NCBI RefSeq assembly: GCF_003967015.1
Contig: NZ_AP017560.1
Coordinates: 1,116,001-1,180,000 of the forward strand
Source of the DNA: Pseudanabaena sp. ABRG5-3
GTDB lineage: Bacteria > Cyanobacteriota > Cyanobacteriia > Pseudanabaenales > Pseudanabaenaceae
DNA length: 64,000 nucleotides
Reading direction: 5' to 3'
Under the pieces are notes generated by a model, which was given only the letters and a program-made list of their open reading frames with translations, had not been told where the DNA came from and did not search any database. The position numbers and the translations under genes were made by a program. Shown one piece after another: positions 1-64,000 of this stretch. How positions within the stretch are numbered: the first letter of the stretch is position 1; each line of letters opens with the position of its first letter.

Positions 1-186
1 GGTAGAGAAATAGTCCACACCCGTTAAACACATCACCTGCCACCAGCTATGCTTATCGCTGTGTTTATGGGAAGGTTCATCATTCTTGTCAGGATGATCT
101 TTGGCAGAATGACTGCCTGCTAAGAGCCAATTTTTTAAGTTTTGAAGTAACTCAGATTTATTAGAAGAGGGGACAGGTGAAGCCAT
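1..186 (-). CDS. APC-family amino acid permease, N-terminal fragment cut by the window edge
   Basis: Only the first 62 codons are in the window; the gene reads off the left edge. The start is an ATG whose complement lies at 184-186. The product begins with a hydrophilic stretch rich in His, Asp and Lys (about residues 26-47) followed by WWQVMCLTGVDYFST. I recognise that last stretch as the conserved block just before the first membrane segment of large APC-superfamily permeases in cyanobacteria. These are multi-helix inner-membrane transporters of amino acids or related compounds. The substrate cannot be inferred from this piece, and the family call rests on that short motif. Confidence 0.6.
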   Translation of the reverse strand, partial: MASPVPSSNKSELLQNLKNWLLAGSHSAKDHPDKNDEPSHKHSDKHSWWQVMCLTGVDYFST

Positions 187-1015
187 AGGGCAACTTTTCG
201 ATAACACTCCTTCAGTCTACGGCATCCTTATGATCAAGTTCGATGTTGCAGAACTTTACTAAATTATAGTGCGATATATAGTGCAATCAGAACCCGTAGT
301 AATTGCTAAAAATTTAGTCAATAAATTGTGTTTGGGCAAAGATATTTGCCTATTATTAATGATTTGATATCTATACCCCATAAAGGGTTAGATACAGATA
401 TATTACTTAATGTCATCCATGACAAAACCAAGATTTCTTCTTGGCAAGATCGACTACCCCCAAAGCGATCAAGATGTTCAACTTACTCAAGGTACTGCAT
501 AATTCTGTCTATCTCCAACAAGTAGAGAATCGATCTTTACAGTGTGAATGGAAATGGAAGATGCGGATATTTGGGCTCTGAAGCAGCAAAAACTGTCATT
601 ACACTCCAAAAATCTATTTCCGCAAAATTATCAACAATTGCTGATGACAAAAATCACATTTTTATTGATACTTTTGAAAAGTTAAAGCTGTTATTTCGTA
701 ATAATTGATTTTACTCTTTGTAAGTGACTATCCTAAACGCCCCAACTTTGATCTTAGTGATTGATGACCAAGTGTTTAGTTAGACTCTCCGTTAATCTCC
801 CCTCATTATAGAGTTTTGTAAATTAGTGCATACTCATTTACAAAACAAAAAACAATCACAGTAAAGGTTTTGAGTGTTAATTTTGCTGTAGACAAAATGA
901 AAATCGCTATATACTCTACGTTTGTTGATTGCTGTCCGTGATTTCCGCCAAAGTATCATTTCATCACAAGTTCCTGTGAATCGCCAATAAACATCTCATT
1001 GTCTAAGAAAACTTC
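187..1015. other. 829-bp gap with no intact gene
   Basis: This AT-rich stretch separates the divergent permease and FHA-reductase genes. It holds a decayed coding remnant on the plus strand (about 328-708), listed separately. I saw no tRNA, riboswitch or strong terminator hairpin. The last 250 bases are AT-rich and presumably hold the promoter of the FHA-reductase gene, but no convincing -35/-10 pair stands out. Confidence 0.5.
328..708 (+). pseudogene. Decayed gene remnant of unknown function
   Basis: Coding-like peptide pieces lie in two frames. From 328 a 65-codon stretch ends at TAG 523-525. The same frame continues without a stop from 526 to TGA 706-708 and encodes RIDLYSVNGNGRCGYLGS and onward to a tail ending LLFRNN. 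Between about 470 and 590 another frame reads MFNLLKVLHNSVYLQQVENR. Protein-like text split over frames with an internal stop suggests a gene broken by indels. I do not recognise the family. The whole thing could be chance in AT-rich DNA. Confidence 0.25.
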
Positions 1016-2353
1016 ATGCTAAAACTTAGGATTTTCAATACCAAGATTCCTCAAGAGCTAGAATCTGTTCACATATCACCTGAAACTAGTAAGAAGAATG
1101 ATTTTCTAATTGGTCGCGCACCATATTGTGATGTACCTCTCAGCAATCCCACTGTTAGCCGAGAACATTGCAAAATCTCGTTTTTAGACGATCAATATTA
1201 CTTCACTGATTTAGGCAGTACTAACGGCTCCCAAATCAACAATATTGCCCGTGAAGCTTTGAAAGCTTTTCGTCTTGCAGTGAACGATACAATTCAACTA
1301 GGTGACTTTACGCTCTTAGTTGAAGAAATTACGGTCTATTCTCAGTTAGATAATTTATTTGAAGAAGAAGAAGAACCTACTGAGCCATCAATTGCTCATT
1401 TATATCCTTCTGTTACTACAGAGATGTCATCTGGCGATCGGAAGAGCGATCGTGCCGTAGATATTGTGGCTTCTATGGTTGAAGCTTCTGTGGATCCTAG
1501 TCAATATATGCCACTTGCTGTCCTTGATCCCCATGAGATTCCTCGCTGGACAAAGGGAAATCTTACTTTGAAATGTGTCAATATCATTGCCGAAACCGCC
1601 GATGTCAAGACCTTTAGCTTTGTGACTACGCCTCCCCATTTATTTACCTATAAAGCAGGACAGTTCATTACTCTAGAAACAGCAATTGATGGCGTAGAAG
1701 TGTCACGTTCTTATTCTATTTCCTCAACTCCATCACGTCCCCATTCTCTCGAAATTACCGTTAAACAAGATCCTTCGCTAAATCCTGAAGATTTTACAAT
1801 CTTTGAGGATTTGATGTCCAATTGGCTGCATAACAATTTCAATGTGGGTTCACAAATCCGTGCTAGGGGAGCATTTGGCAATTTCACTTGTTTTGATTAT
1901 CCTTCTCAAAAGTTACTATTTCTATCGGCTGGTATTGGCATTCCGCCAATGATGTCCATGGCTCGATGGATTTATGACACTCATTCCGATTGTGATGTAG
2001 TGTTTTTCCATTGTGCGCGCAGTCCACAGGATATTATCTATCAACAGGAATTAGAACTGATGGCAGCACGATCACCTAAGTTTCATTTAGCTATTACGGT
2101 CACTCGCCCCACAGTGCAACAACCATGGATAGGGCTACGTGGTAGATTGACCACTGCAATGTTGGAAATGATTGCTCCTGATTGGCGCGATCGCACTGTA
2201 TTTGTACATGGACCTGAAGGCTTTATGCAAAGCACAAAATCTTTGTTAGAAGGTATGGGCTTCCCAATGCAGCAATATCATGAAGAGGACTTTGACGAGA
2301 CGGAAAATCCATCAAATCCATCTCAATCTAAAGACGAACCATTAGCAAACTAA
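1016..2353 (+). CDS. FHA domain fused to an FAD/NAD(P)H oxidoreductase domain
   Basis: The 445-residue product has two parts. Residues about 25-105 form an FHA phosphothreonine-binding domain: Gly-Arg at 33-34, SREH at 48-51 and GSTNG at 67-71, all canonical positions. After an acidic linker (about 115-180), residues 180-425 form a ferredoxin-reductase-type module. Its flavin motif RSYS lies at 231-234, its nucleotide-binding SAGIGIPP at 304-311 and the late motif HGPEGF at 398-403. The reductase part resembles the Hcp-reductase/Hmp type, but no cysteine-rich 2Fe-2S domain follows it. I infer a cytoplasmic flavin reductase recruited to a phosphoprotein. Electron acceptor and partner are unknown. 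Confidence 0.8.
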   Translation: MLKLRIFNTKIPQELESVHISPETSKKNDFLIGRAPYCDVPLSNPTVSREHCKISFLDDQYYFTDLGSTNGSQINNIAREALKAFRLAVNDTIQLGDFTLLVEEITVYSQLDNLFEEEEEPTEPSIAHLYPSVTTEMSSGDRKSDRAVDIVASMVEASVDPSQYMPLAVLDPHEIPRWTKGNLTLKCVNIIAETADVKTFSFVTTPPHLFTYKAGQFITLETAIDGVEVSRSYSISSTPSRPHSLEITVKQDPSLNPEDFTIFEDLMSNWLHNNFNVGSQIRARGAFGNFTCFDYPSQKLLFLSAGIGIPPMMSMARWIYDTHSDCDVVFFHCARSPQDIIYQQELELMAARSPKFHLAITVTRPTVQQPWIGLRGRLTTAMLEMIAPDWRDRTVFVHGPEGFMQSTKSLLEGMGFPMQQYHEEDFDETENPSNPSQSKDEPLAN

Positions 2354-2359
2354 TCATTT

Positions 2360-2593
2360 TTAGTCTTTGGTATTGCCCTCGATATTAACCACTTTATTCC
2401 GCCCAGACAAACCAACTTGAATCGTAATATTCGATTTTGGTACACCAAACTTTTTTGCCAAGATCTCCACTAATTCTTTATTTGCCTTACCCTCAACGGG
2501 TGGTGATTTTAAATGGACTGTCAGACTTCCATCTTCCTCTTCGATGATGGCTTGCTTTTTAGAATTAGGCTTAACTTTGATTGACTTTTTCAT
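2360..2593 (-). CDS. DUF167 (UPF0235/YggU) family protein
   Basis: This 77-residue protein has the DUF167 core: a basic N terminus, [20 protein letters not shown] in the middle and SGRNKVV near the C terminus. The length is normal for the family. The function of the family is not settled; known structures show a small alpha/beta fold. It is convergent with the FHA-reductase gene, with only 6 bp between the two stops. An inverted repeat of the AAAACCCAA class (2639-2689) lies just upstream of its start. Confidence 0.85.
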
Positions 2594-2638
2594 GTTCTTA
2601 ACCAGTTATAGCTATAGCCAGTAATGTTATGACAAAAC

Positions 2639-2689
2639 CAAAACCCAATGGAGTTGTGGCGCAAATCGCCGCAACTCTCTTGGGTTTTG
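2639..2689. repeat. Palindromic repeat, AAAACCCAA class (family B)
   Basis: The outer arms CAAAACCCAA and TTGGGTTTTG pair exactly, and inner arms GAGTTGTGGCG and CGCCGCAACTC pair with one bulge around a short loop. The left flank TATAGCCAGTAATG resembles the end of the intact family-B element at 60520-60635. It lies between two minus-strand genes. Confidence 0.7.
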
Positions 2690-2713
2690 CTCTGAATTGA
2701 GCAAATAAATTAC

Positions 2714-2754
2714 AAGTGCTTGTGTTCTTGCCTTTGGCAAGAATACAAGCACTT
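2714..2754 (-). terminator. Hairpin downstream of rnj
   Basis: A 19-bp stem (AAGTGCTTGTGTTCTTGCC with its complement, one mismatch) closes a TTT loop about 50 bp past the rnj stop. There is no strong T tract on the minus strand, so termination by this hairpin is plausible but not certain. Confidence 0.5.
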
Positions 2755-2801
2755 ACTCCAATAAACTGGAAAATTGTATAGAGAGATCTAGCAAGATAAA
2801 T

Positions 2802-4700
2802 CTAAACGGTTGCAGCAGTGCGTCTACGTCTACCAGTACTTGCCGTTGCCGCACCTGTAGCTGTTGTAGCAGTAGTAGCTGCCGTACCATTGCCATTACT
2901 ACTTGCCGCATTGTCTTTGGCAATTACTTTCACTGCGCCTGATTTCAGGGTGACACCTAACGCATTAGGCTTAGCCGCAGGTGCTGGTGCAGACTGTGTA
3001 GAATTTGGTGGTGTTTGTAATAGGAACACGATCATGGGTTTGCTTTGGATTTGTTGACGCAAGACACGGGTGAGATCACGCTCAAGTTGACCACGCAGAC
3101 CAACCCAATCAACTTCTAACTCACCTACATTGCGGGCAAAGTTGCCCCAAGAGTTCGCTAAAGAATTATCGATCGCCTTAGAAACTGCGGCAATAATCTG
3201 TGAATGCTCCATCGGTAGGACAACACCACTGAGTTGAATATCAGGTGTGGTAGAGAGCTTGCCATCTAGACCCACGGATACGGCGATCGTGAAAATACCA
3301 TCACCCGCAATCTGTTGGCGATCGCGTAGGACATCACCCTTAACCATACCATCACGAGAAGAGTCAACTAGTTCCACCCCAGAAGGAACCTTGTCTACAA
3401 TCTTCATATAGTCTTGGCAAACTTCGACGACATCACCATTTTCTGCAATAACAATATTTTCAGCAGGAATACCCATATTTTCCGCCATCTTGGCGTGTTG
3501 TTTGAGCATTCTCAATTCACCGTGAGCAGGGAAGAAGAACTTCGGACGCACAAGGGCAAGCATCATCTTATGTTCTTCTTGAGAACCATGCCCTGAAACG
3601 TGAATACCTTTATCCTTACCGTAGATTACATCCGCACCCAGAGCAATTAAGCGGTCAATAGTACGTACTACAGGAATTGTATTTCCAGGGATTGGATTAG
3701 CCGAGAAGATGATTGTGTCGCCTTTACGGACTTCTAGTTGCTTGTGGCTGGAATTGGACATGCGAGTTAGGGCTGACATTGGTTCACCTTGAGAGCCCGT
3801 AGTCAAAATTAGAATTTGATCATCACGATAATGACGCAAGTTTTGCAGAGGTTGGAAGAGGTCATCGCGGCACTTGATGTAACCGAGGTTACGCGCATGG
3901 GCAATCACATTCAGCATGGAACGTCCAACCACACCAACGACACGACCTTGTTTATCAGCAATATCTAAAATCATGTTTACCCGATGGACGGAAGATGCGA
4001 AGGTGGTGATAATCACGCGCCCCTTTGCCATCATGATGTATTTCTCAAGATTGGGATATACGGCTCTCTCCGAAGGGGTAATTCCAGGAAGTTCGGCATT
4101 GGTCGAATCGCTAATCAATGCTAGTACACCCTTTTCTCCATGTTCAGCTAAGCGATGTAGGTCAAAGAATTCGCCATCAACGGGAGTATGGTCAATTTTG
4201 AAATCACCCGAATGGATGACTACGCCCGCAGGAGTATTAATAGCGATCGAGAAACTGTCGGCGATCGAGTGGGTATTGCGAATGAATTCCACAAAGAAGC
4301 TACTACCGACACGTACCACATCACGGGGCATGACACGACGCAGTTCGGTGCGATTTAACACGCCTGCTTCGCGAAGTTTGTCTTCGAGCAATGCCATTGC
4401 TAAACGAGGACCATAAATTACAGGAATTTCAAACTGTTTTAAATGGAAGGAAATCGCACCAATATGATCTTCATGCCCGTGGGTGACAATCATGCCTTTG
4501 ATCTTATGTTTGTTATCACGTAAATAAGTCATGTCGGGCAATACAACGTTTACTCCAGGCATCATATTGTCGGGGAAGGACAAGCCACCATCAAGCAGCA
4601 TGATTTCATCGTTATATTCAAATACCCAAGTATTTTTACCGATTTCATGGAGTCCACCAAGGGCAATAATTTTGAGAGCGGGAGCGTTAGATGTAGGCAT
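2802..4700 (-). CDS. rnj: Ribonuclease J
   Basis: The 632-residue enzyme carries the metallo-beta-lactamase/beta-CASP fold of RNase J, which does 5'-3' exonucleolytic and endonucleolytic RNA decay in the cytoplasm. The zinc motif HGHEDH is at residues 74-79, and SGHGSQEEH and FFPAHGE in the beta-CASP part are intact. The C-terminal 60 or so residues are a low-complexity Ala/Thr-rich tail with a run of four arginines, not part of the catalytic core. The gene follows asd and dapA on the same strand, an arrangement I recall from other cyanobacteria, but 213 bp separate it from dapA, so it may also have its own promoter. Confidence 0.95.
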   Translation of the reverse strand: MPTSNAPALKIIALGGLHEIGKNTWVFEYNDEIMLLDGGLSFPDNMMPGVNVVLPDMTYLRDNKHKIKGMIVTHGHEDHIGAISFHLKQFEIPVIYGPRLAMALLEDKLREAGVLNRTELRRVMPRDVVRVGSSFFVEFIRNTHSIADSFSIAINTPAGVVIHSGDFKIDHTPVDGEFFDLHRLAEHGEKGVLALISDSTNAELPGITPSERAVYPNLEKYIMMAKGRVIITTFASSVHRVNMILDIADKQGRVVGVVGRSMLNVIAHARNLGYIKCRDDLFQPLQNLRHYRDDQILILTTGSQGEPMSALTRMSNSSHKQLEVRKGDTIIFSANPIPGNTIPVVRTIDRLIALGADVIYGKDKGIHVSGHGSQEEHKMMLALVRPKFFFPAHGELRMLKQHAKMAENMGIPAENIVIAENGDVVEVCQDYMKIVDKVPSGVELVDSSRDGMVKGDVLRDRQQIAGDGIFTIAVSVGLDGKLSTTPDIQLSGVVLPMEHSQIIAAVSKAIDNSLANSWGNFARNVGELEVDWVGLRGQLERDLTRVLRQQIQSKPMIVFLLQTPPNSTQSAPAPAAKPNALGVTLKSGAVKVIAKDNAASSNGNGTAATTATTATGAATASTGRRRRTAATV

Positions 4701-4913
4701 AGGTTATCTCTTTGAGTTAAAAAGTAAAAAGTAGAAAGAATAAAGGGGGAAATTGAATGTTTGAATTAGTTCAATTTATTTGGAGTTATGGAAAAATCTG
4801 TGGTTATCAATACTTTAGATAGAATGACTAAAAAGGTGTAATCCCCCCACAAGCTCATTCCGATCAGAAGTAGCAAAATTTTATGTCTCTAGATTTGAAA
4901 CTCTCAGGCAATA

Positions 4914-5807
4914 CTAGTTAAGAAGTCCTAGTTTCTTTAGTACAACTTCAAGCTTTGCTTCGAGCTCAGCGCTACCAGATACTAGAGGCGATCGCACTAC
5001 GCCTGTATCTAATCCCACTAAGCGTAAAGCCGATTTTAGAGGAATAGGATTACTGGTTAAGAATAAAGCCTTAAATAGAGGGAAGAGCTGGAGGTGAATT
5101 TGCAAAGCTTCTTGGGTGTTACCTGCGGTAAAGGATTGCATCATTTTTTGGAGATGAGTACCAACTAGATGGGAAGCAACACTAACAACTCCCTTTGCAC
5201 CCACTGCCATTAAGGGCAATGTGAGAGAGTCATCCCCTGAATAGATCTCAAACTCGGCGGGTGTGAGGGCGCGAATTTGACTAGCTTGATCTAAATCACC
5301 TGTCGCTTCTTTGATGCCAATAATACTCGGAATTTCCGCTAATCTAGCAACGGTTTCAGGCTCTAGTTTACAACCTGTTCGTCCAGGCACATTATAGAGA
5401 AGGATCGGTAGCTCTGGAGCAGCTTCAGCGATCGCTCGAAAATGTTGGTACAGTCCCTCCTGTGGAGGCTTGTTGTAATACGGTGTTACTTGCAGTGTAC
5501 CATCTAATCCGAGATGTGCAGCTTTTTGGGTCGCAGATATAGCCTCGGAAGTAGAATTTGATCCTGTGCCAGCCATGATTTTGGCTTTTCCAGCGATCGC
5601 TTGCTGGATTACCGTAAACAATTGATATTCTTCATCCCAACTTAGGGTAGGCGATTCGCCTGTCGTACCACATACGACAATTGTATCAGTGCCTGTCTCC
5701 ACAAGATGATGGGCGAGTTTTTCGGCTTGGGCATAATCGACATTCCCTTCTTTATCAAAGGGAGTAATCATTGCTGTTAGTAAACGTCCGAAATCGATTT
5801 CACTCAT
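4914..5807 (-). CDS. dapA: 4-hydroxy-tetrahydrodipicolinate synthase
   Basis: DapA condenses pyruvate with aspartate-4-semialdehyde, the first dedicated step of diaminopimelate and lysine synthesis. The 297-residue length is typical. The substrate-binding GTTGES is at 47-52, the YNVPGRTG loop with the catalytic tyrosine is present, and the Schiff-base lysine sits in [10 protein letters not shown]. The gene lies 47 bp downstream of asd, which makes its substrate, so the two are probably cotranscribed. Confidence 0.97.
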
Positions 5808-5854
5808 AGATACTCATAAATAGAAGCTTTCTGAAAGCAAACATGGCTTTCAAA

Positions 5855-6871
5855 TTAGAGAAGAGACTTAGCAATCAGTAATTCAGCGATCTGGACTGCA
5901 TTTAACGCTGCACCTTTACGGATTTGATCGCCGCATAACCACAATTCCAGCGCGTTAGGATGAGATATGTCTTGGCGAATTCTACCTACGAGGACATCAT
6001 CTTTACCACTTGCCTCAATGGGCATGGGGAAATAATTTTTGCTGAAATCTTCAACTAACTGGACTCCAGGAGCTGAGGCAAGAATTTCTCTAGCTTTATC
6101 AGTACTGAATGGTTGCTTAAACTCTAGGTTAATCGCTTCAGAATGTGCTCGCAATACGGGAACCCGTACACAGGTTGCCGTGATCCGAATATCATGGTCA
6201 CCAAAAATCTTGCGAGTTTCATTGACCATTTTCATCTCTTCCTCGCAATAGGAATTATTCGTCATCGGCGAATTATGGGGAAACAAATTAAAGGCGAGAG
6301 GATAAGGCAAAACTTCGGCGACAGCAGGTTCGCCATTGAGAATTGCTTGTGACTGCAATTTCACCTCTTCCATTGCTCTTGCCCCTGCGCCACTCGCTGA
6401 TTGGTAAGTAGCCGCCACAATGCGCTGGATGGGTTGTACTTGATGCAGAGGATAAATAGCAACACTTAACAAAATCGTGGTGCAGTTAGGATTAGCGATG
6501 ATCCCTTTATGCTCAGAGGCAGCTTCAGGGTTAACTTCTGGCACGATCAGAGGAACCTTGGGATCCATCCGAAATGCGCTGGAGTTATCAATGGATACGG
6601 CTCCCGCTTTAGTAGCGATCGGTAGCCACTTTTTGGAGATGCTACCCCCTGCTGAAGCCAGCACAATATCCACATCATCAAAGGATGATTCTGTAACAGC
6701 TTCAATGGTTAAATCTTCACCTGCAAACTTAACCGACTTACCAGCCGATCGCTCTGAGGCAAGGAGCTTTAACTTGCCCAAAGGAAAATCTCTTTCTTCT
6801 AGCAAAGCCAGAAGTTCTGTGCCAACTGCGCCTGTTGCTCCAAGAATGGCAACGTTATATTTCCTACTCAA
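5855..6871 (-). CDS. asd: Aspartate-semialdehyde dehydrogenase
   Basis: Asd reduces aspartyl phosphate to aspartate-4-semialdehyde with NADPH, at the branch to lysine, threonine and methionine. The 338-residue protein has the NADP-binding GATGAVGTE at 11-19 and the catalytic cysteine in NPNCTT (Cys130). It is the first gene of the asd-dapA-rnj group. The trigger-factor gene that often precedes asd in cyanobacteria is absent here; upstream come 264 bp without a gene and then a DUF3143 gene. Confidence 0.97.
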   Translation of the reverse strand: MSRKYNVAILGATGAVGTELLALLEERDFPLGKLKLLASERSAGKSVKFAGEDLTIEAVTESSFDDVDIVLASAGGSISKKWLPIATKAGAVSIDNSSAFRMDPKVPLIVPEVNPEAASEHKGIIANPNCTTILLSVAIYPLHQVQPIQRIVAATYQSASGAGARAMEEVKLQSQAILNGEPAVAEVLPYPLAFNLFPHNSPMTNNSYCEEEMKMVNETRKIFGDHDIRITATCVRVPVLRAHSEAINLEFKQPFSTDKAREILASAPGVQLVEDFSKNYFPMPIEASGKDDVLVGRIRQDISHPNALELWLCGDQIRKGAALNAVQIAELLIAKSLL

Positions 6872-7135
6872 TGAACCTCCAAAATAAAAACATCAAATAT
6901 AGGGTGGGAAACTTGTACTGAGCCAATAAGTGCCGCTAAACAATGACTTATGTGTAGCTTTGTCATTAATCGACGACAAATGGCTGTTAGTAATTGTGTT
7001 CAGCTATTTTAAGTTAGCTAGTGGTTAGTTAATCTCTTAGTTTGCTAACTATCTGAATAACTATAGCTCTGTCTAGCTTAACCACATATTAACAAACTTT
7101 ATTCACAAACTTTGTCAATCTTGCTAATTTTTTGA

Positions 7136-7408
7136 TTATGGACCAGTAAAAATTGCATCTTCAACATCTTGTCGACTAAGGGAATAGGGAAAAGCGCGTT
7201 GAATTTCTTTGCCCCCATAGGCATCTTGAATATAGCGTACCCTAATATCTTCAACGTCCATGATGATTTCAGCTTGCCATGACGATCTCGTTACTCGCCA
7301 GACATTGGGATTGGATTGATCCTGATGACAACCTTGCTCATCTAACCATGCTTCGAGTGCTGGCAAAGGGTGATTGTAAAGCGGGGTAGTTGGTGATGGG
7401 AGCGCCAT
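7136..7408 (-). CDS. DUF3143 domain protein
   Basis: This 90-residue cytoplasmic protein matches cyanobacterial DUF3143: TPLYNHPLPALEAWLDEQG near the start, a central WQAEIIMDVEDIRVRYI and a C-terminal SLSRQDVEDAIF. The open frame reaches further upstream, to 7513, but that part overlaps the J-domain gene in another frame. I chose the internal ATG (complement 7406-7408), just before the conserved block and 16 bp after the J-domain stop. The function is unknown. The tight spacing implies an operon with the J-domain gene. Confidence 0.8.
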   Translation of the reverse strand: MALPSPTTPLYNHPLPALEAWLDEQGCHQDQSNPNVWRVTRSSWQAEIIMDVEDIRVRYIQDAYGGKEIQRAFPYSLSRQDVEDAIFTGP

Positions 7409-7424
7409 AGGTGACGATTTACGA

Positions 7425-7991
7425 TTATGGGAATAATTTATGATGGTTAACGAAAAAAATTGATAAAGGTGTGATGGCTTCAGGTAAAAGGCGATCGCCA
7501 CGTAGCCAAGCAACTAAGATCACTAAAACTAAACAGGCAACTAGCGTAGCACCAATTAACAAGAGTGCAAATAGTTCACCACCAGATAAAGGTCTTTCGG
7601 TAGGTAAACCATCATCATCAATTGTCTGAAGATTCCTTGGTGACTGGTTTTGAGATTTTACACCATTGTTGGAGTTGGTGTATTGAAACCGCGAAAATTG
7701 AATTAATCGATCATAGGCACTACGGCGATCAGCATTGCTGAGAGTTGCGTAAGCCTCATTGATTTTACGAAAATTTTCGATAGCAACATCTTTAGCTAGT
7801 TGTGTCGTGTCGGGATGATACAGCTTACTGAGATCTCGATAGGCGCGGCGAATGTCCATTTCACTCGCCCAAGGACTGACACCTAGTATGGCATAGTAGG
7901 TTTTTTCTAGGGTGTTAAAAAGTTTGGGTGGCTTCGGCAATTCACTATTGCCATTTGCGGTTTTGTTAGATGGTGGCTTAGAGTTAGACAT
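7425..7991 (-). CDS. Membrane-anchored J-domain protein
   Basis: This 188-residue protein has an N-terminal DnaJ domain at about residues 30-95: YYAILGVSPWASEMDIRRAY, the Hsp70-stimulating HPD tripeptide in LYHPDTTQ, and FRKINEAYATLS. A linker follows, then one hydrophobic helix (LFALLLIGATLVACLVLVIL) and a short tail. There is no G/F-rich or zinc-finger part, so it is a type III J protein that probably recruits DnaK to a membrane. It is the first gene of a two-gene unit with DUF3143. Confidence 0.85.
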   Translation of the reverse strand: MSNSKPPSNKTANGNSELPKPPKLFNTLEKTYYAILGVSPWASEMDIRRAYRDLSKLYHPDTTQLAKDVAIENFRKINEAYATLSNADRRSAYDRLIQFSRFQYTNSNNGVKSQNQSPRNLQTIDDDGLPTERPLSGGELFALLLIGATLVACLVLVILVAWLRGDRLLPEAITPLSIFFVNHHKLFP

Positions 7992-8158
7992 GGACTTCCC
8001 AAATTTGCATAACGATTTTGTTGCTGGCTCATTTGATGGGAGTATGCTGAAAGTGCAAATTATGAATGAATATGAAATCTTATCTCCTAATCTTAAGTAT
8101 CATATTGCCTAACTTTGTGTAAATTGCCCCTGTCCACTTTTTTATTTGTGCCATTTCC

Positions 8159-9064
8159 ATGCCTTCTTGGACTCGCATTATTAGTGCTTTATTAGTCGTT
8201 CCACTTGCATTAGGCGCGATCGCGCTAGGCGGTTGGGCGTTCACAGCAGCTTTTGCGCTGTTAGTGGTTTTGGGTCAGATGGAATATTTCGCACTAGTAA
8301 GAGCTAAAGAGATTGTTCCTGCTAGCAAAATTACGATTTTTGTCAGCTTAGTATTGCTGATCGCATCGCAATTACAGGCTGGGCTAGCGGATGCAATGAT
8401 CCCGATCGCAGGCACATTTATTTGCTTTTATCTCCTCTTTCAGTCCCGCATTGCCACTATCGCTGATATTGCCGCATCAATTCTTGGTTTATTTTATGTT
8501 GGGTACTTACCTAGCTTCTGGATTCGGATCAGGGGAATTGGTGATGGTGCAATATTTCAAGTGAGCGATCGCCTTCAGCAGTTTGATTTTTTTAATTATT
8601 TACGCAATATCGAGTTTTTAAGCTGGTTGCGAATTACGTTTCCTGTCACCAATGGCAGTGTTTATGTCCTGATGGGCTTTTGTTGTATTTGGGCTTCAGA
8701 TGTCGGTGCTTATATCTTTGGCAAGATCTGGGGACGGACTCGCCTCTCTGATATCAGTCCTAAGAAAACCGTCGAAGGCGCGATCGCAGGTTTATTGTGC
8801 TGCTGTGCCACTGCGATTATTTGGGCTTTTAGTGTAGGTTGGCACAATTGGTTGTTATCTGGCTTGATTTTAGGGCTACTAATTGGAACCGCAGGTTTAT
8901 TGGGTGATTTAACTGAATCAATGATGAAACGTGATGCTGGTGTCAAGGATTCTGGACAAATTATGCCCGGACATGGTGGCATTCTTGATCGTGCTGATAG
9001 CTATATGTTTACTGCACCCTTGGTGTATTACTTCTTTACGTTGATTTTGCCTATTGTTAGCTAA
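8159..9064 (+). CDS. cdsA: Phosphatidate cytidylyltransferase
   Basis: CdsA makes CDP-diacylglycerol from phosphatidate and CTP at the inner membrane and feeds phospholipid synthesis (phosphatidylglycerol in cyanobacteria). The 301-residue protein is mostly hydrophobic helices. Near the C terminus it carries the family signature: KRDAGVKDSGQIMPGHGGIL then DRADS. The SPKKTVEGAIAG block precedes it. The ATG at 8159 gives the usual short N terminus. It is transcribed alone and ends in a strong bidirectional hairpin. Confidence 0.93.
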   Translation: MPSWTRIISALLVVPLALGAIALGGWAFTAAFALLVVLGQMEYFALVRAKEIVPASKITIFVSLVLLIASQLQAGLADAMIPIAGTFICFYLLFQSRIATIADIAASILGLFYVGYLPSFWIRIRGIGDGAIFQVSDRLQQFDFFNYLRNIEFLSWLRITFPVTNGSVYVLMGFCCIWASDVGAYIFGKIWGRTRLSDISPKKTVEGAIAGLLCCCATAIIWAFSVGWHNWLLSGLILGLLIGTAGLLGDLTESMMKRDAGVKDSGQIMPGHGGILDRADSYMFTAPLVYYFFTLILPIVS

Positions 9065-9103
9065 AAATCAGAAAGGCTTGCTTAGCAAGCCTTTCTGATT
9101 TTT
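9063..9103. terminator. Bidirectional terminator after cdsA
   Basis: A perfect 19-bp stem around a TTA loop begins within the cdsA stop codon and ends in six T residues. The complementary A run gives the opposite strand a T tract too. It fits termination of cdsA. Confidence 0.85.
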
Positions 9104-9132
9104 TATGGCTTTCGTAGCCATAAAAACAAAGC

Positions 9133-9165
9133 AGAGAATGACGGCGCGAAGCACCGCCATTCTCT
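9133..9165. repeat. GC-GAA-GC hairpin downstream of the VIT/VWA gene
   Basis: A 15-bp stem with two mismatches closes a GAA loop (9148-9150). It touches the stop of the minus-strand VIT/VWA gene and could help end it. The GCGAAGC tip recurs in many hairpins of this window. Confidence 0.6.
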
Positions 9166-11678
9166 TAGCTATTTACTTTGAGGGTGAGACGCATTGTGCC
9201 TTGAGCAGATGTTGGTAGGACTACATTCTGTAGCGATCGCTTGATCGACTCAATCAGGTTTTGATCCTTAATGCTTGAAGCCACATCATCCAAGACAAAT
9301 CTAGTGAGTCGTCCATTTTGAATGGGGATTTCTAAAATAATTACACCATTGACACCAGTGGGAACATTGATGGAGCTTAATTGTTGTGTAATTAACTGTT
9401 GAGCCGTTACTACGTCTAGCCCAGTTAAGCCTGTAATGCTCACCACTTGAATTTGGGCACTAGGTACTTGCTTCGCCACCTTAGCATCTTCCATAGAAGC
9501 GTTGGCATTGCCTCTAAGTCTAGGTTGCAATTGATCTTTACCTGAGTAAATTACGGCTCCTTGTAACCTTCCAGAAGTGTTAAAGGATGGTGCTACAGGT
9601 AAAGGTGCGGGAGCATTGACTGATGAGAGGGCAGATGGTTTTGGAGTGCCGTCAACAGTAGCATCGTAGCTTACACCTTCAGGAATTAAGACAGGTACTT
9701 GAACTGTCACTTTTTCGCCTTCAGGATTTACGCGCACTTCTTCGCTGACGGCAACAAAGGCAGTGTATTGAGACAATAAGCGATAATTAAGAGCTGTTTG
9801 GGTAACCGCATCTACTAGAGACTTCACCTCGCCACCAAACATCTGATTCATAAGATCTTTAATGCGGGCGCGTCCCCAGAGTTGAGCAATTCCCAGATTA
9901 CTGTTCTCTCCACCGAAATTAATATCAAGGGTTTGCTCGTAGCGCTCACCACCTGCGGCGATACCTGTGATTTTGACCTTGCCATTAACGCGATCGCCTT
10001 TTTTGCCAAAGAGAACTAGGGGTTGCTCAGCGAATAAATCGGGAGCATTGCTAGGATAGATTTCTGGGGCGGAGCCTTCGCCTTCCCATTTCACTTGAAT
10101 ATTGGTGAGAACGGGATTATTAATCTGACGGAAGAATTTTTCGGCGACTTCTTGAGTGGGTTCATCTTGACGCACGACTCGCGATGTACCGCGTCCCATT
10201 TCCGCAACTCGCTCTAGCAAATAGCGATTAACGGAACTACCGACCCCAAAACTATAGAGGCGATTTCCCTTCTTTAATCTCTTTTGGACTGCGGCAATGA
10301 CTTCATTATCATTACCAATATAACCATCCGTAATCAAAACAATACTGCGAATCCTGCCATCACTGGGAGGTGGAAAGCTGGTAGCCACATTGATACCATT
10401 CATTAACTCTGTACCGCCATTGGCATCAATCTGATTAATATAGTTCAGAGCCTTTTGGCGATTGGCAGGTGTATTGGGCAAGGGATAACTAGAAAGCTGG
10501 CGGGTGGTGCTAGAGAAATCAATAATTGTGAAGGTATCGTTGGGATTTAAGCCATTGATAAAGCGAGCCATTAACTCTCTAGATTTGAGAATCGGATCGC
10601 CCGATTGCGAACCCGATGTATCCATCAAAAAGACAACATCCTTCGGCACAATTTGATCGGCACGATAGGCGATCGCAGGAATCAAATAGGTCGCAAAGTG
10701 TCCGCCTTGGTCATTAGTCGTGGTGAGAACTGTGGGGGCGGTGCGATCGCCACTAACTTTGTAGCGCACGATCAAGTCCTTGTTGGGAATATTGTCACCA
10801 TTAGCAAGCTTTAGCTCTACCTTTTCGCCATTGTTTTTCACATCAAGGCGATGGGAAGTGGAATAGAGATTACGAATGGGAACCCCTGCATCAATTTGTA
10901 AACTGACACTAATATCATTACCCGATCGCATTTCAGGACGGAGTACAGGCGGCTTAATTCTGGAGGCATCTGGGACTTGATTAGTATTGCCCTTAGAATC
11001 GATCACTTGTCCGGGGATATAGCGAGGACCTACGACCATCGGGAACACAAATTCGTAATCCCCCTTCTCAAACTTCAGGCTCTCGGTATAGCGAATCGTC
11101 ACCTTGATCTGTTCATTAGGTTTAATATTCGCGAGGGATTGCGTGAAAATATTATCACGTTCCTGTTCGAGTAAACCTGCGGTACGTCCCTCTTGGCGGG
11201 CGCGTTCATAGATTTCTTTGGCTTCCTCACGCTTTTTGATATCTCCCTTAATTACGCGATCGCCGATCTTAGTTTCCATATCATCGACAGCCGCTTGATC
11301 AGGAAGTGGAAATACATAGATTGCCTCTAGGGGCTTATCGTAGGGATTTTGAAAAGTCTGGGTAACTTCTACTCGCGAGATGTTCCCTGAGATCTTGCCC
11401 TTAACATCGGTATTGGTGAGGGTAAAGGGTTGCTGCTTGCGATCGCGAGTTTGTACATACAGCCCACCGACAGGACGCTCTTTGAGATTTTGCGTAGGCA
11501 CTGAGGGATTATTTGGGCGATCGCTGACTGGTTCAATAATTCCTGAAGTAACCATAGATGTGGGAGTACTTAGAGGTTTACTCATGGGATTAGACTGGGC
11601 TAATGTGCGATGGGCAACCATTCCCGCAAGGGCGATCGCCACAGGGATAGCAATATAAATCGGCTGAATTAATTTCAT
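9165..11678 (-). CDS. Secreted VIT and von Willebrand factor A domain protein
   Basis: The 837-residue product starts with a signal peptide (hydrophobic stretch about 8-22, cleavage likely after LAQS). A VIT (inter-alpha-trypsin inhibitor) domain spans roughly 75-215, including QTFQNPYDKPLEAIYVFPLP. A VWA domain starts near 345 with the metal-site motif DTSGS at 353-357 and TDGYIGND further on. The C-terminal 150 residues are unassigned and end in ITRFVL-type repeats of a small beta domain. VIT/VWA proteins in bacteria are cell-envelope or secreted proteins of poorly known function; metal-dependent adhesion is the usual inference. The gene stands alone. Confidence 0.85.
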   Translation of the reverse strand: MKLIQPIYIAIPVAIALAGMVAHRTLAQSNPMSKPLSTPTSMVTSGIIEPVSDRPNNPSVPTQNLKERPVGGLYVQTRDRKQQPFTLTNTDVKGKISGNISRVEVTQTFQNPYDKPLEAIYVFPLPDQAAVDDMETKIGDRVIKGDIKKREEAKEIYERARQEGRTAGLLEQERDNIFTQSLANIKPNEQIKVTIRYTESLKFEKGDYEFVFPMVVGPRYIPGQVIDSKGNTNQVPDASRIKPPVLRPEMRSGNDISVSLQIDAGVPIRNLYSTSHRLDVKNNGEKVELKLANGDNIPNKDLIVRYKVSGDRTAPTVLTTTNDQGGHFATYLIPAIAYRADQIVPKDVVFLMDTSGSQSGDPILKSRELMARFINGLNPNDTFTIIDFSSTTRQLSSYPLPNTPANRQKALNYINQIDANGGTELMNGINVATSFPPPSDGRIRSIVLITDGYIGNDNEVIAAVQKRLKKGNRLYSFGVGSSVNRYLLERVAEMGRGTSRVVRQDEPTQEVAEKFFRQINNPVLTNIQVKWEGEGSAPEIYPSNAPDLFAEQPLVLFGKKGDRVNGKVKITGIAAGGERYEQTLDINFGGENSNLGIAQLWGRARIKDLMNQMFGGEVKSLVDAVTQTALNYRLLSQYTAFVAVSEEVRVNPEGEKVTVQVPVLIPEGVSYDATVDGTPKPSALSSVNAPAPLPVAPSFNTSGRLQGAVIYSGKDQLQPRLRGNANASMEDAKVAKQVPSAQIQVVSITGLTGLDVVTAQQLITQQLSSINVPTGVNGVIILEIPIQNGRLTRFVLDDVASSIKDQNLIESIKRSLQNVVLPTSAQGTMRLTLKVNS

Positions 11679-11774
11679 AACAATGCACTCCTCAGTACCT
11701 ACTGCTTCCTTAAACTAGGCAGTTGGCAAGCTGTTAATATTTCCTGATACTGAGTTTCCCAGCATTTGTGAGGC

Positions 11775-11827
11775 TTGATAAGTCAGTTGCATTTTTTGTA
11801 ACAACAAAAATGCAACTGACTTATCAA
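11775..11827. repeat. Perfect 22-bp inverted repeat
   Basis: The arms at 11775-11796 and 11806-11827 are exact reverse complements around a 9-base loop. A second small hairpin with a GTA loop follows at once (11826-11849). Both lie between two minus-strand genes, downstream of tetR. Confidence 0.8.
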
Positions 11828-11854
11828 GAAATGGCGTAGCCATTTCTTAACTGT

Positions 11855-11909
11855 AAAACCCAAGAAGAGAAAGGCGGTGCGAAGCGCCGCCTTTCTCTTC
11901 TTGGGTTTT
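11855..11909. repeat. Family-B palindrome at the end of the tetR gene
   Basis: A 26-bp stem with one T-G pair, outer arms starting AAAACCCAA, and the loop GAA (11881-11883). It overlaps the last two bases of the tetR stop. It has the same outer arms as the elements at 44864 and 60520 but different inner arms, and probably also serves as the tetR terminator. Confidence 0.8.
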
Positions 11910-12465
11910 ACTCTAAACCTTGGCAAAGTTGATGGGGCAAGCGTTCCATGACTCTTTTAAATGGTGTAGTGTCCCTCAGTCCATGAGCCAAAATCAAAGC
12001 TCCTTGTAGGGAAATCATCGCATCTTCAGCCCTTTCCCTAGCCAGTTTTTGATCTGATAGTCCTGCCTTGACTAATACTTCGGCGATCGCCTCAATCCAC
12101 AGGCTAAAAGCCCATTTAATTTGTTCGTGAAAAAGATCGTCACTGGACTGCTGCATTACCAAAACTGACCAGAGGCAGGAGCTTTGTCCCTCATTAAAAA
12201 AGTTGCTAATTGAGGCAAACATAGCTTGAAATTTGGCGATCGGGGGATCTTCGCGCTTCAAAATCTCCAAAATTCTCGTCTCTAGTAAATTATTCACATA
12301 ATTAAGGGCTGTCTCTGCCATTTCTGCTTTACCTCTAGGGAAATGATGATAGAGACTCGCTTTACCCAAGCCCGTTTCTTGGGAAATTTTGGAAAGTGTT
12401 ACTCCCTCATAACCAAACTGCCGAAACAGTTTTAGAAGAATGGGGATATAGGTTTGTTTAGACAT
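11908..12465 (-). CDS. TetR-family transcriptional repressor
   Basis: The protein (185 residues from the chosen start) has an N-terminal TetR helix-turn-helix: FRQFGYEGVTLSKISQETGL then GKASLYHHFPRGK. The effector-binding part is less conserved, as usual. The frame is open to 12543, but that reading crosses the operator region, so I chose the ATG whose complement is at 12463-12465, directly before the conserved helix. It is divergent from a glutathione-transferase/flavoprotein operon. Two near-identical partly symmetrical sites lie between them, so it probably represses that operon, and perhaps itself, until an electrophile or similar ligand binds. Confidence 0.85.
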   Translation of the reverse strand: MSKQTYIPILLKLFRQFGYEGVTLSKISQETGLGKASLYHHFPRGKAEMAETALNYVNNLLETRILEILKREDPPIAKFQAMFASISNFFNEGQSSCLWSVLVMQQSSDDLFHEQIKWAFSLWIEAIAEVLVKAGLSDQKLARERAEDAMISLQGALILAHGLRDTTPFKRVMERLPHQLCQGLE

Positions 12466-12536
12466 AGGTTTATCTGAGTGGCAGCGCTTTGCGCTACCAC
12501 TGCTCTTTTTTACTTTGTGACAAATATATTTATCTA

Positions 12537-12566
12537 TTGACAATTATACCGAACGAACAGTACAGT
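12537..12566 (+). promoter_or_regulatory. Likely promoter of the GST operon
   Basis: TTGACA at 12537-12542 matches a consensus -35 exactly. TACAGT at 12561-12566 is a possible -10 with an 18-base spacer. The first operator-like site lies in the spacer and overlaps the -10, as expected for repression by blocking RNA polymerase. The -10 choice is weak. Confidence 0.45.
12547..12562. promoter_or_regulatory. Operator-like site 1
   Basis: TACCGAACGAACAGTA is one mismatch away from site 2 at 12574 and is an imperfect inverted repeat with outer arms TACCG and CAGTA. Its form and position resemble TetR-family operators. Confidence 0.6.
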
Positions 12567-12573
12567 ACTGATA

Positions 12574-12589
12574 TACCGAACGAACGGTA
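12574..12589. promoter_or_regulatory. Operator-like site 2
   Basis: TACCGAACGAACGGTA has perfect outer arms TACCG/CGGTA. It starts exactly 27 bases after site 1, and the two sites share 15 of 16 bases. It lies 22 bp before the GST start codon. Confidence 0.65.
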
Positions 12590-12611
12590 CAAAATACTCA
12601 AGGAAGAATCA

Positions 12612-13214
12612 ATGATTAAGCTCTATGGTCACGAAGTTTCTGGTAATAGCTATAAAGCACGTTTATTGTTGTCATTGCTCAACCTTGATTACGAATGGAT
12701 TAGGGTCGATCTGATGAAAGGCGAACATAAATCGCCAGAATATTTGGCAAAGAATCCTTTTGGTCAAGTACCTTTATTGATTGATGACGAAACCACAATT
12801 GCTGATGCACAGGCGATCTTGGTCTATTTAGCCAGAAAGTATGGCGGCGAACAATGGCTACCCAATGATGCTTTGCCAATGGCACAGGTAATTCGCTGGT
12901 TGTCTACTGCTGCGGGAGAAGTCCGTCAGGGATTAGAGAATGCGCGTCTCTTCTATCTATTTGGAGTAGGAACTAAGATTAATATTGATCGCGCCACAGA
13001 GAAATCTCATTTCATTCTCAAACAACTTGATCAACATTTGAGTACCCGAACTTGGCTGGAATGCGATCGCCCCACGATTGCGGATGTTGTCATCTATCCC
13101 TACATTTCCCTAGCTAAGGATGGCAAAATTGAATTGGATGCTTATACCCATGTTTTGAGTTGGATGGAACGCTTTCAAAGGCTTGCGGGTTATGTTCCCA
13201 TGCTAGGAGCGTAA
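12612..13214 (+). CDS. Glutathione S-transferase family protein
   Basis: This 200-residue cytoplasmic protein has the thioredoxin-like GST N domain (IKLYGHEVSGNSYKARLLLS, NPFGQVPLL, and the gamma-glutamate-binding ADAQAILVYLARKYG). An all-helical C domain follows, with DRPTIADVVIYPYISLA. The frame is open upstream to 12489, but family alignment and an AGGAAGAA ribosome site favour the ATG at 12612. The next gene begins 4 bp after its stop, so the two are cotranscribed, probably under the divergent TetR protein. The substrate is unknown; detoxification of an electrophile is the usual inference. Confidence 0.9.
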   Translation: MIKLYGHEVSGNSYKARLLLSLLNLDYEWIRVDLMKGEHKSPEYLAKNPFGQVPLLIDDETTIADAQAILVYLARKYGGEQWLPNDALPMAQVIRWLSTAAGEVRQGLENARLFYLFGVGTKINIDRATEKSHFILKQLDQHLSTRTWLECDRPTIADVVIYPYISLAKDGKIELDAYTHVLSWMERFQRLAGYVPMLGA

Positions 13215-13218
13215 AGCG

Positions 13219-13809
13219 ATGCCCAGACAATTTGGCACGATCGCCTTCACTCCCGCCGTGAAAGCCATGCAAGAGAAAATGGGTTCCCGTGAGAACTACG
13301 AGCGCTTTGTAAGTAAAGGAACTGACAATAATACGGTCACTCCTGATATAGCGGAATTTATAGCCAGTATGGAAGGATTTTATTTAGGTACAGTTACATC
13401 CAATGGTTATCCCTATATCCAGTTTCGTGGTGGCAAAGCAGGCTTCTTAAAGATTCTTGATGAGAGAACATTAGGATTCGCTGATTTTCGTGGCAATGTC
13501 CAATATATTTCTGTGGGCAATCTTTCCGAAAATGATAAAGCATTTTTATTTTTGATGGATTATCGCCATCGTCGCCGCCTGAAAATTATTGGGCGAGCGA
13601 GGATTATTGAAGATGATCCCGTAATACTGGAACAATTACAGGATCAAGACTATGCAGCAACGGTAGAAAGAGCGATCATTTTTGAGATTGAAGGTTGGGA
13701 TTGGAACTGTCCACAACATATTCCTATTCGCTATTCACAAGCAGAAGTAGAAGCTATGCAGGCTAGAATTAGTGAGCTAGAGAAACTTTTGGCGGAGGCT
13801 AGACAGTAG
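13219..13809 (+). CDS. Pyridoxamine 5'-phosphate oxidase-family FMN-binding protein
   Basis: The 196-residue protein has the split-barrel fold shared by PNPOx-like flavoproteins: IASMEGFYLGTVTSNGYPYI followed by QFRGG, then GFADFRGNVQY and RRRLKIIGRARII. A C-terminal coiled coil (EAMQARISELEKLLAEA) follows. It is not PdxH itself by length or motif. It lies 4 bp downstream of the GST gene, so the pair probably acts in the same detoxification or stress response. Confidence 0.85.
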   Translation: MPRQFGTIAFTPAVKAMQEKMGSRENYERFVSKGTDNNTVTPDIAEFIASMEGFYLGTVTSNGYPYIQFRGGKAGFLKILDERTLGFADFRGNVQYISVGNLSENDKAFLFLMDYRHRRRLKIIGRARIIEDDPVILEQLQDQDYAATVERAIIFEIEGWDWNCPQHIPIRYSQAEVEAMQARISELEKLLAEARQ

Positions 13810-13883
13810 ATTTGTAATCTATTGTGTTGAGAAAATCATAGCGATGTAAGTTTCGTCAGGTTTTTGAGAGTCTCTAAATAGTT

Positions 13884-14681
13884 TTACCCTTGGGAGACGG
13901 CACGTTGTCGTTTTGCTTCATAGAGGAGTAATGCCGCGCAAATAGCCACATTCAATGACTCAACCCGATCGCTTTGAGGAATCGATATAGACTCATCGGC
14001 GACTTCAATTAATTCCTGTGATAAACCATTGCCCTCATTTCCTAGCAAAATTAGAGTTGGTTGGGTGAAATCGTAATCCCAATAGGTTTTCTTGGCATTG
14101 GCTAATGTGGCGAGCGCTTTAACCCCTTGGGCTTGCAGTTTCCGAATATCATCGGTAATATTTGTTGATGTCTGCATGGGACAGCGAAACCATTGTCCTG
14201 CGGTGGCGCGAATAATTTTGGGATTAGTCAAATCAACACTATCACTGCTTACTAACATTCCATCAATTCCCACGGCGACGGCTGAGCGAATTATTGCCCC
14301 GATATTCCCTGGATCTTGAATAGTTTCTAGTGCCAAACCTAAGGTACTAATTGGGGCAACTTCACGGGACGGTAATAAAGCGGCAGCGATCGCCCCATCA
14401 GGATTTTTGGTAGTAGCGATCGCCTGAAGCACTTCTTCAGAAACGATCTCTAATCTTTCGATTTCATCTATAGATGCTTCAATATGATTATATAAATCAG
14501 GATTGGTCGTAATCCATTTTTCAGTACAGCAGACAATTGATAGTGGATATGCTGTAGCGATCGCTTCTGTTATTGCATGAGTTCCTTCTACTAAAAATAA
14601 TCCTTGTTCTTTTCGAGCCTTAGCGCTCTCTCCTAGCGATCGCAGTTGTTTGACTAATGGATTTCTAGTGCTTGTGAGCAA
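13884..14681 (-). CDS. SpoU/TrmH-family RNA 2'-O-methyltransferase
   Basis: This 265-residue protein has the RlmB/TsnR layout: an N-terminal substrate-binding part (TSTRNPLVKQLRSL), then the knotted SPOUT domain. Its three motifs are ETIQDPGNIGAIIRSA, ILLGNEGNGLSQEL and IPQSDRVESLNVAICAALLL. It transfers a methyl group from SAM to a 2'-hydroxyl of rRNA or tRNA; the exact target is not clear from sequence. The start is a TTG (complement 14679-14681). It is convergent with the PNPOx gene and stands alone. Confidence 0.9.
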   Translation of the reverse strand: MLTSTRNPLVKQLRSLGESAKARKEQGLFLVEGTHAITEAIATAYPLSIVCCTEKWITTNPDLYNHIEASIDEIERLEIVSEEVLQAIATTKNPDGAIAAALLPSREVAPISTLGLALETIQDPGNIGAIIRSAVAVGIDGMLVSSDSVDLTNPKIIRATAGQWFRCPMQTSTNITDDIRKLQAQGVKALATLANAKKTYWDYDFTQPTLILLGNEGNGLSQELIEVADESISIPQSDRVESLNVAICAALLLYEAKRQRAVSQG

Positions 14682-14810
14682 TTTTTAACTCCTATGATCA
14701 ATTTGATCAGAATGACTTGATTAAGACTTTGCAAACTAAATTACTCTAGCTTTAATTTGCATATTAAAATGGGTATTATAAGGTTTCACTAATGTCAACG
14801 GGAGGACATT

Positions 14811-15206
14811 ATGTCTAAAAACTTCTGGAATTCTTTAGCGATCGCGGCAGCCATTGTGATTCCTACAATGGCTGTAGGGGGATTAGAAGCTACAGCTCAA
14901 AGCTATGGCGCAATTGCCCGTTCTCCCTCAACTCAGGACAAAGGATATTCTTGGAATTATCGTTCTCGAAGCGCTGCGGAAAACCGAGCTATAAGTGAAT
15001 GTGAAAGCATATCTGGGGCAGGTGACTGTGAAGTCTTAATCTGGGCAAGAAATGCTTGTATGTCACTATCTGAAAGTAGTAATGGGGCAGCAGGAAGTGG
15101 TTGGTCTACCGATGAAAGGCAAGCAGAAAGAACTGCTCGCAAAGTTTGTCGTGACTACGGTGGTAAAAATTGTTATATAACTCGCACAATTTGTTTGCCA
15201 TACTAG
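14811..15206 (+). CDS. Secreted DUF4189 protein
   Basis: The 131-residue product has a signal peptide (hydrophobic about 8-25, cleavage likely at ATAQS). A DUF4189 domain follows: SYGAIARSPSTQDKGYSWNY, AAENRAISEC, CEVLIWARNACMSLS and a C-terminal CRDYGGKNCYITRTICLP. Its six cysteines probably form disulfides in the periplasm. A GGGAGGA ribosome site precedes the ATG. The function of the family is unknown. It lies upstream of the prepilin peptidase gene on the same strand, with 93 bp between. Confidence 0.85.
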   Translation: MSKNFWNSLAIAAAIVIPTMAVGGLEATAQSYGAIARSPSTQDKGYSWNYRSRSAAENRAISECESISGAGDCEVLIWARNACMSLSESSNGAAGSGWSTDERQAERTARKVCRDYGGKNCYITRTICLPY

Positions 15207-15299
15207 AAAAAAATTCCAAAAGTACAATTGCTACATTTTACATTTTAAGATTTAGTGATTGTACTTTTGGAAAGGACTTACTAGCCTTCTCCTAACTCT

Positions 15300-16127
15300 T
15301 TGCTATTCATCGAATCTCTTTTTTTACAACTTTTGGCGATCGCGATCGGAGCTTGCATTGGCAGTTTCTTGAACGTGGTGATTTATCGTGTGCCTGCGGG
15401 ACTATCAATTCTGCATCCACCTTCACGTTGTCCCCATTGTCTGCGCCAACTTGCACCACGCGATAATATTCCGATTATTGGTTGGTTTTTAATCAGAGGT
15501 AAATGTCGTTACTGCCATACGCCAGTATCTTGGCGCTACCCTGCGATCGAGGCATTTACAGCATTCTTGTTTTGGTGCGTGGCAGCTTATTTTGGAACTT
15601 CGCAACCGCATCTAATTTTAGGATTCTATGCCTTGTTTCTCAGTTGGTTATTGGCATTGTCCATGATCGACTTCGATACGATGACTTTACCAAATTCCTT
15701 AACTCAATCAGGGCTGGTACTAGGTTTGGTCTATCAAGGCAGTTTAGCGTTTGCCAATAGTAGCGATCGCACTAGCTTCGCATCCCATTTAATTTTTGGA
15801 ATTGGTGGTGCTATGCTTGGCATTTGGCTCCTCGACATCATGCGAATCGCTGGCAGAATTTTTCTGCAAAAGGAAGCGATGGGTGGCGGCGATCCGAAAC
15901 TTGCAGCCATGATTGGTATGTGGTTGGGATGGCAAAATGTTTTGCTCACAATTTTACTTGCCTCAGCGATCGGTACTTGCGTGGGAGCGATCGCTTTACT
16001 ATTTAGCAAAGTCGGCAAACAACAGCCTATTCCCTTTGGTCCTTTTTTAGCGATCGGCGGCGCAATTTCCCTGTTTTTTGGCAAATCGATTCTGACAACC
16101 TATCTTGGATGGTTTGGACTTGCCTAG
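15300..16127 (+). CDS. pilD: Prepilin peptidase / N-methyltransferase
   Basis: PilD cuts the leader from type IV prepilins and methylates the new N terminus at the inner membrane. The 275-residue protein has the cytoplasmic zinc loop with two cysteine pairs, CPHC and CRYC (about residues 41-69). It has the aspartates of the A24 active site (MIDFDTMTLPN and GGGDPKLAAMIGMWLG) and about eight membrane segments. The start is a TTG at 15300. No other pilus gene is nearby. Confidence 0.92.
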   Translation: MLFIESLFLQLLAIAIGACIGSFLNVVIYRVPAGLSILHPPSRCPHCLRQLAPRDNIPIIGWFLIRGKCRYCHTPVSWRYPAIEAFTAFLFWCVAAYFGTSQPHLILGFYALFLSWLLALSMIDFDTMTLPNSLTQSGLVLGLVYQGSLAFANSSDRTSFASHLIFGIGGAMLGIWLLDIMRIAGRIFLQKEAMGGGDPKLAAMIGMWLGWQNVLLTILLASAIGTCVGAIALLFSKVGKQQPIPFGPFLAIGGAISLFFGKSILTTYLGWFGLA

Positions 16128-16130
16128 TCC

Positions 16131-16161
16131 GAATAAAAAATCACGAAGTGATTTTTTATTC
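16131..16161. terminator. Terminator hairpin after pilD
   Basis: A perfect 14-bp stem with a GAA loop and a T run within the right arm lies 4 bp past the pilD stop. Confidence 0.75.
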
Positions 16162-16198
16162 AATGTCAGTTCGAGTTAAGCTGGCAAATTTTAAAAGT

Positions 16199-16282
16199 CC
16201 AAAAGGAAAAGCCTTGCTACGCAAGGCTTTTCCTTTTGGGCTGTGAGAGAGGGTTTGCGTAGCAAACCCTCTCTCACAGCCC
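16199..16282. repeat. Two adjacent perfect hairpins with 3-nt loops
   Basis: The first stem is 16199-16217 with 16221-16239 (loop TAC). The second is 16239-16258 with 16262-16281 (loop GTA). Both are perfect and both have a GC-NNN-GC tip. They sit between the convergent pilD and M23 genes and probably stop the M23 transcript. Confidence 0.75.
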
Positions 16283-16306
16283 GTTTCAAATCATCCCGAA
16301 CTCGCG

Positions 16307-17188
16307 TTATTCAACGCCCTCATATCGCCAAGCCACAGGATTGATCGCTTCCCCATTCACGTACAGTCCCCAATGCAAATGGGGACCAGTTGCCGCACCC
16401 GTAGCCCCGACTGCGCCAATGGTTTGACCTGCCTTGACAAAATCACCTTCTTTTACATAAATTTCGCTGAGATGAAGAAATATACTTTCTACACCTTGTC
16501 CGTGATCGACTCCAACGGTATTGCCATGTAAACGAAAGCCCTGTGATACTTTTCCTACTAAGCGCACATATCCCGCCGCAGGTGCAATCACAGGTGAGCC
16601 ATAGCCACCCGCATAGTCAATGCCGCGATGGTAATAGTCATTAGCAAATTCGCCATTGTAGTAGCGGCGCACCCCAAAGCCTGTAGTAATTTCGCCTTCA
16701 TTAGGTTTCAAAAATGCCCCATTCCAAAACTTCTGGGGTGTCACTAATTTCTTAAATGCCGACACCTTATCCCATTCGTAATCCGTTGGCTCTAAATCAC
16801 TACCAGATCCACTCAGCCAAATACTCTGCGTGGGAAAGTCGCGATCTCCTAATTGCATCGGCAAAGTTTGCTTCAAACCATCGCCTGTGACTACAACCTG
16901 CTTGAGTCCCACTTGATCAAGGGGAGTTGTAGGAATAAAAGCCCGCCAGCGATTGGCTGACATGGGAAACACAGGAAATTGCTTGCGATCGACTGATACC
17001 GTTGGTGGCACGCCCGTTTTTTGATCGGTGGCAATCCATACCGATACCGTATCACCCAGTACAGGTGGATTGGGTTTCAGCATTACCTGCAAAGCATCTG
17101 CCTTGGATACACCAAATATCACCGCCGCGATCGCCGACAATAAGCTCAAACCAATCAGTAAAGTAAATTTAAAAGGACGCATAACCAT
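16307..17188 (-). CDS. M23-family (LytM) zinc metallopeptidase
   Basis: The 293-residue protein has a signal peptide or N-terminal anchor (about 8-26), an immunoglobulin-like middle region, and a C-terminal LytM domain at about 165-290. Zinc ligands are visible in DYYHRGIDYA (His and Asp) and in ATGPHLHWGLYVNG (the HxH pair). This pattern is that of an active peptidoglycan endopeptidase in the periplasm, not a degenerate NlpD/EnvC-type activator. Its role in cell-wall remodelling is inferred from the family. It lies 57 bp beyond the end of two metallo-beta-lactamase-fold genes on the same strand. Confidence 0.9.
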   Translation of the reverse strand: MVMRPFKFTLLIGLSLLSAIAAVIFGVSKADALQVMLKPNPPVLGDTVSVWIATDQKTGVPPTVSVDRKQFPVFPMSANRWRAFIPTTPLDQVGLKQVVVTGDGLKQTLPMQLGDRDFPTQSIWLSGSGSDLEPTDYEWDKVSAFKKLVTPQKFWNGAFLKPNEGEITTGFGVRRYYNGEFANDYYHRGIDYAGGYGSPVIAPAAGYVRLVGKVSQGFRLHGNTVGVDHGQGVESIFLHLSEIYVKEGDFVKAGQTIGAVGATGAATGPHLHWGLYVNGEAINPVAWRYEGVE

Positions 17189-17245
17189 AAAAACAGGGAA
17201 TAAAGGAATGTAAGTAAGGAGCGTGATACCTGATTTGCTTTAGAT

Positions 17246-18277
17246 TTAGGGAATCAAGGGAATATTTTGGCTCCGCGTAAATTGTTCATAGGCTGAGATC
17301 AAGGTTAGGCTATATAAACTTTGAAATTTGTAGTCTTTGTAAGCATCGGGCACTTTCGTAAATTTCTCTAGAACTTGCTCCTTAGTCAAATTTTGCGCCT
17401 TCCATTGAAATGCTAAATTTTCTAACCAACTAAAGTAAGTTTGCTGATCTTTGATGCCAGTCACGTCCGTAACCGCTCCTTCCCCCGGTACAACTTTAGC
17501 ATTGGGGAAATTCGTAATTAAGCGAGCTAAGCTAGCTTGCCACTTACGCAGATCGCTGTCCCCAGTGTAGGGAATTCGTTTATGAAAAACCATATCCCCA
17601 GTAAATAAAACCTTAGCATCAGGTACATAAATAACCAAATCAGTACCAGAGGCATGACCCTCTACAGGTTCAATTTTGACTTGGCGATCGCCTAACCAAA
17701 GATCGAGGGTGACTTGACCATTGAGGACTACATTAGGAGGTGTAAAGCCCTTTGTCCCATCTTTACCCATGCGAATATATTCACGGATTGCCCCGCGTCC
17801 AAGCACAGGAATCCCTAACTTGATAAAAGTAGCATTGCCCCCAGTTCGCGCAAAATGATAATGCGTATTTAAGACATACTTAATCGGTTTATCTGTGAGT
17901 GATTTCACTGTTGTGATCATCAATTCAGCCAATTGTGGCGAATGAAAAGGATCAATTACCAAAACACTATCACTACCAATGACAATGCCCCCATTACAAA
18001 TTGCCACTGTCGGTAGTACAGGTGGAATGTCCCCACTGGCGACTAAAGCGTAAACTCCTTGCCCCACCTTTTGTAGTTGCAAGCCCGCATCTTGCAGGTT
18101 AATTTTTTTAATTATTGGCGATGGCTTATTTTTTTGTAACTGATTTTGCGGTTGAGCTTGGATCTTAGTTTGAGACGCAGCAGGCAATCCAACCAAAACA
18201 GATGTGAATGTGGCGGTAGCGATCGCAGTTAAACCGAATACTATGGCAGCGTATTTGCGGTTGAAGTTCTTTAGCAT
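17246..18277 (-). CDS. Secreted MBL-fold protein with degraded metal site
   Basis: The 343-residue protein has a signal peptide (about 10-35) and a metallo-beta-lactamase fold, and is clearly a paralogue of its upstream neighbour. The zinc motif normally reads HxHxDH; here it is HYHFAR at 139-144, so the Asp and third His became Ala143 and Arg144. The later ligand His of VPGHG is Glu266 (VPGEG). His139, His141, His208 and Asp228 remain. The frame is open and the rest is well conserved, so it is probably a translated pseudoenzyme or a protein with altered metal binding. A recent decay cannot be excluded. Confidence 0.85.
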   Translation of the reverse strand: MLKNFNRKYAAIVFGLTAIATATFTSVLVGLPAASQTKIQAQPQNQLQKNKPSPIIKKINLQDAGLQLQKVGQGVYALVASGDIPPVLPTVAICNGGIVIGSDSVLVIDPFHSPQLAELMITTVKSLTDKPIKYVLNTHYHFARTGGNATFIKLGIPVLGRGAIREYIRMGKDGTKGFTPPNVVLNGQVTLDLWLGDRQVKIEPVEGHASGTDLVIYVPDAKVLFTGDMVFHKRIPYTGDSDLRKWQASLARLITNFPNAKVVPGEGAVTDVTGIKDQQTYFSWLENLAFQWKAQNLTKEQVLEKFTKVPDAYKDYKFQSLYSLTLISAYEQFTRSQNIPLIP

Positions 18278-18323
18278 TATTCTCCCTCAGAGCTAGATTT
18301 TGAGGCTGATAACACAATAAATG

Positions 18324-18346
18324 AGAGCGTCCCTTAGGGACGCTCT
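18324..18346 (-). terminator. Hairpin between the two MBL-fold genes
   Basis: A perfect 10-bp GC-rich stem with a TTA loop lies just past the stop of the upstream MBL gene. It may end or attenuate transcription before the second gene. There is no long T tract. Confidence 0.55.
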
Positions 18347-18353
18347 TCATTGT

Positions 18354-19376
18354 TTAAGGAATCAAGGGAATAGTTTTGCTACGAGTAAATTGCTCATAGG
18401 CGGACTCTAAATTCATAGGATAGATCCCTTTAAATTTGTAGTCTTTGTAAGCATCAGGGACTCTGGCAAATTTTTCTAGTACTTGCTCCTTGGTTAAAAT
18501 CTGAGCTTTCCATTCCAAAGCTGTACGCTCTAACCAACTGAAATAAGCCTGCTGAGCTTGTAAGCCAGTCACATCAGTGACATCGCCATGTCCGGGGACA
18601 ACCTTAGCCTCAGGGAAAGTGGCAATCAAGCGGTACAAGCTACCTTGCCATTGCCGAATATCGCTATCGCCAGTGTAGGGAATCCGCTTATTGAAAACCA
18701 TATCACCTGTGAATAGGACTTTAGCATCGGGAACATAGGCAACCAGATCAGTGCCAGCCGAATGCCCATCGACACGCTCAATACGGACTTGGCGATCGCC
18801 TAACCAAATATCAGTTTGGCTATTGACAATTACCGTCGGTGGAGTAACGCCATTAGTATTATTTTTCCCGCTTTGAATATATTCACGAATTACACCACGT
18901 CCGATCACAGGAATATTTTGCTTTACAAAGGCAACGTTACCGCCTGTATGGTCAAAGTGATAATGGGTATTCAAAACATATTTGATTGGCTTATCTGTCA
19001 GTGATTTTACTGTCGCAATTAACAGTTCCGCTAGATCTGAGGTTTGAAATGGGTCAATCACCAACACACTCTCGCTACCGATGACAATCCCGCCATTAGC
19101 GATCGCGACCGCAGGACTCGCAGGTGGAAAATCAGTACTAGCAATCAGTGCATATACACCTTGAGCAACCTCTTGCAACTGTAAACCTGCATTTTGCAAG
19201 CTAATAGTTTGAAGGGGAGCTTCCGTAGGTTTTTGGGCTTGCTTTTGAACTTGATTTTGTGACTGATTCTGCGCTACCACAGGCTCCCAACTCTGCCCAA
19301 TTGTCATTGACATGATGGCAGCAATCGCCGCAAGGGCAAAGGCAAGAAGGTGATTAAGCTTAAGCTTTTTCAGCAT
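18354..19376 (-). CDS. Secreted MBL-fold metallo-hydrolase
   Basis: The 340-residue protein has a signal peptide (about 8-28, then SWEPVVAQ) and a complete metallo-beta-lactamase motif set: HYHFDH at 138-143, His205, Asp225 in FTGDMVF and His263 in VPGHG. It resembles the periplasmic hydrolases called quinoprotein-relay-system or SoxH-like zinc hydrolases. The substrate is unknown. It is the upstream, intact member of a tandem pair; the two share most of their length, including IPYTGDSD and RVPDAYKDYKF near the C terminus. Confidence 0.88.
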   Translation of the reverse strand: MLKKLKLNHLLAFALAAIAAIMSMTIGQSWEPVVAQNQSQNQVQKQAQKPTEAPLQTISLQNAGLQLQEVAQGVYALIASTDFPPASPAVAIANGGIVIGSESVLVIDPFQTSDLAELLIATVKSLTDKPIKYVLNTHYHFDHTGGNVAFVKQNIPVIGRGVIREYIQSGKNNTNGVTPPTVIVNSQTDIWLGDRQVRIERVDGHSAGTDLVAYVPDAKVLFTGDMVFNKRIPYTGDSDIRQWQGSLYRLIATFPEAKVVPGHGDVTDVTGLQAQQAYFSWLERTALEWKAQILTKEQVLEKFARVPDAYKDYKFKGIYPMNLESAYEQFTRSKTIPLIP

Positions 19377-19766
19377 TTTTATTCCGTATATATTTCACTA
19401 ATATTTACTAATAACCAGAAAACCAGAAACTTCCTGCTTAAGTATAGGAAAACGGCTCTTTTTCCATTACAAATAAAACCATATTTGTGACGAAATATAA
19501 GTTCTGCAAATAACAGGGAGATGTCACGGCGAAGCAACGACATCAAAAATAGGTTCCTTAATTAGAGTCAAAACCCTCAGCGCAGAATGCATTACAGGTT
19601 TTGAGGTTTTATATTTAATTGCGCCCAGTGACTTATTAGCAAGCAATAAAATAAGGGAGGTGTAATACGCCTCCCTTATTTTATTGCCTTGATCAGAAAA
19701 ACCCAGAGTTATGAAAGCAATACTTGAATACTTCCATAATTCTGGGCTTTTCTTGAAGGTTGAACT
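19377..19766. other. 390-bp gap between the MBL pair and rpsJ
   Basis: This gap contains the promoter side of the MBL gene, a degenerate inverted repeat at about 19551-19626 (its right end, TATATTTAATTGCGCCCA, resembles the ends at 54411-54476), and the rpsJ-side hairpin at 19643-19687. I saw no coding potential. Confidence 0.5.
19643..19687 (-). terminator. Strong hairpin downstream of rpsJ
   Basis: A perfect 18-bp stem around a 9-base loop, with an A/T-rich outer stem. It lies about 80 bp past the rpsJ stop. A second imperfect stem (AAAACCCAGA... with TCTGGGCTTTT) lies between the two. Confidence 0.65.
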
Positions 19767-20081
19767 TTAGAGTTTTACTTCGATATCGACACCAGCAGCA
19801 AGATCGAGCTTCATAAGAGCATCGATGGTTTTTGCCGAAGGTTGATAAATGTCGATAATCCGACTATGGGTACGGGTTTCAAAATGTTCGCGAGAGTCCT
19901 TATCTACGTGGGGCGATCTGAGAACGCAGTAGATACGACGGCGTGTTGGCAGAGGAATAGGGCCAACGGCAGCCGCGTTTGTACGATTAGCAGTTTCGAC
20001 GATTTTTTCGCAGGAAGAATCTAGCAGGCGATGATCGAAAGCTTTGAGACGAATCCGAATCTTTTGTTGTTGAGGTGCCAC
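19767..20081 (-). CDS. rpsJ: 30S ribosomal protein S10
   Basis: S10 sits in the head of the small ribosomal subunit and is also the NusE antitermination factor. The 104-residue length and the motifs [40 protein letters not shown] and [14 protein letters not shown] are typical. In most cyanobacteria it follows the elongation factor Tu gene in the str operon. Here its upstream neighbour is the divergent ndhL, so rpsJ has its own promoter. Confidence 0.97.
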
Positions 20082-20174
20082 AGTCTTAGGGATGTATTCG
20101 GGTAAAATTTTCAGCGTTTCTTATGTTAGCACCCTAACAAATTAAAATCAAACACAAATTTTGCTAGATCCTAT

Positions 20175-20227
20175 GCAACCCAAAAAATAGAGATGGTGCT
20201 TTGCACCATCTCTATTTTTTGGGTTGC
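20175..20227. repeat. Perfect 25-bp hairpin between divergent rpsJ and ndhL
   Basis: The arms 20175-20199 and 20203-20227 are exact reverse complements around a TTT loop. Both flanking genes are transcribed away from it, so it cannot be an ordinary terminator for either. It may lie in a 5' leader or simply be a mobile palindrome. Confidence 0.85.
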
Positions 20228-20287
20228 GCGATTACTATACTGTTACAATCTATTAACAGATACATCTACACATACCTGTATAGAAAT

Positions 20288-20518
20288 ATGTCGTTTCTTC
20301 TCTCTGCCCCAATACTTGCCGCAATTGTGTATGCCGCGATCGCAGGTACATATTTACTTGTACTGCCTCTGATCATTTTGTTTTATTTCAAGGCCCGTTG
20401 GTACAAAACAGGTTCTCTTGAAAGAGTATTCATTTGTTTCTTAGCCTTTTTCTTCTTCCCCGGTTTGTTATTACTATCACCCTTCTTTAACTTCCGCCCC
20501 GAAGCACGCACTATTTAA
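20288..20518 (+). CDS. ndhL: NAD(P)H-quinone oxidoreductase subunit L
   Basis: NdhL is a small membrane subunit of the cyanobacterial NDH-1 complex, used in respiration, cyclic electron flow and CO2 uptake. The 76-residue product has two membrane segments. Its signature FKARWYKTGSLERVFICFLA and FFFFPGLLLLSPFFNFRPEA matches the family. The frame is open to 20201, but that part reads through a palindrome, so I chose the ATG at 20288. A DUF3007 gene follows 60 bp later, as in other cyanobacteria. Confidence 0.93.
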   Translation: MSFLLSAPILAAIVYAAIAGTYLLVLPLIILFYFKARWYKTGSLERVFICFLAFFFFPGLLLLSPFFNFRPEARTI

Positions 20519-20578
20519 AAATGCCTTTAAATCAGCGCTTAGCGCTGATTTAAATAAATATTTGAGAGATTGAAGATT

Positions 20579-20908
20579 ATGCGCCGCATTGATGCCATAG
20601 CAATTATGGTTGCTTTTTTTGGATTTGGTGGAGTTGCTTTTTGGGCGTTTCGCGCCTATGGTTTCGATACTACTAATGCAGGCGTTTGGAGTCAGGTGGT
20701 TCTCGTAGGTGTATTACTGGCTTGGATTTCCACCTATGTGTTTCGAGCCGTTACTCAAACCATGACCTACAATCAGCAACTTGACGATTACAAAAAGGCA
20801 GTTTTGGCAAAGCAACTTGAAGAAATGTCACCTGAAGATCGCGAAAGGTTGCTTGCTGAGGTAGAGGCAGAAAAGAAACTAACTCAAAATGCCGTCAAAG
20901 ATGAATGA
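20579..20908 (+). CDS. DUF3007 family membrane protein
   Basis: This 109-residue protein has two N-terminal membrane segments (about 6-25 and 36-54), then a charged tail: YNQQLDDYKKAVLAKQLEEM and SPEDRERLLAEVEAEKK. That is the DUF3007 pattern. It sits directly after ndhL, a conserved cyanobacterial arrangement, and may serve NDH-1 or thylakoid membranes; its role is not established. I chose ATG 20579 over a TTG nine bases upstream. Its stop overlaps the next start by four bases (ATGA). A 13-bp hairpin with a TTA loop precedes it. Confidence 0.85.
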   Translation: MRRIDAIAIMVAFFGFGGVAFWAFRAYGFDTTNAGVWSQVVLVGVLLAWISTYVFRAVTQTMTYNQQLDDYKKAVLAKQLEEMSPEDRERLLAEVEAEKKLTQNAVKDE

Positions 20909-22581
20909 ATCAGCGATCGCCCTATTATTCTCTATTTCATCCTAAGCCGCTCGCGAGGCGGGTTAGTTCCTTTGGCTTTCCGAGAGACTTGGGCGATCGC
21001 TTTCAAATTATTCAACGATGGTTATGCTTTGCCAATGATGGCGAACCGTCGAATCTAATTGCCGAAGCGCAGTTCTTACACGATATTTTTGTTGATATTT
21101 TGGGGTATAAATCCCCCTTCGAGACGGCGGGGGGAGCTTGGGAGCTAGAGCTACATCCCAAGCCTGCCGTAGGTTTTTTTACAGAAACTTCAATTAATGT
21201 CATTGCTGAAATAATTGTCAATGCTGCTGAAGAGGGGGCAATCGTTAAGCCTGAGCCGCAGCATGAGACGACGGAATGGATGATCGTGCTGGACTATCGT
21301 GAGATCTGCCTTTACCATCGCGATGTTTCAGGACTGTTTTGCCAAAGATTTGCGTGGGAATCGCTAGCGGATTTAGAACAACTTAAAGCTTTTTATTTTT
21401 TACTATCACGGCGGACACTTTTGCGGGGCATAGCTAACAGTGAGGAGCGATCGCGTACCACCCAACTGTTAGAGGAGTCGCACCAACTGGAAGCCGAAGT
21501 TCTCAAAAATTTTCATAGTCACTATTACAAAATTCGCAGTCAGCTAATCAAAGATTTTCGCTATCGGTTGCTCTTGCTTGCTCAAGCCCCCAATACAGGC
21601 AATTTGGAAACTAATCTGCGAATTAATACCGAAGATGTCATTGCGATCGCGATTTATCAAGCCCAGAAATTATTGAACCGCATCTTGTTTGTGGCTTGTT
21701 GTGAAGATCGCGGTTTACTGCCTGCACACCTTATTAAAGATGCTTATGAATTTATCAACCCCTATGTAGAGCAACATATTTGGGAAAATTACAAAGCGAT
21801 TTTTCGTTGGGTACAAAAGGGAAATCCCAATTATCACAGTCCGATTGAGGCTCATCCATCGGGTTTATTTGAGAGCGATCGCATTTTAGATCATGCGCTG
21901 TTTGTGGGAGATGAGCTATGTCGTCAAATTAAAGAGATTGCGCGGTTTGACTTTGGGGAAGACATTACGCGCCATATTTTGACCGCACTTTTTGACGATT
22001 CCATTAAAGAATTGTCTCAATATCGCAAAGATCTGGGCAATCTCAGCAAAAGACGTACTCCCAAGTTACCTTGCAAAGCGATTCTCCACAGTGAGTCCGT
22101 TATTCGCACTTTGCAGCAGCATTTGTCTCTAGGAAATAAAGATGACGACGGTGATCGCCAGTTTGCTCAAGATACCTTGGCATATTGCAAGGCGTACCAA
22201 GAGCGTTTGCTCAATATCAAAATTGTCCATCCCAAATGCGGTGCAGGTGTATTTCTGACTACGGCGCTAGAGTTTTTGATTTCTGAACATGAGCGTATCC
22301 ATCATTTATTAACTAAATTCTCTCCCCATCCTGAAGTCCTTGTGCATCGGAATCCCACGGAGGTAATCGCGCATATTTTGCAGCATAATCTCTTTGGTTG
22401 TGATGTGGTCGAGGAATCCATCGAAATCACCCGTCTGTCCCTATGTTTGCGATCGCTCGAAATCAATCCCGCCATTCCCAATTTTGAGCAGAATATTCAA
22501 TTGGGTGAGTTGGCAAATTGTGATTTTGGTGAGGAGTTTCGGCAAGCAAGCGATCGCGATGAGATCGTAATTCTCAAATAA
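20905..22581 (+). CDS. Truncated Eco57I/type IIG-like methylase protein with altered SAM motif
   Basis: This intact 558-residue frame resembles the front of Eco57I/PglX-type restriction-methylases. It has a helical region (LLNRILFVACCEDRGLLPAH, then NYKAIFRWVQKGNPN and GLF), followed by what should be the SAM-binding motif. Instead of DPACGSG it reads HPKCGAG at 442-448. Motif II-like NLFGCDVVEESIEITRLSLC is clear. The protein then ends at 558, just before the catalytic NPPY motif of the family. It therefore probably cannot methylate DNA. The start overlaps the DUF3007 stop (ATGA), so it is translated with the ndhL group. It may be a decayed gene, a repurposed DNA-binding protein or the result of an old 3' deletion. 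Confidence 0.65.
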   Translation: MNQRSPYYSLFHPKPLARRVSSFGFPRDLGDRFQIIQRWLCFANDGEPSNLIAEAQFLHDIFVDILGYKSPFETAGGAWELELHPKPAVGFFTETSINVIAEIIVNAAEEGAIVKPEPQHETTEWMIVLDYREICLYHRDVSGLFCQRFAWESLADLEQLKAFYFLLSRRTLLRGIANSEERSRTTQLLEESHQLEAEVLKNFHSHYYKIRSQLIKDFRYRLLLLAQAPNTGNLETNLRINTEDVIAIAIYQAQKLLNRILFVACCEDRGLLPAHLIKDAYEFINPYVEQHIWENYKAIFRWVQKGNPNYHSPIEAHPSGLFESDRILDHALFVGDELCRQIKEIARFDFGEDITRHILTALFDDSIKELSQYRKDLGNLSKRRTPKLPCKAILHSESVIRTLQQHLSLGNKDDDGDRQFAQDTLAYCKAYQERLLNIKIVHPKCGAGVFLTTALEFLISEHERIHHLLTKFSPHPEVLVHRNPTEVIAHILQHNLFGCDVVEESIEITRLSLCLRSLEINPAIPNFEQNIQLGELANCDFGEEFRQASDRDEIVILK

Positions 22582-22614
22582 GGAAAGGACGGCACTTCGT
22601 GCCGCCCTTTCCTT
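22580..22614 (+). terminator. Terminator hairpin after the methylase-like gene
   Basis: A 16-bp stem with one mismatch and a TTC loop starts in the stop codon; the arm ends CCTTTCCTTTT. It carries the recurring CGGCAC...GTGCCG tip. Confidence 0.7.
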
Positions 22615-22665
22615 TTAAGGTAAAATATTCACTCTTACCGTGATTTTGGGATAGTTGAAGGGCTT

Positions 22666-23436
22666 ATGCTGGCGAAACGGATTTTGCCTTGTCTTGATGT
22701 AAAAGCAGGTCGAGTCGTCAAAGGTGTGAATTTTGTCGATCTCAAGGATGCTGGCGATCCCGTAGAACTAGCACAGGCTTATAATCTCGCAGGAGCCGAT
22801 GAACTGGTATTCCTCGACATTACCGCTACCCATGAAGATCGCGGCACGATTTTAGATGTGGTCTATCGCACTGCCGAACAGGTTTTTATTCCCCTCACCG
22901 TTGGTGGCGGTGTCCGCAATCTTGACAATATTCGCGAACTACTACGGGCTGGAGCCGATAAGGTCAGCATGAATTCCGCCGCCGTTCACGATCCTGACCT
23001 CATTAATCGCAGTAGCGATCGCTTTGGTAATCAGTGCATTGTCGTAGCGATCGATGCCCGTCGCAGAAACGATCCGCAAAATTTAGGTTGGGATGTCTAT
23101 GTACGTGGTGGACGCGAGAATACTGGCATTGATGCACTCTGGTGGGCGCAGGAAGTCGTTAAGCGTGGTGCAGGCGAAATTTTGCTGACCAGTATGGATG
23201 CTGATGGAACCAAGGCTGGTTACGATCTTGAACTTACGCGCCAAGTTGCGGATTTGGTAGAAGTGCCTGTAATTGCTTCAGGTGGGGCAGGTAATTGCGA
23301 GCATATTCTCCAAGCAGTCACAGAGGGTAGAGCCGAAGCAGCATTGCTAGCCTCATTACTACACTATGGTGAATTAACAATCTCTGAAATTAAAGAATAT
23401 CTCAGCGCTCATCAAGTACCTGTGCGCTCACTTTAG
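22666..23436 (+). CDS. hisF: Imidazole glycerol phosphate synthase subunit HisF
   Basis: HisF, with the glutaminase HisH, closes the imidazole ring in histidine synthesis and releases AICAR. The 256-residue TIM barrel has the catalytic aspartates in [20 protein letters not shown] and [15 protein letters not shown], plus the phosphate loops VGGGVRN and ASGGAGN. The length is standard. The gene stands alone, as histidine genes are dispersed in cyanobacteria, and converges on nadE. Confidence 0.97.
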
Positions 23437-23463
23437 AAAAAATTCTGCGGCGCAGAATTTTTT
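23437..23463. terminator. Shared terminator of convergent hisF and nadE
   Basis: A perfect 12-bp stem with a GGC loop, A6 on the left and T6 on the right, starts at the base after the hisF stop and runs into the nadE stop codon. It can work in both directions. Confidence 0.85.
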
Positions 23464-25174
23464 ATGGTGTAACTTTACTGGCGATCGGCATTCTCCATCC
23501 AGAGCCAAAGGCGCGATCCGTAATTTTTAGACCAGGGGCAGCTTGGCGGCGTTTGAATTCGGCAATTTTGACTAGACGCACTACGCGATCCACCGTTGCT
23601 TGCTCATGTCCTGAGCCAATGATCTCGGCTGCCGATAAATGCTGATTGATTAACTTATGCAAAATATCATCGAGAATATCGTAGGGTGGCAGTGAATCCT
23701 GATCGACCTGATCGGGCTTTAGCTCTGCACTAGGGGGCTTGGTGATGATATTTACAGGAATAACTTCGACAACACCCTGCTTAATTGCTAGCGGCGAATT
23801 AGTGTGATTGAGCCATTCGCAAATCGAAAATACTCGCGTTTTCGGAACATCCGCGATCGCCGCCAGACCACCATTCATATCGCCATAGAGAGTACAGTAG
23901 CCCACGGACACCTCGGATTTATTCCCCGTAGAAATTAGCAAATGTCCAAATTTATTGGAGATTGCCATGAGTAAGCTTCCCCGAATCCGCGATTGTAAAT
24001 TCTCTTCAGTGACATCACTAGCACGTCTCGCAAATAGATTTGCCAAACTATGATCAAAAGCCGACATCATTGGCTGAATAGGAATTGTTTCTGTCGTAAT
24101 TCCTAAATTCTGGGCAAGGGCGATCGCATCGGTAATCGAATGATCGGAACTATAGGGAGAAGGCATCAGCACGCCCAAGACATTCTCTTTGCCGATCGCT
24201 TCTGTGGCGATCACCGCAACTAGCGCCGAGTCAATCCCACCACTTAAGCCAATGACAACTTTACGAAAGCGACATTTCTGCACATAGTCCCGCACACCGA
24301 GAACCAGAGCCGCAAAGATTTCCGCATCGTCACTTTCATAGCTAGATAAATTTGGACTCGGATCAACTTGCTCAAAATCAATTACCAGCAAATCCTCGTC
24401 AAAACCTTTGCCCCGCGCCACAATTTCCCCATCGCGATTAAACGCCATACTGCGCCCATCAAAAATCAGATCGTCATTTGCGCCGACTTGATTGGCATAG
24501 AGCAAGGGTAAGTTATGCACGATCGCACTATGGCTGAGCATGGCTTCACGCAACTTCTGCTTACCGACCGCATAGGGAGAAGCGGATAAATTAACCAGCA
24601 AATCTACTTCTTTTTGCGCCAGTTCCGCGACGGGATCATCAGCATAGTTCCGTTTCCCCCAAAACTTCTCATCATTCCAAATATCCTCGCAAATAGTCAC
24701 CCCCACTCGCAAGGACGCTCGATTTTGCAGCTTTAACGTAAAAACTTGACTCCCTTCACCTACCTCAAAATAGCGATCTTCATCAAATACGTCATAGGTT
24801 GGCAACAATCGCTTATGGAAAATTTGCTGCACTTTGCCGTCTTGTAACAAAGCTGCACTATTAAATAGAGGCTTGCCCCCCACCTGACTTGCCTGCGGAT
24901 TTATGGAAACTGTCCCCACTAGTACCGCCACATCATGGGTAAGTTTCTGTGCTAAATCGGCGATCGCGGAGTCCATATCGCGCACAAACTGATGATGCAT
25001 CAATAGGTCACGAGGTGGATAGCCACAAACTGAGAGTTCAGGTGTCAGGACTAGCTGCACACCTTGCGCCGCTAATTTTTGGACAGCAGACAACAGGCGA
25101 TCGCAATTACCCACCAAATCACCAATGATCGGATTAAGCTGTGCGATCCCAAATTTCACAGGGGAGGAGGTCAT
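23462..25174 (-). CDS. nadE: Glutamine-dependent NAD+ synthetase
   Basis: This enzyme amidates deamido-NAD to NAD with glutamine as ammonia donor. The 570-residue protein has an N-terminal nitrilase-type glutaminase (about 1-265) with its catalytic Glu in LTPELSVCGYPPRD, Lys in FHKRLLPTYDVFDE and Cys in VTICEDIWND. A C-terminal synthetase domain follows, with the ATP loop GLSGGIDSALV and the NKFGHLLISTGNKSE block. It lies 6 bp downstream of the CPP1-like gene, so the two are probably cotranscribed. Confidence 0.97.
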   Translation of the reverse strand: MTSSPVKFGIAQLNPIIGDLVGNCDRLLSAVQKLAAQGVQLVLTPELSVCGYPPRDLLMHHQFVRDMDSAIADLAQKLTHDVAVLVGTVSINPQASQVGGKPLFNSAALLQDGKVQQIFHKRLLPTYDVFDEDRYFEVGEGSQVFTLKLQNRASLRVGVTICEDIWNDEKFWGKRNYADDPVAELAQKEVDLLVNLSASPYAVGKQKLREAMLSHSAIVHNLPLLYANQVGANDDLIFDGRSMAFNRDGEIVARGKGFDEDLLVIDFEQVDPSPNLSSYESDDAEIFAALVLGVRDYVQKCRFRKVVIGLSGGIDSALVAVIATEAIGKENVLGVLMPSPYSSDHSITDAIALAQNLGITTETIPIQPMMSAFDHSLANLFARRASDVTEENLQSRIRGSLLMAISNKFGHLLISTGNKSEVSVGYCTLYGDMNGGLAAIADVPKTRVFSICEWLNHTNSPLAIKQGVVEVIPVNIITKPPSAELKPDQVDQDSLPPYDILDDILHKLINQHLSAAEIIGSGHEQATVDRVVRLVKIAEFKRRQAAPGLKITDRAFGSGWRMPIASKVTP

Positions 25175-25180
25175 GTTTGA

Positions 25181-25801
25181 TTAACGCAAGAAACAAGCAT
25201 GGAGCCACATGACTAACAAAATAATTGCCATTTGGATTGGGCTAGGGAAAAATCCATCGCTTACCAAACGGGACAATACCAAAACTTGGTTAGTCAAAGC
25301 CGCAAGCACTACCCCCACAGTGATCCCCGACAAGGAAATCAACAGAGCTCGTCCAAAGCGATTTTCTTTGCGTGTGAGTAAATAAACACTAACAATCAAG
25401 CCAAACGATAGCCAAGTGGTGGTAGCAGTTGGCACAAAAAAGCTGATTGCCCCAAGTCCAGTAAAAATCCCCAGAGAAATGTAAATGTCTTTTTGACTAG
25501 GACTGTCTAATAATCTTGATAACCAAGAGGGAGCGCGACGTTGGGGATTATTTTGTAAAGCCGCAGGAATCGCTGTCGATAGGCGTTCAGGATAGCGAAT
25601 ACGATCGGGAACAGCTATCTTGCCTTCTTTACGGGCGCGTAAACGATCCATAAGGATGGCATCGTAGGCAACCTCGATTACTTCTTGTTGAGACTCATCC
25701 CCCTCATATTCGCGCAATAGGCGATCGCGTGCATCACGCACTTCTTCAAAGGAGGCTTCGTCATGGACTCCTAGTTTTTCGTAGGGAGTTGGTTCGCTCA
25801 T
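25181..25801 (-). CDS. CPP1-like J-like membrane protein
   Basis: The 206-residue protein starts with a J-domain-like helix pair that lacks HPD (PYEKLGVHDEASFEEVRDAR and EVIEVAYDAILMDRL). Four hydrophobic segments follow. This is the layout of cyanobacterial and plastid CPP1 (chaperone-like protein of protochlorophyllide oxidoreductase), which in plants stabilises POR. The frame is open to 25876, but the ATG at complement 25799-25801 begins the conserved part. Its role in this organism is inferred from the family. Confidence 0.85.
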   Translation of the reverse strand: MSEPTPYEKLGVHDEASFEEVRDARDRLLREYEGDESQQEVIEVAYDAILMDRLRARKEGKIAVPDRIRYPERLSTAIPAALQNNPQRRAPSWLSRLLDSPSQKDIYISLGIFTGLGAISFFVPTATTTWLSFGLIVSVYLLTRKENRFGRALLISLSGITVGVVLAALTNQVLVLSRLVSDGFFPSPIQMAIILLVMWLHACFLR

Positions 25802-25952
25802 TTTTCCAACTGTAATTTCTAACTTTAAGTGTTTGTAGAATTCACTATGGAATTCACGCAAAAGACAGCCTAGCAACTAATCAGAAAATAGTATGCAGCC
25901 TATATCTAACCATAGTATAACGCCTGATTTAAAATCCTTATGTGAATTTTTA

Positions 25953-26017
25953 GATATATAGCGGTTGGGATTGTTTCCCTGCTAAAGACAGGGAAACAAT
26001 CCCAACCGCTATATATC
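25953..26017. repeat. Long inverted repeat with ATATAGCG ends (family F)
   Basis: A 29-bp perfect inverted repeat starting GATATATAGCGG encloses a 7-base loop CTAAAGA. Its end sequence ATATAGCG is shared with the longer degenerate element at 27312-27419. Confidence 0.8.
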
Positions 26018-26104
26018 AGCTTGAAAGGCGCTAACTAGCGATCGCTGTCATCTTGATAATCTCCCAAAGATAATACTTTGCTTAATGCTATCAAAAAAAC
26101 AAAA

Positions 26105-26141
26105 AACTATAGCGCACGCGCCGCGTGCGCCATAGTTTTTG
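26105..26141. repeat. GC-rich hairpin
   Basis: Arms around GCGCACGCG/CGTGCGC flanked by AAAACTAT and ATAGTTTT. The same inner sequence type (GCGCACGC) occurs in the hairpin near 44440. Confidence 0.65.
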
Positions 26142-26295
26142 GAATGGTTTGTGTGGTTGTGTTGCTCATAACCCATTTCCGATTGCGATCGCCATACAAT
26201 TCTGTAGACTGACATCAGGTATTAATTATTTAAAAAATTACTTCTGCACAATTTGTTTCTAAAAAAATCTTTTATTTTTATATGGATCTGTCCAC

Positions 26296-27282
26296 ATGGA
26301 TTTAGACCTAATTGTTTCTAATGTTCTCAATCCGCCGATTTTGTTCTTTTTCTTGGGCATGATGGCGGTATTGATTAAGTCGGATTTAGAAATTCCGCCA
26401 CCAATTCCGAAATTATTCTCACTATATTTACTTCTAGCGATCGGCTTTAAGGGTGGGGTCGAGCTTGTTAAAAGCGGGATTAGCCAAGAAGTAGTTCTGA
26501 CAATGGTTGCGGCAATCCTCATGGCTTGCCTTGTCCCCGTTTATTCGTTTTTCATTCTCAGGATCAAGCTTGATGCCTATAATGCTGCTGCGATCGCGGC
26601 AACCTATGGATCGATTAGTGCTGTTACCTTCATCACCGCTAGCTCATTTTTAGGACAGTTAAATATTCCCTTTGATGGCTATATGGTTGCAGCTTTAGCA
26701 CTGATGGAATCCCCCGCAATTATTGTCGGATTGATCCTTGTAAGTCTATTCACCGCCGCCGAGAAAGCTGAAAAAGGCGAAGAACGAGAATTTGCGTGGG
26801 GTGAAGTTCTCCGCGAAGCTTTTCTGAATAGCTCCGTATTTTTGCTAGTTGGCAGCTTAATTATTGGTTGCCTCACAGGGGAAAGAGGTTGGCATGTCCT
26901 GTCACCCTTCACCCAAGATATGTTTTACGGTGTGTTGACTTTCTTCTTAATGGATATGGGATTAGTCGCCGCAAAACGTATTAAAGATTTACAAAAAACA
27001 GGTGTATTTCTAATTGCCTTTGCGATTTTGATGCCAATCTTAAATTCGGGTGTGGGAATTGCGATCGCCAGATTAATTTCGATGTCGCCGGGAGATGCAC
27101 TTTTGTTTGCAGTGCTATGTGCTAGCGCATCTTATATCGCCGTACCTGCTGCGATGCGTCTGACCGTGCCAGAAGCAAATCCTAGCCTCTATGTCTCGAC
27201 TGCCCTAGCCGTCACATTCCCCTTTAACATTATTGTCGGAATTCCTTTATATTTATATGTAATCAATTTATTTTGGGTCTAG
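26296..27282 (+). CDS. sbtA: Sodium-dependent bicarbonate transporter
   Basis: SbtA imports HCO3- with Na+ at high affinity, part of the CO2-concentrating mechanism, in the plasma membrane. The 328-residue protein has about ten membrane segments in two inverted halves. Family motifs include FLGMMAVLIKSDLEIPPPI, YGSISAVTFITASSFL and ASASYIAVPAAMRL. It is shorter than the 374-residue Synechocystis protein, mainly in the central cytoplasmic loop. The gene for its regulator SbtB follows 402 bp downstream, separated by a repeat and a terminator. Confidence 0.95.
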   Translation: MDLDLIVSNVLNPPILFFFLGMMAVLIKSDLEIPPPIPKLFSLYLLLAIGFKGGVELVKSGISQEVVLTMVAAILMACLVPVYSFFILRIKLDAYNAAAIAATYGSISAVTFITASSFLGQLNIPFDGYMVAALALMESPAIIVGLILVSLFTAAEKAEKGEEREFAWGEVLREAFLNSSVFLLVGSLIIGCLTGERGWHVLSPFTQDMFYGVLTFFLMDMGLVAAKRIKDLQKTGVFLIAFAILMPILNSGVGIAIARLISMSPGDALLFAVLCASASYIAVPAAMRLTVPEANPSLYVSTALAVTFPFNIIVGIPLYLYVINLFWV

Positions 27283-27311
27283 ACTCAAAATAATCTTCTA
27301 AATGCCTATTG

Positions 27312-27419
27312 ATATAGCGCTTTTCAAGCAACCGAGGTAAAGAGATGTGTTTCCCCCTCTAAAGGTGAGAAAACAAACCCTTACTTCACTAGACTAGGAA
27401 ACGCTATATTTGCCAGTAA
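27312..27419. repeat. MITE-like element with ATATAGCG terminal repeats (family F)
   Basis: ATATAGCG at 27312-27319 and CGCTATAT at 27412-27419 are inverted ends. The next bases (CTTTTC and GGAAA) still pair partly. The 108-bp length and lack of coding fit a miniature inverted-repeat element. Confidence 0.6.
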
Positions 27420-27493
27420 GGTGATTTCCTAAAAAGCTTGTAAAACAAGTCTTTGACAAAATCACTAGGGTTTCTATTAGTACAAAGCAATGT

Positions 27494-27525
27494 AAACAGT
27501 CTTGCCGTGCAAGGCTGTTTTTTTT
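27494..27525 (+). terminator. Intrinsic terminator between sbtA and sbtB
   Basis: A 12-bp stem (one T-G pair) with loop CGT is followed by eight T residues. It is about 210 bp past sbtA and 160 bp before sbtB, so the two genes are probably separate transcripts. Confidence 0.8.
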
Positions 27526-27684
27526 AACCAAATGTTAACTAGTCCGAACTTACGTTAAATAAAATGCAAAATCATCCACCTTACGAATAAAAGCACCCAT
27601 AATTTAGATGGATCTCCATATTTAGAATCGATAGCGCCAAGCGTTAGCCATTCTAGAATTTATTATTTTAGTCGAGATAAAACT

Positions 27685-27999
27685 ATGCACGCGGTGAAAA
27701 GGATCGAGATTGTATCTGATTCTGTCGAATCCCATAAAATCATCAAGGTTTTAGAAACTGTTGGGGTTTTGAACTATACAGTCATCCGCAATGTAATTGG
27801 CAAGGGTGTCAGTGGCACTAATTCGGGTGATTTAGATATGAGCATGTTGGAAAACGACTATGTGATTGCCTTCTTTTTGGCTGATAAGACTAAGCCTCTG
27901 GTCGAACAACTAAGACCAATCATCAATAAATTTGGTGGTGCTTGTTATATTTCCGATGCTTTAGAAATTAAATCGATTCAATGTGTTGCCTCCCTTTAA
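27685..27999 (+). CDS. sbtB: PII-like regulator of SbtA
   Basis: SbtB is a trimeric PII-like protein that binds adenine nucleotides, including cAMP, and controls SbtA. The 104-residue protein has the ferredoxin-like pattern: KRIEIVSDSVESHKIIKVLE, the T-loop region VIRNVIGKGVSGTNSGDLDM, and IIINKFGGACYISDALEIK-like C-terminal strands. It ends IQCVASL. I do not see the C-terminal CGPxGC redox loop described for the Synechocystis protein. A hairpin terminator follows at once. Confidence 0.92.
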   Translation: MHAVKRIEIVSDSVESHKIIKVLETVGVLNYTVIRNVIGKGVSGTNSGDLDMSMLENDYVIAFFLADKTKPLVEQLRPIINKFGGACYISDALEIKSIQCVASL

Positions 28000-28034
28000 A
28001 AACAAAAGGCTTCTCTCAGGGAAGCCTTTTGTTT
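28000..28034 (+). terminator. Terminator after sbtB
   Basis: A perfect 14-bp stem with loop TCTCAGG and T-rich right arm starts one base after the sbtB stop codon. Confidence 0.8.
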
Positions 28035-28082
28035 AAAGAGTTGAAGACGCTATAGTAAGAAGCAAATGTAATTTGAGCAGCT

Positions 28083-28511
28083 ATGACTCCATTACCAAAA
28101 CATCGACCGAAACAGTTATCGCTTGGTCCCTTAGAGTCGGAACTCCTCAATATTATTTGGGATAGCACAAGGATTAGTGCGACGGATATCCACGATCGCA
28201 TTCTTGCCGATCCCGATCGCGAGTTAGCCTATGGCTCAGTGATGACCGTATTGCGCCGCCTCGAACAAAAGGGTTGGATTGCCTGCGATAAAGAGGGACG
28301 TACTTTCTATTGGCGCACCTTGATTTCCCGCGAGGAAGCGCAAGCCTTAACGGCTTATCACCAACTCAATCGTTTCTTAGAAGTGGGTGATGCGGATATT
28401 GTGGCAGCCTTTGCCAATGACCTCGATCGCGCCAGTATGGACAAGCTCGAAGCGATCGCCACACGCCTCAAAACTATTCGCCAATCTAGAGAACAGTCAC
28501 AGGAAGGTTAG
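28083..28511 (+). CDS. BlaI/MecI/CopY-family repressor
   Basis: This 142-residue protein has the winged-helix of the BlaI family: LGPLESELLNIIWDSTRISA then LAYGSVMTVLRRLEQKGWIA and GRTFYWRTLISREEAQA, with a C-terminal dimer helix. In BlaI-BlaR systems a membrane M56 peptidase triggers cleavage of the repressor. Here an M56-like peptidase gene starts 2 bp after the stop, so the pair is probably a signalling unit. No beta-lactamase gene is adjacent, and the target genes are unknown. Confidence 0.9.
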   Translation: MTPLPKHRPKQLSLGPLESELLNIIWDSTRISATDIHDRILADPDRELAYGSVMTVLRRLEQKGWIACDKEGRTFYWRTLISREEAQALTAYHQLNRFLEVGDADIVAAFANDLDRASMDKLEAIATRLKTIRQSREQSQEG

Positions 28512-28513
28512 CC

Positions 28514-29389
28514 ATGCCATTTTTCTCGATGCATTCTGTGATGCTTTTGGGTTCTCTGGGCTTAGCGTGGGGTTTGCGTTACGGTTGGCAGAGTAGCCAT
28601 AATCCATCAGTAACTTGGCAAATGCGTTGGCATAAAGCCTTATTTTGCTTTGTACTGCCACCGATGCTAGTCGTCACGACCGCGATCGCTGTGCTATGTA
28701 TGGGAGCCGAAGGTCAAATGATCGGTTTGCAAGCTGGCTATGTCAGCTATGCGATCGCCTTAATATTTTTGATTTATAGCATCTTCCGCAGTGGACAACT
28801 TGCCTTGATGGGCTGGCAATCCTTACAAAAATTGCAAAAGTTGGTCATCAATAGCGAAGTTGCAAATGGCTCAAATTCCATGCAGTTGCTGAATATCCCA
28901 ATGTTGTTTGCCGCACAAATTGGCTTTTGGAAATCAAAGCTTTTTGTGAGCCAAGGTTTGCTCGATACCCTTGATGCCGAACATCTTGAAGCAGTTTTGT
29001 TGCATGAACGTGCCCATGCCCATTACCACGATACATTCTGGTTTTTCTGGCTAGGCTGTCTCCGTCAAATCATGCCTTGGTTGCCCAATACCCAAGAGCT
29101 GTGGGAAGAGTTGCTCCTATTACGTGAACTACGCGCCGATCGCTGGGCAGCTCAATATTTAGATGGCTTATTACTTGCTGAATCACTATTAGAAATGGTT
29201 AGCCATAATATGCTCCCGTCCGAGACTTTTGCCGCCGCTTTTGGTTCAACAAATACAAGCGATCGCCTAGAAGAACGAATTAACTTTTTATTAGCTGAGC
29301 CTGAGCCACTGCCCAAATTTTCTTGGCGATCGCTCTTTTGGCTAGGACTTTCTTTATTACCACTTACTGTATTGCCATTACATTCCTAA
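28514..29389 (+). CDS. M56/BlaR1-like membrane metallopeptidase
   Basis: The 291-residue protein has several membrane segments and the zinc motif HERAH at 164-168, with the third ligand likely in the downstream LLRELRADRWAAQ block. That is the M56/M48-like arrangement used by BlaR1. It lacks the extracellular penicillin-binding sensor domain of BlaR1. It follows the BlaI-type repressor gene with a 2-bp gap. I infer that it degrades or releases that repressor in response to an envelope signal. Confidence 0.88.
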   Translation: MPFFSMHSVMLLGSLGLAWGLRYGWQSSHNPSVTWQMRWHKALFCFVLPPMLVVTTAIAVLCMGAEGQMIGLQAGYVSYAIALIFLIYSIFRSGQLALMGWQSLQKLQKLVINSEVANGSNSMQLLNIPMLFAAQIGFWKSKLFVSQGLLDTLDAEHLEAVLLHERAHAHYHDTFWFFWLGCLRQIMPWLPNTQELWEELLLLRELRADRWAAQYLDGLLLAESLLEMVSHNMLPSETFAAAFGSTNTSDRLEERINFLLAEPEPLPKFSWRSLFWLGLSLLPLTVLPLHS

Positions 29390-29558
29390 GTACAGAGATG
29401 GCAAAAGTCGGCGTTTTTATTTTTTGGTTTAATATTCTTACATTTCTTAAGATAGAGGTAAAGCAAAGCAATACTTCTATCTTTTTAGTTTAGCGCTAAA
29501 GTATGTATTAGATTATCTGAGCAAAACTACAATTCAGCTACGCTCAAGGCGAGCAACT

Positions 29559-30662
29559 ATGAATCAACTGCCCAAGGAGCAAAAGCTCCAGTTTATCCGC
29601 ATTGATCGAGGTATTAGTCAGTTTAACCATGACTATTACGCTGCATTGGGTTTGCCAATTATCACTAGCCCCATCTATATCCGCCATGTTTATCTGAGCA
29701 TTGCCCGTATTTTGCACCCCGATGTTTACGGGTTTTCGCCAGAGGAAAAGGCAGTTGCAACGCAGTACCTCGCAAAGCTGGTCAATCCTGCCTATGACAT
29801 TTTGATGAAAGAGCAGGAACGCCAAGCCTATCAAGGGATATTTAAATTACTTGCTAAGCGGCTCATGCAGAAGTCCCGCAATGTGCCGATTCATTCGGCG
29901 ATCGCCTGTGAATTACTATTTGCGCCTAATGATGGTTTATATGAGCGTTCAGTTTCTGCGATCGCTAAAGTGCAATATCAATCTCTAGACAATATTTTGC
30001 AATATACGGGACAAATTAGTGAATTGAATCTGGTCTATATTCTCTACAAAGAAGGGTATATATACGGTGTGCCGAATATGCCACCTGTCCTATTGCCAAT
30101 GGTTCAGCCTAAAAATGCGTACTTCCCACCAGCCTATCCCACACCAGCAGTCCAAAATCCTTATACAAATTCTACTTACGCCAATGTAAGGTCTACATAT
30201 CAAACCTATCAACCAACAGCAAATAGCCAGAATGACGATGATGCAACAGTAATTCAGACTAGTGAAGAAGTATTAAGTAACAAGGAGATCGCAGATCGCC
30301 TGAAAATCTGTGAGATGTATATGAGTCAAAACGACTGGAAAAATGCTCTCAAGGAATTACGCGAAGTTTTGCAAATGAATAAAGATAATAGTAAATGTCT
30401 GGCAATGTTGGGTGTGGTTTATAAAAATACTAATCAGCCCCAAATGGCAAAAATTAGCTTCCAGCGATCGCTTCAACTGAACCCTAGAGAACCACTAGCT
30501 CTAAAACATATTAAAGATCTCGGTAATCCTAATCCTGAGCAAAAAAGTGATCCTAAACCAAAGCCTTCTACTTCTAATCAGAAAAAAGCACTCCCACCTC
30601 CCCAACAACGAGGGTGGTTATCCAATCTCCTCGGATGGGCTTCTCCTAATGATCCTAAATAA
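29559..30662 (+). CDS. J-domain and TPR protein
   Basis: The 367-residue protein starts with a J domain (about 18-90) with YYAALGLPIITSPIYIRHVY and the HPD tripeptide in ILHPDVYGF. A Pro/Tyr/Asn-rich linker follows (about 175-230), then a TPR-like helical repeat region (about 240-330: LKICEMYMSQNDWKNALKEL and MLGVVYKNTNQPQMAKISFQ). The tail is Pro/Lys-rich. It is a J protein that probably brings DnaK to a client through the TPR repeats. It is monocistronic. Confidence 0.85.
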   Translation: MNQLPKEQKLQFIRIDRGISQFNHDYYAALGLPIITSPIYIRHVYLSIARILHPDVYGFSPEEKAVATQYLAKLVNPAYDILMKEQERQAYQGIFKLLAKRLMQKSRNVPIHSAIACELLFAPNDGLYERSVSAIAKVQYQSLDNILQYTGQISELNLVYILYKEGYIYGVPNMPPVLLPMVQPKNAYFPPAYPTPAVQNPYTNSTYANVRSTYQTYQPTANSQNDDDATVIQTSEEVLSNKEIADRLKICEMYMSQNDWKNALKELREVLQMNKDNSKCLAMLGVVYKNTNQPQMAKISFQRSLQLNPREPLALKHIKDLGNPNPEQKSDPKPKPSTSNQKKALPPPQQRGWLSNLLGWASPNDPK

Positions 30663-30751
30663 ATGATGGATAGAACGAAGCGTCACCCATCATTATATTT
30701 ATAATTAACAAAATATTCAGTAAGCTGTAAAATGTCGCAACCCTTCAGATT

Positions 30752-31309
30752 ATGTCCAAAATCAATTTAGCAACGATTACTTTAATAGTTAGTTCTTTGA
30801 TTGGTATGAGTGATTTATTTGTCAATAAATTTAACTTTGTCAACCAAGCGAATGCCCAAGATTTAGATTGTTTCATGGTTAATTCTAAAGGACGGCGCAT
30901 CGATCTCAGTGGTCTATGTAGCAGTAGCCAGAATGAAACAGTCAGAATTCCCATTAAGAGACGTATGCGTGGTATTCCTATTGTTGAAGTAACTTTTAAT
31001 GGGAATCGTGTCTATGAAATGATGTTGGATACTGGAGCAAGTAGAACTTTGATTACTGCTGAAATGGCTCAAACACTGAATGTTGTACCCGATACTTCAG
31101 AGGAGTTTGACATTGCTGATGGAAGTAAGGTTAGCTTTCCTATCGGCAAAGTAAAATCGATTTCCTTGGGTTCTCTCAAAGTTCAAATGATGCCTGTCCC
31201 GATCGCCACGAAAGCAAATATGGGATTGTTAGGTCATGATTTTTTCGGTAATCTCGATATCAAAATCGGACGGAATGTGATTGAGCTATCTCCTCGTAGA
31301 TCCCTTTAA
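30752..31309 (+). CDS. Secreted or anchored retropepsin-like aspartic protease
   Basis: The 185-residue protein has an N-terminal signal or anchor (about 5-30, then ANAQD). A single-domain aspartic protease follows: GIPIVEVTFNGNRVYEMMLD, the active site DTGAS at about 90-94, and the hydrophobic flap/C-terminal LLGHDFFGNLDIKI. One domain implies a homodimeric enzyme like retropepsins (TIGR02281-type). It acts in the periplasm or outer membrane by inference. Substrate unknown. Confidence 0.85.
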   Translation: MSKINLATITLIVSSLIGMSDLFVNKFNFVNQANAQDLDCFMVNSKGRRIDLSGLCSSSQNETVRIPIKRRMRGIPIVEVTFNGNRVYEMMLDTGASRTLITAEMAQTLNVVPDTSEEFDIADGSKVSFPIGKVKSISLGSLKVQMMPVPIATKANMGLLGHDFFGNLDIKIGRNVIELSPRRSL

Positions 31310-31391
31310 AGTTTCTATAGTTGAGCAAAACTGATGCTAAAAGGCGATCTCATCCAAAATCTCTACAAATGATGATCGCGAAATTAGCACT

Positions 31392-32018
31392 TTATCGGAT
31401 AGATAAAGAGACTATTCCCCATGAGGTGCAGTATAGTCCATCAGCTTGAAGCTCAGCAACTGCATAGGCAGTATGGGGAAAGCCATGTTGACGCGCAAAG
31501 GTGAAACTAACATTTTTTAAAATACTCGGCAACATAGCCAGATATAAGCCTCCATGAGCAACTAGAACAATATTTTGATCAGAGTATTTTCCATTTTCTA
31601 CCAATCTTTCAATAAAGGGATTGAACCTTGCTTGAATTTCGCGAAAGCTCTCTCCGTTCGGCATCTTACTATCAAAATTTTGATAAATAAACCAGTCATC
31701 TTGAACTTGATGGTGCAGATCCCAGCCAATTTGAGCAGTTGTACCTTCGTAAATACCTACGCTCCATTCTTGTAATGCTGGTGCGATTTCTAGAGGTGCT
31801 TGTAAGTGGTCGGATAAAATTTGGGCAGTCTGTAAGGCTCTCAAGATAGGACTAGAATAAATCTGGGTAATCTGCAAACTAGACAATTGATTTGCTAATG
31901 ACTTCGCTTGATTGATTCCATTCTCAGTTAGAGGATGTTTGCAGCCAGTGTTAGAAAATTCATGGAGAAGGTTAGCAAGACTTTCACCATGACGGACAAA
32001 ATAAAGTTTTAGCATCAC
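31392..32018 (-). CDS. Histidine phosphatase family protein
   Basis: This 208-residue protein has the phosphoglycerate-mutase-like core: LYFVRHGESLAN with the catalytic RHG near the start, YSSPILRALQTAQIL, the proton-donor block EWSVGIYEGT and the second histidine in VLVAHGGLYLAML. It is a phosphatase or mutase; members include cobalamin-pathway and sugar-phosphate phosphatases, and the substrate cannot be told here. It is monocistronic. Confidence 0.88.
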   Translation of the reverse strand: MMLKLYFVRHGESLANLLHEFSNTGCKHPLTENGINQAKSLANQLSSLQITQIYSSPILRALQTAQILSDHLQAPLEIAPALQEWSVGIYEGTTAQIGWDLHHQVQDDWFIYQNFDSKMPNGESFREIQARFNPFIERLVENGKYSDQNIVLVAHGGLYLAMLPSILKNVSFTFARQHGFPHTAYAVAELQADGLYCTSWGIVSLSIR

Positions 32019-32119
32019 AATTTCTAATTATTTATCTTAAGGGAATCTCTAAAAAAGGCTAAAGCAGTTGTGCATTGTCAACATGCTCAGAAACTCAATC
32101 GCTTTTGAACCTTAGCAAT

Positions 32120-32224
32120 AATACCAATTCTAAAAATGGCGTAGCCATTTTTAGAATTAAAAAACCTTGCTGGGTTTGGTTTTTAATTCCCAGAAGTGTG
32201 ACTACACTTCTGGGAATTGGTATA
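32120..32224. repeat. MITE-like element with TACCAATTC ends
   Basis: TACCAATTC at 32122-32130 and GAATTGGTA at 32214-32222 are perfect inverted ends, with TA-rich borders. Inside are two separate hairpins, tips GGC-GTA-GCC and AGTGTGACTACACT, around a short centre. About 105 bp and non-coding. Confidence 0.65.
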
Positions 32225-32326
32225 ACGCAAGGAAGTTTGTGCTGACTTCAAGATGATTTACAGTGTTTCCCCTGAATGAGAACCCGAATTTGATCTGGAA
32301 TTTTCGCCAAAAAATGGGGCGATTAA

Positions 32327-32406
32327 TATCTATATCTAATGACCATAGCCATTTTCCTAGCAACGCTTCGTATCTAGGAAAATGGCTGAATAACGTTGCT
32401 GAATAA
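32327..32406 (+). pseudogene. C-terminal relic of a membrane-protein gene (paralogue at 42305-42769)
   Basis: The plus strand reads LYLMTIAIFLATLRI followed by a stop. The intact gene at 42305-42769 ends with LYLIAIVIFLATLRI then HKVAE. The DNA from 32330 to 32374 matches with few changes, and GCTGAATAA at the native stop is kept after a 23-base insertion. The relic is convergent with the intact GNAT gene. The mirror arrangement occurs at 42.2 kb. Confidence 0.8.
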
Positions 32407-32895
32407 CTATCCTGCTAATTGGGATAAGGCTGTACCCGTAACTCGACAAATGCGCCAATCGGGAAGAATTTCTGCGCCAATGCGAGTATAAAAGGCGATC
32501 GCAGGTTCATTCCAATCTAAAACTGACCACTCAAAGCGACCATAGCCTCTGGATACCGCAATCTGAGCAAGGTTAGTAATCAGAGCTTTACCAATGCCGA
32601 TACCGCGATATTCCGATAGTACAAATAAATCTTCGAGATAGATTCCGCGACGGGTGAGGAAGGTGGAATAGCTGGTAAAAAATAGGGCAAATCCGACAAT
32701 TTGATTTGGTTCTATCTCCGCCACGATCACTTCAATACAAGGATTTTCGCCAAACAAATCTGTTTGGAGAGTTTGACTATCGCCTGTGACCTTATCTGAA
32801 AGCTTTTCATAGTCAGCAAGCGCCAAAATTAGCGAAAAAATGGCTGGAACATCCTGAATTGTGGCGGGACGAATCTTAAATTGCGGTTGAGTCAT
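32407..32895 (-). CDS. GNAT-family N-acetyltransferase
   Basis: This 162-residue protein has the GNAT core: IRPATIQDVPAIFSLILALA, YLEDLFVLSEYRGIGIGKAL (acetyl-CoA pyrophosphate loop RGIGIGKA) and SVLDWNEPAIAFYTRIGAE. This layout resembles the diamine/amino-acid acetyltransferase group (SSAT-like), but the substrate is not proven. The frame is open to 32940; I chose the ATG at complement 32893-32895, before the conserved MTQPQFKIRPAT. A relic copy of its 3' end lies at 42167-42304. Confidence 0.88.
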   Translation of the reverse strand: MTQPQFKIRPATIQDVPAIFSLILALADYEKLSDKVTGDSQTLQTDLFGENPCIEVIVAEIEPNQIVGFALFFTSYSTFLTRRGIYLEDLFVLSEYRGIGIGKALITNLAQIAVSRGYGRFEWSVLDWNEPAIAFYTRIGAEILPDWRICRVTGTALSQLAG

Positions 32896-32978
32896 TTTAT
32901 TAGAGGTAAGTCGATTTTTCCTGTAGGATAAGCTTAACAAAAGTTAACTTTATTGCTCGCATATTTCGACAAACTACT

Positions 32979-33383
32979 ATGAATCTGACCTTAACTCCAT
33001 CACAAATACTGCTCTATGGAATTGCGATCGCTGGGGGATTGATCTACTTGCCTTACATCGTTGTCGCCTACGGACGGGTGAGTGTTGGCTATGACGTAAA
33101 TGCACCAAGAGCAATGTTTGATCGCTTGCCTGACTATGCCAAACGCGCTACATGGGCGCACCAAAATTCCTTTGAAGTATTTGCCTTATTTGCGGCGGCG
33201 GCTCTCACAGCCTATGTCAGTAACTCTGCCTCTGATAAAACTTCCCTTGATATATTGATTTTTCTGGCAGCAAGGGTTTTGTTTACTTTGTTCTATATTC
33301 TCGATTTACCTTGGTTGCGATCGCCGATGTGGGCAATCAGCATGGTCTGCATTGGTGGACTATTTTCTGCAAGTCTTTTCTAA
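32979..33383 (+). CDS. MAPEG family membrane protein
   Basis: The 134-residue protein has four membrane segments and the MAPEG pattern: IVVAYGRVSVGYDVNAPRAM, RATWAHQNSFEVFALFAAAA and a YILDLPWLRSPMWAIS block in the last half. Eukaryotic members act on eicosanoids and glutathione; the bacterial homologues are mostly uncharacterised. It is divergent from the GNAT gene with 83 bp between. Confidence 0.85.
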   Translation: MNLTLTPSQILLYGIAIAGGLIYLPYIVVAYGRVSVGYDVNAPRAMFDRLPDYAKRATWAHQNSFEVFALFAAAALTAYVSNSASDKTSLDILIFLAARVLFTLFYILDLPWLRSPMWAISMVCIGGLFSASLF

Positions 33384-33391
33384 AAAAACTA

Positions 33392-33432
33392 TTTCATGAA
33401 AGCGGCGCGAAGCAACGCTTTCATGAAATAGC
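33392..33432. repeat. Hairpin with CTATTTCATGAAAGCG arms
   Basis: A 16-bp perfect stem encloses GCGCGAAGCAA. It lies between the convergent MAPEG gene and a small membrane gene and can terminate either. Confidence 0.7.
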
Positions 33433-33438
33433 CTCTGT

Positions 33439-33726
33439 TTACTTTCTTCCTAAATAAAAACCCATTGATGTGCTAGTCATAGCGATCAGCGCTACCAAGA
33501 TCAAACAAAAAACATCTTTAGCTTCTGAAAAAGTAACTTTGTTCAAAGATACTGCTAATGTCAGCAAAATCAATGACAGTCCACACACTGAGGAAAAGGT
33601 GATCACCAGAATTAGTGCGATCGCATTACTAATCTTGTCTGGCAAAGCTTCTAGATTATCTTTTTTAGCTAATTTGTTCTCTTCTATCTCGATTAGCTTA
33701 GACTCTTGCGAAGTTTCATGATTCAT
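33439..33726 (-). CDS. Small two-helix membrane protein of unknown function
   Basis: The 95-residue protein has a charged N terminus (residues 1-30, rich in Glu and Lys) and two hydrophobic segments (about 34-58 and 70-91), ending FYLGRK. I do not recognise the family. A real gene is supported by its clean start, the membrane-protein composition and the position between hairpins, but this is weaker than for its neighbours. It follows the phosphohexomutase gene on the same strand after a terminator. Confidence 0.55.
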   Translation of the reverse strand: MNHETSQESKLIEIEENKLAKKDNLEALPDKISNAIALILVITFSSVCGLSLILLTLAVSLNKVTFSEAKDVFCLILVALIAMTSTSMGFYLGRK

Positions 33727-33761
33727 TGGTATTGGTATTTGCTTTGGGAATATTTTTAAAG

Positions 33762-33789
33762 AAAAAAGCTGCCCAATAGGCAGCTTTTT
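33762..33789 (-). terminator. Terminator after the phosphohexomutase gene
   Basis: An 11-bp stem (AAAAAGCTGCC with its complement) around CAATA, with a T run on the minus strand, lies just past the stop at 33791. Confidence 0.8.
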
Positions 33790-33790
33790 C

Positions 33791-35317
33791 TTATTTCTGG
33801 AATGCAGAAATGTCTAATCCAGCAACGGGTTGGAAGAAATCTAATAACCGTTTGGCAATCTTGGTAACGCCGCCTTGAATATTCGATTCAATATTTAATG
33901 GCATCACAGGATCATGTAATGAGAGTCGTAGTAGAAACCAGCCATTCTCATCGTCAGCAGTACAGGAAACGCGGATACCTTCATAATTATTCGGTACGAT
34001 TTGCCAATCGGTTTGGGTAGAGGAAAAGGCTTGTAAATCATTAATGACCTTCTCTCCTAAGGATTTAAAATCCTCCACCAGCATTTTGATGCGGAACTCT
34101 TCGCTTTCGGCTGGTTCTTGTAAGTTGGCAATTAAATCGGTGAGCGATTTTCCCGCTAGTTTCGATTTGGCTAATTCAATCAAAAGCTTACTTACCAAAT
34201 AAGCGCCATCATCAAGGAAATAGTTTTCCTTCATCGCGCCATGTCCTGAAGTCTCGATCGCAAGCCAAGACTCTTGCCCTGACTGATTGAGACGGATGGA
34301 CTCGTTAATCACATTTTTGTAACCACGTTTGAAGCGATGATGCACACCTTGCAAATCTTGTTCAATAAACTTGGTTAATCCATCGGAAGTTATAGAGTCG
34401 GTAACAATAGCGGATTTTGGATGTTCCTGTAAAACAATTGCCGAAATAAGTGCAATCAAACGATTACGATTAAGCTCTTTGCCAAATTGATCGACCGCCG
34501 CACTGCGATCGACATCAGTATCAAAAATAATCCCAAAATCTGCTTGATGTTTAATAACTGCTTCACAAATGGAAGCCATTGCTACTTTATCCTCAGGATT
34601 GGGAACGTGATTGGGAAATGTACCATCGGGATCGAGGAATTGACTACCTGTGATATCTGCACCAAGAGGCTCTAAAACTTTGCTAGCATAGAATCCGCCA
34701 GCCCCGTTACCTGCATCGACGATGATTTTTAATCCCTGAAGTGGTTGTTCGTAATGGTCGGGATGATTGACTGCTTCACGGATTTTGGTAACAAATTGAT
34801 TTGCATAGACTGAGATAAAATCATGCTCAGTAATGTTGCCTTGAGAAGTGGAAATCGCGAATTCATTCTTTGCAGCAAGATTGAGAATATCGGTAATATC
34901 TTTTTTCTCTAAGCCACCCTGTGCCGTAAAAAACTTTAAGCCATTGCGATTGAATGGTAAATGACTGGCTGTGAGCATAATTGCGCCATCACAGTTAAAG
35001 CCATCGGTAACAGTACTCATAAACATTGCTGGTGTCGATGCGATCGCAAAGTCATACACCTGACTGCCGAGGGAAGTGATTCCTTCCATTACTGCTTGCA
35101 TTAACTCCGCGCCCGATAGCCGACTATCGCGTCCTACGGAAATCAGTAGGTCTGAGGTAGGTTTGTCTAGTTTCTGAGATAGCCAAATCGCAAATGATTG
35201 TCCGAGGATTTTGGCGATTGCAGGAGTTAGGTTGACATCTTCATTGGGTACGCCTGCGATCGCTACGCCACGAATATCTGAGCCATTTTGCAGCTTTTTC
35301 CAATTGAAATCTTGCAT
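33791..35317 (-). CDS. Phosphomannomutase/phosphoglucomutase
   Basis: The 508-residue enzyme belongs to the alpha-D-phosphohexomutase family, which interconverts hexose 1- and 6-phosphates for glycogen, nucleotide sugars and cell-surface polymers. Visible motifs are the phosphoserine loop MLTASHLPFNRNGLKFF, the magnesium loop FDTDVDRSAAVD, the sugar-binding WLAIETSGHGAMKEN and the C-terminal phosphate site NYEGIRVSC. Whether it is ManB or Pgm cannot be decided from sequence. It is probably expressed alone. Confidence 0.9.
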   Translation of the reverse strand: MQDFNWKKLQNGSDIRGVAIAGVPNEDVNLTPAIAKILGQSFAIWLSQKLDKPTSDLLISVGRDSRLSGAELMQAVMEGITSLGSQVYDFAIASTPAMFMSTVTDGFNCDGAIMLTASHLPFNRNGLKFFTAQGGLEKKDITDILNLAAKNEFAISTSQGNITEHDFISVYANQFVTKIREAVNHPDHYEQPLQGLKIIVDAGNGAGGFYASKVLEPLGADITGSQFLDPDGTFPNHVPNPEDKVAMASICEAVIKHQADFGIIFDTDVDRSAAVDQFGKELNRNRLIALISAIVLQEHPKSAIVTDSITSDGLTKFIEQDLQGVHHRFKRGYKNVINESIRLNQSGQESWLAIETSGHGAMKENYFLDDGAYLVSKLLIELAKSKLAGKSLTDLIANLQEPAESEEFRIKMLVEDFKSLGEKVINDLQAFSSTQTDWQIVPNNYEGIRVSCTADDENGWFLLRLSLHDPVMPLNIESNIQGGVTKIAKRLLDFFQPVAGLDISAFQK

Positions 35318-35340
35318 CTTATCTTGCTTTCATACGCTAC

Positions 35341-35443
35341 TACTAAGTAGTTCAGCATACAACCCTCGAAGCTTGTGTCGCCTGCTTTGCAGGCGACACA
35401 AGCTCTAGTTTTGAGTTGTAACGATGCTGAACTACTTAAGTAG
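35341..35443. repeat. MITE-like element with AAGTAGTTCAGCAT ends (family D)
   Basis: TACTAAGTAGTTCAGCAT at 35341-35358 pairs with ATGCTGAACTACTTAAGTA on the right, and the inner ACAAC/GTTGT also pair. The centre is a separate perfect hairpin around TTT. It lies between divergent genes, so it is not a terminator. Confidence 0.75.
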
Positions 35444-35498
35444 TCTAAGGTTCTAATCGAAGACTTATATAGATCGATATTATTTATCCATATTTCGC

Positions 35499-35535
35499 GC
35501 TTAAGGAATGGCATCGCATTGCGATGCCATTCCTT
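35499..35535. repeat. Perfect hairpin upstream of the MarR gene
   Basis: TTAAGGAATGGCATCGCA and its complement pair fully around one central base. It is 43 bp before the MarR start codon and may lie in the leader. Confidence 0.7.
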
Positions 35536-35559
35536 AACTATAATATTACTAATCAAAAT

Positions 35560-35566
35560 AGTTCTA
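35560..35566. promoter_or_regulatory. MarR half-site near its own start
   Basis: AGTTCTA lies 11 bp before the MarR ATG and is identical to the arm of the perfect palindrome at 36107-36122. It suggests autoregulation. Confidence 0.4.
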
Positions 35567-35577
35567 ATGATAATTAA

Positions 35578-36030
35578 ATGACCTCAACGCAAAATAAAGC
35601 TGTCCAAGCTGCCCGTGAAGCCTTTATTCCCACAATGCGGGAATTAGTCAGAACCTATCAAGCATTGTCAGCTTATTCTGAAACCCATATCCGCCAATTT
35701 GATCTCACGCCTGCTCAGTTTGATGTCATTGCGTCCCTTGCTAATACTGATGGCATGAATATGGGGGAGTTAGGTGAAAAAACTTTAATTACTAAAGGGA
35801 CTTTGACTGGGGTGATCGATCGCCTAATCCAAAAGGAATTAGTAACTAGAGAAACGCCCTTAGATAATCGTCGATGTGTAAATGTGCAATTAACGCCAAA
35901 GGGTCAAGAGGTTTTTGAGCAGGTCTTTCCAGCCCATATTGCTCATATTAAAGAAAGGTTCGAGAAACTTGAACCTTCGGAGCTAGAGTTACTCAAGGTT
36001 TTACTCAGCCGTCTTAGACAGGCTTTTTAA
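35578..36030 (+). CDS. MarR-family transcriptional regulator
   Basis: The 150-residue protein has a winged-helix domain: QFDLTPAQFDVIASLANTDG, MNMGELGEKTLITKGTLTGV and the wing ETPLDNRRCVNVQLTPKGQE. N- and C-terminal helices form the dimer. It precedes a class III extradiol dioxygenase gene by 110 bp. The gap carries a perfect palindrome AGTTCTA-GT-TAGAACT, so it likely controls that gene in response to a phenolic or oxidising ligand. Confidence 0.9.
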   Translation: MTSTQNKAVQAAREAFIPTMRELVRTYQALSAYSETHIRQFDLTPAQFDVIASLANTDGMNMGELGEKTLITKGTLTGVIDRLIQKELVTRETPLDNRRCVNVQLTPKGQEVFEQVFPAHIAHIKERFEKLEPSELELLKVLLSRLRQAF

Positions 36031-36088
36031 GGATAGTTACTGCGCGTAGCAACTCACCCTTCTGAGCTATTGAAAACCTAAACTACAG

Positions 36089-36111
36089 GAACTATTCTAT
36101 AAATATAGTTC
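36089..36111. promoter_or_regulatory. Overlapping inverted repeat upstream of the dioxygenase
   Basis: GAACTAT (36089-36095) and ATAGTTC (36105-36111) are exact inverted arms 9 bases apart. They share their right arm with the next palindrome. Confidence 0.5.
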
Positions 36112-36122
36112 TAGTTAGAACT
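36107..36122. promoter_or_regulatory. Likely MarR operator
   Basis: AGTTCTAGTTAGAACT is a perfect 7+7 palindrome with a GT centre, 18 bp before the dioxygenase ATG. Its size and position fit MarR-family operators. Confidence 0.6.
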
Positions 36123-36140
36123 GTTTTATAGAAAACACAT

Positions 36141-36917
36141 ATGGACAGCTTACCTGCAATTTTTTTATCCCACGGTGCGCCAGATTTACCGATTCGAGAT
36201 GGTGCTGTTAGTGATTTTTTGCGATCGCTACATCAGCAATTTCCTAAACCCAAAGCGATTTTGCTGATCTCGGCTCATTGGCACTCTGATCCCCCGATGG
36301 TGAGCGCTGCTACTCATCCCAGAACTATCTATGACTTTTCAGGATTTCCCAGTCAACTCTATGAATTGACCTATCCTGCATTGGGATCGCCAGAACTTAG
36401 CGATCGCGTAGTTACATTACTAACTCAAGCAGGTATTCTCTGTGGAATACATGCCACCAGAGGCTTGGATCATGGAGCTTGGACTCCCTTATTTCTTGCC
36501 TATCCAGCCGCAGATATTCCTGTGACGCAGCTATCGATGCAGTACTACCGCGATCCCCTCCATCATTGGCAAATAGGAAAAGCTCTAGAACCATTACGCC
36601 ATGAGGGTGTGTTGATTATCGGCAGTGGTAGCGCCACCCACAATATGTATGCTTTTGGTGAATCCTATAATGCCGAACCTCCCGATTGGGTGCGCGTTTT
36701 TGATCAATGGCTTGCCCAAAATATTGCTGAAGGTAATCAGGAAGCGTTACTGCAATACCGACAACGCTCTCCCTATGCCAAAGAGAACCATCCGACAGAT
36801 GAGCATCTCATGCCTCTATTTGTGGCAATGGGAGCAGGAGGTGCGAAAGGGAAGCAACTGCATAGTAGCTATATCTATGGCGTTTTTAGTATGGCAGCTT
36901 ACGCATTCACGAGTTGA
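36141..36917 (+). CDS. Class III extradiol dioxygenase, DODA/LigB type
   Basis: The 258-residue protein has the zinc or iron ligands of the DODA family: FLSHGAP (His11), LLISAHWHSD, LDHGAWTPLFLAYP and IIGSGSATHNM. The family opens aromatic rings with vicinal hydroxyls; bacterial members such as YgiD act on DOPA in vitro. The natural substrate here is unknown. It lies behind a MarR gene and a palindromic operator, so it is probably induced by a phenolic compound. Confidence 0.9.
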   Translation: MDSLPAIFLSHGAPDLPIRDGAVSDFLRSLHQQFPKPKAILLISAHWHSDPPMVSAATHPRTIYDFSGFPSQLYELTYPALGSPELSDRVVTLLTQAGILCGIHATRGLDHGAWTPLFLAYPAADIPVTQLSMQYYRDPLHHWQIGKALEPLRHEGVLIIGSGSATHNMYAFGESYNAEPPDWVRVFDQWLAQNIAEGNQEALLQYRQRSPYAKENHPTDEHLMPLFVAMGAGGAKGKQLHSSYIYGVFSMAAYAFTS

Positions 36918-37445
36918 AGTGTTTACATTGCTATACTTCAATAAAATTCAAATGAGATAAAGACAATGTCAGCGTATATCTACGCAGTTCCATTTGCTGT
37001 AATCCATTGATGGAACCTTATGGCTTTAAGGCAAAATCTGGACACTATAAAAAATGCAATGCCCAAACTGCAACAAATAGCGATGATTTAGTCAAATCAG
37101 GAACCAGAGTTCGGATTATTGTCAAAAGCCTATTGACTAAAGTAAAAACAACCCCAAAATCATTTTATAAATTTCCTGAACATCAAAATAGTGATTATTA
37201 GCTAAAATTTTGTACGGTTAAGCAATAAAAAATTATAAATTTTTGGGAAAAGCGCGATCGCTAAGTGGGCCGATAGTCTAGCTTTAGACAGAATTTACTA
37301 ACTGTATTAGCGATCACTTCGGTTATCCGAAGCTTGTATCCTCAACAGTCGGGTAATATATACTGGTAGTCCAAAATCGTATTAAATATCACGTTTGGCG
37401 CAATTCTCCGTTTTTAAATCCCCGTTTTAACTGCATTCGGTAGCT
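36918..37445. other. 528-bp gap upstream of secA
   Basis: Holds a possible IS1-type relic (37054-37145) and a lone TACATTGCTATA at about 36925-36936, which matches the end of the family-B element. The last 200 bases precede secA and presumably hold its promoter. Confidence 0.45.
37054..37145 (+). pseudogene. Possible IS1-type InsA relic
   Basis: The plus strand reads MQCPNCN, then, after a 4-base insertion, SDDLVKSGTR, then in another frame DYCQKPID. This order (CPxC, SDDxVKxGxR, YC) matches the zinc-binding N terminus of IS1-family InsA proteins. It is short and frameshifted. No terminal repeats were identified. Confidence 0.35.
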
Positions 37446-40256
37446 ATGTTTAACCTAAAAAACCTGATTGGCGATCCTAATAAGCGCAAGCTCGACAAAC
37501 TCCGTCCCGATGTGGCACTCATCAACTCCCTCGCCCCAGAGTTAGCGGCGCTGAGCGATCGCGAATTGCAAGGAAAAACAGGAGAGTTTAAACAGCGACT
37601 CGAAAAAGGCGAACCCCTCGATGACTTACTTCCCGAAGCCTTTGCTGTCGTCCGTGAAGCAGCTACCCGTGTTTTGGGATTACGGCACTATGATGTGCAA
37701 ATGCTTGGGGGCATGGTCTTGCATCGGGGTGAAATTGCCGAAATGAAAACTGGGGAAGGCAAAACCCTCGTCGCCACATTGCCTAGCTATCTCAATGCCC
37801 TCTCAGGTAAGGGTGTGCATGTAGTTACCGTTAACGACTACCTTGCGCGGCGTGACGCAGAATGGATGGGGCAGGTACATCGCTTTTTGGGTATGTCGGT
37901 GGGCTTGATTCAAAACTCGATGGAGCCAATCGAGCGTCGCAAAAACTATAACTGCGATATCACCTACGCTACTAACAGTGAACTAGGGTTTGACTATTTA
38001 CGCGACAACATGGCGACCAGCATCGAAGAAGTGGTGCAGCGCCCCTTTAATTTCTGTGTCATTGACGAAGTTGACTCAATTCTGATTGACGAAGCTCGTA
38101 CTCCGCTAATTATTTCGGGCATGGTCGAGCGTCCAACCGAGAAATATTTGGGCGCAGTAACGATCGCTGCCCAATTAGAAAAGGAAACCCACTACGAAGT
38201 TGATGAAAAGCAACGTAACGTGGTGATGACCGATGAAGGCTTTGAACTTGCCGAAAATTTACTAGGGGTTAAGGATTTATTCGATCAACAAGATCCTTGG
38301 GCGCATTATGTGTTTAATGCACTAAAGGCTAAAGAGTTATTCCTGCGTGACGTAAATTACATTGTCCGTGATGGCGAAGTAATTATTGTGGATGAATTTA
38401 CAGGGCGCGTCATGCCCGGTCGCCGTTGGAGTGATGGCTTGCATCAAGCGATCGAAGCTAAGGAAGGTGTACCCATTGAAAATGAAACCCAAACCCTCGC
38501 GACCATCACCTATCAAAACTTCTTCCTGCTTTATCCAAAATTAGGGGGTATGACAGGTACTGCAAAAACAGAAGAGGCAGAACTAGGCAAAATCTATAAC
38601 CTCGAAGTAACCACTATGCCCACCAATCGGAAGAGTGGACGGGGTGACTGGTCGGATGTGGTTTACAAAACGGAAGCCGCAAAATGGCGCGCTGTAGCTG
38701 AAGAATGCCGCGAAATGCATGAAACAGGGCGACCTGTTCTAGTGGGAACCACCAGTGTTGAGAAATCAGAAGTTCTCTCACGTTTATTAAGTGAGAAAGG
38801 AATTCCCCACAACTTGCTGAATGCGAAACCTGAAAATGTGGAACGGGAAGCAGAAATCGTGGCTCAAGCAGGACGCAAAGGCTCCGTGACGATCGCCACC
38901 AACATGGCTGGTCGCGGTACAGATATTATCCTCGGTGGTAATGCTGACTATATGGCACGTCTAAAGGTGAGGGAAAACTTCATGCCGCAGATCGTGCGTC
39001 CTGAAGATGATGATGACTTTACCAATGAGGGGCAGCGCATGTTTAGCGATCGCCCCCAAAAAGGACAAGGCTTTGGCGATACCTCAGAAACTAAAAAGAA
39101 GAAGACTTGGAAAGTATCCGATAGCCTTTATCCTTGCGAATTGTCTAAGGATGCTCAAACTCTGCTGAAGGAAGCAGTTGACTTCGCAGTTTCTAAACTT
39201 GGCCGAATGAGTCAAACAGAACTTGAAGCTGAGGAAATGTTGGCTGTTGCCTCAGAAAAAGCACCAACCGATGACGAAGTCATTCAAAAATTGCGCGATG
39301 CCTTTACATTGATTAAGCGTGAATATGAAACTGTCACTGGTGCGGAACATGAGGAAGTAACTAAGCTCGGTGGTCTCCATGTTATCGGTACTGAGCGCCA
39401 TGAATCTCGTCGAGTGGATAACCAGTTGCGAGGTCGTTGTGGTCGTCAAGGTGACCCCGGCTCGACCAGATTTTTCCTTAGCCTCGAAGACAACTTGATG
39501 CGGATTTTTGCAGGCGATCGCGTGGCAGGTTTGATGAATGCCTTCCGTGTCGAAGAAGATATGCCGATCAGTTCAGGAATGCTCACCAGCGCTCTCGAAA
39601 ATGCACAGAAGAAAGTCGAAACCTACTATTACGATATTCGGAAGCAGGTCTTTGAATACGACGAAGTCATGAACAATCAGCGTCGGGCGATTTACGCCGA
39701 GCGTCGTCGTGTCCTCGAAGGGGAAAACCTACGCGATCGCGTCATTGAATATGCTGAGCGCACGATGGATGATATCGTCAATGCCTACGTCAATCCAGAG
39801 CTACCTCCCGAAGAATGGAACCTCACCGCTATGGTGAAAAAGGTCAGGGAATTTGTAAATCTCCTGCAAGACCTTGAGCCAGAGCAACTTGATGATATGT
39901 TCTTGCCTGAAATGCAAGCCTTCCTCCGCGAAGAAGTCCGTCGTGCCTATGAGATCAAAGAAGCACAGGTAGAAGCATTACAAGTGGGTTTAATGCGTCA
40001 AGCCGAACGATTCTTTATCTTGCAACGCATTGACTCCCTCTGGCGCGATCATCTCCAAGCGATGGAAGCATTGCGCGAGTCCGTTGGGTTGCGTGGCTAT
40101 GGTCAGAAAGATCCCCTGATCGAATACAAGAGCGAAGGCTACGAAATTTTCCTCGATATGATGACCCAAATCCGCCGCGATGTGGTCTACTCACTCTTTG
40201 AGTTTGATCCTCGTCCTAAACAACAACCTGAAGCGATCGAAGCTGAGTTTGTCTAA
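37446..40256 (+). CDS. secA: Preprotein translocase ATPase SecA
   Basis: SecA drives protein export through SecYEG by ATP hydrolysis. The 936-residue protein has Walker A GEGKT at 103-107, the [19 protein letters not shown] block, the MTGTAKTEE and [10 protein letters not shown] motifs of the second helicase domain, and [18 protein letters not shown]. The C-terminal zinc-binding tail of E. coli SecA is absent; the protein ends with an acidic PEAIEAEFV. Its length is typical of cyanobacteria. A 17-bp terminator includes the stop codon. Confidence 0.98.
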
Positions 40257-40290
40257 AAAAGGGGGAGCGCTATGCGCTCCCCCTTTTTTA
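40254..40290. terminator. secA terminator that includes the stop codon
   Basis: A perfect 17-bp stem (TAAAAAAGGGGGAGCGC and its complement) with a TAT loop begins with the secA TAA and ends in T6. Confidence 0.85.
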
Positions 40291-40297
40291 GGCATTA

Positions 40298-40425
40298 ATA
40301 TACTTGATGCACCCAATTTCTAGAACCTCCTCTAACTCCCCTTTGGAAGGGGGAGAACTTAGGCTTCTCCCCTTCCAAGGGAGGATTGAGGGGGGGTGAA
40401 AATTTGCATGGTGTGTCAAGTATAT
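40298..40425. repeat. MITE-like element with ATATACTTGA ends
   Basis: ATATACTTGATGCACC on the left and GGTGTGTCAAGTATAT on the right are inverted with two mismatches. The 128-bp element contains the CCCCTTCCAAGGG type repeat common in cyanobacterial genomes. It lies between the convergent secA and tatC genes. Confidence 0.7.
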
Positions 40426-40471
40426 GAACGCCCTTTTTTAGATGGCGAGAAAAATCTTGCTACCTAAGATG

Positions 40472-41299
40472 TTATTTTCCCATTGCTTTGACTAAGAAAA
40501 TACCGCCAAAGTAGAGGATGCCAACTGCACCTGCAAGTAAACTCTGTGTCATTGGATCTGTGGAAGGGGTAAGGACTGCCCCAAGGATGACAGCACCAAG
40601 CACAACATAGCGCCAGCCTGCCAGCATCCTTTCTGAGTTAACAATGCCTGTAAGTGCCAATAACGCCTGAATAACGGGGATTTGAAAGGCTAGACCTGTG
40701 CTAAACAGTAACAGCAACACAAACTCAAAATAGCGATCAATTGACCAAAACTGCTCAACCACATCACCGCCATAGCTGATAAAAAAGTTTAGGGCAGCGG
40801 GAATTAACAATTGATAAGCAAAAACGATGCCTAGCACAAACAAAATACTAGAGCCAAATACTATCGGCGCGATCGCTCGTTTTTCTTTGCGAGTCAAGCC
40901 AGGCAAGATAAAGCGCACAATTTGATACAAAATGGCAGGGCTAGAAACTAATAGCCCGCTATAGCCTGCAACTTTAATCGATACGAAAAAATATTCCCCT
41001 GGAGCCAGTTGTAAAAACTTTACCCCCTGTGCAGGGATTTCCAGTAGCGCCACGATTTTATTAACAAAGGTAAAACAGATTATCACGCCAATAAAAACTG
41101 CGATTAAGGCGTAAAAAACCCGCGATCGCAACTCTTCAAGATGATCGAATAGAGACATCTCCACATCATCAATCGCATCAAGATCATCTTCAACAGATGC
41201 TGGCTCGGCAATAGCGATCGCTGACTCATTTACATCCTCAATCGCTGCCGCATCCGAAAGATCCTTTGGTTGCTCTGCTTCACTTACCGTCTCTAGCAT
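40472..41299 (-). CDS. tatC: Twin-arginine translocase subunit TatC
   Basis: TatC is the core receptor of the Tat pathway, which exports folded proteins across plasma and thylakoid membranes. The 275-residue protein has six membrane segments after residue 60. The signature FDHLEELRSRVFYALIAVF, the VSIKVAGYSGLLVSSPAILY loop and the C-terminal ILGAVLTPSTDPMTQ block are intact. About 48 N-terminal residues are an acidic low-complexity extension rich in Ala, Glu and Asp that is not part of the core. No tatA gene is adjacent. Confidence 0.95.
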   Translation of the reverse strand: MLETVSEAEQPKDLSDAAAIEDVNESAIAIAEPASVEDDLDAIDDVEMSLFDHLEELRSRVFYALIAVFIGVIICFTFVNKIVALLEIPAQGVKFLQLAPGEYFFVSIKVAGYSGLLVSSPAILYQIVRFILPGLTRKEKRAIAPIVFGSSILFVLGIVFAYQLLIPAALNFFISYGGDVVEQFWSIDRYFEFVLLLLFSTGLAFQIPVIQALLALTGIVNSERMLAGWRYVVLGAVILGAVLTPSTDPMTQSLLAGAVGILYFGGIFLVKAMGK

Positions 41300-41658
41300 G
41301 GTGTCATTACTAAAATCTACTTATCGATTACTGCTTAACAAACTATCAAATAATCGAAGTCTTATCGATACTATAGCAATCAAAAGGGTTTTACAGCGCT
41401 TTGCGCTCAAACCCGAACCAAGAAAAAAATTTAAAAGCGTTGCAAAGCAACGCTTTTAAATTTTTTTCTTGTGGTTCTTTTGATCCAAAACTGCTGTAAT
41501 TACGCAGAGAATCAAATGCAAACCTTGTACTTCTCTAAAATTATGTAAACTTTATGACATTTGGCGGTAAATATGCAACGCCAATGTTAGTTTTAATAAG
41601 AGTGGGCTAAATAAGGTGTCATGTTGCAGTTCACCATGTAAAAGCTGAGGGAGATTCA
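41300..41658. other. 359-bp gap with a family-A repeat
   Basis: Holds the family-A element at 41391-41499 and promoter DNA for the secreted protein gene at 41659. No coding potential seen. Confidence 0.55.
41391..41499. repeat. MITE-like element with TTACAGC ends (family A)
   Basis: TTACAGC at 41391-41397 pairs with GCTGTAA at 41493-41499, and an imperfect 30-bp terminal repeat continues inward to GAACCA/TGGTTC. The centre is a separate long palindrome tipped GC-AAA-GC. A second copy lies at 42061-42160. Confidence 0.75.
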
Positions 41659-42060
41659 ATGGCTTCATTCAAAATTTGGGGTTTTTTAGCGATCGCAGGT
41701 AGTGCTTTCTTCTTAAGTATGGGGCAGAGCAACGCGCAAGTCAGTATCGGGAGGGCGCAATCTAATGATTTATCGCCTGCTCAGCAAATCCTCTTAGAAA
41801 TGCAGCAAACCAATGCACCAGCGGTAGGCGGCGGTAGTATGCAGTTGTTACGGTTCACCGATAAAAACGTATCGTTTGCACCTCTAGAAGGTTTAGATCG
41901 ACTTTTTAATTGGCAGATTTCAGATGACACAGGAATTCCGTCTGAGAAAACTATGGGCGATCATGTTGAAAAATTTAAACAAGATCAACGTCGGCAAATA
42001 ATTTCTGATAGTCAGATGCTTGAAGCAATTAATCGCATTTATCGACCTGTTGATAAATAA
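41659..42060 (+). CDS. Secreted protein of unknown function
   Basis: The 133-residue product has a clear signal peptide (about 5-22, cleavage likely after QSNAQ). The mature part is hydrophilic, with no cysteine and no repeat: LSPAQQILLEMQQTNAPAVG and QMLEAINRIYRP. A GAGGGAG ribosome site precedes the ATG. I do not recognise the family. It is bracketed by two copies of the family-A repeat (41391-41499 and 42061-42160), the second starting at the base after its stop codon. Confidence 0.6.
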   Translation: MASFKIWGFLAIAGSAFFLSMGQSNAQVSIGRAQSNDLSPAQQILLEMQQTNAPAVGGGSMQLLRFTDKNVSFAPLEGLDRLFNWQISDDTGIPSEKTMGDHVEKFKQDQRRQIISDSQMLEAINRIYRPVDK

Positions 42061-42160
42061 GTAGCTAGGCGTTCAAACCCAAACCAAAGGATTTTTGAAA
42101 GGCTTGCTTCGCAAGCCTTTCAAAAATCCTTTGTGGTTCGTTTGATTGGCGACTGCTGTA
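42061..42160. repeat. Family-A MITE-like element, second copy
   Basis: It shares with the copy at 41391 the blocks CAAACCC(A/G)AACCA on the left and GTGGTTC(G/T)TTTGAT and CTGCTGTA on the right. Its inner palindrome differs and has a GC-TTC-GC tip. It starts right after the stop of the secreted protein gene. Confidence 0.7.
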
Positions 42161-42166
42161 GGTTAA

Positions 42167-42304
42167 TGGTCAGTTAAAGCACGAAGGAATCGCATTGGAA
42201 TGAACCTGCGATCGCCTTTTATAGTCGCATTAGCGCAGAAATTCTTCCCGATTGGCGCATTTGTCGGTTTATCTAGTGCAGCATTAGTCCAATTAGCAGG
42301 ATAG
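42167..42304 (+). pseudogene. 3' relic of a GNAT acetyltransferase gene (paralogue at 32407-32895)
   Basis: From 42194 the DNA reads NEPAIAFYSRISAEILPDWR then IC, nearly identical to the C terminus of the intact GNAT gene. A one-base insertion follows, and the next frame gives RLSSAALVQLAG and stop, matching VTGTALSQLAG. TGGTCAGTT at 42167 also matches, followed by a short unrelated insertion. The N-terminal two thirds are missing. Confidence 0.88.
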
Positions 42305-42769
42305 TTATTCAGCTACTTTGTGGATACGAAGTGTTGCGAGGAAAATGACTATGGCAATCAGATATAGCACTAAAGCTATGGGAAATGACGTTTCTACTGT
42401 TTCCCAATGAGGAGTCTTATTCGCAAAATCATTAAGATTTTCGTTGCTGAAAAGTTCTTGAATAAAGGAGTAACAGCTTCTGCCTTGATACCAGCCATAG
42501 CAACTAGCAGGGCTGGTCAAGATTTTGATACCTTGAAATAGCAAAATACATCCAAGTAGATATTTGTTATACCTAACCGTGGCATGACGATTTTTTAAAT
42601 TAGTGCTGACTATGGAAGCAACACAAAGACTATAGAAAGGTAAAAGGACAAAGATGACAATAATACCAGCAGGAGAAGTGAAGGAAGTTAGCAGATAAAC
42701 GAATAGACTCGCAACTGTATAAATACAGAAGTATCTAGTAAATTGCTTAAGAGCGATCGCCTTAGACAT
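42305..42769 (-). CDS. Small multi-helix membrane protein of unknown function
   Basis: The 154-residue protein has four hydrophobic segments (about 12-30, 34-54, 68-85 and 128-146), two short loops with cysteines (ASCYGWYQGRSCYSF) and a C-terminal RIHKVAE. I do not recognise the family. The ATG at complement 42767-42769 gives MSKAIALKQF; another ATG four codons upstream is possible. A relic of its 3' end lies at 32327-32406 next to the intact GNAT gene, and a GNAT relic lies tail to tail with it here. Confidence 0.65.
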   Translation of the reverse strand: MSKAIALKQFTRYFCIYTVASLFVYLLTSFTSPAGIIVIFVLLPFYSLCVASIVSTNLKNRHATVRYNKYLLGCILLFQGIKILTSPASCYGWYQGRSCYSFIQELFSNENLNDFANKTPHWETVETSFPIALVLYLIAIVIFLATLRIHKVAE

Positions 42770-42791
42770 GATCAAGACCACAATCTATATC

Positions 42792-42825
42792 AATTTTCAA
42801 ATAAGCATATGCTTATTTGAAAATT
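42792..42825. repeat. Perfect 34-bp palindrome
   Basis: AATTTTCAAATAAGCAT is followed directly by its exact reverse complement. It lies just upstream of the membrane protein gene, where it could be a regulatory site or a terminator of the pentapeptide-repeat gene. Confidence 0.7.
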
Positions 42826-42843
42826 AAACAATCACATCTTAGG

Positions 42844-42904
42844 ATCACACCTCAAACCCAGAATAGAGTTGCGCCGCAACTCTATTCTGGGTTTGAGGTG
42901 TGAT
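42844..42904. repeat. Perfect 61-bp palindrome, family-B-like
   Basis: ATCACACCTCAAACCCAGAA opens a stem that pairs exactly with its partner around a central C in GTTGCGCCGCAAC. The centre GAATAGAGTTGCG recurs in the palindrome at 44930-44972 with different outer arms. Confidence 0.8.
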
Positions 42905-42917
42905 ATTGCAAAAAGCT

Positions 42918-43367
42918 TTAACAATCACGATTAGATATGAGTCCATCAGGCAAGACGGTTTTGCATAGTTTCGCTTTTGCTAATTGAACTTCTGATATGG
43001 TTGCACTAGTGAGATCGGCTTCGGTCAAATCAGTTTTATCAAAAATTGCGTTCGTAAAATCGGTGAGTAACAGTTTAGTATGCTTGAAATTAACATAGCT
43101 AAGATTCGCTCCATTCAGATTAGCGCGACTCAGATTTGAGAAAGTAATATTGGAGCCTACTAAATTAGCTCTACTCAGATCAGAAGACAATATAAACGCA
43201 TAGTCTAATTTACTAACGGGTAAATATGCCCCAGTTAAATCGCAAACTTGGCAGATTTTAGTAGTTTGTAACGTGACAATATGGCTAGGGTTCGCGGCTA
43301 TTGCTGGTAAGGGAAACAAAAGCAAAATGATAAGTAGCGCGATCGCCGAATAGATGCGATATTTCAT
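42918..43367 (-). CDS. Secreted pentapeptide-repeat protein
   Basis: The 149-residue protein has a signal peptide (about 4-23, ending AIAAN). A Cys pair follows in KICQVCDLTGAYL, then pentapeptide repeats of the A(D/N)LXX type: DLSRANLVGSNITFSNLSRA and NLNGANLSYVNFKHT. The cysteine pair before the repeats is common in cyanobacterial lumenal or periplasmic members. The repeats form a right-handed beta helix. The function is unknown. I chose the internal ATG at complement 43365-43367, since the upstream 23 codons have no family support. Confidence 0.85.
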   Translation of the reverse strand: MKYRIYSAIALLIILLLFPLPAIAANPSHIVTLQTTKICQVCDLTGAYLPVSKLDYAFILSSDLSRANLVGSNITFSNLSRANLNGANLSYVNFKHTKLLLTDFTNAIFDKTDLTEADLTSATISEVQLAKAKLCKTVLPDGLISNRDC

Positions 43368-43478
43368 AGCTAAAGTTCTCTTAGAGTTAAATTTTAGAGA
43401 TTTTGGTCTTTGAGGAAGATTGCTCCACAGGATCACTCTTCCTCAAAATATTTTTGATTAAAGCGTAAATCACCATAT

Positions 43479-44270
43479 TTAATCAATCGTCACAATGACG
43501 GGAGTATGATCGCTCGGTTGCGTTAACTTGCGTGGCTCAACATCAATTTCACAAGAAGTTGCCCTGTCATAGAGCGGTTCTGTCAAAAAATGATAATCAA
43601 TGCGCCAGCCACGATTGCGTGAAAAACCTCCAGAACGATAATCCCACCAGCTATAGTACCCGCCATCCGATTCAAACTTCCGAAATACATCCTTAAATCC
43701 CAGATTCAAGACTTCTGCTAGAGCCTCGCGCTCAATATCGGTGGACATTACCTTTTTTTCGCGCCCCTTGGGATCATAAATGTCGATATCAGCGATCGCC
43801 ACATTAAAATCGCCACAAATCAGGACATTGGCATTTTTGCTGAGTAAAGTTTGCAAATATTCTTTTAAGAGCTTCAGCCAGCGCAACTTGTAGGTATATT
43901 TCTCGCTATCAACCTCAGAGCCATTGGGGACATACATATTCACAATTTGGACATCACCAAATTTAGCCGCAATCAAACGCTTTTGGTCATCTAGGCTAGG
44001 GTCAGCAATTTCTCCCAATACCGATGCAAAGCCAGTTTGAATATCCTCTAAAGGCGATCGCGAAATTATGGCAACACCGTTATAGGACTTCTGCCCATAA
44101 ATATAGGTCTGATAGCCCAAATCGGTAAAAGGCTGATGGGGAAAGTCTGCATCAATTACCTTGGTCTCTTGTAAACACAACAGATCGACATCAGGATTTG
44201 CTTGTAACCAATCACAAACATGATTGATCCTTGTGCGAACTGAGTTGACGTTCCAAGTTGCGATTTTCAT
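43479..44270 (-). CDS. xthA: Exodeoxyribonuclease III
   Basis: This 263-residue enzyme of the exonuclease III/AP-endonuclease family cleaves abasic sites and trims 3' ends during base-excision repair. Motifs in order: IATWNVNSVRTR, LCLQETKV, YNGVAIISR, NMYVPNG, ICGDFNVA and PSDHTPVIVTID. All the metal and catalytic residues are present. The gene is monocistronic. Confidence 0.95.
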   Translation of the reverse strand: MKIATWNVNSVRTRINHVCDWLQANPDVDLLCLQETKVIDADFPHQPFTDLGYQTYIYGQKSYNGVAIISRSPLEDIQTGFASVLGEIADPSLDDQKRLIAAKFGDVQIVNMYVPNGSEVDSEKYTYKLRWLKLLKEYLQTLLSKNANVLICGDFNVAIADIDIYDPKGREKKVMSTDIEREALAEVLNLGFKDVFRKFESDGGYYSWWDYRSGGFSRNRGWRIDYHFLTEPLYDRATSCEIDVEPRKLTQPSDHTPVIVTID

Positions 44271-44594
44271 TAAATCCCTAAATCTCTGTTGCTAATCAAA
44301 AATTTTCACAAATAAGGGTTCTGCGATTTAATAAAGAACCCTTTTGTGGCGCGGCGAAGCCGCACCACAAAAAATCGGTTTCTTATTTTCCTGCATGTCC
44401 CTAAGTATCTGGGCATAATTACAAACCAGAGTTAAAACCTGTGGCGCACGCTGTGCGTGCGCCACAGGTTTTAACTTTTTATAATTACGTCTAGCTATTT
44501 AGCAAGGTAGCACAAATGCTAAGTCCCTAATCTGGCAATGTGGCACAATGTGAACAGCCCAATTTAGATTTTGTAAATTTTGAGTTTGCCCAAC
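44271..44594. other. 324-bp gap upstream of the BolA gene
   Basis: Holds a hairpin tipped GGCGAAGCC at about 44345-44375 and a family-C palindrome at 44411-44490. The remaining 100 bases before the BolA gene should hold its promoter. Confidence 0.55.
44411..44490. repeat. Palindromic element with TAATTA ends (family C)
   Basis: GGGCATAATTACAAA on the left and TTTATAATTACG on the right are inverted ends. The centre AGTTAAAACCTGTGGCGCACGC pairs perfectly with its partner around TGT. It resembles the shorter element at 54411-54476. Confidence 0.7.
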
Positions 44595-44858
44595 ATGATT
44601 TCTCACAACTACATTGCCGAATTAATTCGTACTGCTTTACCTAATGCCAAAGTTCAGGTTGAAGATCCTAATCATGATGGTCAACATTTTGCGGCGATCG
44701 TTGTTGCTGAACAATTTGAAGGCTTATCGATGATTAAGCAACACAAATTAGTGTACGGCGCAATTCAAGAACATCTCGATACTGGCGCAATCCATGCCCT
44801 ACAGCTAAAAACCTATAGCCTCTCTCAATGGGAAAAGATGCAGGTTCAAGTTCTCTAA
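44595..44858 (+). CDS. BolA family protein
   Basis: The 87-residue protein has the BolA/IbaG fold: SHNYIAELIRTALPNAKVQV, DGQHFAAIVVAEQFEGLSMI and QHKLVYGAIQEHLDTGAIHA. BolA proteins bind monothiol glutaredoxins through shared iron-sulfur clusters and affect iron homeostasis. The frame begins with a TTG at 44580, but the ATG at 44595 starts the conserved part. No glutaredoxin gene follows, unlike in many cyanobacteria. Confidence 0.9.
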   Translation: MISHNYIAELIRTALPNAKVQVEDPNHDGQHFAAIVVAEQFEGLSMIKQHKLVYGAIQEHLDTGAIHALQLKTYSLSQWEKMQVQVL

Positions 44859-44863
44859 AACTC

Positions 44864-44918
44864 AAAACCCAAGCTAAAGGTGGCGGTGCTTTGCGCCGCC
44901 ACCTTTAGCTTGGGTTTT
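44864..44918. repeat. Family-B palindrome after the BolA gene
   Basis: AAAACCCAAGCTAAAGGTGG pairs with its partner around a TGCTTTGCG tip. The right flank TTTTATGTCCTAAGTAAAAC is the same as at the intact element at 60520-60635, apart from one base. Confidence 0.8.
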
Positions 44919-44929
44919 ATGTCCTAAGT

Positions 44930-44972
44930 AAAACCTAAAATAGAGTTGCGCCGCAACTCTATTTTAGGTTTT
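44930..44972. repeat. Perfect 43-bp palindrome abutting the family-B element
   Basis: AAAACCTAAAATAGAGTTGCG and its complement pair around a single C. The centre equals that of the palindrome at 42844-42904. It overlaps the end region of the convergent gene at 44980. Confidence 0.75.
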
Positions 44973-44979
44973 GATCTCT

Positions 44980-45465
44980 TTAGAAATTTCCCAATCTCGA
45001 CTTAACGATTAAATCAATATTCTGCCATTCTTCAATAGATTGAGATAAGGATAGATACTTCTGCGAACCTAATTCCAACTTGTCTTCAATCTCATAGTAT
45101 AGGTTATGTTGATTTACGGATGGGTCAGTTAAAGAATACTCAACTATGGCAGTATTGAAGGCAAACCACAGGCAATAAACCAAGTAGCAATAACTATTGT
45201 TTTCCAATTTCCCTAAAGACTTTTCTATTGCTGAGGCAATTCTGGCGAACTCTTCTTCTGCCTTGGAATTAGCCAATCCAATTTCACATACCAAATCATA
45301 GTTTAGATCAGAATATTTATTTTTTGCCTTAGTCCAGAATCTATTGAAAAGATCATCGCTATTAACTTTTTTGAAGTTGTCTTTATCATTGATGATTCTA
45401 CAAATTGAGTTTGTAAGATCATCAATTGCAAAATATAAGGTATAAACTTTCGCTTGATTGTTCAT
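44980..45465 (-). CDS. Hypothetical protein
   Basis: This 161-residue hydrophilic protein is predicted to be mostly helical, with no signal peptide or membrane segment (YTLYFAIDDLTNSICRIIND, EIGLANSKAEEEFARIASAI, YCLWFAFNTAIVEYSLTDPS). I do not recognise the family. The composition is AT-rich and unlike the neighbouring core genes. It lies 16 bp downstream of the NTF2-like gene on the same strand, so the pair is probably cotranscribed. An immunity or accessory role is possible but not supported by a motif. Confidence 0.6.
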   Translation of the reverse strand: MNNQAKVYTLYFAIDDLTNSICRIINDKDNFKKVNSDDLFNRFWTKAKNKYSDLNYDLVCEIGLANSKAEEEFARIASAIEKSLGKLENNSYCYLVYCLWFAFNTAIVEYSLTDPSVNQHNLYYEIEDKLELGSQKYLSLSQSIEEWQNIDLIVKSRLGNF

Positions 45466-45481
45466 ATTTAATTGCGCCTAG

Positions 45482-45898
45482 CTACTTATGAGACTCAGGC
45501 AGTTGAACCACGTTGCCTGCGATGAGTTGCCATTGACCATTTAGCATCGCCCAAGTTCTTCCATATCGATAGTAGCCATGAAAGGATTGACCATTCATAG
45601 TTCCACTGATTTCTGCCTTAACGGTCACGGTAGCTAAATTTTCAAAAGTTTGAATAATTTGGTCTGTAAAAGTGATGCTGTGGAAGATGACTATTTTATT
45701 TCTATGCGCTTCTAAGTCGTCAGATTTTGACGCTACAGATCCATCTAAAAAAACGAACTGCAACTGATTAGAAATTAATTCATCGAGTGTATTTACATCA
45801 TTAGAGAGTTGAGCTTTGCGGATACACTCTTCCAGATCTTGAATTATTTTTTTCATGCTTATTGCGTTGTCTATGTTTTTATTTTTATTTTGACTCAT
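45482..45898 (-). CDS. NTF2-like/SnoaL (DUF4440-type) protein
   Basis: The 138-residue protein has the cone-shaped NTF2-like pattern: KKIIQDLEECIRKAQLSNDV then TLDELISNQLQFVFLDGS, VTVKAEISGTMNGQSFHGYY and a C-terminal RYGRTWAMLNGQWQLIAGNV. These folds often hold small ligands or act as enzymes; the function is unknown here. The frame is open to 46240 but overlaps hrcA; I chose ATG at complement 45896-45898. Its AT-rich composition differs from hrcA upstream. Confidence 0.75.
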   Translation of the reverse strand: MSQNKNKNIDNAISMKKIIQDLEECIRKAQLSNDVNTLDELISNQLQFVFLDGSVASKSDDLEAHRNKIVIFHSITFTDQIIQTFENLATVTVKAEISGTMNGQSFHGYYRYGRTWAMLNGQWQLIAGNVVQLPESHK

Positions 45899-46010
45899 AA
45901 TTTTTCCATATCGCATCCCCCAGCGATTAGGAGATAACTCCTCGTCGCCATCAAATTCTGCAAACACATTCAAAATAATTTTCAAGAAGGAAGAAGTAAG
46001 GCAAAAAGTT

Positions 46011-47075
46011 CTACCATTTACTAATTGCGTCAGTGAGATGCAATGCCGCGGCCTGTACTGAAGCGATCGCCCTTGTATAACCCAAACGAGTGGGACCAAG
46101 AACTCCAACTGTTCCCACAGGTTTATCATCACAGAGATAGGTACTAGAGATAAAAGTACAGTTCTGAATTGGTTCAATGGAGATTTCGGAACCGATTCTG
46201 ATACTAACTGAATTTGCAGATGGGCTAGGTTGATCAACAATCAGGGCCATCAACGAAGCGCGATCAGCTTCGAGTAACTGCACAATATTTTGTACCTGTT
46301 GCAAATTAGAAAACTCTGGCTGACGTAATAATTCCGTTAAACCACTGATAAACATTTGTCCCAAAGCTGTACGATCGCATAATTTCATCAGTTGCTGTAA
46401 AGACTGCTGCAATAACACTGCATATTGCTGAAACTGGCGATCAAGATCGTCCCATTGCAATGCGTTATTTAGGTCTGACCAGTTTTTATCCCGTAAATGC
46501 TCATTTAAAAAATTATTGAGAATATTTAATTCCCCTTCTAAAACCTCTGGCTTCGTTTCACTAGGTAAATCCATCGTCACCGAGGCAGTGTGGTAAGTGT
46601 CACTAACAGCGATCGCCATGATCTTTCGTTCATCGACCATGACTAATTGCAAATGCCTAATTCGCATTTTTTGCATATTCGGGGCAGTAATTACGGCGAT
46701 ACAACCGCTTAGGGTCGCCAAAATTTGAGCAACATCACGCATTACCCCATCAAGGCTGGACTTGCCAAGGCGATCGCTTTTGCTGGCGAGAAATTGGTGG
46801 GTACTATAGGTGAGTTCGCTGGCAGGATCGATCAGTTTATCCACATAGACACGATAGCCAGAGTCTGAGGGAACACGCCCTGCCGAAGTGTGGGGTTGAT
46901 ATAACAAACCAATGCGATCGAGCATATTCATCACATTGCGGATCGTGGCAGGGCTAATATCAAAGTCATACTCAGATACCAACGCCTTGGAGCCAACAGG
47001 TTCTGCTGTTTGAATATAGTGATCGATAGTCGCCCAAAGGACTTTTTGTTCACGATGGGTAAGTTGAGGGTTCAT
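46011..47075 (-). CDS. hrcA: Heat-inducible transcription repressor HrcA
   Basis: HrcA represses chaperone genes by binding the CIRCE operator. The 354-residue protein has the winged helix (LTHREQKVLWATIDHYIQTA, VGSKALVSEYDFDISPATIR), the NVMNMLDRIGLLYQPHTSAG block and the C-terminal GVLGPTRLGYTRAIA. I saw no CIRCE element upstream of this gene. No grpE or dnaK gene is adjacent. It is divergent from the PP2C gene. Confidence 0.95.
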   Translation of the reverse strand: MNPQLTHREQKVLWATIDHYIQTAEPVGSKALVSEYDFDISPATIRNVMNMLDRIGLLYQPHTSAGRVPSDSGYRVYVDKLIDPASELTYSTHQFLASKSDRLGKSSLDGVMRDVAQILATLSGCIAVITAPNMQKMRIRHLQLVMVDERKIMAIAVSDTYHTASVTMDLPSETKPEVLEGELNILNNFLNEHLRDKNWSDLNNALQWDDLDRQFQQYAVLLQQSLQQLMKLCDRTALGQMFISGLTELLRQPEFSNLQQVQNIVQLLEADRASLMALIVDQPSPSANSVSIRIGSEISIEPIQNCTFISSTYLCDDKPVGTVGVLGPTRLGYTRAIASVQAAALHLTDAISKW

Positions 47076-47543
47076 AGTCTGTGGTAAAGAAATAATGTTA
47101 GAAAAGTACTAAGAGGTAACTAAGAGCTAATAAATAAAGGTTTTTTGATAAAAATTGAATGTAAATTGCAAAAATAAATTAAAAAAATAAGCAGAATAAA
47201 AATAGGTATTAAACAAGTATTAAGTAAGTATTAAGTTTTTATTGTTAAGTTTAACTTCTATAACTTAAGAGTTTAACCATTACCATACCTAGATTCTCAA
47301 GAAATCCAGTGGTAAGTTGGATTGACCTTCATGCTTTGTCAATTGGCAGCACATGAAACATCGCAAAATCCACTAAAATTGTGACTTTGTTTCGCTACAA
47401 TAGCCAAATGTCTCTTGAAGAAATAGACCAAACATTTAATACTGTAGTTTCTCAGATAATATCAGTCCATACTGTTATGTCTTAGACATACGCTAGCTTC
47501 ATCTATATATTCACCATTGAGTTTGGTAAGTACTAACATCTTC
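47076..47543. other. 468-bp AT-rich gap between hrcA and the PP2C gene
   Basis: Holds the divergent promoters. A short run of direct repeats of the type GTATTAAGTAA lies at about 47205-47239, with three units spaced 11-12 bp. No hairpin elements or coding potential were seen, which is unusual for a gap of this size in the window. Confidence 0.5.
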
Positions 47544-49454
47544 ATGGAAAATCAAGAGCAAACTACGGCAGTTGAGCAGCAATATCTTTGGGCCGTCGGA
47601 CTAGATACCGAAGCATTTCCCCCTGCATCTCTACTTGGCGATCGCTACCGTGTCCTGTCCTCGCAAATTGTCGTTGATACAGATGCGTTCACACTACCTG
47701 AGTTACCCCTTGAATTTCAGACTTATGTAGTGTCTTACCTGAAGCTATCACGCTTACGCCTACATTTACCGCGTCCCTATGGTTTGCTGTTGCTAGGTGA
47801 AGAGCTAAACCTTTCAGAAATATTTTTATTAGAAAATGTCCCCATCGATCGCCAAGGCAATCTTTGTCCGACCTTAGCGGAGAGTTGGGGAAAAGCATCG
47901 GCGTTAAGGCAAATTAATCTGCTCTGGCAAGTCCTCAATCTTTGGGAACCCCTTGCCGAGCAAAATATGACGCGCACTTTGATTGAACCCAAATTGGTAA
48001 GGGTTGATGGGATGTGGGTGCGCCTGTTGGAATTGCAAGCGGATGTATCGGCGGTACATATCTCGCAATTAGGAGACATTTGGGTACAGTGGCTAGATCT
48101 GGCTAAGCCCGAAATTGCCGAACCGATCGCTGAGTTTTTCTACAGTTTGGGGCGCGGTGAATATGACGTAAATACAGCGATCGCCTATCTCGATCAGATG
48201 TCACTTAAGATAATGGAAAATCAGCCCCTCACGGTGCGGATTGCCAGTGCTACCGATGTCGGTCAACAGCGTGACCATAACGAGGATGCTTGCTATCCTG
48301 ACATTAAGCGCCAAAAGCGGACTGAACAGGCTGAGAGCCTCCGCGATCGTCTGGCGATCGTCTGTGACGGTTTGGGGGGACATGATGGCGGAGAAGTTGC
48401 AAGCTCCTTGGCAATCAAGACCCTCGAACAGCAACTGAAAACCCTGCTGCATCAAGCAGAGAATGATCCTGATTTTTCCGCCCAAGGGTTTATTGCCCAA
48501 TTAGAAATGGTGGCTCGCGTTGTCAACAATCAAATTGTGGCAATTAATGACCAACAGCAACGTCATGCCCAACAACGGATGGGGACAACTTTGGTAATGG
48601 CAGTGATGCCCCATCCCCACGGGCATCCTAGTAATGAAGTATATGTGGTGCATGTGGGCGATAGTCGTCTCTATTGCGTCAGTAAAAATAATTTACGTCA
48701 AGTCACCCTCGATGATGATGTGGCAACTCGCGAAACCACATTGGGATACAACTTTTATGCCTACTCCTCACAGCGCATTGATGGTGGAGCCTTAATTCAG
48801 GCTCTAGGAACTAGAGGTTCCGATATGCTTGTCCCAAGGGTGCAAAGATTTTTTATTGATGAAGATTGCGTGCTACTTCTCTGCTCCGATGGCTTAAGTG
48901 ACTTTGATCGGGTTGAGCAGATTTATGAAAGATATTTGCTGCCAATTTTGACCGAAGATAAACCCCTTGATCGGAGTTGTCAAGATCTCATCGATCAGGC
49001 GAATGAGCTAAATGGTCATGACAACATTACCGTAGCCCTGATGCGCTGTCGTTTTGCGCCGCCCGATCCTAATGAGGATATGGTTGAGCAGATCACCGCT
49101 TCCGATGACGAAGATGACGCAGATACTGAAGATATCTTGCCTAATCCTGATCATGCGGTGGATGCAGCAGGGGCTTTAGTGGCGACAGAACCTATTGATG
49201 CTGATAATTCGGAAACTGTCGCAGATGTTGCTGCATCTAGCACAGATGCTGGATTTGATATAGATGATATGGACTCAGCAAAAACAGAACTGGGAGTCCC
49301 AAGACAGACCAATAAAGCATTTATGATCATCTTGATTTTAGTTGCTCTATTGCTAGGTAGCGGTTTTGCGGCGCTTCAATTTCCTCAAGTAAGGGACTGG
49401 GTGCGTCAACATGTACCCACAAGCCTCAAAAAATTTGTACCGCCAAATCCCTAA
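47544..49454 (+). CDS. PP2C-family serine/threonine phosphatase with C-terminal membrane anchor
   Basis: The product is 636 residues from the ATG at 47544; the frame starts upstream at a TTG. The first 220 residues are a region I do not recognise, sharing the kinase-fold-like LLLLGEELNLSEIFLLENVP. A PP2C domain spans about 225-505: SATDVGQQRDHNEDA, VCDGLGGHDGGEVASSLA, VHVGDSRLYCV, CSDGLSDFD and GHDNITVALM, all metal aspartates present. An acidic linker leads to one membrane helix (IILILVALLLGSGFAALQF). It dephosphorylates Ser/Thr proteins at the membrane. The Nnr gene starts at the next base (TAA-ATG). Confidence 0.9.
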   Translation: MENQEQTTAVEQQYLWAVGLDTEAFPPASLLGDRYRVLSSQIVVDTDAFTLPELPLEFQTYVVSYLKLSRLRLHLPRPYGLLLLGEELNLSEIFLLENVPIDRQGNLCPTLAESWGKASALRQINLLWQVLNLWEPLAEQNMTRTLIEPKLVRVDGMWVRLLELQADVSAVHISQLGDIWVQWLDLAKPEIAEPIAEFFYSLGRGEYDVNTAIAYLDQMSLKIMENQPLTVRIASATDVGQQRDHNEDACYPDIKRQKRTEQAESLRDRLAIVCDGLGGHDGGEVASSLAIKTLEQQLKTLLHQAENDPDFSAQGFIAQLEMVARVVNNQIVAINDQQQRHAQQRMGTTLVMAVMPHPHGHPSNEVYVVHVGDSRLYCVSKNNLRQVTLDDDVATRETTLGYNFYAYSSQRIDGGALIQALGTRGSDMLVPRVQRFFIDEDCVLLLCSDGLSDFDRVEQIYERYLLPILTEDKPLDRSCQDLIDQANELNGHDNITVALMRCRFAPPDPNEDMVEQITASDDEDDADTEDILPNPDHAVDAAGALVATEPIDADNSETVADVAASSTDAGFDIDDMDSAKTELGVPRQTNKAFMIILILVALLLGSGFAALQFPQVRDWVRQHVPTSLKKFVPPNP

Positions 49455-51011
49455 ATGATCGATTGTCTCTCCTGTCAAGCGATCGCTACTTCTGCGCAGA
49501 TGCAGGCGATCGAGCAGCTTATCTTCCAAGCAGGAATGCCCGTTGCTGCTCTTATGGAGAAAGTCGCACTGCGGATTACCCAGAGATTAACGGAACTCTA
49601 TCCTGCTGAGGTTTATGGACATGTGGGTATTCTCGTGGGTTCGGGACATAATGGCGGAGATGCGCTAGTTGTCGCGAGAGAACTCCATCACCAAGGGCGA
49701 GAGGTGAGTATCTATACGCCATTTACAAAATTCAAGCCTTTAACAAGGGTACATAGTTGTTATGCCAAGAGCTTAGGAATTCCCTTTGTATCTTTAGAAT
49801 CATTACAGGAATGTGATCTCATTGTCGATGGCATCTTTGGATTTGGATTAGAACGTGATGTAGTTGGAGATGTTGCGATCGCCATTAATACAATCAATAA
49901 TTGGCAAGTCCCAATTGTCAGTATTGACCTACCATCAGGAATCCATACCGATCACGGGAGGGTAATGGGCATTGCAATTAGAGCCACGCATACCTTCTGT
50001 TTGGGATTATGGAAGCGCGGCTTACTGACAGAATTGGCAACTCCCTATATCGGCGAACTTGAAAGAATCGACTTTAATATTCCCGAACAATTTATTCGGC
50101 AAGTACTAGGTAATACACATCCACTCTGGCGCATCGATCCCCAACAAATACTTAGCGATCGCTTGCCCATTAAACGTCATCCGACTACCCATAAGTATGA
50201 AATTGGACATTTGCTTTTAGTTGTCGGTTCTCAGAAATATGGTGGAGCCGCACTTTTAGCAGCAATGGGGGCAAAGGCAACGGGACTCGGTATGTTATCG
50301 ATCGCCGTTCCGCATTCCCTCAAATCGCTGATTTTGGCACAGATTCCTGATGCCCTCGTCATTGGCTGTCCCGAAACTGAGTCTGGGGCGATCGCGGAAT
50401 TACCTGATCTTGATTTGCAGAAATATCAGACAATTGCTTGTGGTTGTGGTATCTCTCTTGAGGCAAGGCAAATTGTCCAACAGATCTTAGATAGCGATCG
50501 CCCATTAGTTCTAGATGCCGATGGCTTAAATGCTGTAGCGGCATTAAATCAGGATCAACGAATTGCTCAATTAACGAATAGAAAGAATGCAACTATTCTC
50601 ACACCGCATTGGGGAGAGTTCTGTCGCCTCTTTCCAGAATTACGCGAAGTCGAACGGATAGAAGCCTTACAAACAGCCGTAAATCTCACCCAATCAACAA
50701 TTTTACTTAAGGGCGCTAGAACTGCGATCGCCTTCCCCCATGCAACTGATTCGCAAGTATGGATCAATCCTGAAAGCACGCCTGCACTAGCTAGAGGTGG
50801 TAGTGGTGATGTGTTGGCAGGAATGATTGGCGGTTTACTAGCCCAAGGTATGGCCGCAAGTGATGTTGCGATCGCCGCTACGGTCTGGCATTCAAAAACA
50901 GCCATCTGGACTGCCCATCAGCGTACAGTTATGGGTGTCGATCCTGTTACGCTCGCGCAAAATCTATTACCATTTTTACAGCACTTTTTTAGAGCGGTTT
51001 TGATTGGATAA
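49455..51011 (+). CDS. nnr: Bifunctional NAD(P)H-hydrate epimerase / ADP-dependent dehydratase
   Basis: Nnr repairs hydrated NAD(P)H: the N-terminal domain (about 1-215) epimerises NAD(P)HX and the C-terminal domain (about 230-515) dehydrates it with ADP. The epimerase motifs VGSGHNGGDALVVARELHHQ and VDGIFGFGL are present. The dehydratase shows LDADGLNAVA, ILTPHWGEFCRLF, ILLKGARTAIA and LARGGSGDVLAGMIGGLLAQ. The 518-residue length is normal. The start codon abuts the PP2C stop, so translation is coupled. Confidence 0.95.
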   Translation: MIDCLSCQAIATSAQMQAIEQLIFQAGMPVAALMEKVALRITQRLTELYPAEVYGHVGILVGSGHNGGDALVVARELHHQGREVSIYTPFTKFKPLTRVHSCYAKSLGIPFVSLESLQECDLIVDGIFGFGLERDVVGDVAIAINTINNWQVPIVSIDLPSGIHTDHGRVMGIAIRATHTFCLGLWKRGLLTELATPYIGELERIDFNIPEQFIRQVLGNTHPLWRIDPQQILSDRLPIKRHPTTHKYEIGHLLLVVGSQKYGGAALLAAMGAKATGLGMLSIAVPHSLKSLILAQIPDALVIGCPETESGAIAELPDLDLQKYQTIACGCGISLEARQIVQQILDSDRPLVLDADGLNAVAALNQDQRIAQLTNRKNATILTPHWGEFCRLFPELREVERIEALQTAVNLTQSTILLKGARTAIAFPHATDSQVWINPESTPALARGGSGDVLAGMIGGLLAQGMAASDVAIAATVWHSKTAIWTAHQRTVMGVDPVTLAQNLLPFLQHFFRAVLIG

Positions 51012-51076
51012 TTATGCTGGAAATATTTACTTATCATTTTCCGCCATTTGCGCCATGCAAAGCACAGCGCAAATGG

Positions 51077-53620
51077 CTATTTAAATTGAGCCTTGAGTAA
51101 TAATGTGGCTTCGTGGGCAGGAACTGGACGACTGAAGAGATATCCCTGCACTGCGTCACAATGATGGGCGCGTAAAAATTCTAGCTGCTCCTTTCGCTCT
51201 ACTCCCTCAGCGATCGCACTGAGATTGAGATTATGAGCCATCGCAATAATTGCCGATGTAATGGCAGCATCATCGCTATTATGGGGAGTTTCGCGTACAA
51301 AGCTGGCATCAATTTTGACTTTACTGACGGGCAGTAATCGTAAATAGCTGAGGGAAGAATAGCCAGTCCCAAAGTCATCAATGGATACGCACATGCCCAA
51401 GGCTTGCAATTGCCGTAACATTTTGATGATGGTCGTTTGGTCTTGCATAACAAGGCTTTCGGTAATTTCCAATTCCAAATATTGTGGCTCTAAATTTGTC
51501 TCATCAAGAATTTGCATAATGCGATCGCATAAATTTGGTGATTGGAACTGTTTAACAGAAAAATTTACCGCGATCCTGATTGGGGGTAGACCCTGTTTTT
51601 GCCAAGACCGATTTTGAGCGCAAGCAGTTCGCAAAATTAATTCGCCCAACCTCACGATCAAACCATGCTCCTCCGCCGCAGGAATAAACTGATTGGGAGG
51701 AACCCAGCCCAATTCAGGATGTAGCCATCTTGCCAAAGCCTCCATGCCATCGATTTCACCCGTAGCTAGATTAATCTGGGGTTGATAAAACACTTGAAAC
51801 TCAGAGCGCTCAAAGGCTTGACGAATTCCATTCTCGATCGCTACATATTCGATTACCTTTGCGCCGATCGCATGGTTATATAGTTGATAATGGTTTCTGC
51901 CCCGCTCCTTCGCTCGGAACATTGCCGTGTCAGCATGTTTCATCAAGGTCTCATGATCCATGCCATCACTGGGATAGAGACTAATGCCGATACTTGTACC
52001 AATATAAAGAGCCATTTCTTCTACAAAAAATGGCACTTCAAAGGATTGTAAAAGCAACTGAGCAAATTGCTGAATTGACTCCACACTCTGCAAGTCAGAA
52101 ACAAAGATCATAAATTCATCGCCCCCCATCCTTGCCAAGAAAGTACTTTCAAACATGCACTCACTCAACCTTTTGGAAACTTCGATCAATAGGCGATCGC
52201 CTGCGGCATGACCCATTGTGTCATTGACTAATTTAAACCGATCAAGATCGAGAAACAATACAGCAAGTAAAGGAGGAATTAACTTAATTTCCACCTCCTG
52301 TACTTCATCAAGATAGATTTGCAGCTTTTCCGTAGCATGTTCTAGAGCCGAGGATAGACGCTCACGAAATAGAACTCGATTTGGTAAATTGGTGAGTGAA
52401 TCATGAAAGGCAAGATGTTCGATCTCCGCTTTAGCCCTTTTGCTGGCGGTAATGTCCTCAACTGTTCCTTCAAAATAGAGTAGATTACCCACGACATCAT
52501 AAACCGCATGGGCATTTTCTGAAGTCCAAATAATCGAACCATCTTTGCGATAGACTTCAGATTCAAATAATTTGACATCCTCTTGTTCTAGCAACAGCTT
52601 GACTAACTCCAGCCGACGTTGAGGATTGACATATAACTGATGCTCAATATCTGTAAGGTTTGCAATCAAATCTTCAGGAGTATCATATCCATAGATCTTC
52701 GCAAGCATGGGATTAGCAATTAAGAACTTACCATCCACTGAAGACTGAAAAATTCCTTCTACAGCATTCTCAAAAATGCTGCGATACTTAGCTTCAGCCT
52801 TTTTTAGTGCTTCTTCAGCCTGTATCTTTTGGGTAACATCATTAATCAAAATGATTTTACATTGACGATTGTTATAAATCAGTGTGTGTGATGAAATGGA
52901 TACAAAAATATGGCTACCATCTTTTTTACAGTGTCGCCATAATTCAGGTTCCGTTAAACCGATGGAGATCCTAGCATTAGCGATCGATTCCAAAAGCCTA
53001 GGAATATCTTCGGGAGGACGGATATCTTGCAAAGTCATAGAGAGAAATTCTTCTTTACTATAACCGTAGTGATTGATGGCAGCTTGATTGACGGCTAAAA
53101 ATCTCAACGTTTCGAGATCATAAATCCACATCGGATTAGGATTGTTCTCAAATAGATAGCGCGTGCGTTCGTCAGCATCCTGTAAGTTTTTAGCAGTCTG
53201 TTCCCAATCCGTTATATCTTCAAATCTATTGACAAAGTATGGCTCCTTAGTGTTATCAATAGAAAGATCTGTGCTTTGTAATACCTGCACAATTTGCCCA
53301 TCTTCACGGATGTAGCGGACATTGAGATAGCAGTGATCAATTTCCCCTGATAGTAATCTTTCCTTAAGGAAGTAGTAGGCTGATAGGTCATCGGGATGAC
53401 AGATTTCCTCGTATTTGAGTTGACAGATTTGTGAAGCCCTGTATCCTAAAAGATCGCAGAAGGACACACTTACTTCCCGAATGTGATCATCTAAATCTGT
53501 TTCAAAAATTCCAACCGTACTATTTTCAATACATTTTGCAATACGCATTAAATTCTTGAGACGCTCTTGTTTGAGAATCTCTTGATAGATTGGATTTAGA
53601 TGCTTATACCTTTCAGCCAA
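51077..53620 (-). CDS. PAS-GGDEF-EAL cyclic-di-GMP signalling protein
   Basis: The 847-residue protein has three PAS/PAC units in the first 400 residues (for example DLDDHIREVSVSFCDLLGYR and FENAVEGIFQSSVDGKFLIA). A GGDEF domain follows (about 410-580, ARMGGDEFMIF) and then an EAL domain (about 600-840, DGMEALARWLHP, DDFGTGYSSLSYL, IAEGVERKEQL). Both active-site motifs look intact, so it could make or break cyclic di-GMP. The RxxD product-inhibition site before GGDEF is not conserved. The PAS units may bind a ligand or cofactor. There is no membrane segment. It is monocistronic. Confidence 0.93.
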   Translation of the reverse strand: MAERYKHLNPIYQEILKQERLKNLMRIAKCIENSTVGIFETDLDDHIREVSVSFCDLLGYRASQICQLKYEEICHPDDLSAYYFLKERLLSGEIDHCYLNVRYIREDGQIVQVLQSTDLSIDNTKEPYFVNRFEDITDWEQTAKNLQDADERTRYLFENNPNPMWIYDLETLRFLAVNQAAINHYGYSKEEFLSMTLQDIRPPEDIPRLLESIANARISIGLTEPELWRHCKKDGSHIFVSISSHTLIYNNRQCKIILINDVTQKIQAEEALKKAEAKYRSIFENAVEGIFQSSVDGKFLIANPMLAKIYGYDTPEDLIANLTDIEHQLYVNPQRRLELVKLLLEQEDVKLFESEVYRKDGSIIWTSENAHAVYDVVGNLLYFEGTVEDITASKRAKAEIEHLAFHDSLTNLPNRVLFRERLSSALEHATEKLQIYLDEVQEVEIKLIPPLLAVLFLDLDRFKLVNDTMGHAAGDRLLIEVSKRLSECMFESTFLARMGGDEFMIFVSDLQSVESIQQFAQLLLQSFEVPFFVEEMALYIGTSIGISLYPSDGMDHETLMKHADTAMFRAKERGRNHYQLYNHAIGAKVIEYVAIENGIRQAFERSEFQVFYQPQINLATGEIDGMEALARWLHPELGWVPPNQFIPAAEEHGLIVRLGELILRTACAQNRSWQKQGLPPIRIAVNFSVKQFQSPNLCDRIMQILDETNLEPQYLELEITESLVMQDQTTIIKMLRQLQALGMCVSIDDFGTGYSSLSYLRLLPVSKVKIDASFVRETPHNSDDAAITSAIIAMAHNLNLSAIAEGVERKEQLEFLRAHHCDAVQGYLFSRPVPAHEATLLLKAQFK

Positions 53621-53658
53621 CGTGTTTCCCTTGTCGGTTAAAGTTGTAATTTTATATG

Positions 53659-54369
53659 CTAGATCATGCTTAAAGCCAAACTTACAAGCTGCTCATTTGA
53701 TAATGGCACTGGTAACTGTTGAATCTGCGCCTGATCTCTATAGGGTTTTAGTTTATTCGCGATCGCTTCAGTAATACCACCCTCGGTTAAAAAATAAGGT
53801 AATACATTAATTTTATAAATGTTTTGGGCAAGTAAATACTCAATTTGAGTCTCTATTTTTGGCTCAACCCCCCAATAGGCAGCGATCGCTTGGCTAGATC
53901 TTGCTAAGTTCTCAACCACATGATTTGCCTCAGCACGGCGACTACCGTGGGAAACTAGGATGCGAGATGGCTCTTCTTGGCTCGAGGTATCCGTATATTT
54001 CTCAAATTGCTGTAACAGTAAATCAGGAATTTGAGAATGTGTTCCTAAGTGAGCAATTGTCCGAAAGTGCAATCGATCTTGAAATTTGCTTTGGGCGATC
54101 GCTACCTCTGCGGGAATATCTTCGCTAACATGCACTCCTTGCAACAGTAACAATGGCAAGACCGCAATGGTAGAAATGCCATGAGCAATTATTTCATGGG
54201 CAAACTTTTCTAATTGCTGAGCTAGGGTAAGGGGCTGACCTTCCAGACATCCGCCGCTAATATAGAGATGGCTTTGCGATCGCGCGATGGCAACTAGATC
54301 TTGTAATCCTAACCACGAACGGGGATCGCTACTACCATGGGTTACAAAAAAAAGCGCGGTGGCGTTCAT
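53659..54369 (-). CDS. Sirohydrochlorin chelatase, CbiX/SirB type
   Basis: This 236-residue enzyme inserts a metal (iron for siroheme or cobalt for cobalamin) into sirohydrochlorin. The family's active histidines appear in FFVTHGSSDPRSWLGLQDLV and in the second half, LVSHGSRRAEANHVVENLA, showing the two-fold repeated chelatase fold. Which metal is used cannot be told from sequence. It is divergent from hflX. Confidence 0.88.
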   Translation of the reverse strand: MNATALFFVTHGSSDPRSWLGLQDLVAIARSQSHLYISGGCLEGQPLTLAQQLEKFAHEIIAHGISTIAVLPLLLLQGVHVSEDIPAEVAIAQSKFQDRLHFRTIAHLGTHSQIPDLLLQQFEKYTDTSSQEEPSRILVSHGSRRAEANHVVENLARSSQAIAAYWGVEPKIETQIEYLLAQNIYKINVLPYFLTEGGITEAIANKLKPYRDQAQIQQLPVPLSNEQLVSLALSMI

Positions 54370-54410
54370 AGACTCTTGAGTATAATTATGATATTTGCTT
54401 TAAGTACCTC

Positions 54411-54476
54411 GGTCTAATTAAAATCCAGATATCGAACCTGCGGCGCAGGTTTGAGGGATTTATATTTAATTATGCC
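54411..54476. repeat. Palindromic element with TAATTA ends (family C)
   Basis: GGTCTAATTAAAATCC on the left and GGATTTATATTTAATTATGCC on the right are imperfect inverted ends; the centre AACCTGCGGCGCAGGTT is a perfect hairpin. It lies between the divergent chelatase and hflX genes. Confidence 0.6.
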
Positions 54477-54602
54477 TACTTACACAGCAGCAGTCACAAT
54501 TATCAATTATAACGAGTAACGCATATCGAAACTATTTACGGAAAAACCCAAGGACTAAAGGCTCATCAATTAAAGCAATTAGATCGACTCTATCGATCGC
54601 GT

Positions 54603-56198
54603 TTGCCTCAAGATAGCCTCACCACTCCCGAACTAGCTCAACGCCTTGCCGCCGTCAGTGCTGAGCTAAAGGAGTCGATCTGTCTATATATTAATCGCCG
54701 TGGACAGGTGATCCGCGTGGCGATCGGTACGCCCAATCAAACCAAAATCCCACCCTTAGAGTTACCGCGCTATGGTAGCGATCGCCTCAGTGGAATTAGG
54801 TGTATTTGTGCTAGCCCCGACGCTGAGTATCCAAATCCCACCGACTTAACGGCGATGTTGATGCAGCGCCTTGATGCGTTGGTGATTTTGCCAGTACATC
54901 CCAAAGGCTATACCGAGCGTGGCTATTTGGCGCATTTATTACCAGCTACGGATACGGAGCTACCTGAGCAGCAAGAAGCTTGGCGCGTGTCCAAACTGAT
55001 GACGGTAGATGCCCTATCGAAGCAAGATTTCTTAGAGTTAGTGGAAGGGCTAGAAGAAGAATTTAGCCGCAATTTTGCAGGACGTACTACCGACGATAAT
55101 CAAGATCGGGTGGTGCTAGTGGGCTTAATGCACCAAAAAGAGAAATCTGACTCCATGCCTTTTGCGATGATCGAGCTTGGCCAATTGGTGGAAAGTGCAG
55201 GTGGCAAAGTTCTCGATGCTCTTTGGCAAAAGCGAGAACGTCCCCATCCACAAACTGTGCTGGGTGAAGGTAAAGTTTTAGAATTAGCGATCGCTGCCCA
55301 AACAAAAGGCGCAAATCTCGTAGTATTTGATCGCGAACTTACGGCTTCTCAAACTCGTAATATCGAAAGAATGATCGGCTTACGAGTTAGCGATCGCACG
55401 GAAGTGATTCTCGATATTTTTGCTCAACGCGCTCAATCATCGGAAGGGAAGTTACAAGTCGAACTAGCCCAACTGGAATATCGTTTGCCACGCCTCGCAG
55501 GACATGGACAAGCCCTATCCAGACTCGGTGGTGGTATCGGTACTCGCGGACCTGGGGAAACTAAGTTAGAATCCGATCGCCGTGTGATCCAAAAACGGAT
55601 TACCTTCCTTCAACAGCAAGTCAATCATTTGCAAGCACAGCGATCGCGCATTCGCCAAAAACGGATTGATCAAGAAGTGCCGACGGTAGCGATCGTTGGT
55701 TATACCAATGCAGGTAAATCAACTTTATTGAATGCGATGACCAAAGCTGATGTTTATGCTGCCGATAAGTTGTTTGCGACCCTTGACCCCACCACGCGCC
55801 GCCTTACGCTCACAGGTGAAGAGGACAAAATGCACACAGTTCTACTCACCGACACCGTGGGATTCATTCACGAACTTCCCAAATCCCTCGTTGATGCTTT
55901 TCGCGCTACCCTTGAAGAAGTATCGGAAGCCGATGTATTAGTCCATCTCGTTGATGCGTCCCATTCCGCATGGGAAGATCAGCTTAAATCGGTGGATAAA
56001 ATCCTCAAAGATATGCCGATTGCAGTTGGTCCGACTTTATTAGTGTTTAATAAAATCGATGCGGTTGCTGATCCTCATGCCCTCTTAGAGAAATATCCCG
56101 ATGCGATCGCCATTTCTGCCCTGAAGCGTCAAGGCTTTGAGCAAATGAGCAAGGCTTTGTTAAAACTAATCGAATATGCGATCGGAGAGCTATCTTAA
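54603..56198 (+). CDS. hflX: GTPase HflX
   Basis: HflX is a ribosome-associated GTPase that splits or rescues stalled 70S ribosomes. The 531-residue frame from TTG 54603 has the GTPase motifs GYTNAGKSTL, DTVGFIHELP and NKID, preceded by the HflX-specific GGGIGTRGPGETKLESDRR and a coiled coil. Family-like coding extends 26 codons further upstream (ETIYGKTQGLKAHQLKQLDR and LYRSR), up to 54525, with no ATG, GTG or TTG before the previous stop. The true start may be ATC at 54525-54527 or 54603. polA follows 3 bp later. Confidence 0.9.
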   Translation: MPQDSLTTPELAQRLAAVSAELKESICLYINRRGQVIRVAIGTPNQTKIPPLELPRYGSDRLSGIRCICASPDAEYPNPTDLTAMLMQRLDALVILPVHPKGYTERGYLAHLLPATDTELPEQQEAWRVSKLMTVDALSKQDFLELVEGLEEEFSRNFAGRTTDDNQDRVVLVGLMHQKEKSDSMPFAMIELGQLVESAGGKVLDALWQKRERPHPQTVLGEGKVLELAIAAQTKGANLVVFDRELTASQTRNIERMIGLRVSDRTEVILDIFAQRAQSSEGKLQVELAQLEYRLPRLAGHGQALSRLGGGIGTRGPGETKLESDRRVIQKRITFLQQQVNHLQAQRSRIRQKRIDQEVPTVAIVGYTNAGKSTLLNAMTKADVYAADKLFATLDPTTRRLTLTGEEDKMHTVLLTDTVGFIHELPKSLVDAFRATLEEVSEADVLVHLVDASHSAWEDQLKSVDKILKDMPIAVGPTLLVFNKIDAVADPHALLEKYPDAIAISALKRQGFEQMSKALLKLIEYAIGELS

Positions 56199-56201
56199 AA
56201 T

Positions 56202-59054
56202 ATGTCAAGCGAACAAACTCACCCCACATTTCTACTGGTTGACGGACATTCCCTCGCATTTCGCGCCTTTTACGCCTTTGGTAAACATCCCGAAGGCGGT
56301 CTGCGAACCTCGACAGGAATCCCCACCAGTGTTTGTTTTGGCTTCTTGAAGGCATTAATCGAAATGCTCGATCGCGAAAAACCTGCTGCCGTGGCGATCG
56401 CCTTTGACCTTGCTCAGCCCACCTTTCGCCATGAAATCGACGATACTTACAAGGCGAATCGCTCAGAAACCCCTGAGAGCTTTATTCCTGACATTCAGAA
56501 CTTGCAAAAAGTATTAGCAGCAATGAATTTGCCCGCGATTACCCAAGCAGGTTTTGAGGCGGATGATGTCTTGGGAACGCTCTCACAGGCGGCGAGTGCG
56601 GAGGGTTATACAGTAAAGATCCTAAGTGGCGATCGCGATTTATTTCAGCTAATCGATGCCGAAAAGCGCATTTCGGTACTGAACTTAGGACAAAAAGATA
56701 AGATTGTGGAATACCATGCCGATCAAGTGAAAGAGAGGCTCGGTGTATTACCTACGCAGGTTGTGGACTATAAAGCTCTTTGCGGTGACGCTTCCGACAA
56801 TATTCCGGGTGTGCGAGGGATTGGCGAAAAAACGGCGGTTAAATTAATTACGGAATATGGCTCATTAGAGAATGTTTTGGCGGCTTTGCCTAGTATGAAG
56901 GGAGCAGTTAAAACCAAGCTAGAGCAAGGAATTGAAGATGCTAAGCACTCACAATTTATGGCGACAATTAAGACGGATGTGCCGCTTCCTGTAGCGATCG
57001 CTGATTGTAAGTTGACAGGTTTTGATACGGAGCAGTTAATTCCTCTTTTAGAGGAACTGGAGCTAAAGGATTTTATCAAGCGAGTTGATCAGATTCAGGC
57101 GAAGTTGTCGGGGAATTATGAGAAGCCCTCACCCCCAGCCCCTCTCCCACTGGGAGAGGGGAGCAAGACTGATTCCGCGAATCAGGGAAATAGTGAAGAT
57201 GAGGAGTTGTGGTTTGATTTTGCTAAGCAAGAGGAGAATCAAGCGATCGCAGCTACAGCTTCTTTAAAATTAAATGTGCAGATTATTGACACAATTCCTA
57301 AATTAGAGAATTTATGCAAAATCCTGAGTAACAAACAACCGATGGCATGGGATACGGAAACCTCGGCATTAAATCCCTTTGAAGCGGAGTTGGTGGGCAT
57401 TGGTTGCTGTTGGGGAGATTCTATTAGTGAAGTTGCTTATATTCCCTTAAGTCACACTTCAGGGCAAAACCTGCAATGGGAAGAGGTAAGCACGATTCTC
57501 AAACCAATTCTCGAAGATGCTAGTTATCCTAAATATTTGCAAAATGCCAAGTTCGATCGCTTAATGTTTAAGTCCGCAGGGATTGAACTGGCAGGTGTAG
57601 TATTCGATACGATGATTGCGAGCTATGTCATCGATCCCGAAGCTAGTCATAAACTTGACGATCTGGCGATGGAATTATTGCAAATCCGCACCGTTAGCTA
57701 TAAAACCCTCGTTGGCAAACTCAAATCGATCGCGGAAGTCGCGATTCCCTCTGTCGCTCAATATTGCGGCATGGATACCTATATCACCTATCATATTCAA
57801 CCAATTTTAGAAGAGAAATTAAAAGCTGTTCCTAAATTGTGGGAACTGTTCCAAAATTTAGAAATGCCCCTAGAGCCAATTCTCGCGGAAATGGAATGGC
57901 GAGGGATTAGGATTGATAAGGATTATTTGGGTATTTTCTCAAAGGAATTAGAGAAGGACTTAGATGCTTTAGCAATCAAAGCCTATGCCGAAGCGGGACA
58001 AGAGTTTAACCTTAATTCACCCAAGCAATTAAGCGAAATTCTATTAGAGCTTCTCGGCGAAAAGTTCACTAAGAAATCGCGCAAAAGCAAAACAGGCTAC
58101 TCCACCGATGTTGCTGTTCTCAATAAATTAGAAGGCGATCATCCCCTCATTGACACCATTCTCGAAAACCGCACCCTTGCCAAACTTAAATCCACATATG
58201 TTGATGCTCTACCCTCACTGATTCAACCCAAAACTGGGCGCGTGCATACCGATTTCAATCAAACTGTGACTGCCACAGGACGCTTAAGCAGTTCCAATCC
58301 CAATTTGCAAAATATTCCCATTCGTACCGCTTTCAGTAAGCGCATTCGTGCAGGATTTTTGCCCAAGGAAGATTGGATTTTAATGGCTGCCGACTATTCT
58401 CAAATTGAACTGCGGATTCTCGCTCACTTAAGCCAAGAGCCTGAATTAATGCGAGCCTTTAATGCTGGTGAAGATGTGCATACAGTTACTGCTCAATTAC
58501 TTCTAGAAAAAGAAGAAGTGAATAGTGAAGAACGTCGCCTCGCGAAAATTATTAACTACGGTGTGATCTATGGCATGGGAGCGCAGAAGTTTAGCCGTGA
58601 TATTGGTGTGCCTGTAAAACAAGCCAAGCAATTCATTGACAAATTTAATCAGCGATACGAACGCATCTTTACCTATATGCAAAGTGTGGAAGTGGAAGCG
58701 GAACGGGATGGCTATGTGCAAACTGTGCTAGGCAGAAGACGCTATTTTCGCAATCTCAAAGAGATGGGCGGCTATCAAAAAGCAGCCCTGTTGCGATCGG
58801 CGGTAAATGCACCGATACAGGGAACTAGCGCTGACATTGTGAAACTTGCGATGCTAAAAGTGCATGATCTTCTCAAAGACTATCAAGCAAAATTGCTGCT
58901 GCAAGTCCACGATGAATTAGTCTTTGAGGTTCCCCCCGATGAAGTGGCGGAATTGCAACCGAAAATCAAATTAGCAATGGAAACAGCTTTAGAGCTTTCA
59001 GTAAAGCTAGAAGTAGACATACACACTGGTAAAAATTGGATGGAGGCAAAGTAA
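56202..59054 (+). CDS. polA: DNA polymerase I
   Basis: The 950-residue protein has a 5' nuclease domain (about 1-300, LLVDGHSLAFRAFYAF, GDRDLFQL, GDASDNIPGV). A 3'-5' proofreading domain (about 345-540) has its acidic motifs DTETSAL, NAKFD and YCGMD, so it looks active. The polymerase domain (about 560-950) has DYSQIELRILAHL, KIINYGVIYGMG and QVHDELVFE. Between the nuclease and proofreading domains, residues about 309-321 (SPPAPLPLGEG) are encoded by a common cyanobacterial palindromic repeat inserted in frame. It follows hflX by 3 bp. Confidence 0.97.
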   Translation: MSSEQTHPTFLLVDGHSLAFRAFYAFGKHPEGGLRTSTGIPTSVCFGFLKALIEMLDREKPAAVAIAFDLAQPTFRHEIDDTYKANRSETPESFIPDIQNLQKVLAAMNLPAITQAGFEADDVLGTLSQAASAEGYTVKILSGDRDLFQLIDAEKRISVLNLGQKDKIVEYHADQVKERLGVLPTQVVDYKALCGDASDNIPGVRGIGEKTAVKLITEYGSLENVLAALPSMKGAVKTKLEQGIEDAKHSQFMATIKTDVPLPVAIADCKLTGFDTEQLIPLLEELELKDFIKRVDQIQAKLSGNYEKPSPPAPLPLGEGSKTDSANQGNSEDEELWFDFAKQEENQAIAATASLKLNVQIIDTIPKLENLCKILSNKQPMAWDTETSALNPFEAELVGIGCCWGDSISEVAYIPLSHTSGQNLQWEEVSTILKPILEDASYPKYLQNAKFDRLMFKSAGIELAGVVFDTMIASYVIDPEASHKLDDLAMELLQIRTVSYKTLVGKLKSIAEVAIPSVAQYCGMDTYITYHIQPILEEKLKAVPKLWELFQNLEMPLEPILAEMEWRGIRIDKDYLGIFSKELEKDLDALAIKAYAEAGQEFNLNSPKQLSEILLELLGEKFTKKSRKSKTGYSTDVAVLNKLEGDHPLIDTILENRTLAKLKSTYVDALPSLIQPKTGRVHTDFNQTVTATGRLSSSNPNLQNIPIRTAFSKRIRAGFLPKEDWILMAADYSQIELRILAHLSQEPELMRAFNAGEDVHTVTAQLLLEKEEVNSEERRLAKIINYGVIYGMGAQKFSRDIGVPVKQAKQFIDKFNQRYERIFTYMQSVEVEAERDGYVQTVLGRRRYFRNLKEMGGYQKAALLRSAVNAPIQGTSADIVKLAMLKVHDLLKDYQAKLLLQVHDELVFEVPPDEVAELQPKIKLAMETALELSVKLEVDIHTGKNWMEAK
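57126..57167. repeat. Intragenic palindromic repeat in polA
   Basis: CCCTCACCCCCAGCCCCTCT then CCCACTGGGAGAGGGGAG is a cyanobacterial intergenic repeat known from its spurious translation PHPQPLSHWERG. Here it lies in frame within the linker between nuclease and proofreading domains. Confidence 0.85.
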
Positions 59055-59062
59055 TTTAATCG

Positions 59063-59474
59063 CCAATTCAAGGATGAAATGCAACACCTAGAGATCTTTG
59101 CGTAAAAAGACAGAGATTGGACATTGGGAAAGTGATACTGTAATTGGCTGCAATCATATGGGTGTAGTCGTTACACATGTTGGCAAAGCCTCGAAGTACT
59201 TACTTGCTGGACTAGCTAAAGACAAGACAATAGCAGAAATAAATAGAGTGACAATCAATATCATTCATGGGAACGTGGATTGAATGAACATGCTAATGGA
59301 TTGATTAGAGAGTTCTATCCCAAAAGTACAAACTTCAAAATCGTGAAAGAAGAGAACTTTCAGAAAGTGGTGAATTTGATCAATCACAGACCGAGAAAAT
59401 CTCTTGACTATCTTACTCCTTACGAAGTATTCTTTGCTTCATCAGATACCGTTGCATTTCATCCTTAGAATTGG
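59063..59474 (+). mobile_element. IS30-family element with internal deletion
   Basis: Inverted ends CCAATTC(T)AAGGATGAAATGCAAC lie at 59063-59085 and, complemented, at 59451-59474. Between them are two pieces of an IS30 transposase: KKTEIGHWESDTVIGCNH up to IAEINRVTINI, then, in another frame, HSWERGLNEHANGLIREFYP and the C-terminal NHRPRKSLDYLTPYEVFF. The middle part, with the second catalytic Asp (DNGKEF in the family), is deleted and the frame shifts at the joint. It can no longer move by itself. No clear target duplication was found. The left end is 8 bp past the polA stop. Confidence 0.85.
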
Positions 59475-59963
59475 TGAATTAATACTTTTTAGCTCGATCA
59501 CATCCCCCTTGTGATAATTAATAATCCGCCAATCACCTGTTTCAGTTTTGCGGAATAGCTCGATCTTGATCGCATCTACACTGACTAAAACATATTCTTG
59601 CAAACTGGGATTGCGGCGGTACATTTTAAATTTGTTACCGCGATCGTAGGCTTCTGTGCTGGGGGATAAGACTTCAACGATCAGACAAGGATAGGTAATG
59701 TATTGGGTTGTAGTCCTATCGCGATCGCGTAGAGTCTCTGGAAGAGAATCGTCACAGGTCACACTGATATCAGGATAGACGTACTTCGTCTCGCCTACAA
59801 TGCTTACTCGACAATCAGAATTAAGGGTTTTACAGCCGCTTCCACGCAGATGAGTTTTAAGTAGAGTCAGAAAGTTTCCCGCAATATCCCCATGATCGAT
59901 CGTGCCACCACTCATCGCATAAACTTCACCATTGATGTACTCATGGCATTCTAATTGTTGTTC
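59442..59963 (-). pseudogene. Truncated Uma2-family endonuclease gene
   Basis: The frame reads EQQLECHEYINGEVYAMSGG and onward through YPDISVTCDDSLPETL, LIVEVLSPSTEAYDRGNKF and KMYRR, the PD-(D/E)xK core of Uma2 (DUF820). The family's first 20-30 residues are missing; upstream DNA belongs to an antitoxin relic. The C-terminal residues MKCNGI and the stop come from the IS30 end, so the native tail is also lost. The catalytic Asp and Glu remain. An ATG at complement 59913-59915 still gives a 157-residue frame. Confidence 0.75.
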
Positions 59964-60055
59964 CTCCCATCAGAAAAATCAATATCTTCATCAGACATTG
60001 CATCCAATCTCGCCAAATCAGTTTCAGACTTGTTCAAAATAGACTTGTTGTTCAT
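59951..60055 (-). pseudogene. N-terminal relic of a BrnA-like antitoxin gene
   Basis: The minus strand reads MNNKSILNKSETDLARLDAM then SDEDIDFSDG and soon stops. The pattern NKSxTDLxRLDAMSDEDIDxSD is typical of the start of BrnA-type antitoxins. The rest of the gene and any toxin are missing. It overlaps the end of the hsdM pseudogene in another frame and joins uma2 directly on the other side, consistent with deletions at both ends. Confidence 0.55.
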
Positions 60056-60883
60056 AAATCCGATCCTCCACTCCAAATAACAAATTTCCGCCGCCACAGG
60101 TATAGTCATAAATTTTCAAAAGGCGATCGCTATCCTCAATCTTTGAGGCAATAATCTCCGCAATCAACCCAATCACATCATCAGACGTATACTGTTCCCC
60201 CGCCGTCTCCGCCGAGATATCCGCCCATCGCCGCTTAATATGCTCCTCTAAAGTCGTAATTGCCGAGTTATCAAAGGGCTTTAGTTTAGGTCAATCCCAC
60301 TCCATTCCTTTGTATAGCCCAACAAAACTTTTTTCGCCTTTAGCTTCGCAATCACTCCCTTGATATCGAGAAACTTCTCGCCATCTGTCGCCTCAACACC
60401 CAATAAATCCCTAGTTTCTCCATCAAAACCATGCAAATAAGCCTCAAAGTCAATATCAAAGGATTTATCATTCTGGCAGATATCCTTCAAGGTCTGATTC
60501 TTCTCAAAAATAAACTTGTTATAGCAATGTAAGAGATAGCTAGGACAAATCAAAACCCAAATAAGTGAAGGCGGCACGAAGTGCCGCCTTCACTTATTTG
60601 GGTTTTATGTCCTAAGCAAAACTTACATTGCTATATAGCCCTGACCGCGATCTTGAATTAGTGTCATCCGATCCTCTGCATCCAGATCCGCCAACTCCGC
60701 CTCCCCAATTTCGGCAGTTAGTTCATCCAGCATCCTAATCAAACGGCTTTCGATCATCACCAAAGCAAAAAAAGGCATCATGTAAGACGGCTATTCTGAC
60801 TCCTTAATCCCACAGCCCCGCAGTAGATCCGCCGTTGCCCAGATCCTTGATTCGTATTGAAGAATGTTATTGTTATCAGTCAT
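60024..60883 (-). pseudogene. hsdM: Type I restriction methylase gene hsdM, multiply broken
   Basis: Read on the minus strand from ATG at complement 60881-60883, the HsdM N terminus is clear: MTDNNNILQYESRIWATADL then LLRGCGIKESE. Lesions in order: TAG at 60791-60793 where a Trp is expected; a MITE at 60520-60635; a 5-bp tandem duplication (TTTAG twice, about 60280-60289) that shifts the frame; and loss of everything after SAM motif I (IYDYTCGGGNLLFGVED). The last residues run into an antitoxin relic. Without lesions it reads PSYMMPFFALVMIESRLIRM, QGYNKFIFEKNQTLKDICQN and EEHIKRRWADISAETAGEQY. The specificity and restriction subunits are absent. Confidence 0.88.
60520..60635. mobile_element. 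112-bp MITE with TA duplication, inserted in hsdM (family B, complete)
   Basis: The element is 60522-60633, with perfect ends TAGCAATGTAAG/CTTACATTGCTA and TA on both sides (60520-60521 and 60634-60635). Inside are the GGACA/TGTCC blocks and the AAAACCCAA palindrome tipped GCAC-GAA-GTGC. Removing it with one TA restores the hsdM frame QGYNKFIF exactly. TA duplication points to an IS630/Tc1-mariner transposase as the parent. Confidence 0.9.
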
Positions 60884-60980
60884 GCAAAATTTTTTAGCTA
60901 CAGCTTTTGAAAGTATAGTAGCTACAAGCCACCAAGAAAGATTCGCCCAAAAAAATTCGATTAGCTAAACATCCAAAAGT

Positions 60981-61844
60981 ATGACTGCTCAGTTTCATCA
61001 TGTCCCCGTCCTTGCCGAACCAACGATCACTGGTTTAGAAATCGTTGCAGGTGGCGCATATCTCGATTGCACCGTGGGTGGTGGTGGGCATAGTGCCTTA
61101 ATTTTGCAAGCGGCGGAGAATGTGAGTTTAGTGGGAATCGATCGCGATGAAATGGCGATCGCTGCGGCTAGCGAAAACCTCAAAGATTATGTCAATCAAG
61201 TCAGCTTTTGGCGGGGCAACTTTTGTGAATATAAACCCGCAGCAGATTTGAAATTTGATGGAATTTTGGCAGACTTAGGCGTGAGTTCCACCCAATTTGA
61301 TGTGGCAGAGCGCGGTTTTAGCTTTCGTGAAGCTGGTGATCTCGATATGCGGATGGATAATCGCCAAACCCTCACAGCCGCCGAAATTGTTAATCATTAT
61401 CAAGAAAAAGAACTTGCGGATATCTTTTTTAAACTTGGTGAAGAAAGACTTTCGCGAAGAATTGCGCGACAAATTGTCGAAAAACGTCCCTTTAAAACTA
61501 CCTTAGAACTGGCTAATGCGATCGCCGCATGTGTTCCTGCTAGCTATCGTCATGGCAGAATTCACCCTGCCACGCGCACCTTTCAAGCTTTACGCATCGC
61601 CGTCAATCGCGAATTAGAAAGTCTCGAAAAATGGCTAGCTGTTGCCCCTAATTGGTTAACAACTGGCGGCAAAATTGCGGTGATTACCTTCCATAGTTTG
61701 GAAGATCGCATTGTCAAACATACTTTCCGCGAAGACGATCGCCTCCAAGTAATCACCAAAAAAGTGATCATCGCCACCGATGAAGAAATTCGCACCAATC
61801 CGCGATCGCGATCGGCAAAGTTACGGATTGCTCAAAAGAAATAA
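60981..61844 (+). CDS. rsmH: 16S rRNA (cytosine(1402)-N(4))-methyltransferase
   Basis: RsmH methylates C1402 in the decoding centre of 16S rRNA. The 287-residue protein shows [15 protein letters not shown], the SAM motif [36 protein letters not shown] and SF, and the C-terminal [17 protein letters not shown] and [15 protein letters not shown]. Unlike in many bacteria it is not in the division/cell-wall cluster. It stands alone after the gene graveyard and ends in a hairpin. Confidence 0.97.
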
Positions 61845-61884
61845 GCAATAAAAAAGCGGTGCAAAGCACCGCTTTTTTATTGCT
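61844..61884. terminator. Shared terminator of convergent rsmH and porin genes
   Basis: A perfect 19-bp stem with an AAA loop and a GC-AAA-GC tip starts in the rsmH stop codon; T6 and A6 runs lie in the two arms. It lies 10 bp past the porin stop in the other direction. Confidence 0.85.
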
Positions 61885-61894
61885 ATATCGATTT

Positions 61895-63670
61895 CTAGAA
61901 GGTGAACGTGGTACGAATCACACCAACAGTTGCTGTACCATTACGAGCATCACTACCTTGGTTGAATACAAAGAATACACCAGGAGTAATGGTGATATTT
62001 TTTGATACAGGGATACGATAGAAGGCTTCCAGTTGGTAAGGAGTATTAGGACTAGTCAACCCTACGAAACCAGCAGGAAGAGCAATAGCCCCTGAACTTG
62101 CACTGGTAGTAAATAGTGGCTGACCAAAGGAAATAGCTGCCAAGTCACCTTCGCTGAACAAGTCTTTGCCAGATAGAGAAGCTAACCAGCTAGTATTGGT
62201 TGTGGAAACAGCAGTTGCGCCAGTACTACCGACAATACCATCAATGAAAGTCCAAGAGCCCCAAGCATTGAAGGTAAATTGCTTGGTGATGTCCCAAATC
62301 ACACTACCAACAACGGTATTACTCTTGAATCCAGTAGCAGCTAGTCCGGGAGCTATAGGACCTAGAGGGACGGAATCTGCGTTTAATCCTGAATTAAGCC
62401 CTTCACCTATGGTGTATGCATTAGCATAACCAATACCAAAGGTGAGGTTATCAGCAGGCTTGAGAACAAACTGAGCCGCAATCTTGGTGTCACCACCAGT
62501 TACACCACCAGAACCAGTTGCAGCAGCATTGGATGCACTATAAGCAGCTTGGAAATTAACTTTGTCTGAGATCTTCCAATCAAAACCTGCAACTGCTAAA
62601 CCAGTCGCTCCACCAGCAGAAGCGATGCGGATTAAAGGACTGAAACGACCGAAGCGAGAGATTGTAGCTTGGCTATCGCTTTCGAGAGGGTTCAAAGGAT
62701 TGAGAATATCTTCTATTTGACCAATGGGAGCGATGTAAGCGGTGAAATTATCGCCAATTGGGAACTTGTAGGACAAGCGATTGATTTCAAAAGTGTTGGG
62801 TGTCGATTCACTATCAAAGGATAAGCGGCTAGAGCTAGGAACACCTAACCCATTGATGACAGGAGCAGCAGCAGTACCACTGATAGTACCAGCAATGTTA
62901 GGAGTATTGCTTGCCTGCAAACGAGTTCTCAACAAGTCCTTACCAGTAAAGCTGGTGTCTAAGTTTAAGCGAACGCGATAGCTAAAAATGGTGTTAGTTC
63001 TATCGGTTCCGCCGTTAGGAAGGAGAGTGCCGTTGTTACCAACGATACCGTCAGAAGCAGCAGCTAGACCGAAGATTGCTTCGCCGCGTAGTTTGGTAGT
63101 AGTAGAGAATTGTTGAGCTTCGAGCTTAGCAACCTTGGCATCAAGGGCATCTACACGACCACGAAGAGTTGCAAGTTCAGCAGCGAATTCTTCTTGAAGC
63201 TTTTGTAGAGTTGCAAGATCTTCCTTGCTAACCTTGTCAGCGAGACCTGCGGAAATAATTTCGTTGATTTTGTCTAAACAAGCATTCAAACCTGCGGCAA
63301 ATTCATAGCGGCTGGTTGCTTGTTTACCACGGAAAGTGCGATCGGGATAGCCCGCAATACATTGATAGCGTTCAACTAGAGACTGTAGTGCAATGAATGC
63401 CCAGTCATTAGATCTAACATCACTAAGTTGTGATACTGATGTAACATTTTGAGCTACAGCATTAGGAGTCAACTGAAGATTATTGACAAGGATATCAGAG
63501 TTGATAGAGCGAATAACATCTGATGTATTTACATTACTATCCACTTTGCCAGAAGAAGCTTGAGCCTCGGCGTTAGCAGAAGCACTAATAATAAGAGATG
63601 ATGCAGCAACTGTAGCCGACACCACCACTGGTGCAAGAAAACTATAATCTCTATTTAAAATTTTAGACAT
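61895..63670 (-). CDS. SLH-domain outer-membrane porin (iron-uptake porin/Som type)
   Basis: The 591-residue protein has a signal peptide (about 12-35, ending ANAEA). An SLH domain follows at about 80-140 (LSDVRSNDWAFIALQSLVER, GYPDRTFRGKQATSRYEFAA), which binds the peptidoglycan-linked polysaccharide. A coiled coil comes next (ATLRGRVDALDAKVAKLEAQ), then a beta barrel ending in Phe (VGVIRTTFTF) as outer-membrane proteins do. Cyanobacterial members conduct small solutes and iron. Transport of iron here is inferred from the family. It is monocistronic, with a long AT-rich upstream region. Confidence 0.92.
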   Translation of the reverse strand: MSKILNRDYSFLAPVVVSATVAASSLIISASANAEAQASSGKVDSNVNTSDVIRSINSDILVNNLQLTPNAVAQNVTSVSQLSDVRSNDWAFIALQSLVERYQCIAGYPDRTFRGKQATSRYEFAAGLNACLDKINEIISAGLADKVSKEDLATLQKLQEEFAAELATLRGRVDALDAKVAKLEAQQFSTTTKLRGEAIFGLAAASDGIVGNNGTLLPNGGTDRTNTIFSYRVRLNLDTSFTGKDLLRTRLQASNTPNIAGTISGTAAAPVINGLGVPSSSRLSFDSESTPNTFEINRLSYKFPIGDNFTAYIAPIGQIEDILNPLNPLESDSQATISRFGRFSPLIRIASAGGATGLAVAGFDWKISDKVNFQAAYSASNAAATGSGGVTGGDTKIAAQFVLKPADNLTFGIGYANAYTIGEGLNSGLNADSVPLGPIAPGLAATGFKSNTVVGSVIWDITKQFTFNAWGSWTFIDGIVGSTGATAVSTTNTSWLASLSGKDLFSEGDLAAISFGQPLFTTSASSGAIALPAGFVGLTSPNTPYQLEAFYRIPVSKNITITPGVFFVFNQGSDARNGTATVGVIRTTFTF

Positions 63671-64000
63671 TTAATCAAAGTTCAATCCTCACAATGTAGT
63701 TGATGCTACCTTAGATTTATCTGAATGTATCAGACATTACTTATTTTGATTAAATGATTCTAAATATATTAAATATATCTATATTTAGCATAGAGAAAAT
63801 ACAGGCTTTAGAAAGCCATAAAACTCTTGACAAGGTTAAAAATCTTGAAATGCGAACCAATAGTTAAAAGAGCGCAAAAAATAATTTAAGCTGTTAAAAC
63901 TATTATAGATAGAGGCATAGAGCCTAATTTGTTACATCAATCATTTGTTTTTATAACTGTTTTTCTCTACTTAATAATTTGTTACAGGTACTATCTAATA
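63671..64000. other. 330-bp AT-rich region upstream of the porin gene
   Basis: No ORF, hairpin or tRNA was seen. The AT-rich DNA presumably contains the porin promoter and leader. I could not identify a convincing Fur box by eye. Confidence 0.45.

Follow-up and report, generated by a model that had tools for sequence, protein, structure and literature searches.

Why would a cyanobacterium keep the N-terminal half of a dead restriction enzyme in a gene group headed by ndhL, the gene for subunit L of NDH-1? The question is raised by an open reading frame (ORF) in a 64,000-nucleotide stretch of the Pseudanabaena sp. ABRG5-3 genome, referred to here as the window. The ORF lies on the plus strand (20905-22581), starts with ATG and encodes a protein of 558 amino acids, for which a protein search returned five named records, all from Pseudanabaena, the nearest being 92% identical. 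Two genes precede it on the same strand, ndhL (20288-20518, +; PF10716, E = 5.6e-25), which is the first of the gene group, and a DUF3007 gene (20579-20908, +; PF11460, E = 1.2e-37), so that Pfam agrees with the identities given to both in an earlier reading of the sequence alone (the original prediction). That prediction also placed the start codon of the ORF within the stop of the DUF3007 gene, and the overlapping ATGA can indeed be read at 20905-20908 (+). Downstream, a terminator-like hairpin (22590-22604, +), whose stem starts 8 nt after the stop codon, is a possible end of the transcription unit, in a region with 8 terminator-like sites where shuffling predicts 2.3; hisF (PF00977 according to Pfam) lies beyond it.

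Two further features of the neighbourhood can be mentioned. First, a perfect inverted repeat of 13 bp, with a loop of 3 nt, sits between ndhL and the DUF3007 gene (20526-20554). Since its core pattern is found at one place in the genome, it could be an attenuator or a processing hairpin that acts locally. Second, two paralogous minus-strand ORFs in tandem (17246-18277 and 18354-19376) resemble metallo-beta-lactamase genes, judging from a motif. The metal site of the former looks altered, because HYHFARTGG replaces the HYHFDHTGG of its paralogue.

By profile and motif comparison, the 558-residue protein is a derivative of the N-terminal half of a type IIG restriction-modification enzyme, comprising a nuclease domain, a helical connector and the start of a methylase, without the catalytic motifs. 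The helical domain and the methylase start had been recognized in the original prediction as being of the Eco57I type, and this homology is not due to chance. With hhalign, the profile of the protein aligned over 505 columns to that of eight cyanobacterial enzymes of 1098-1136 aa, among them one from another Pseudanabaena genome (L040), with an E-value of 7.5e-90, and the PADLOC type IIG model PDLC03609 matched residues 251-535 (E = 5.6e-27). Three full-length relatives matched one type IIG restriction-modification model in PADLOC with E-values of 4e-135 to 3e-145, and Eco57I and TaqI_C domains were found in all four full-length relatives scanned against Pfam. The pseudoenzyme itself scored below the Pfam cut-offs (22.2 bits vs 27 for MmeI_Mtase and 14.8 vs 25.3 for Eco57I). 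Searching the PDB by sequence gave no match, whether with the protein itself (E up to 1) or with a profile built on it (E up to 0.1); one full-length relative matched TaqI- and BseCI-type methylases as well as BrxX. An AlphaFold model, computed from an alignment of the window protein and five Pseudanabaena sequences, had a mean pLDDT of 33, too low for use. The highest hydropathy mean over 19 residues was 1.36, with no stretch hinting at a membrane span.

The domain order of the parent can be followed along the protein. The first ~180 residues (20905-21444, +) align with the nuclease domain of the enzymes, a point absent from the original prediction, and their catalytic residues are lost; in the degenerate core at residues 86-107 (21160-21225, +), the alignment sets PAVGFF...AEIIVN against ADGALGFF...IELKG. 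Then follow the helical connector domain (residues 251-355; 21655-21969, +), the place of motif X (residues 383-392; 22051-22080, +), where GVYYTP is aligned with the now basic RRTPKLPCKA, and a remnant of the methylase fold (residues 431-558; 22195-22578, +) that reaches the strand before NPPY. Within this remnant, SAM motif I is degenerate, with HPKCGAG at residues 442-448 (22228-22248, +), and the last residues encoded, DEIVILK, fall on the strand that reads FDVVIGNPPY in the enzymes, both as originally predicted.

To how many copies these losses extend was read from one alignment of 15 pseudoenzyme copies and 20 enzymes. The nuclease residues D, K and Q are present in 20/20 enzymes and in 0/15 copies; the nuclease E is likewise found in 0/15 copies in the register of the alignment, with E102, two columns off, being invariant in the 15 copies. 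The YTP of motif X and the NPPY of motif IV are found in all 20 enzymes vs none of the copies, and the first-position aspartate of motif I in 20/20 vs 1/15 (G028). The second glycine of motif I and the aspartate of motif II are retained in all 15 copies. The C-terminal target-recognition domain is not in the ORF, and the frame has a similar end across genera (...IVILK, ...LLILK, ...LIMLS, ...LVYLD and, in G029, ...LLLIY). A frameshifted C-terminus close by was considered and rejected: searching 49 stretches, some of them overlapping fetches of one locus, for the C-terminal half gave a best E-value of 0.013 and no C-terminal remnant, and the positive control was recovered. The G028 orthologue (L031:5076-7673) is alone among the 15 aligned copies in having DPKCGSG as motif I, and its frame reaches 865 codons because of long low-complexity inserts, which lie between its domains.

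The truncated form is not confined to the window. In the genus, the frame is open in 24 of 26 genomes and spans 548-582 codons (548-576 aa from ATG), so that a recent truncation limited to the window copy is rejected. The two other genomes of the genus (82% and 76% complete), like G032 (74% complete), have neither the gene nor ndhL and DUF3007; the locus is therefore probably missing from these three assemblies. Family-wide, an open frame is found in 33/38 genomes, a count that includes the contig-end-cut G034 and G031, the short frames of g2 (455-471 codons), G060 (420 codons) and the long frame of G028. In G060, the main frame ends before the methylase remnant, part of which sits in another open frame. 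In genus g6, the orthologue of G059 (L074:898-1870) is broken into two frames and lies away from ndhL, which reflects either ongoing loss or an assembly error, and the gene was not found in G030 (77% complete) though ndhL-DUF3007 is present. Since it is broken or not found there while ndhL-DUF3007 remains, the gene may be dispensable in g6.

Outside the family, a sample of 388 genomes of the class yielded no short version. Strong matches (E of 1e-80 or better) occurred in 27 of the 350 sampled cyanobacterial genomes beyond the family, and 26 of them are open frames of at least 784 codons; the exception, G221, has 514 codons and a further piece on a second contig. This search scored no more than three candidates in each genome and may therefore have overlooked weak additional copies. 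The enzyme also matched 40 plasmid records from other bacteria and archaea, and viral contigs, scanned once with the profile of the pseudoenzyme and once with that of the enzymes, yielded no confirmed relative. Patchiness and plasmid matches are as expected for mobile defence genes. Within the ABRG5-3 genome, a search with the single sequence gave one match only, and a profile search added a second, weak one at residues 419-517 of a 986-codon frame; on these searches, a copy of the live enzyme within the same genome was rejected. One genome of the genus, G024, encodes the dead protein together with a full-length type IIG enzyme of the same family (1133 aa; L040:5688-9089).

The position behind ndhL-DUF3007 is shared by 31 loci (24 of the genus, together with G029, G028, G026, G033, G058, G060 and G031), where the original prediction had asked whether full-length active methylases might stand instead; none of the 31 encodes a full-length methylase, G031 being cut by a contig end. 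A 4-nt overlap of an ATG, TTG or GTG start with the DUF3007 stop is available in 30/31, the remaining one, G029, having a 59-nt gap. For g2 and G031 the overlap is a possibility and not an established fact, because the start in g2 would be TTG and G031 has other starts. As far as gene order and start codons can tell, the gene is placed for the co-translation with ndhL-DUF3007 that had been predicted. However, coupling is not obligatory, given the gap in G029 and the arrangement in g3 (G027 and G034), where the gene lies apart from ndhL and DUF3007, which remain together, and where its frame is open in G027 (530 aa from ATG). In both g3 genomes, the detached gene is divergent from an ORF that by eye resembles a response regulator (L036:3903-4604 and L035:1219-1944).

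In other cyanobacteria, trpA follows DUF3007 in 22/27 loci (Pfam confirmed trpA on one of them; 9 further outside-family genomes with weaker DUF3007 matches are not part of the 27). To our knowledge, trpA has no functional tie to ndhL. Since the slot elsewhere holds such a gene, gene order is weak evidence for a shared pathway. Neither ndhL nor DUF3007 was found within a few kilobases of the enzyme genes (0/20 enzyme loci).

Then, we compared the constraint on the protein with that on its neighbours. In 24 genomes of the genus, pooled pN/pS was 0.109 for the pseudoenzyme, 0.111 for DUF3007 and 0.097 for ndhL, as calculated from those pairs, 37 out of 276, whose dS fell between 0.02 and 1.2 (239 pairs were too far or too close). 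Within the genus, residues 1-180 evolve slowest among the compared regions (0.078), followed by the helical domain (0.110) and the methylase remnant (0.139). Across genera, identity among six deep representatives is highest in the helical region 246-355 (mean 0.55), with 0.45-0.48 for the N-terminus, 0.30-0.35 for the methylase remnant and 0.27 for segment 356-410. In addition, 27 positions are fixed in at least 14/15 copies and present in at most 4/20 enzymes; they are 27 rather than the 28 listed because the start methionine is an artefact of enzyme trimming, and one of them, P6, sits at the trimmed edge. Judged from these alignments and codon comparisons, the protein is a pseudoenzyme that has lost its catalytic motifs and is held by purifying selection.

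Identity to the window copy also tracks that of NadE (Spearman 0.80, n = 25; 0.74 for the 23 of the genus). Other family genomes stand outside this comparison because their matches are in pieces or partial. With an open frame in 33 of the 38 family genomes and a broken one in one more, these data indicate stable vertical inheritance in the clade, as seen in identities rather than by comparing trees. In a maximum-likelihood tree, taken as unrooted, a single branch with 100/100 support and a length of 2.0 parts the 15 copies (10 of the 24 of the genus and 5 others, without G058, G060, G031, G034 and G059) from the 20 enzymes; the order of genera is unsure because several long branches meet.

The ordinary expectation for a dead restriction enzyme is decay. 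Here, it is kept in most genomes of the family and constrained as tightly as the adjoining NDH-1 subunit gene. This retention suggests that the dead enzyme has a new job. The original prediction had supposed that an open frame without catalytic motifs was repurposed, and motif loss, retention, linkage and strong selection together support this strongly. Its two examples of a new function, DNA binding and anti-restriction, are not supported, as set out in the following paragraphs. We consider it very likely that the protein works without catalysis and, with less confidence, probable that what it binds is a protein rather than a nucleic acid; taken jointly, a pseudoenzyme acting through a protein partner is the reading that we favour over the others, with moderate confidence.

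Binding of nucleic acid is the alternative that survives best, although we hold it to be unlikely. The dead enzyme would have kept a non-specific hold on DNA or RNA, for example as a repressor of the operon or as a tether between nucleoid and thylakoid. Its ancestor was a DNA-binding enzyme, and residues 356-410 are basic in the 15 copies, with a net charge of +1 to +9 vs -1 to +4 in the 20 enzymes. However, this segment is the poorly conserved one across genera, and two changes speak against DNA binding: the half that recognizes the target is missing, and residues 1-120, derived from the nuclease, have turned acidic (-2 to -7 vs -2 to +5 in the enzymes). Only this N-terminal change is telling, since the whole protein (-2 to -20) and the matching half of the enzymes (-5 to -19) are both acidic.

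The protein could also still be a catalyst of another kind, such as a methyltransferase that uses SAM to modify protein or RNA. The invariant motif I glycine and motif II aspartate, as well as the DPKCGSG of G028, would fit such an activity, but the protein has neither motif X nor motif IV and lacks the second half of the methylase, and the methylase remnant is weakly conserved across genera and partly displaced to another frame in G060, which makes catalysis rather improbable. Slightly less probable still is an anti-restriction or dominant-negative role, in which the protein would pair with active type IIG enzymes and block them. Domains of the parent enzyme are still present, plasmids carry such enzymes, and other Eco57I-type methylases in genus genomes, which match at the methylase start only, might be targets. 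Pairing with its own kind is nevertheless disfavoured, because a full-length relative matching along its length occurs in 1/26 genus genomes (G024), with a fragment in G001. This role does not account for a gene that is steadily kept in genomes lacking such a partner, and the large divergence from the enzymes also speaks against it. Finally, a decaying pseudogene riding on the ndhL transcript, as the split frame of G059 and the shortened frame of G060 might suggest, is very improbable in view of the newly fixed residues, the open frames across the family, the retention in g3 despite separation from ndhL, and a pN/pS equal to that of the neighbours, which contradicts decay within the genus.

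We thus return to a non-enzymatic partner of the ndhL-DUF3007 group, which is favoured because no other clue to function is as good as the coupling to DUF3007, even though operon position by itself is weak evidence. DUF3007 corresponds to CPLD38 in Chlamydomonas (PMC8448359), which has been implicated in cytochrome b6f accumulation by a mechanism described as undefined (PMC9279372), and NdhL is reported to contribute to the formation of the NDH-1 plastoquinone channel (PMC12038448). On this basis, the protein might act in electron-transport complexes, though we would put such a role below even chances. More tentative still is a reading in which a selfish restriction-modification enzyme, stripped of its activities, would have been turned into a subunit or biogenesis factor, specific to this lineage, of a thylakoid electron-transport complex (NDH-1 or cytochrome b6f), with translational coupling keeping its synthesis in step with that of CPLD38/DUF3007. 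In the explanation that we favour, a type IIG gene of a patchy kind that also occurs on plasmids would have settled behind ndhL-DUF3007 in the ancestor of the family, in the slot where most other sampled cyanobacteria have trpA. It has lost the motifs for cleavage and for SAM binding as well as the whole part that begins with NPPY, in an order that we can only infer, with the N-terminal and helical domains meanwhile under strong selection. Today, the product is most likely a soluble, non-catalytic protein-binding partner, co-made with DUF3007/CPLD38 and NdhL through coupled translation, and would help in the assembly, stability or regulation of NDH-1 or cytochrome b6f in the thylakoid. If this role is true, it would offer a testable handle on CPLD38 and illustrate how a defence gene can turn into one for photosynthesis.

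Among known systems, eukaryotic pseudo-methyltransferases of the METTL14 type have a dead methylase fold that serves as a protein scaffold. The protein described here differs from them in its incomplete methylase fold, its bacterial restriction-enzyme parent and the lack of a known active partner. PglX/BrxX of BREX and DrmMI of DISARM are distant relatives, mainly through the methylase start (NF033455, E = 8.3e-6; PADLOC DrmMI, E = 3.4e-6), but with 23.6 bits the pseudoenzyme is far from the NCBIfam cut-off of 900 for BREX PglX, and it stops before NPPY. Mobile-element proteins recruited by their hosts have been characterized by lost autonomy, purifying selection and vertical inheritance, in a work that treats restriction-modification as a variety of mobile element and whose passages on restriction-modification do not describe a dead type IIG enzyme (PMC8987985). 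No comparable case turned up in a keyword search of a further review (PMC12707154), and among the titles and abstract openings listed, with subscription papers largely outside the search, none described the present gene. With type IIG enzymes of the Eco57I/TaqI_C kind (PADLOC PDLC03609), the pseudoenzyme shares common descent along residues 1-535 and the same domain order; unlike them, it is without the nuclease residues, motif X, motif IV, the rest of the methylase and the target-recognition domain. The enzymes are ~1100-1200 aa long and patchy in their distribution, whereas the 558-aa pseudoenzyme is near-constant in one family, beside ndhL in 31 loci.
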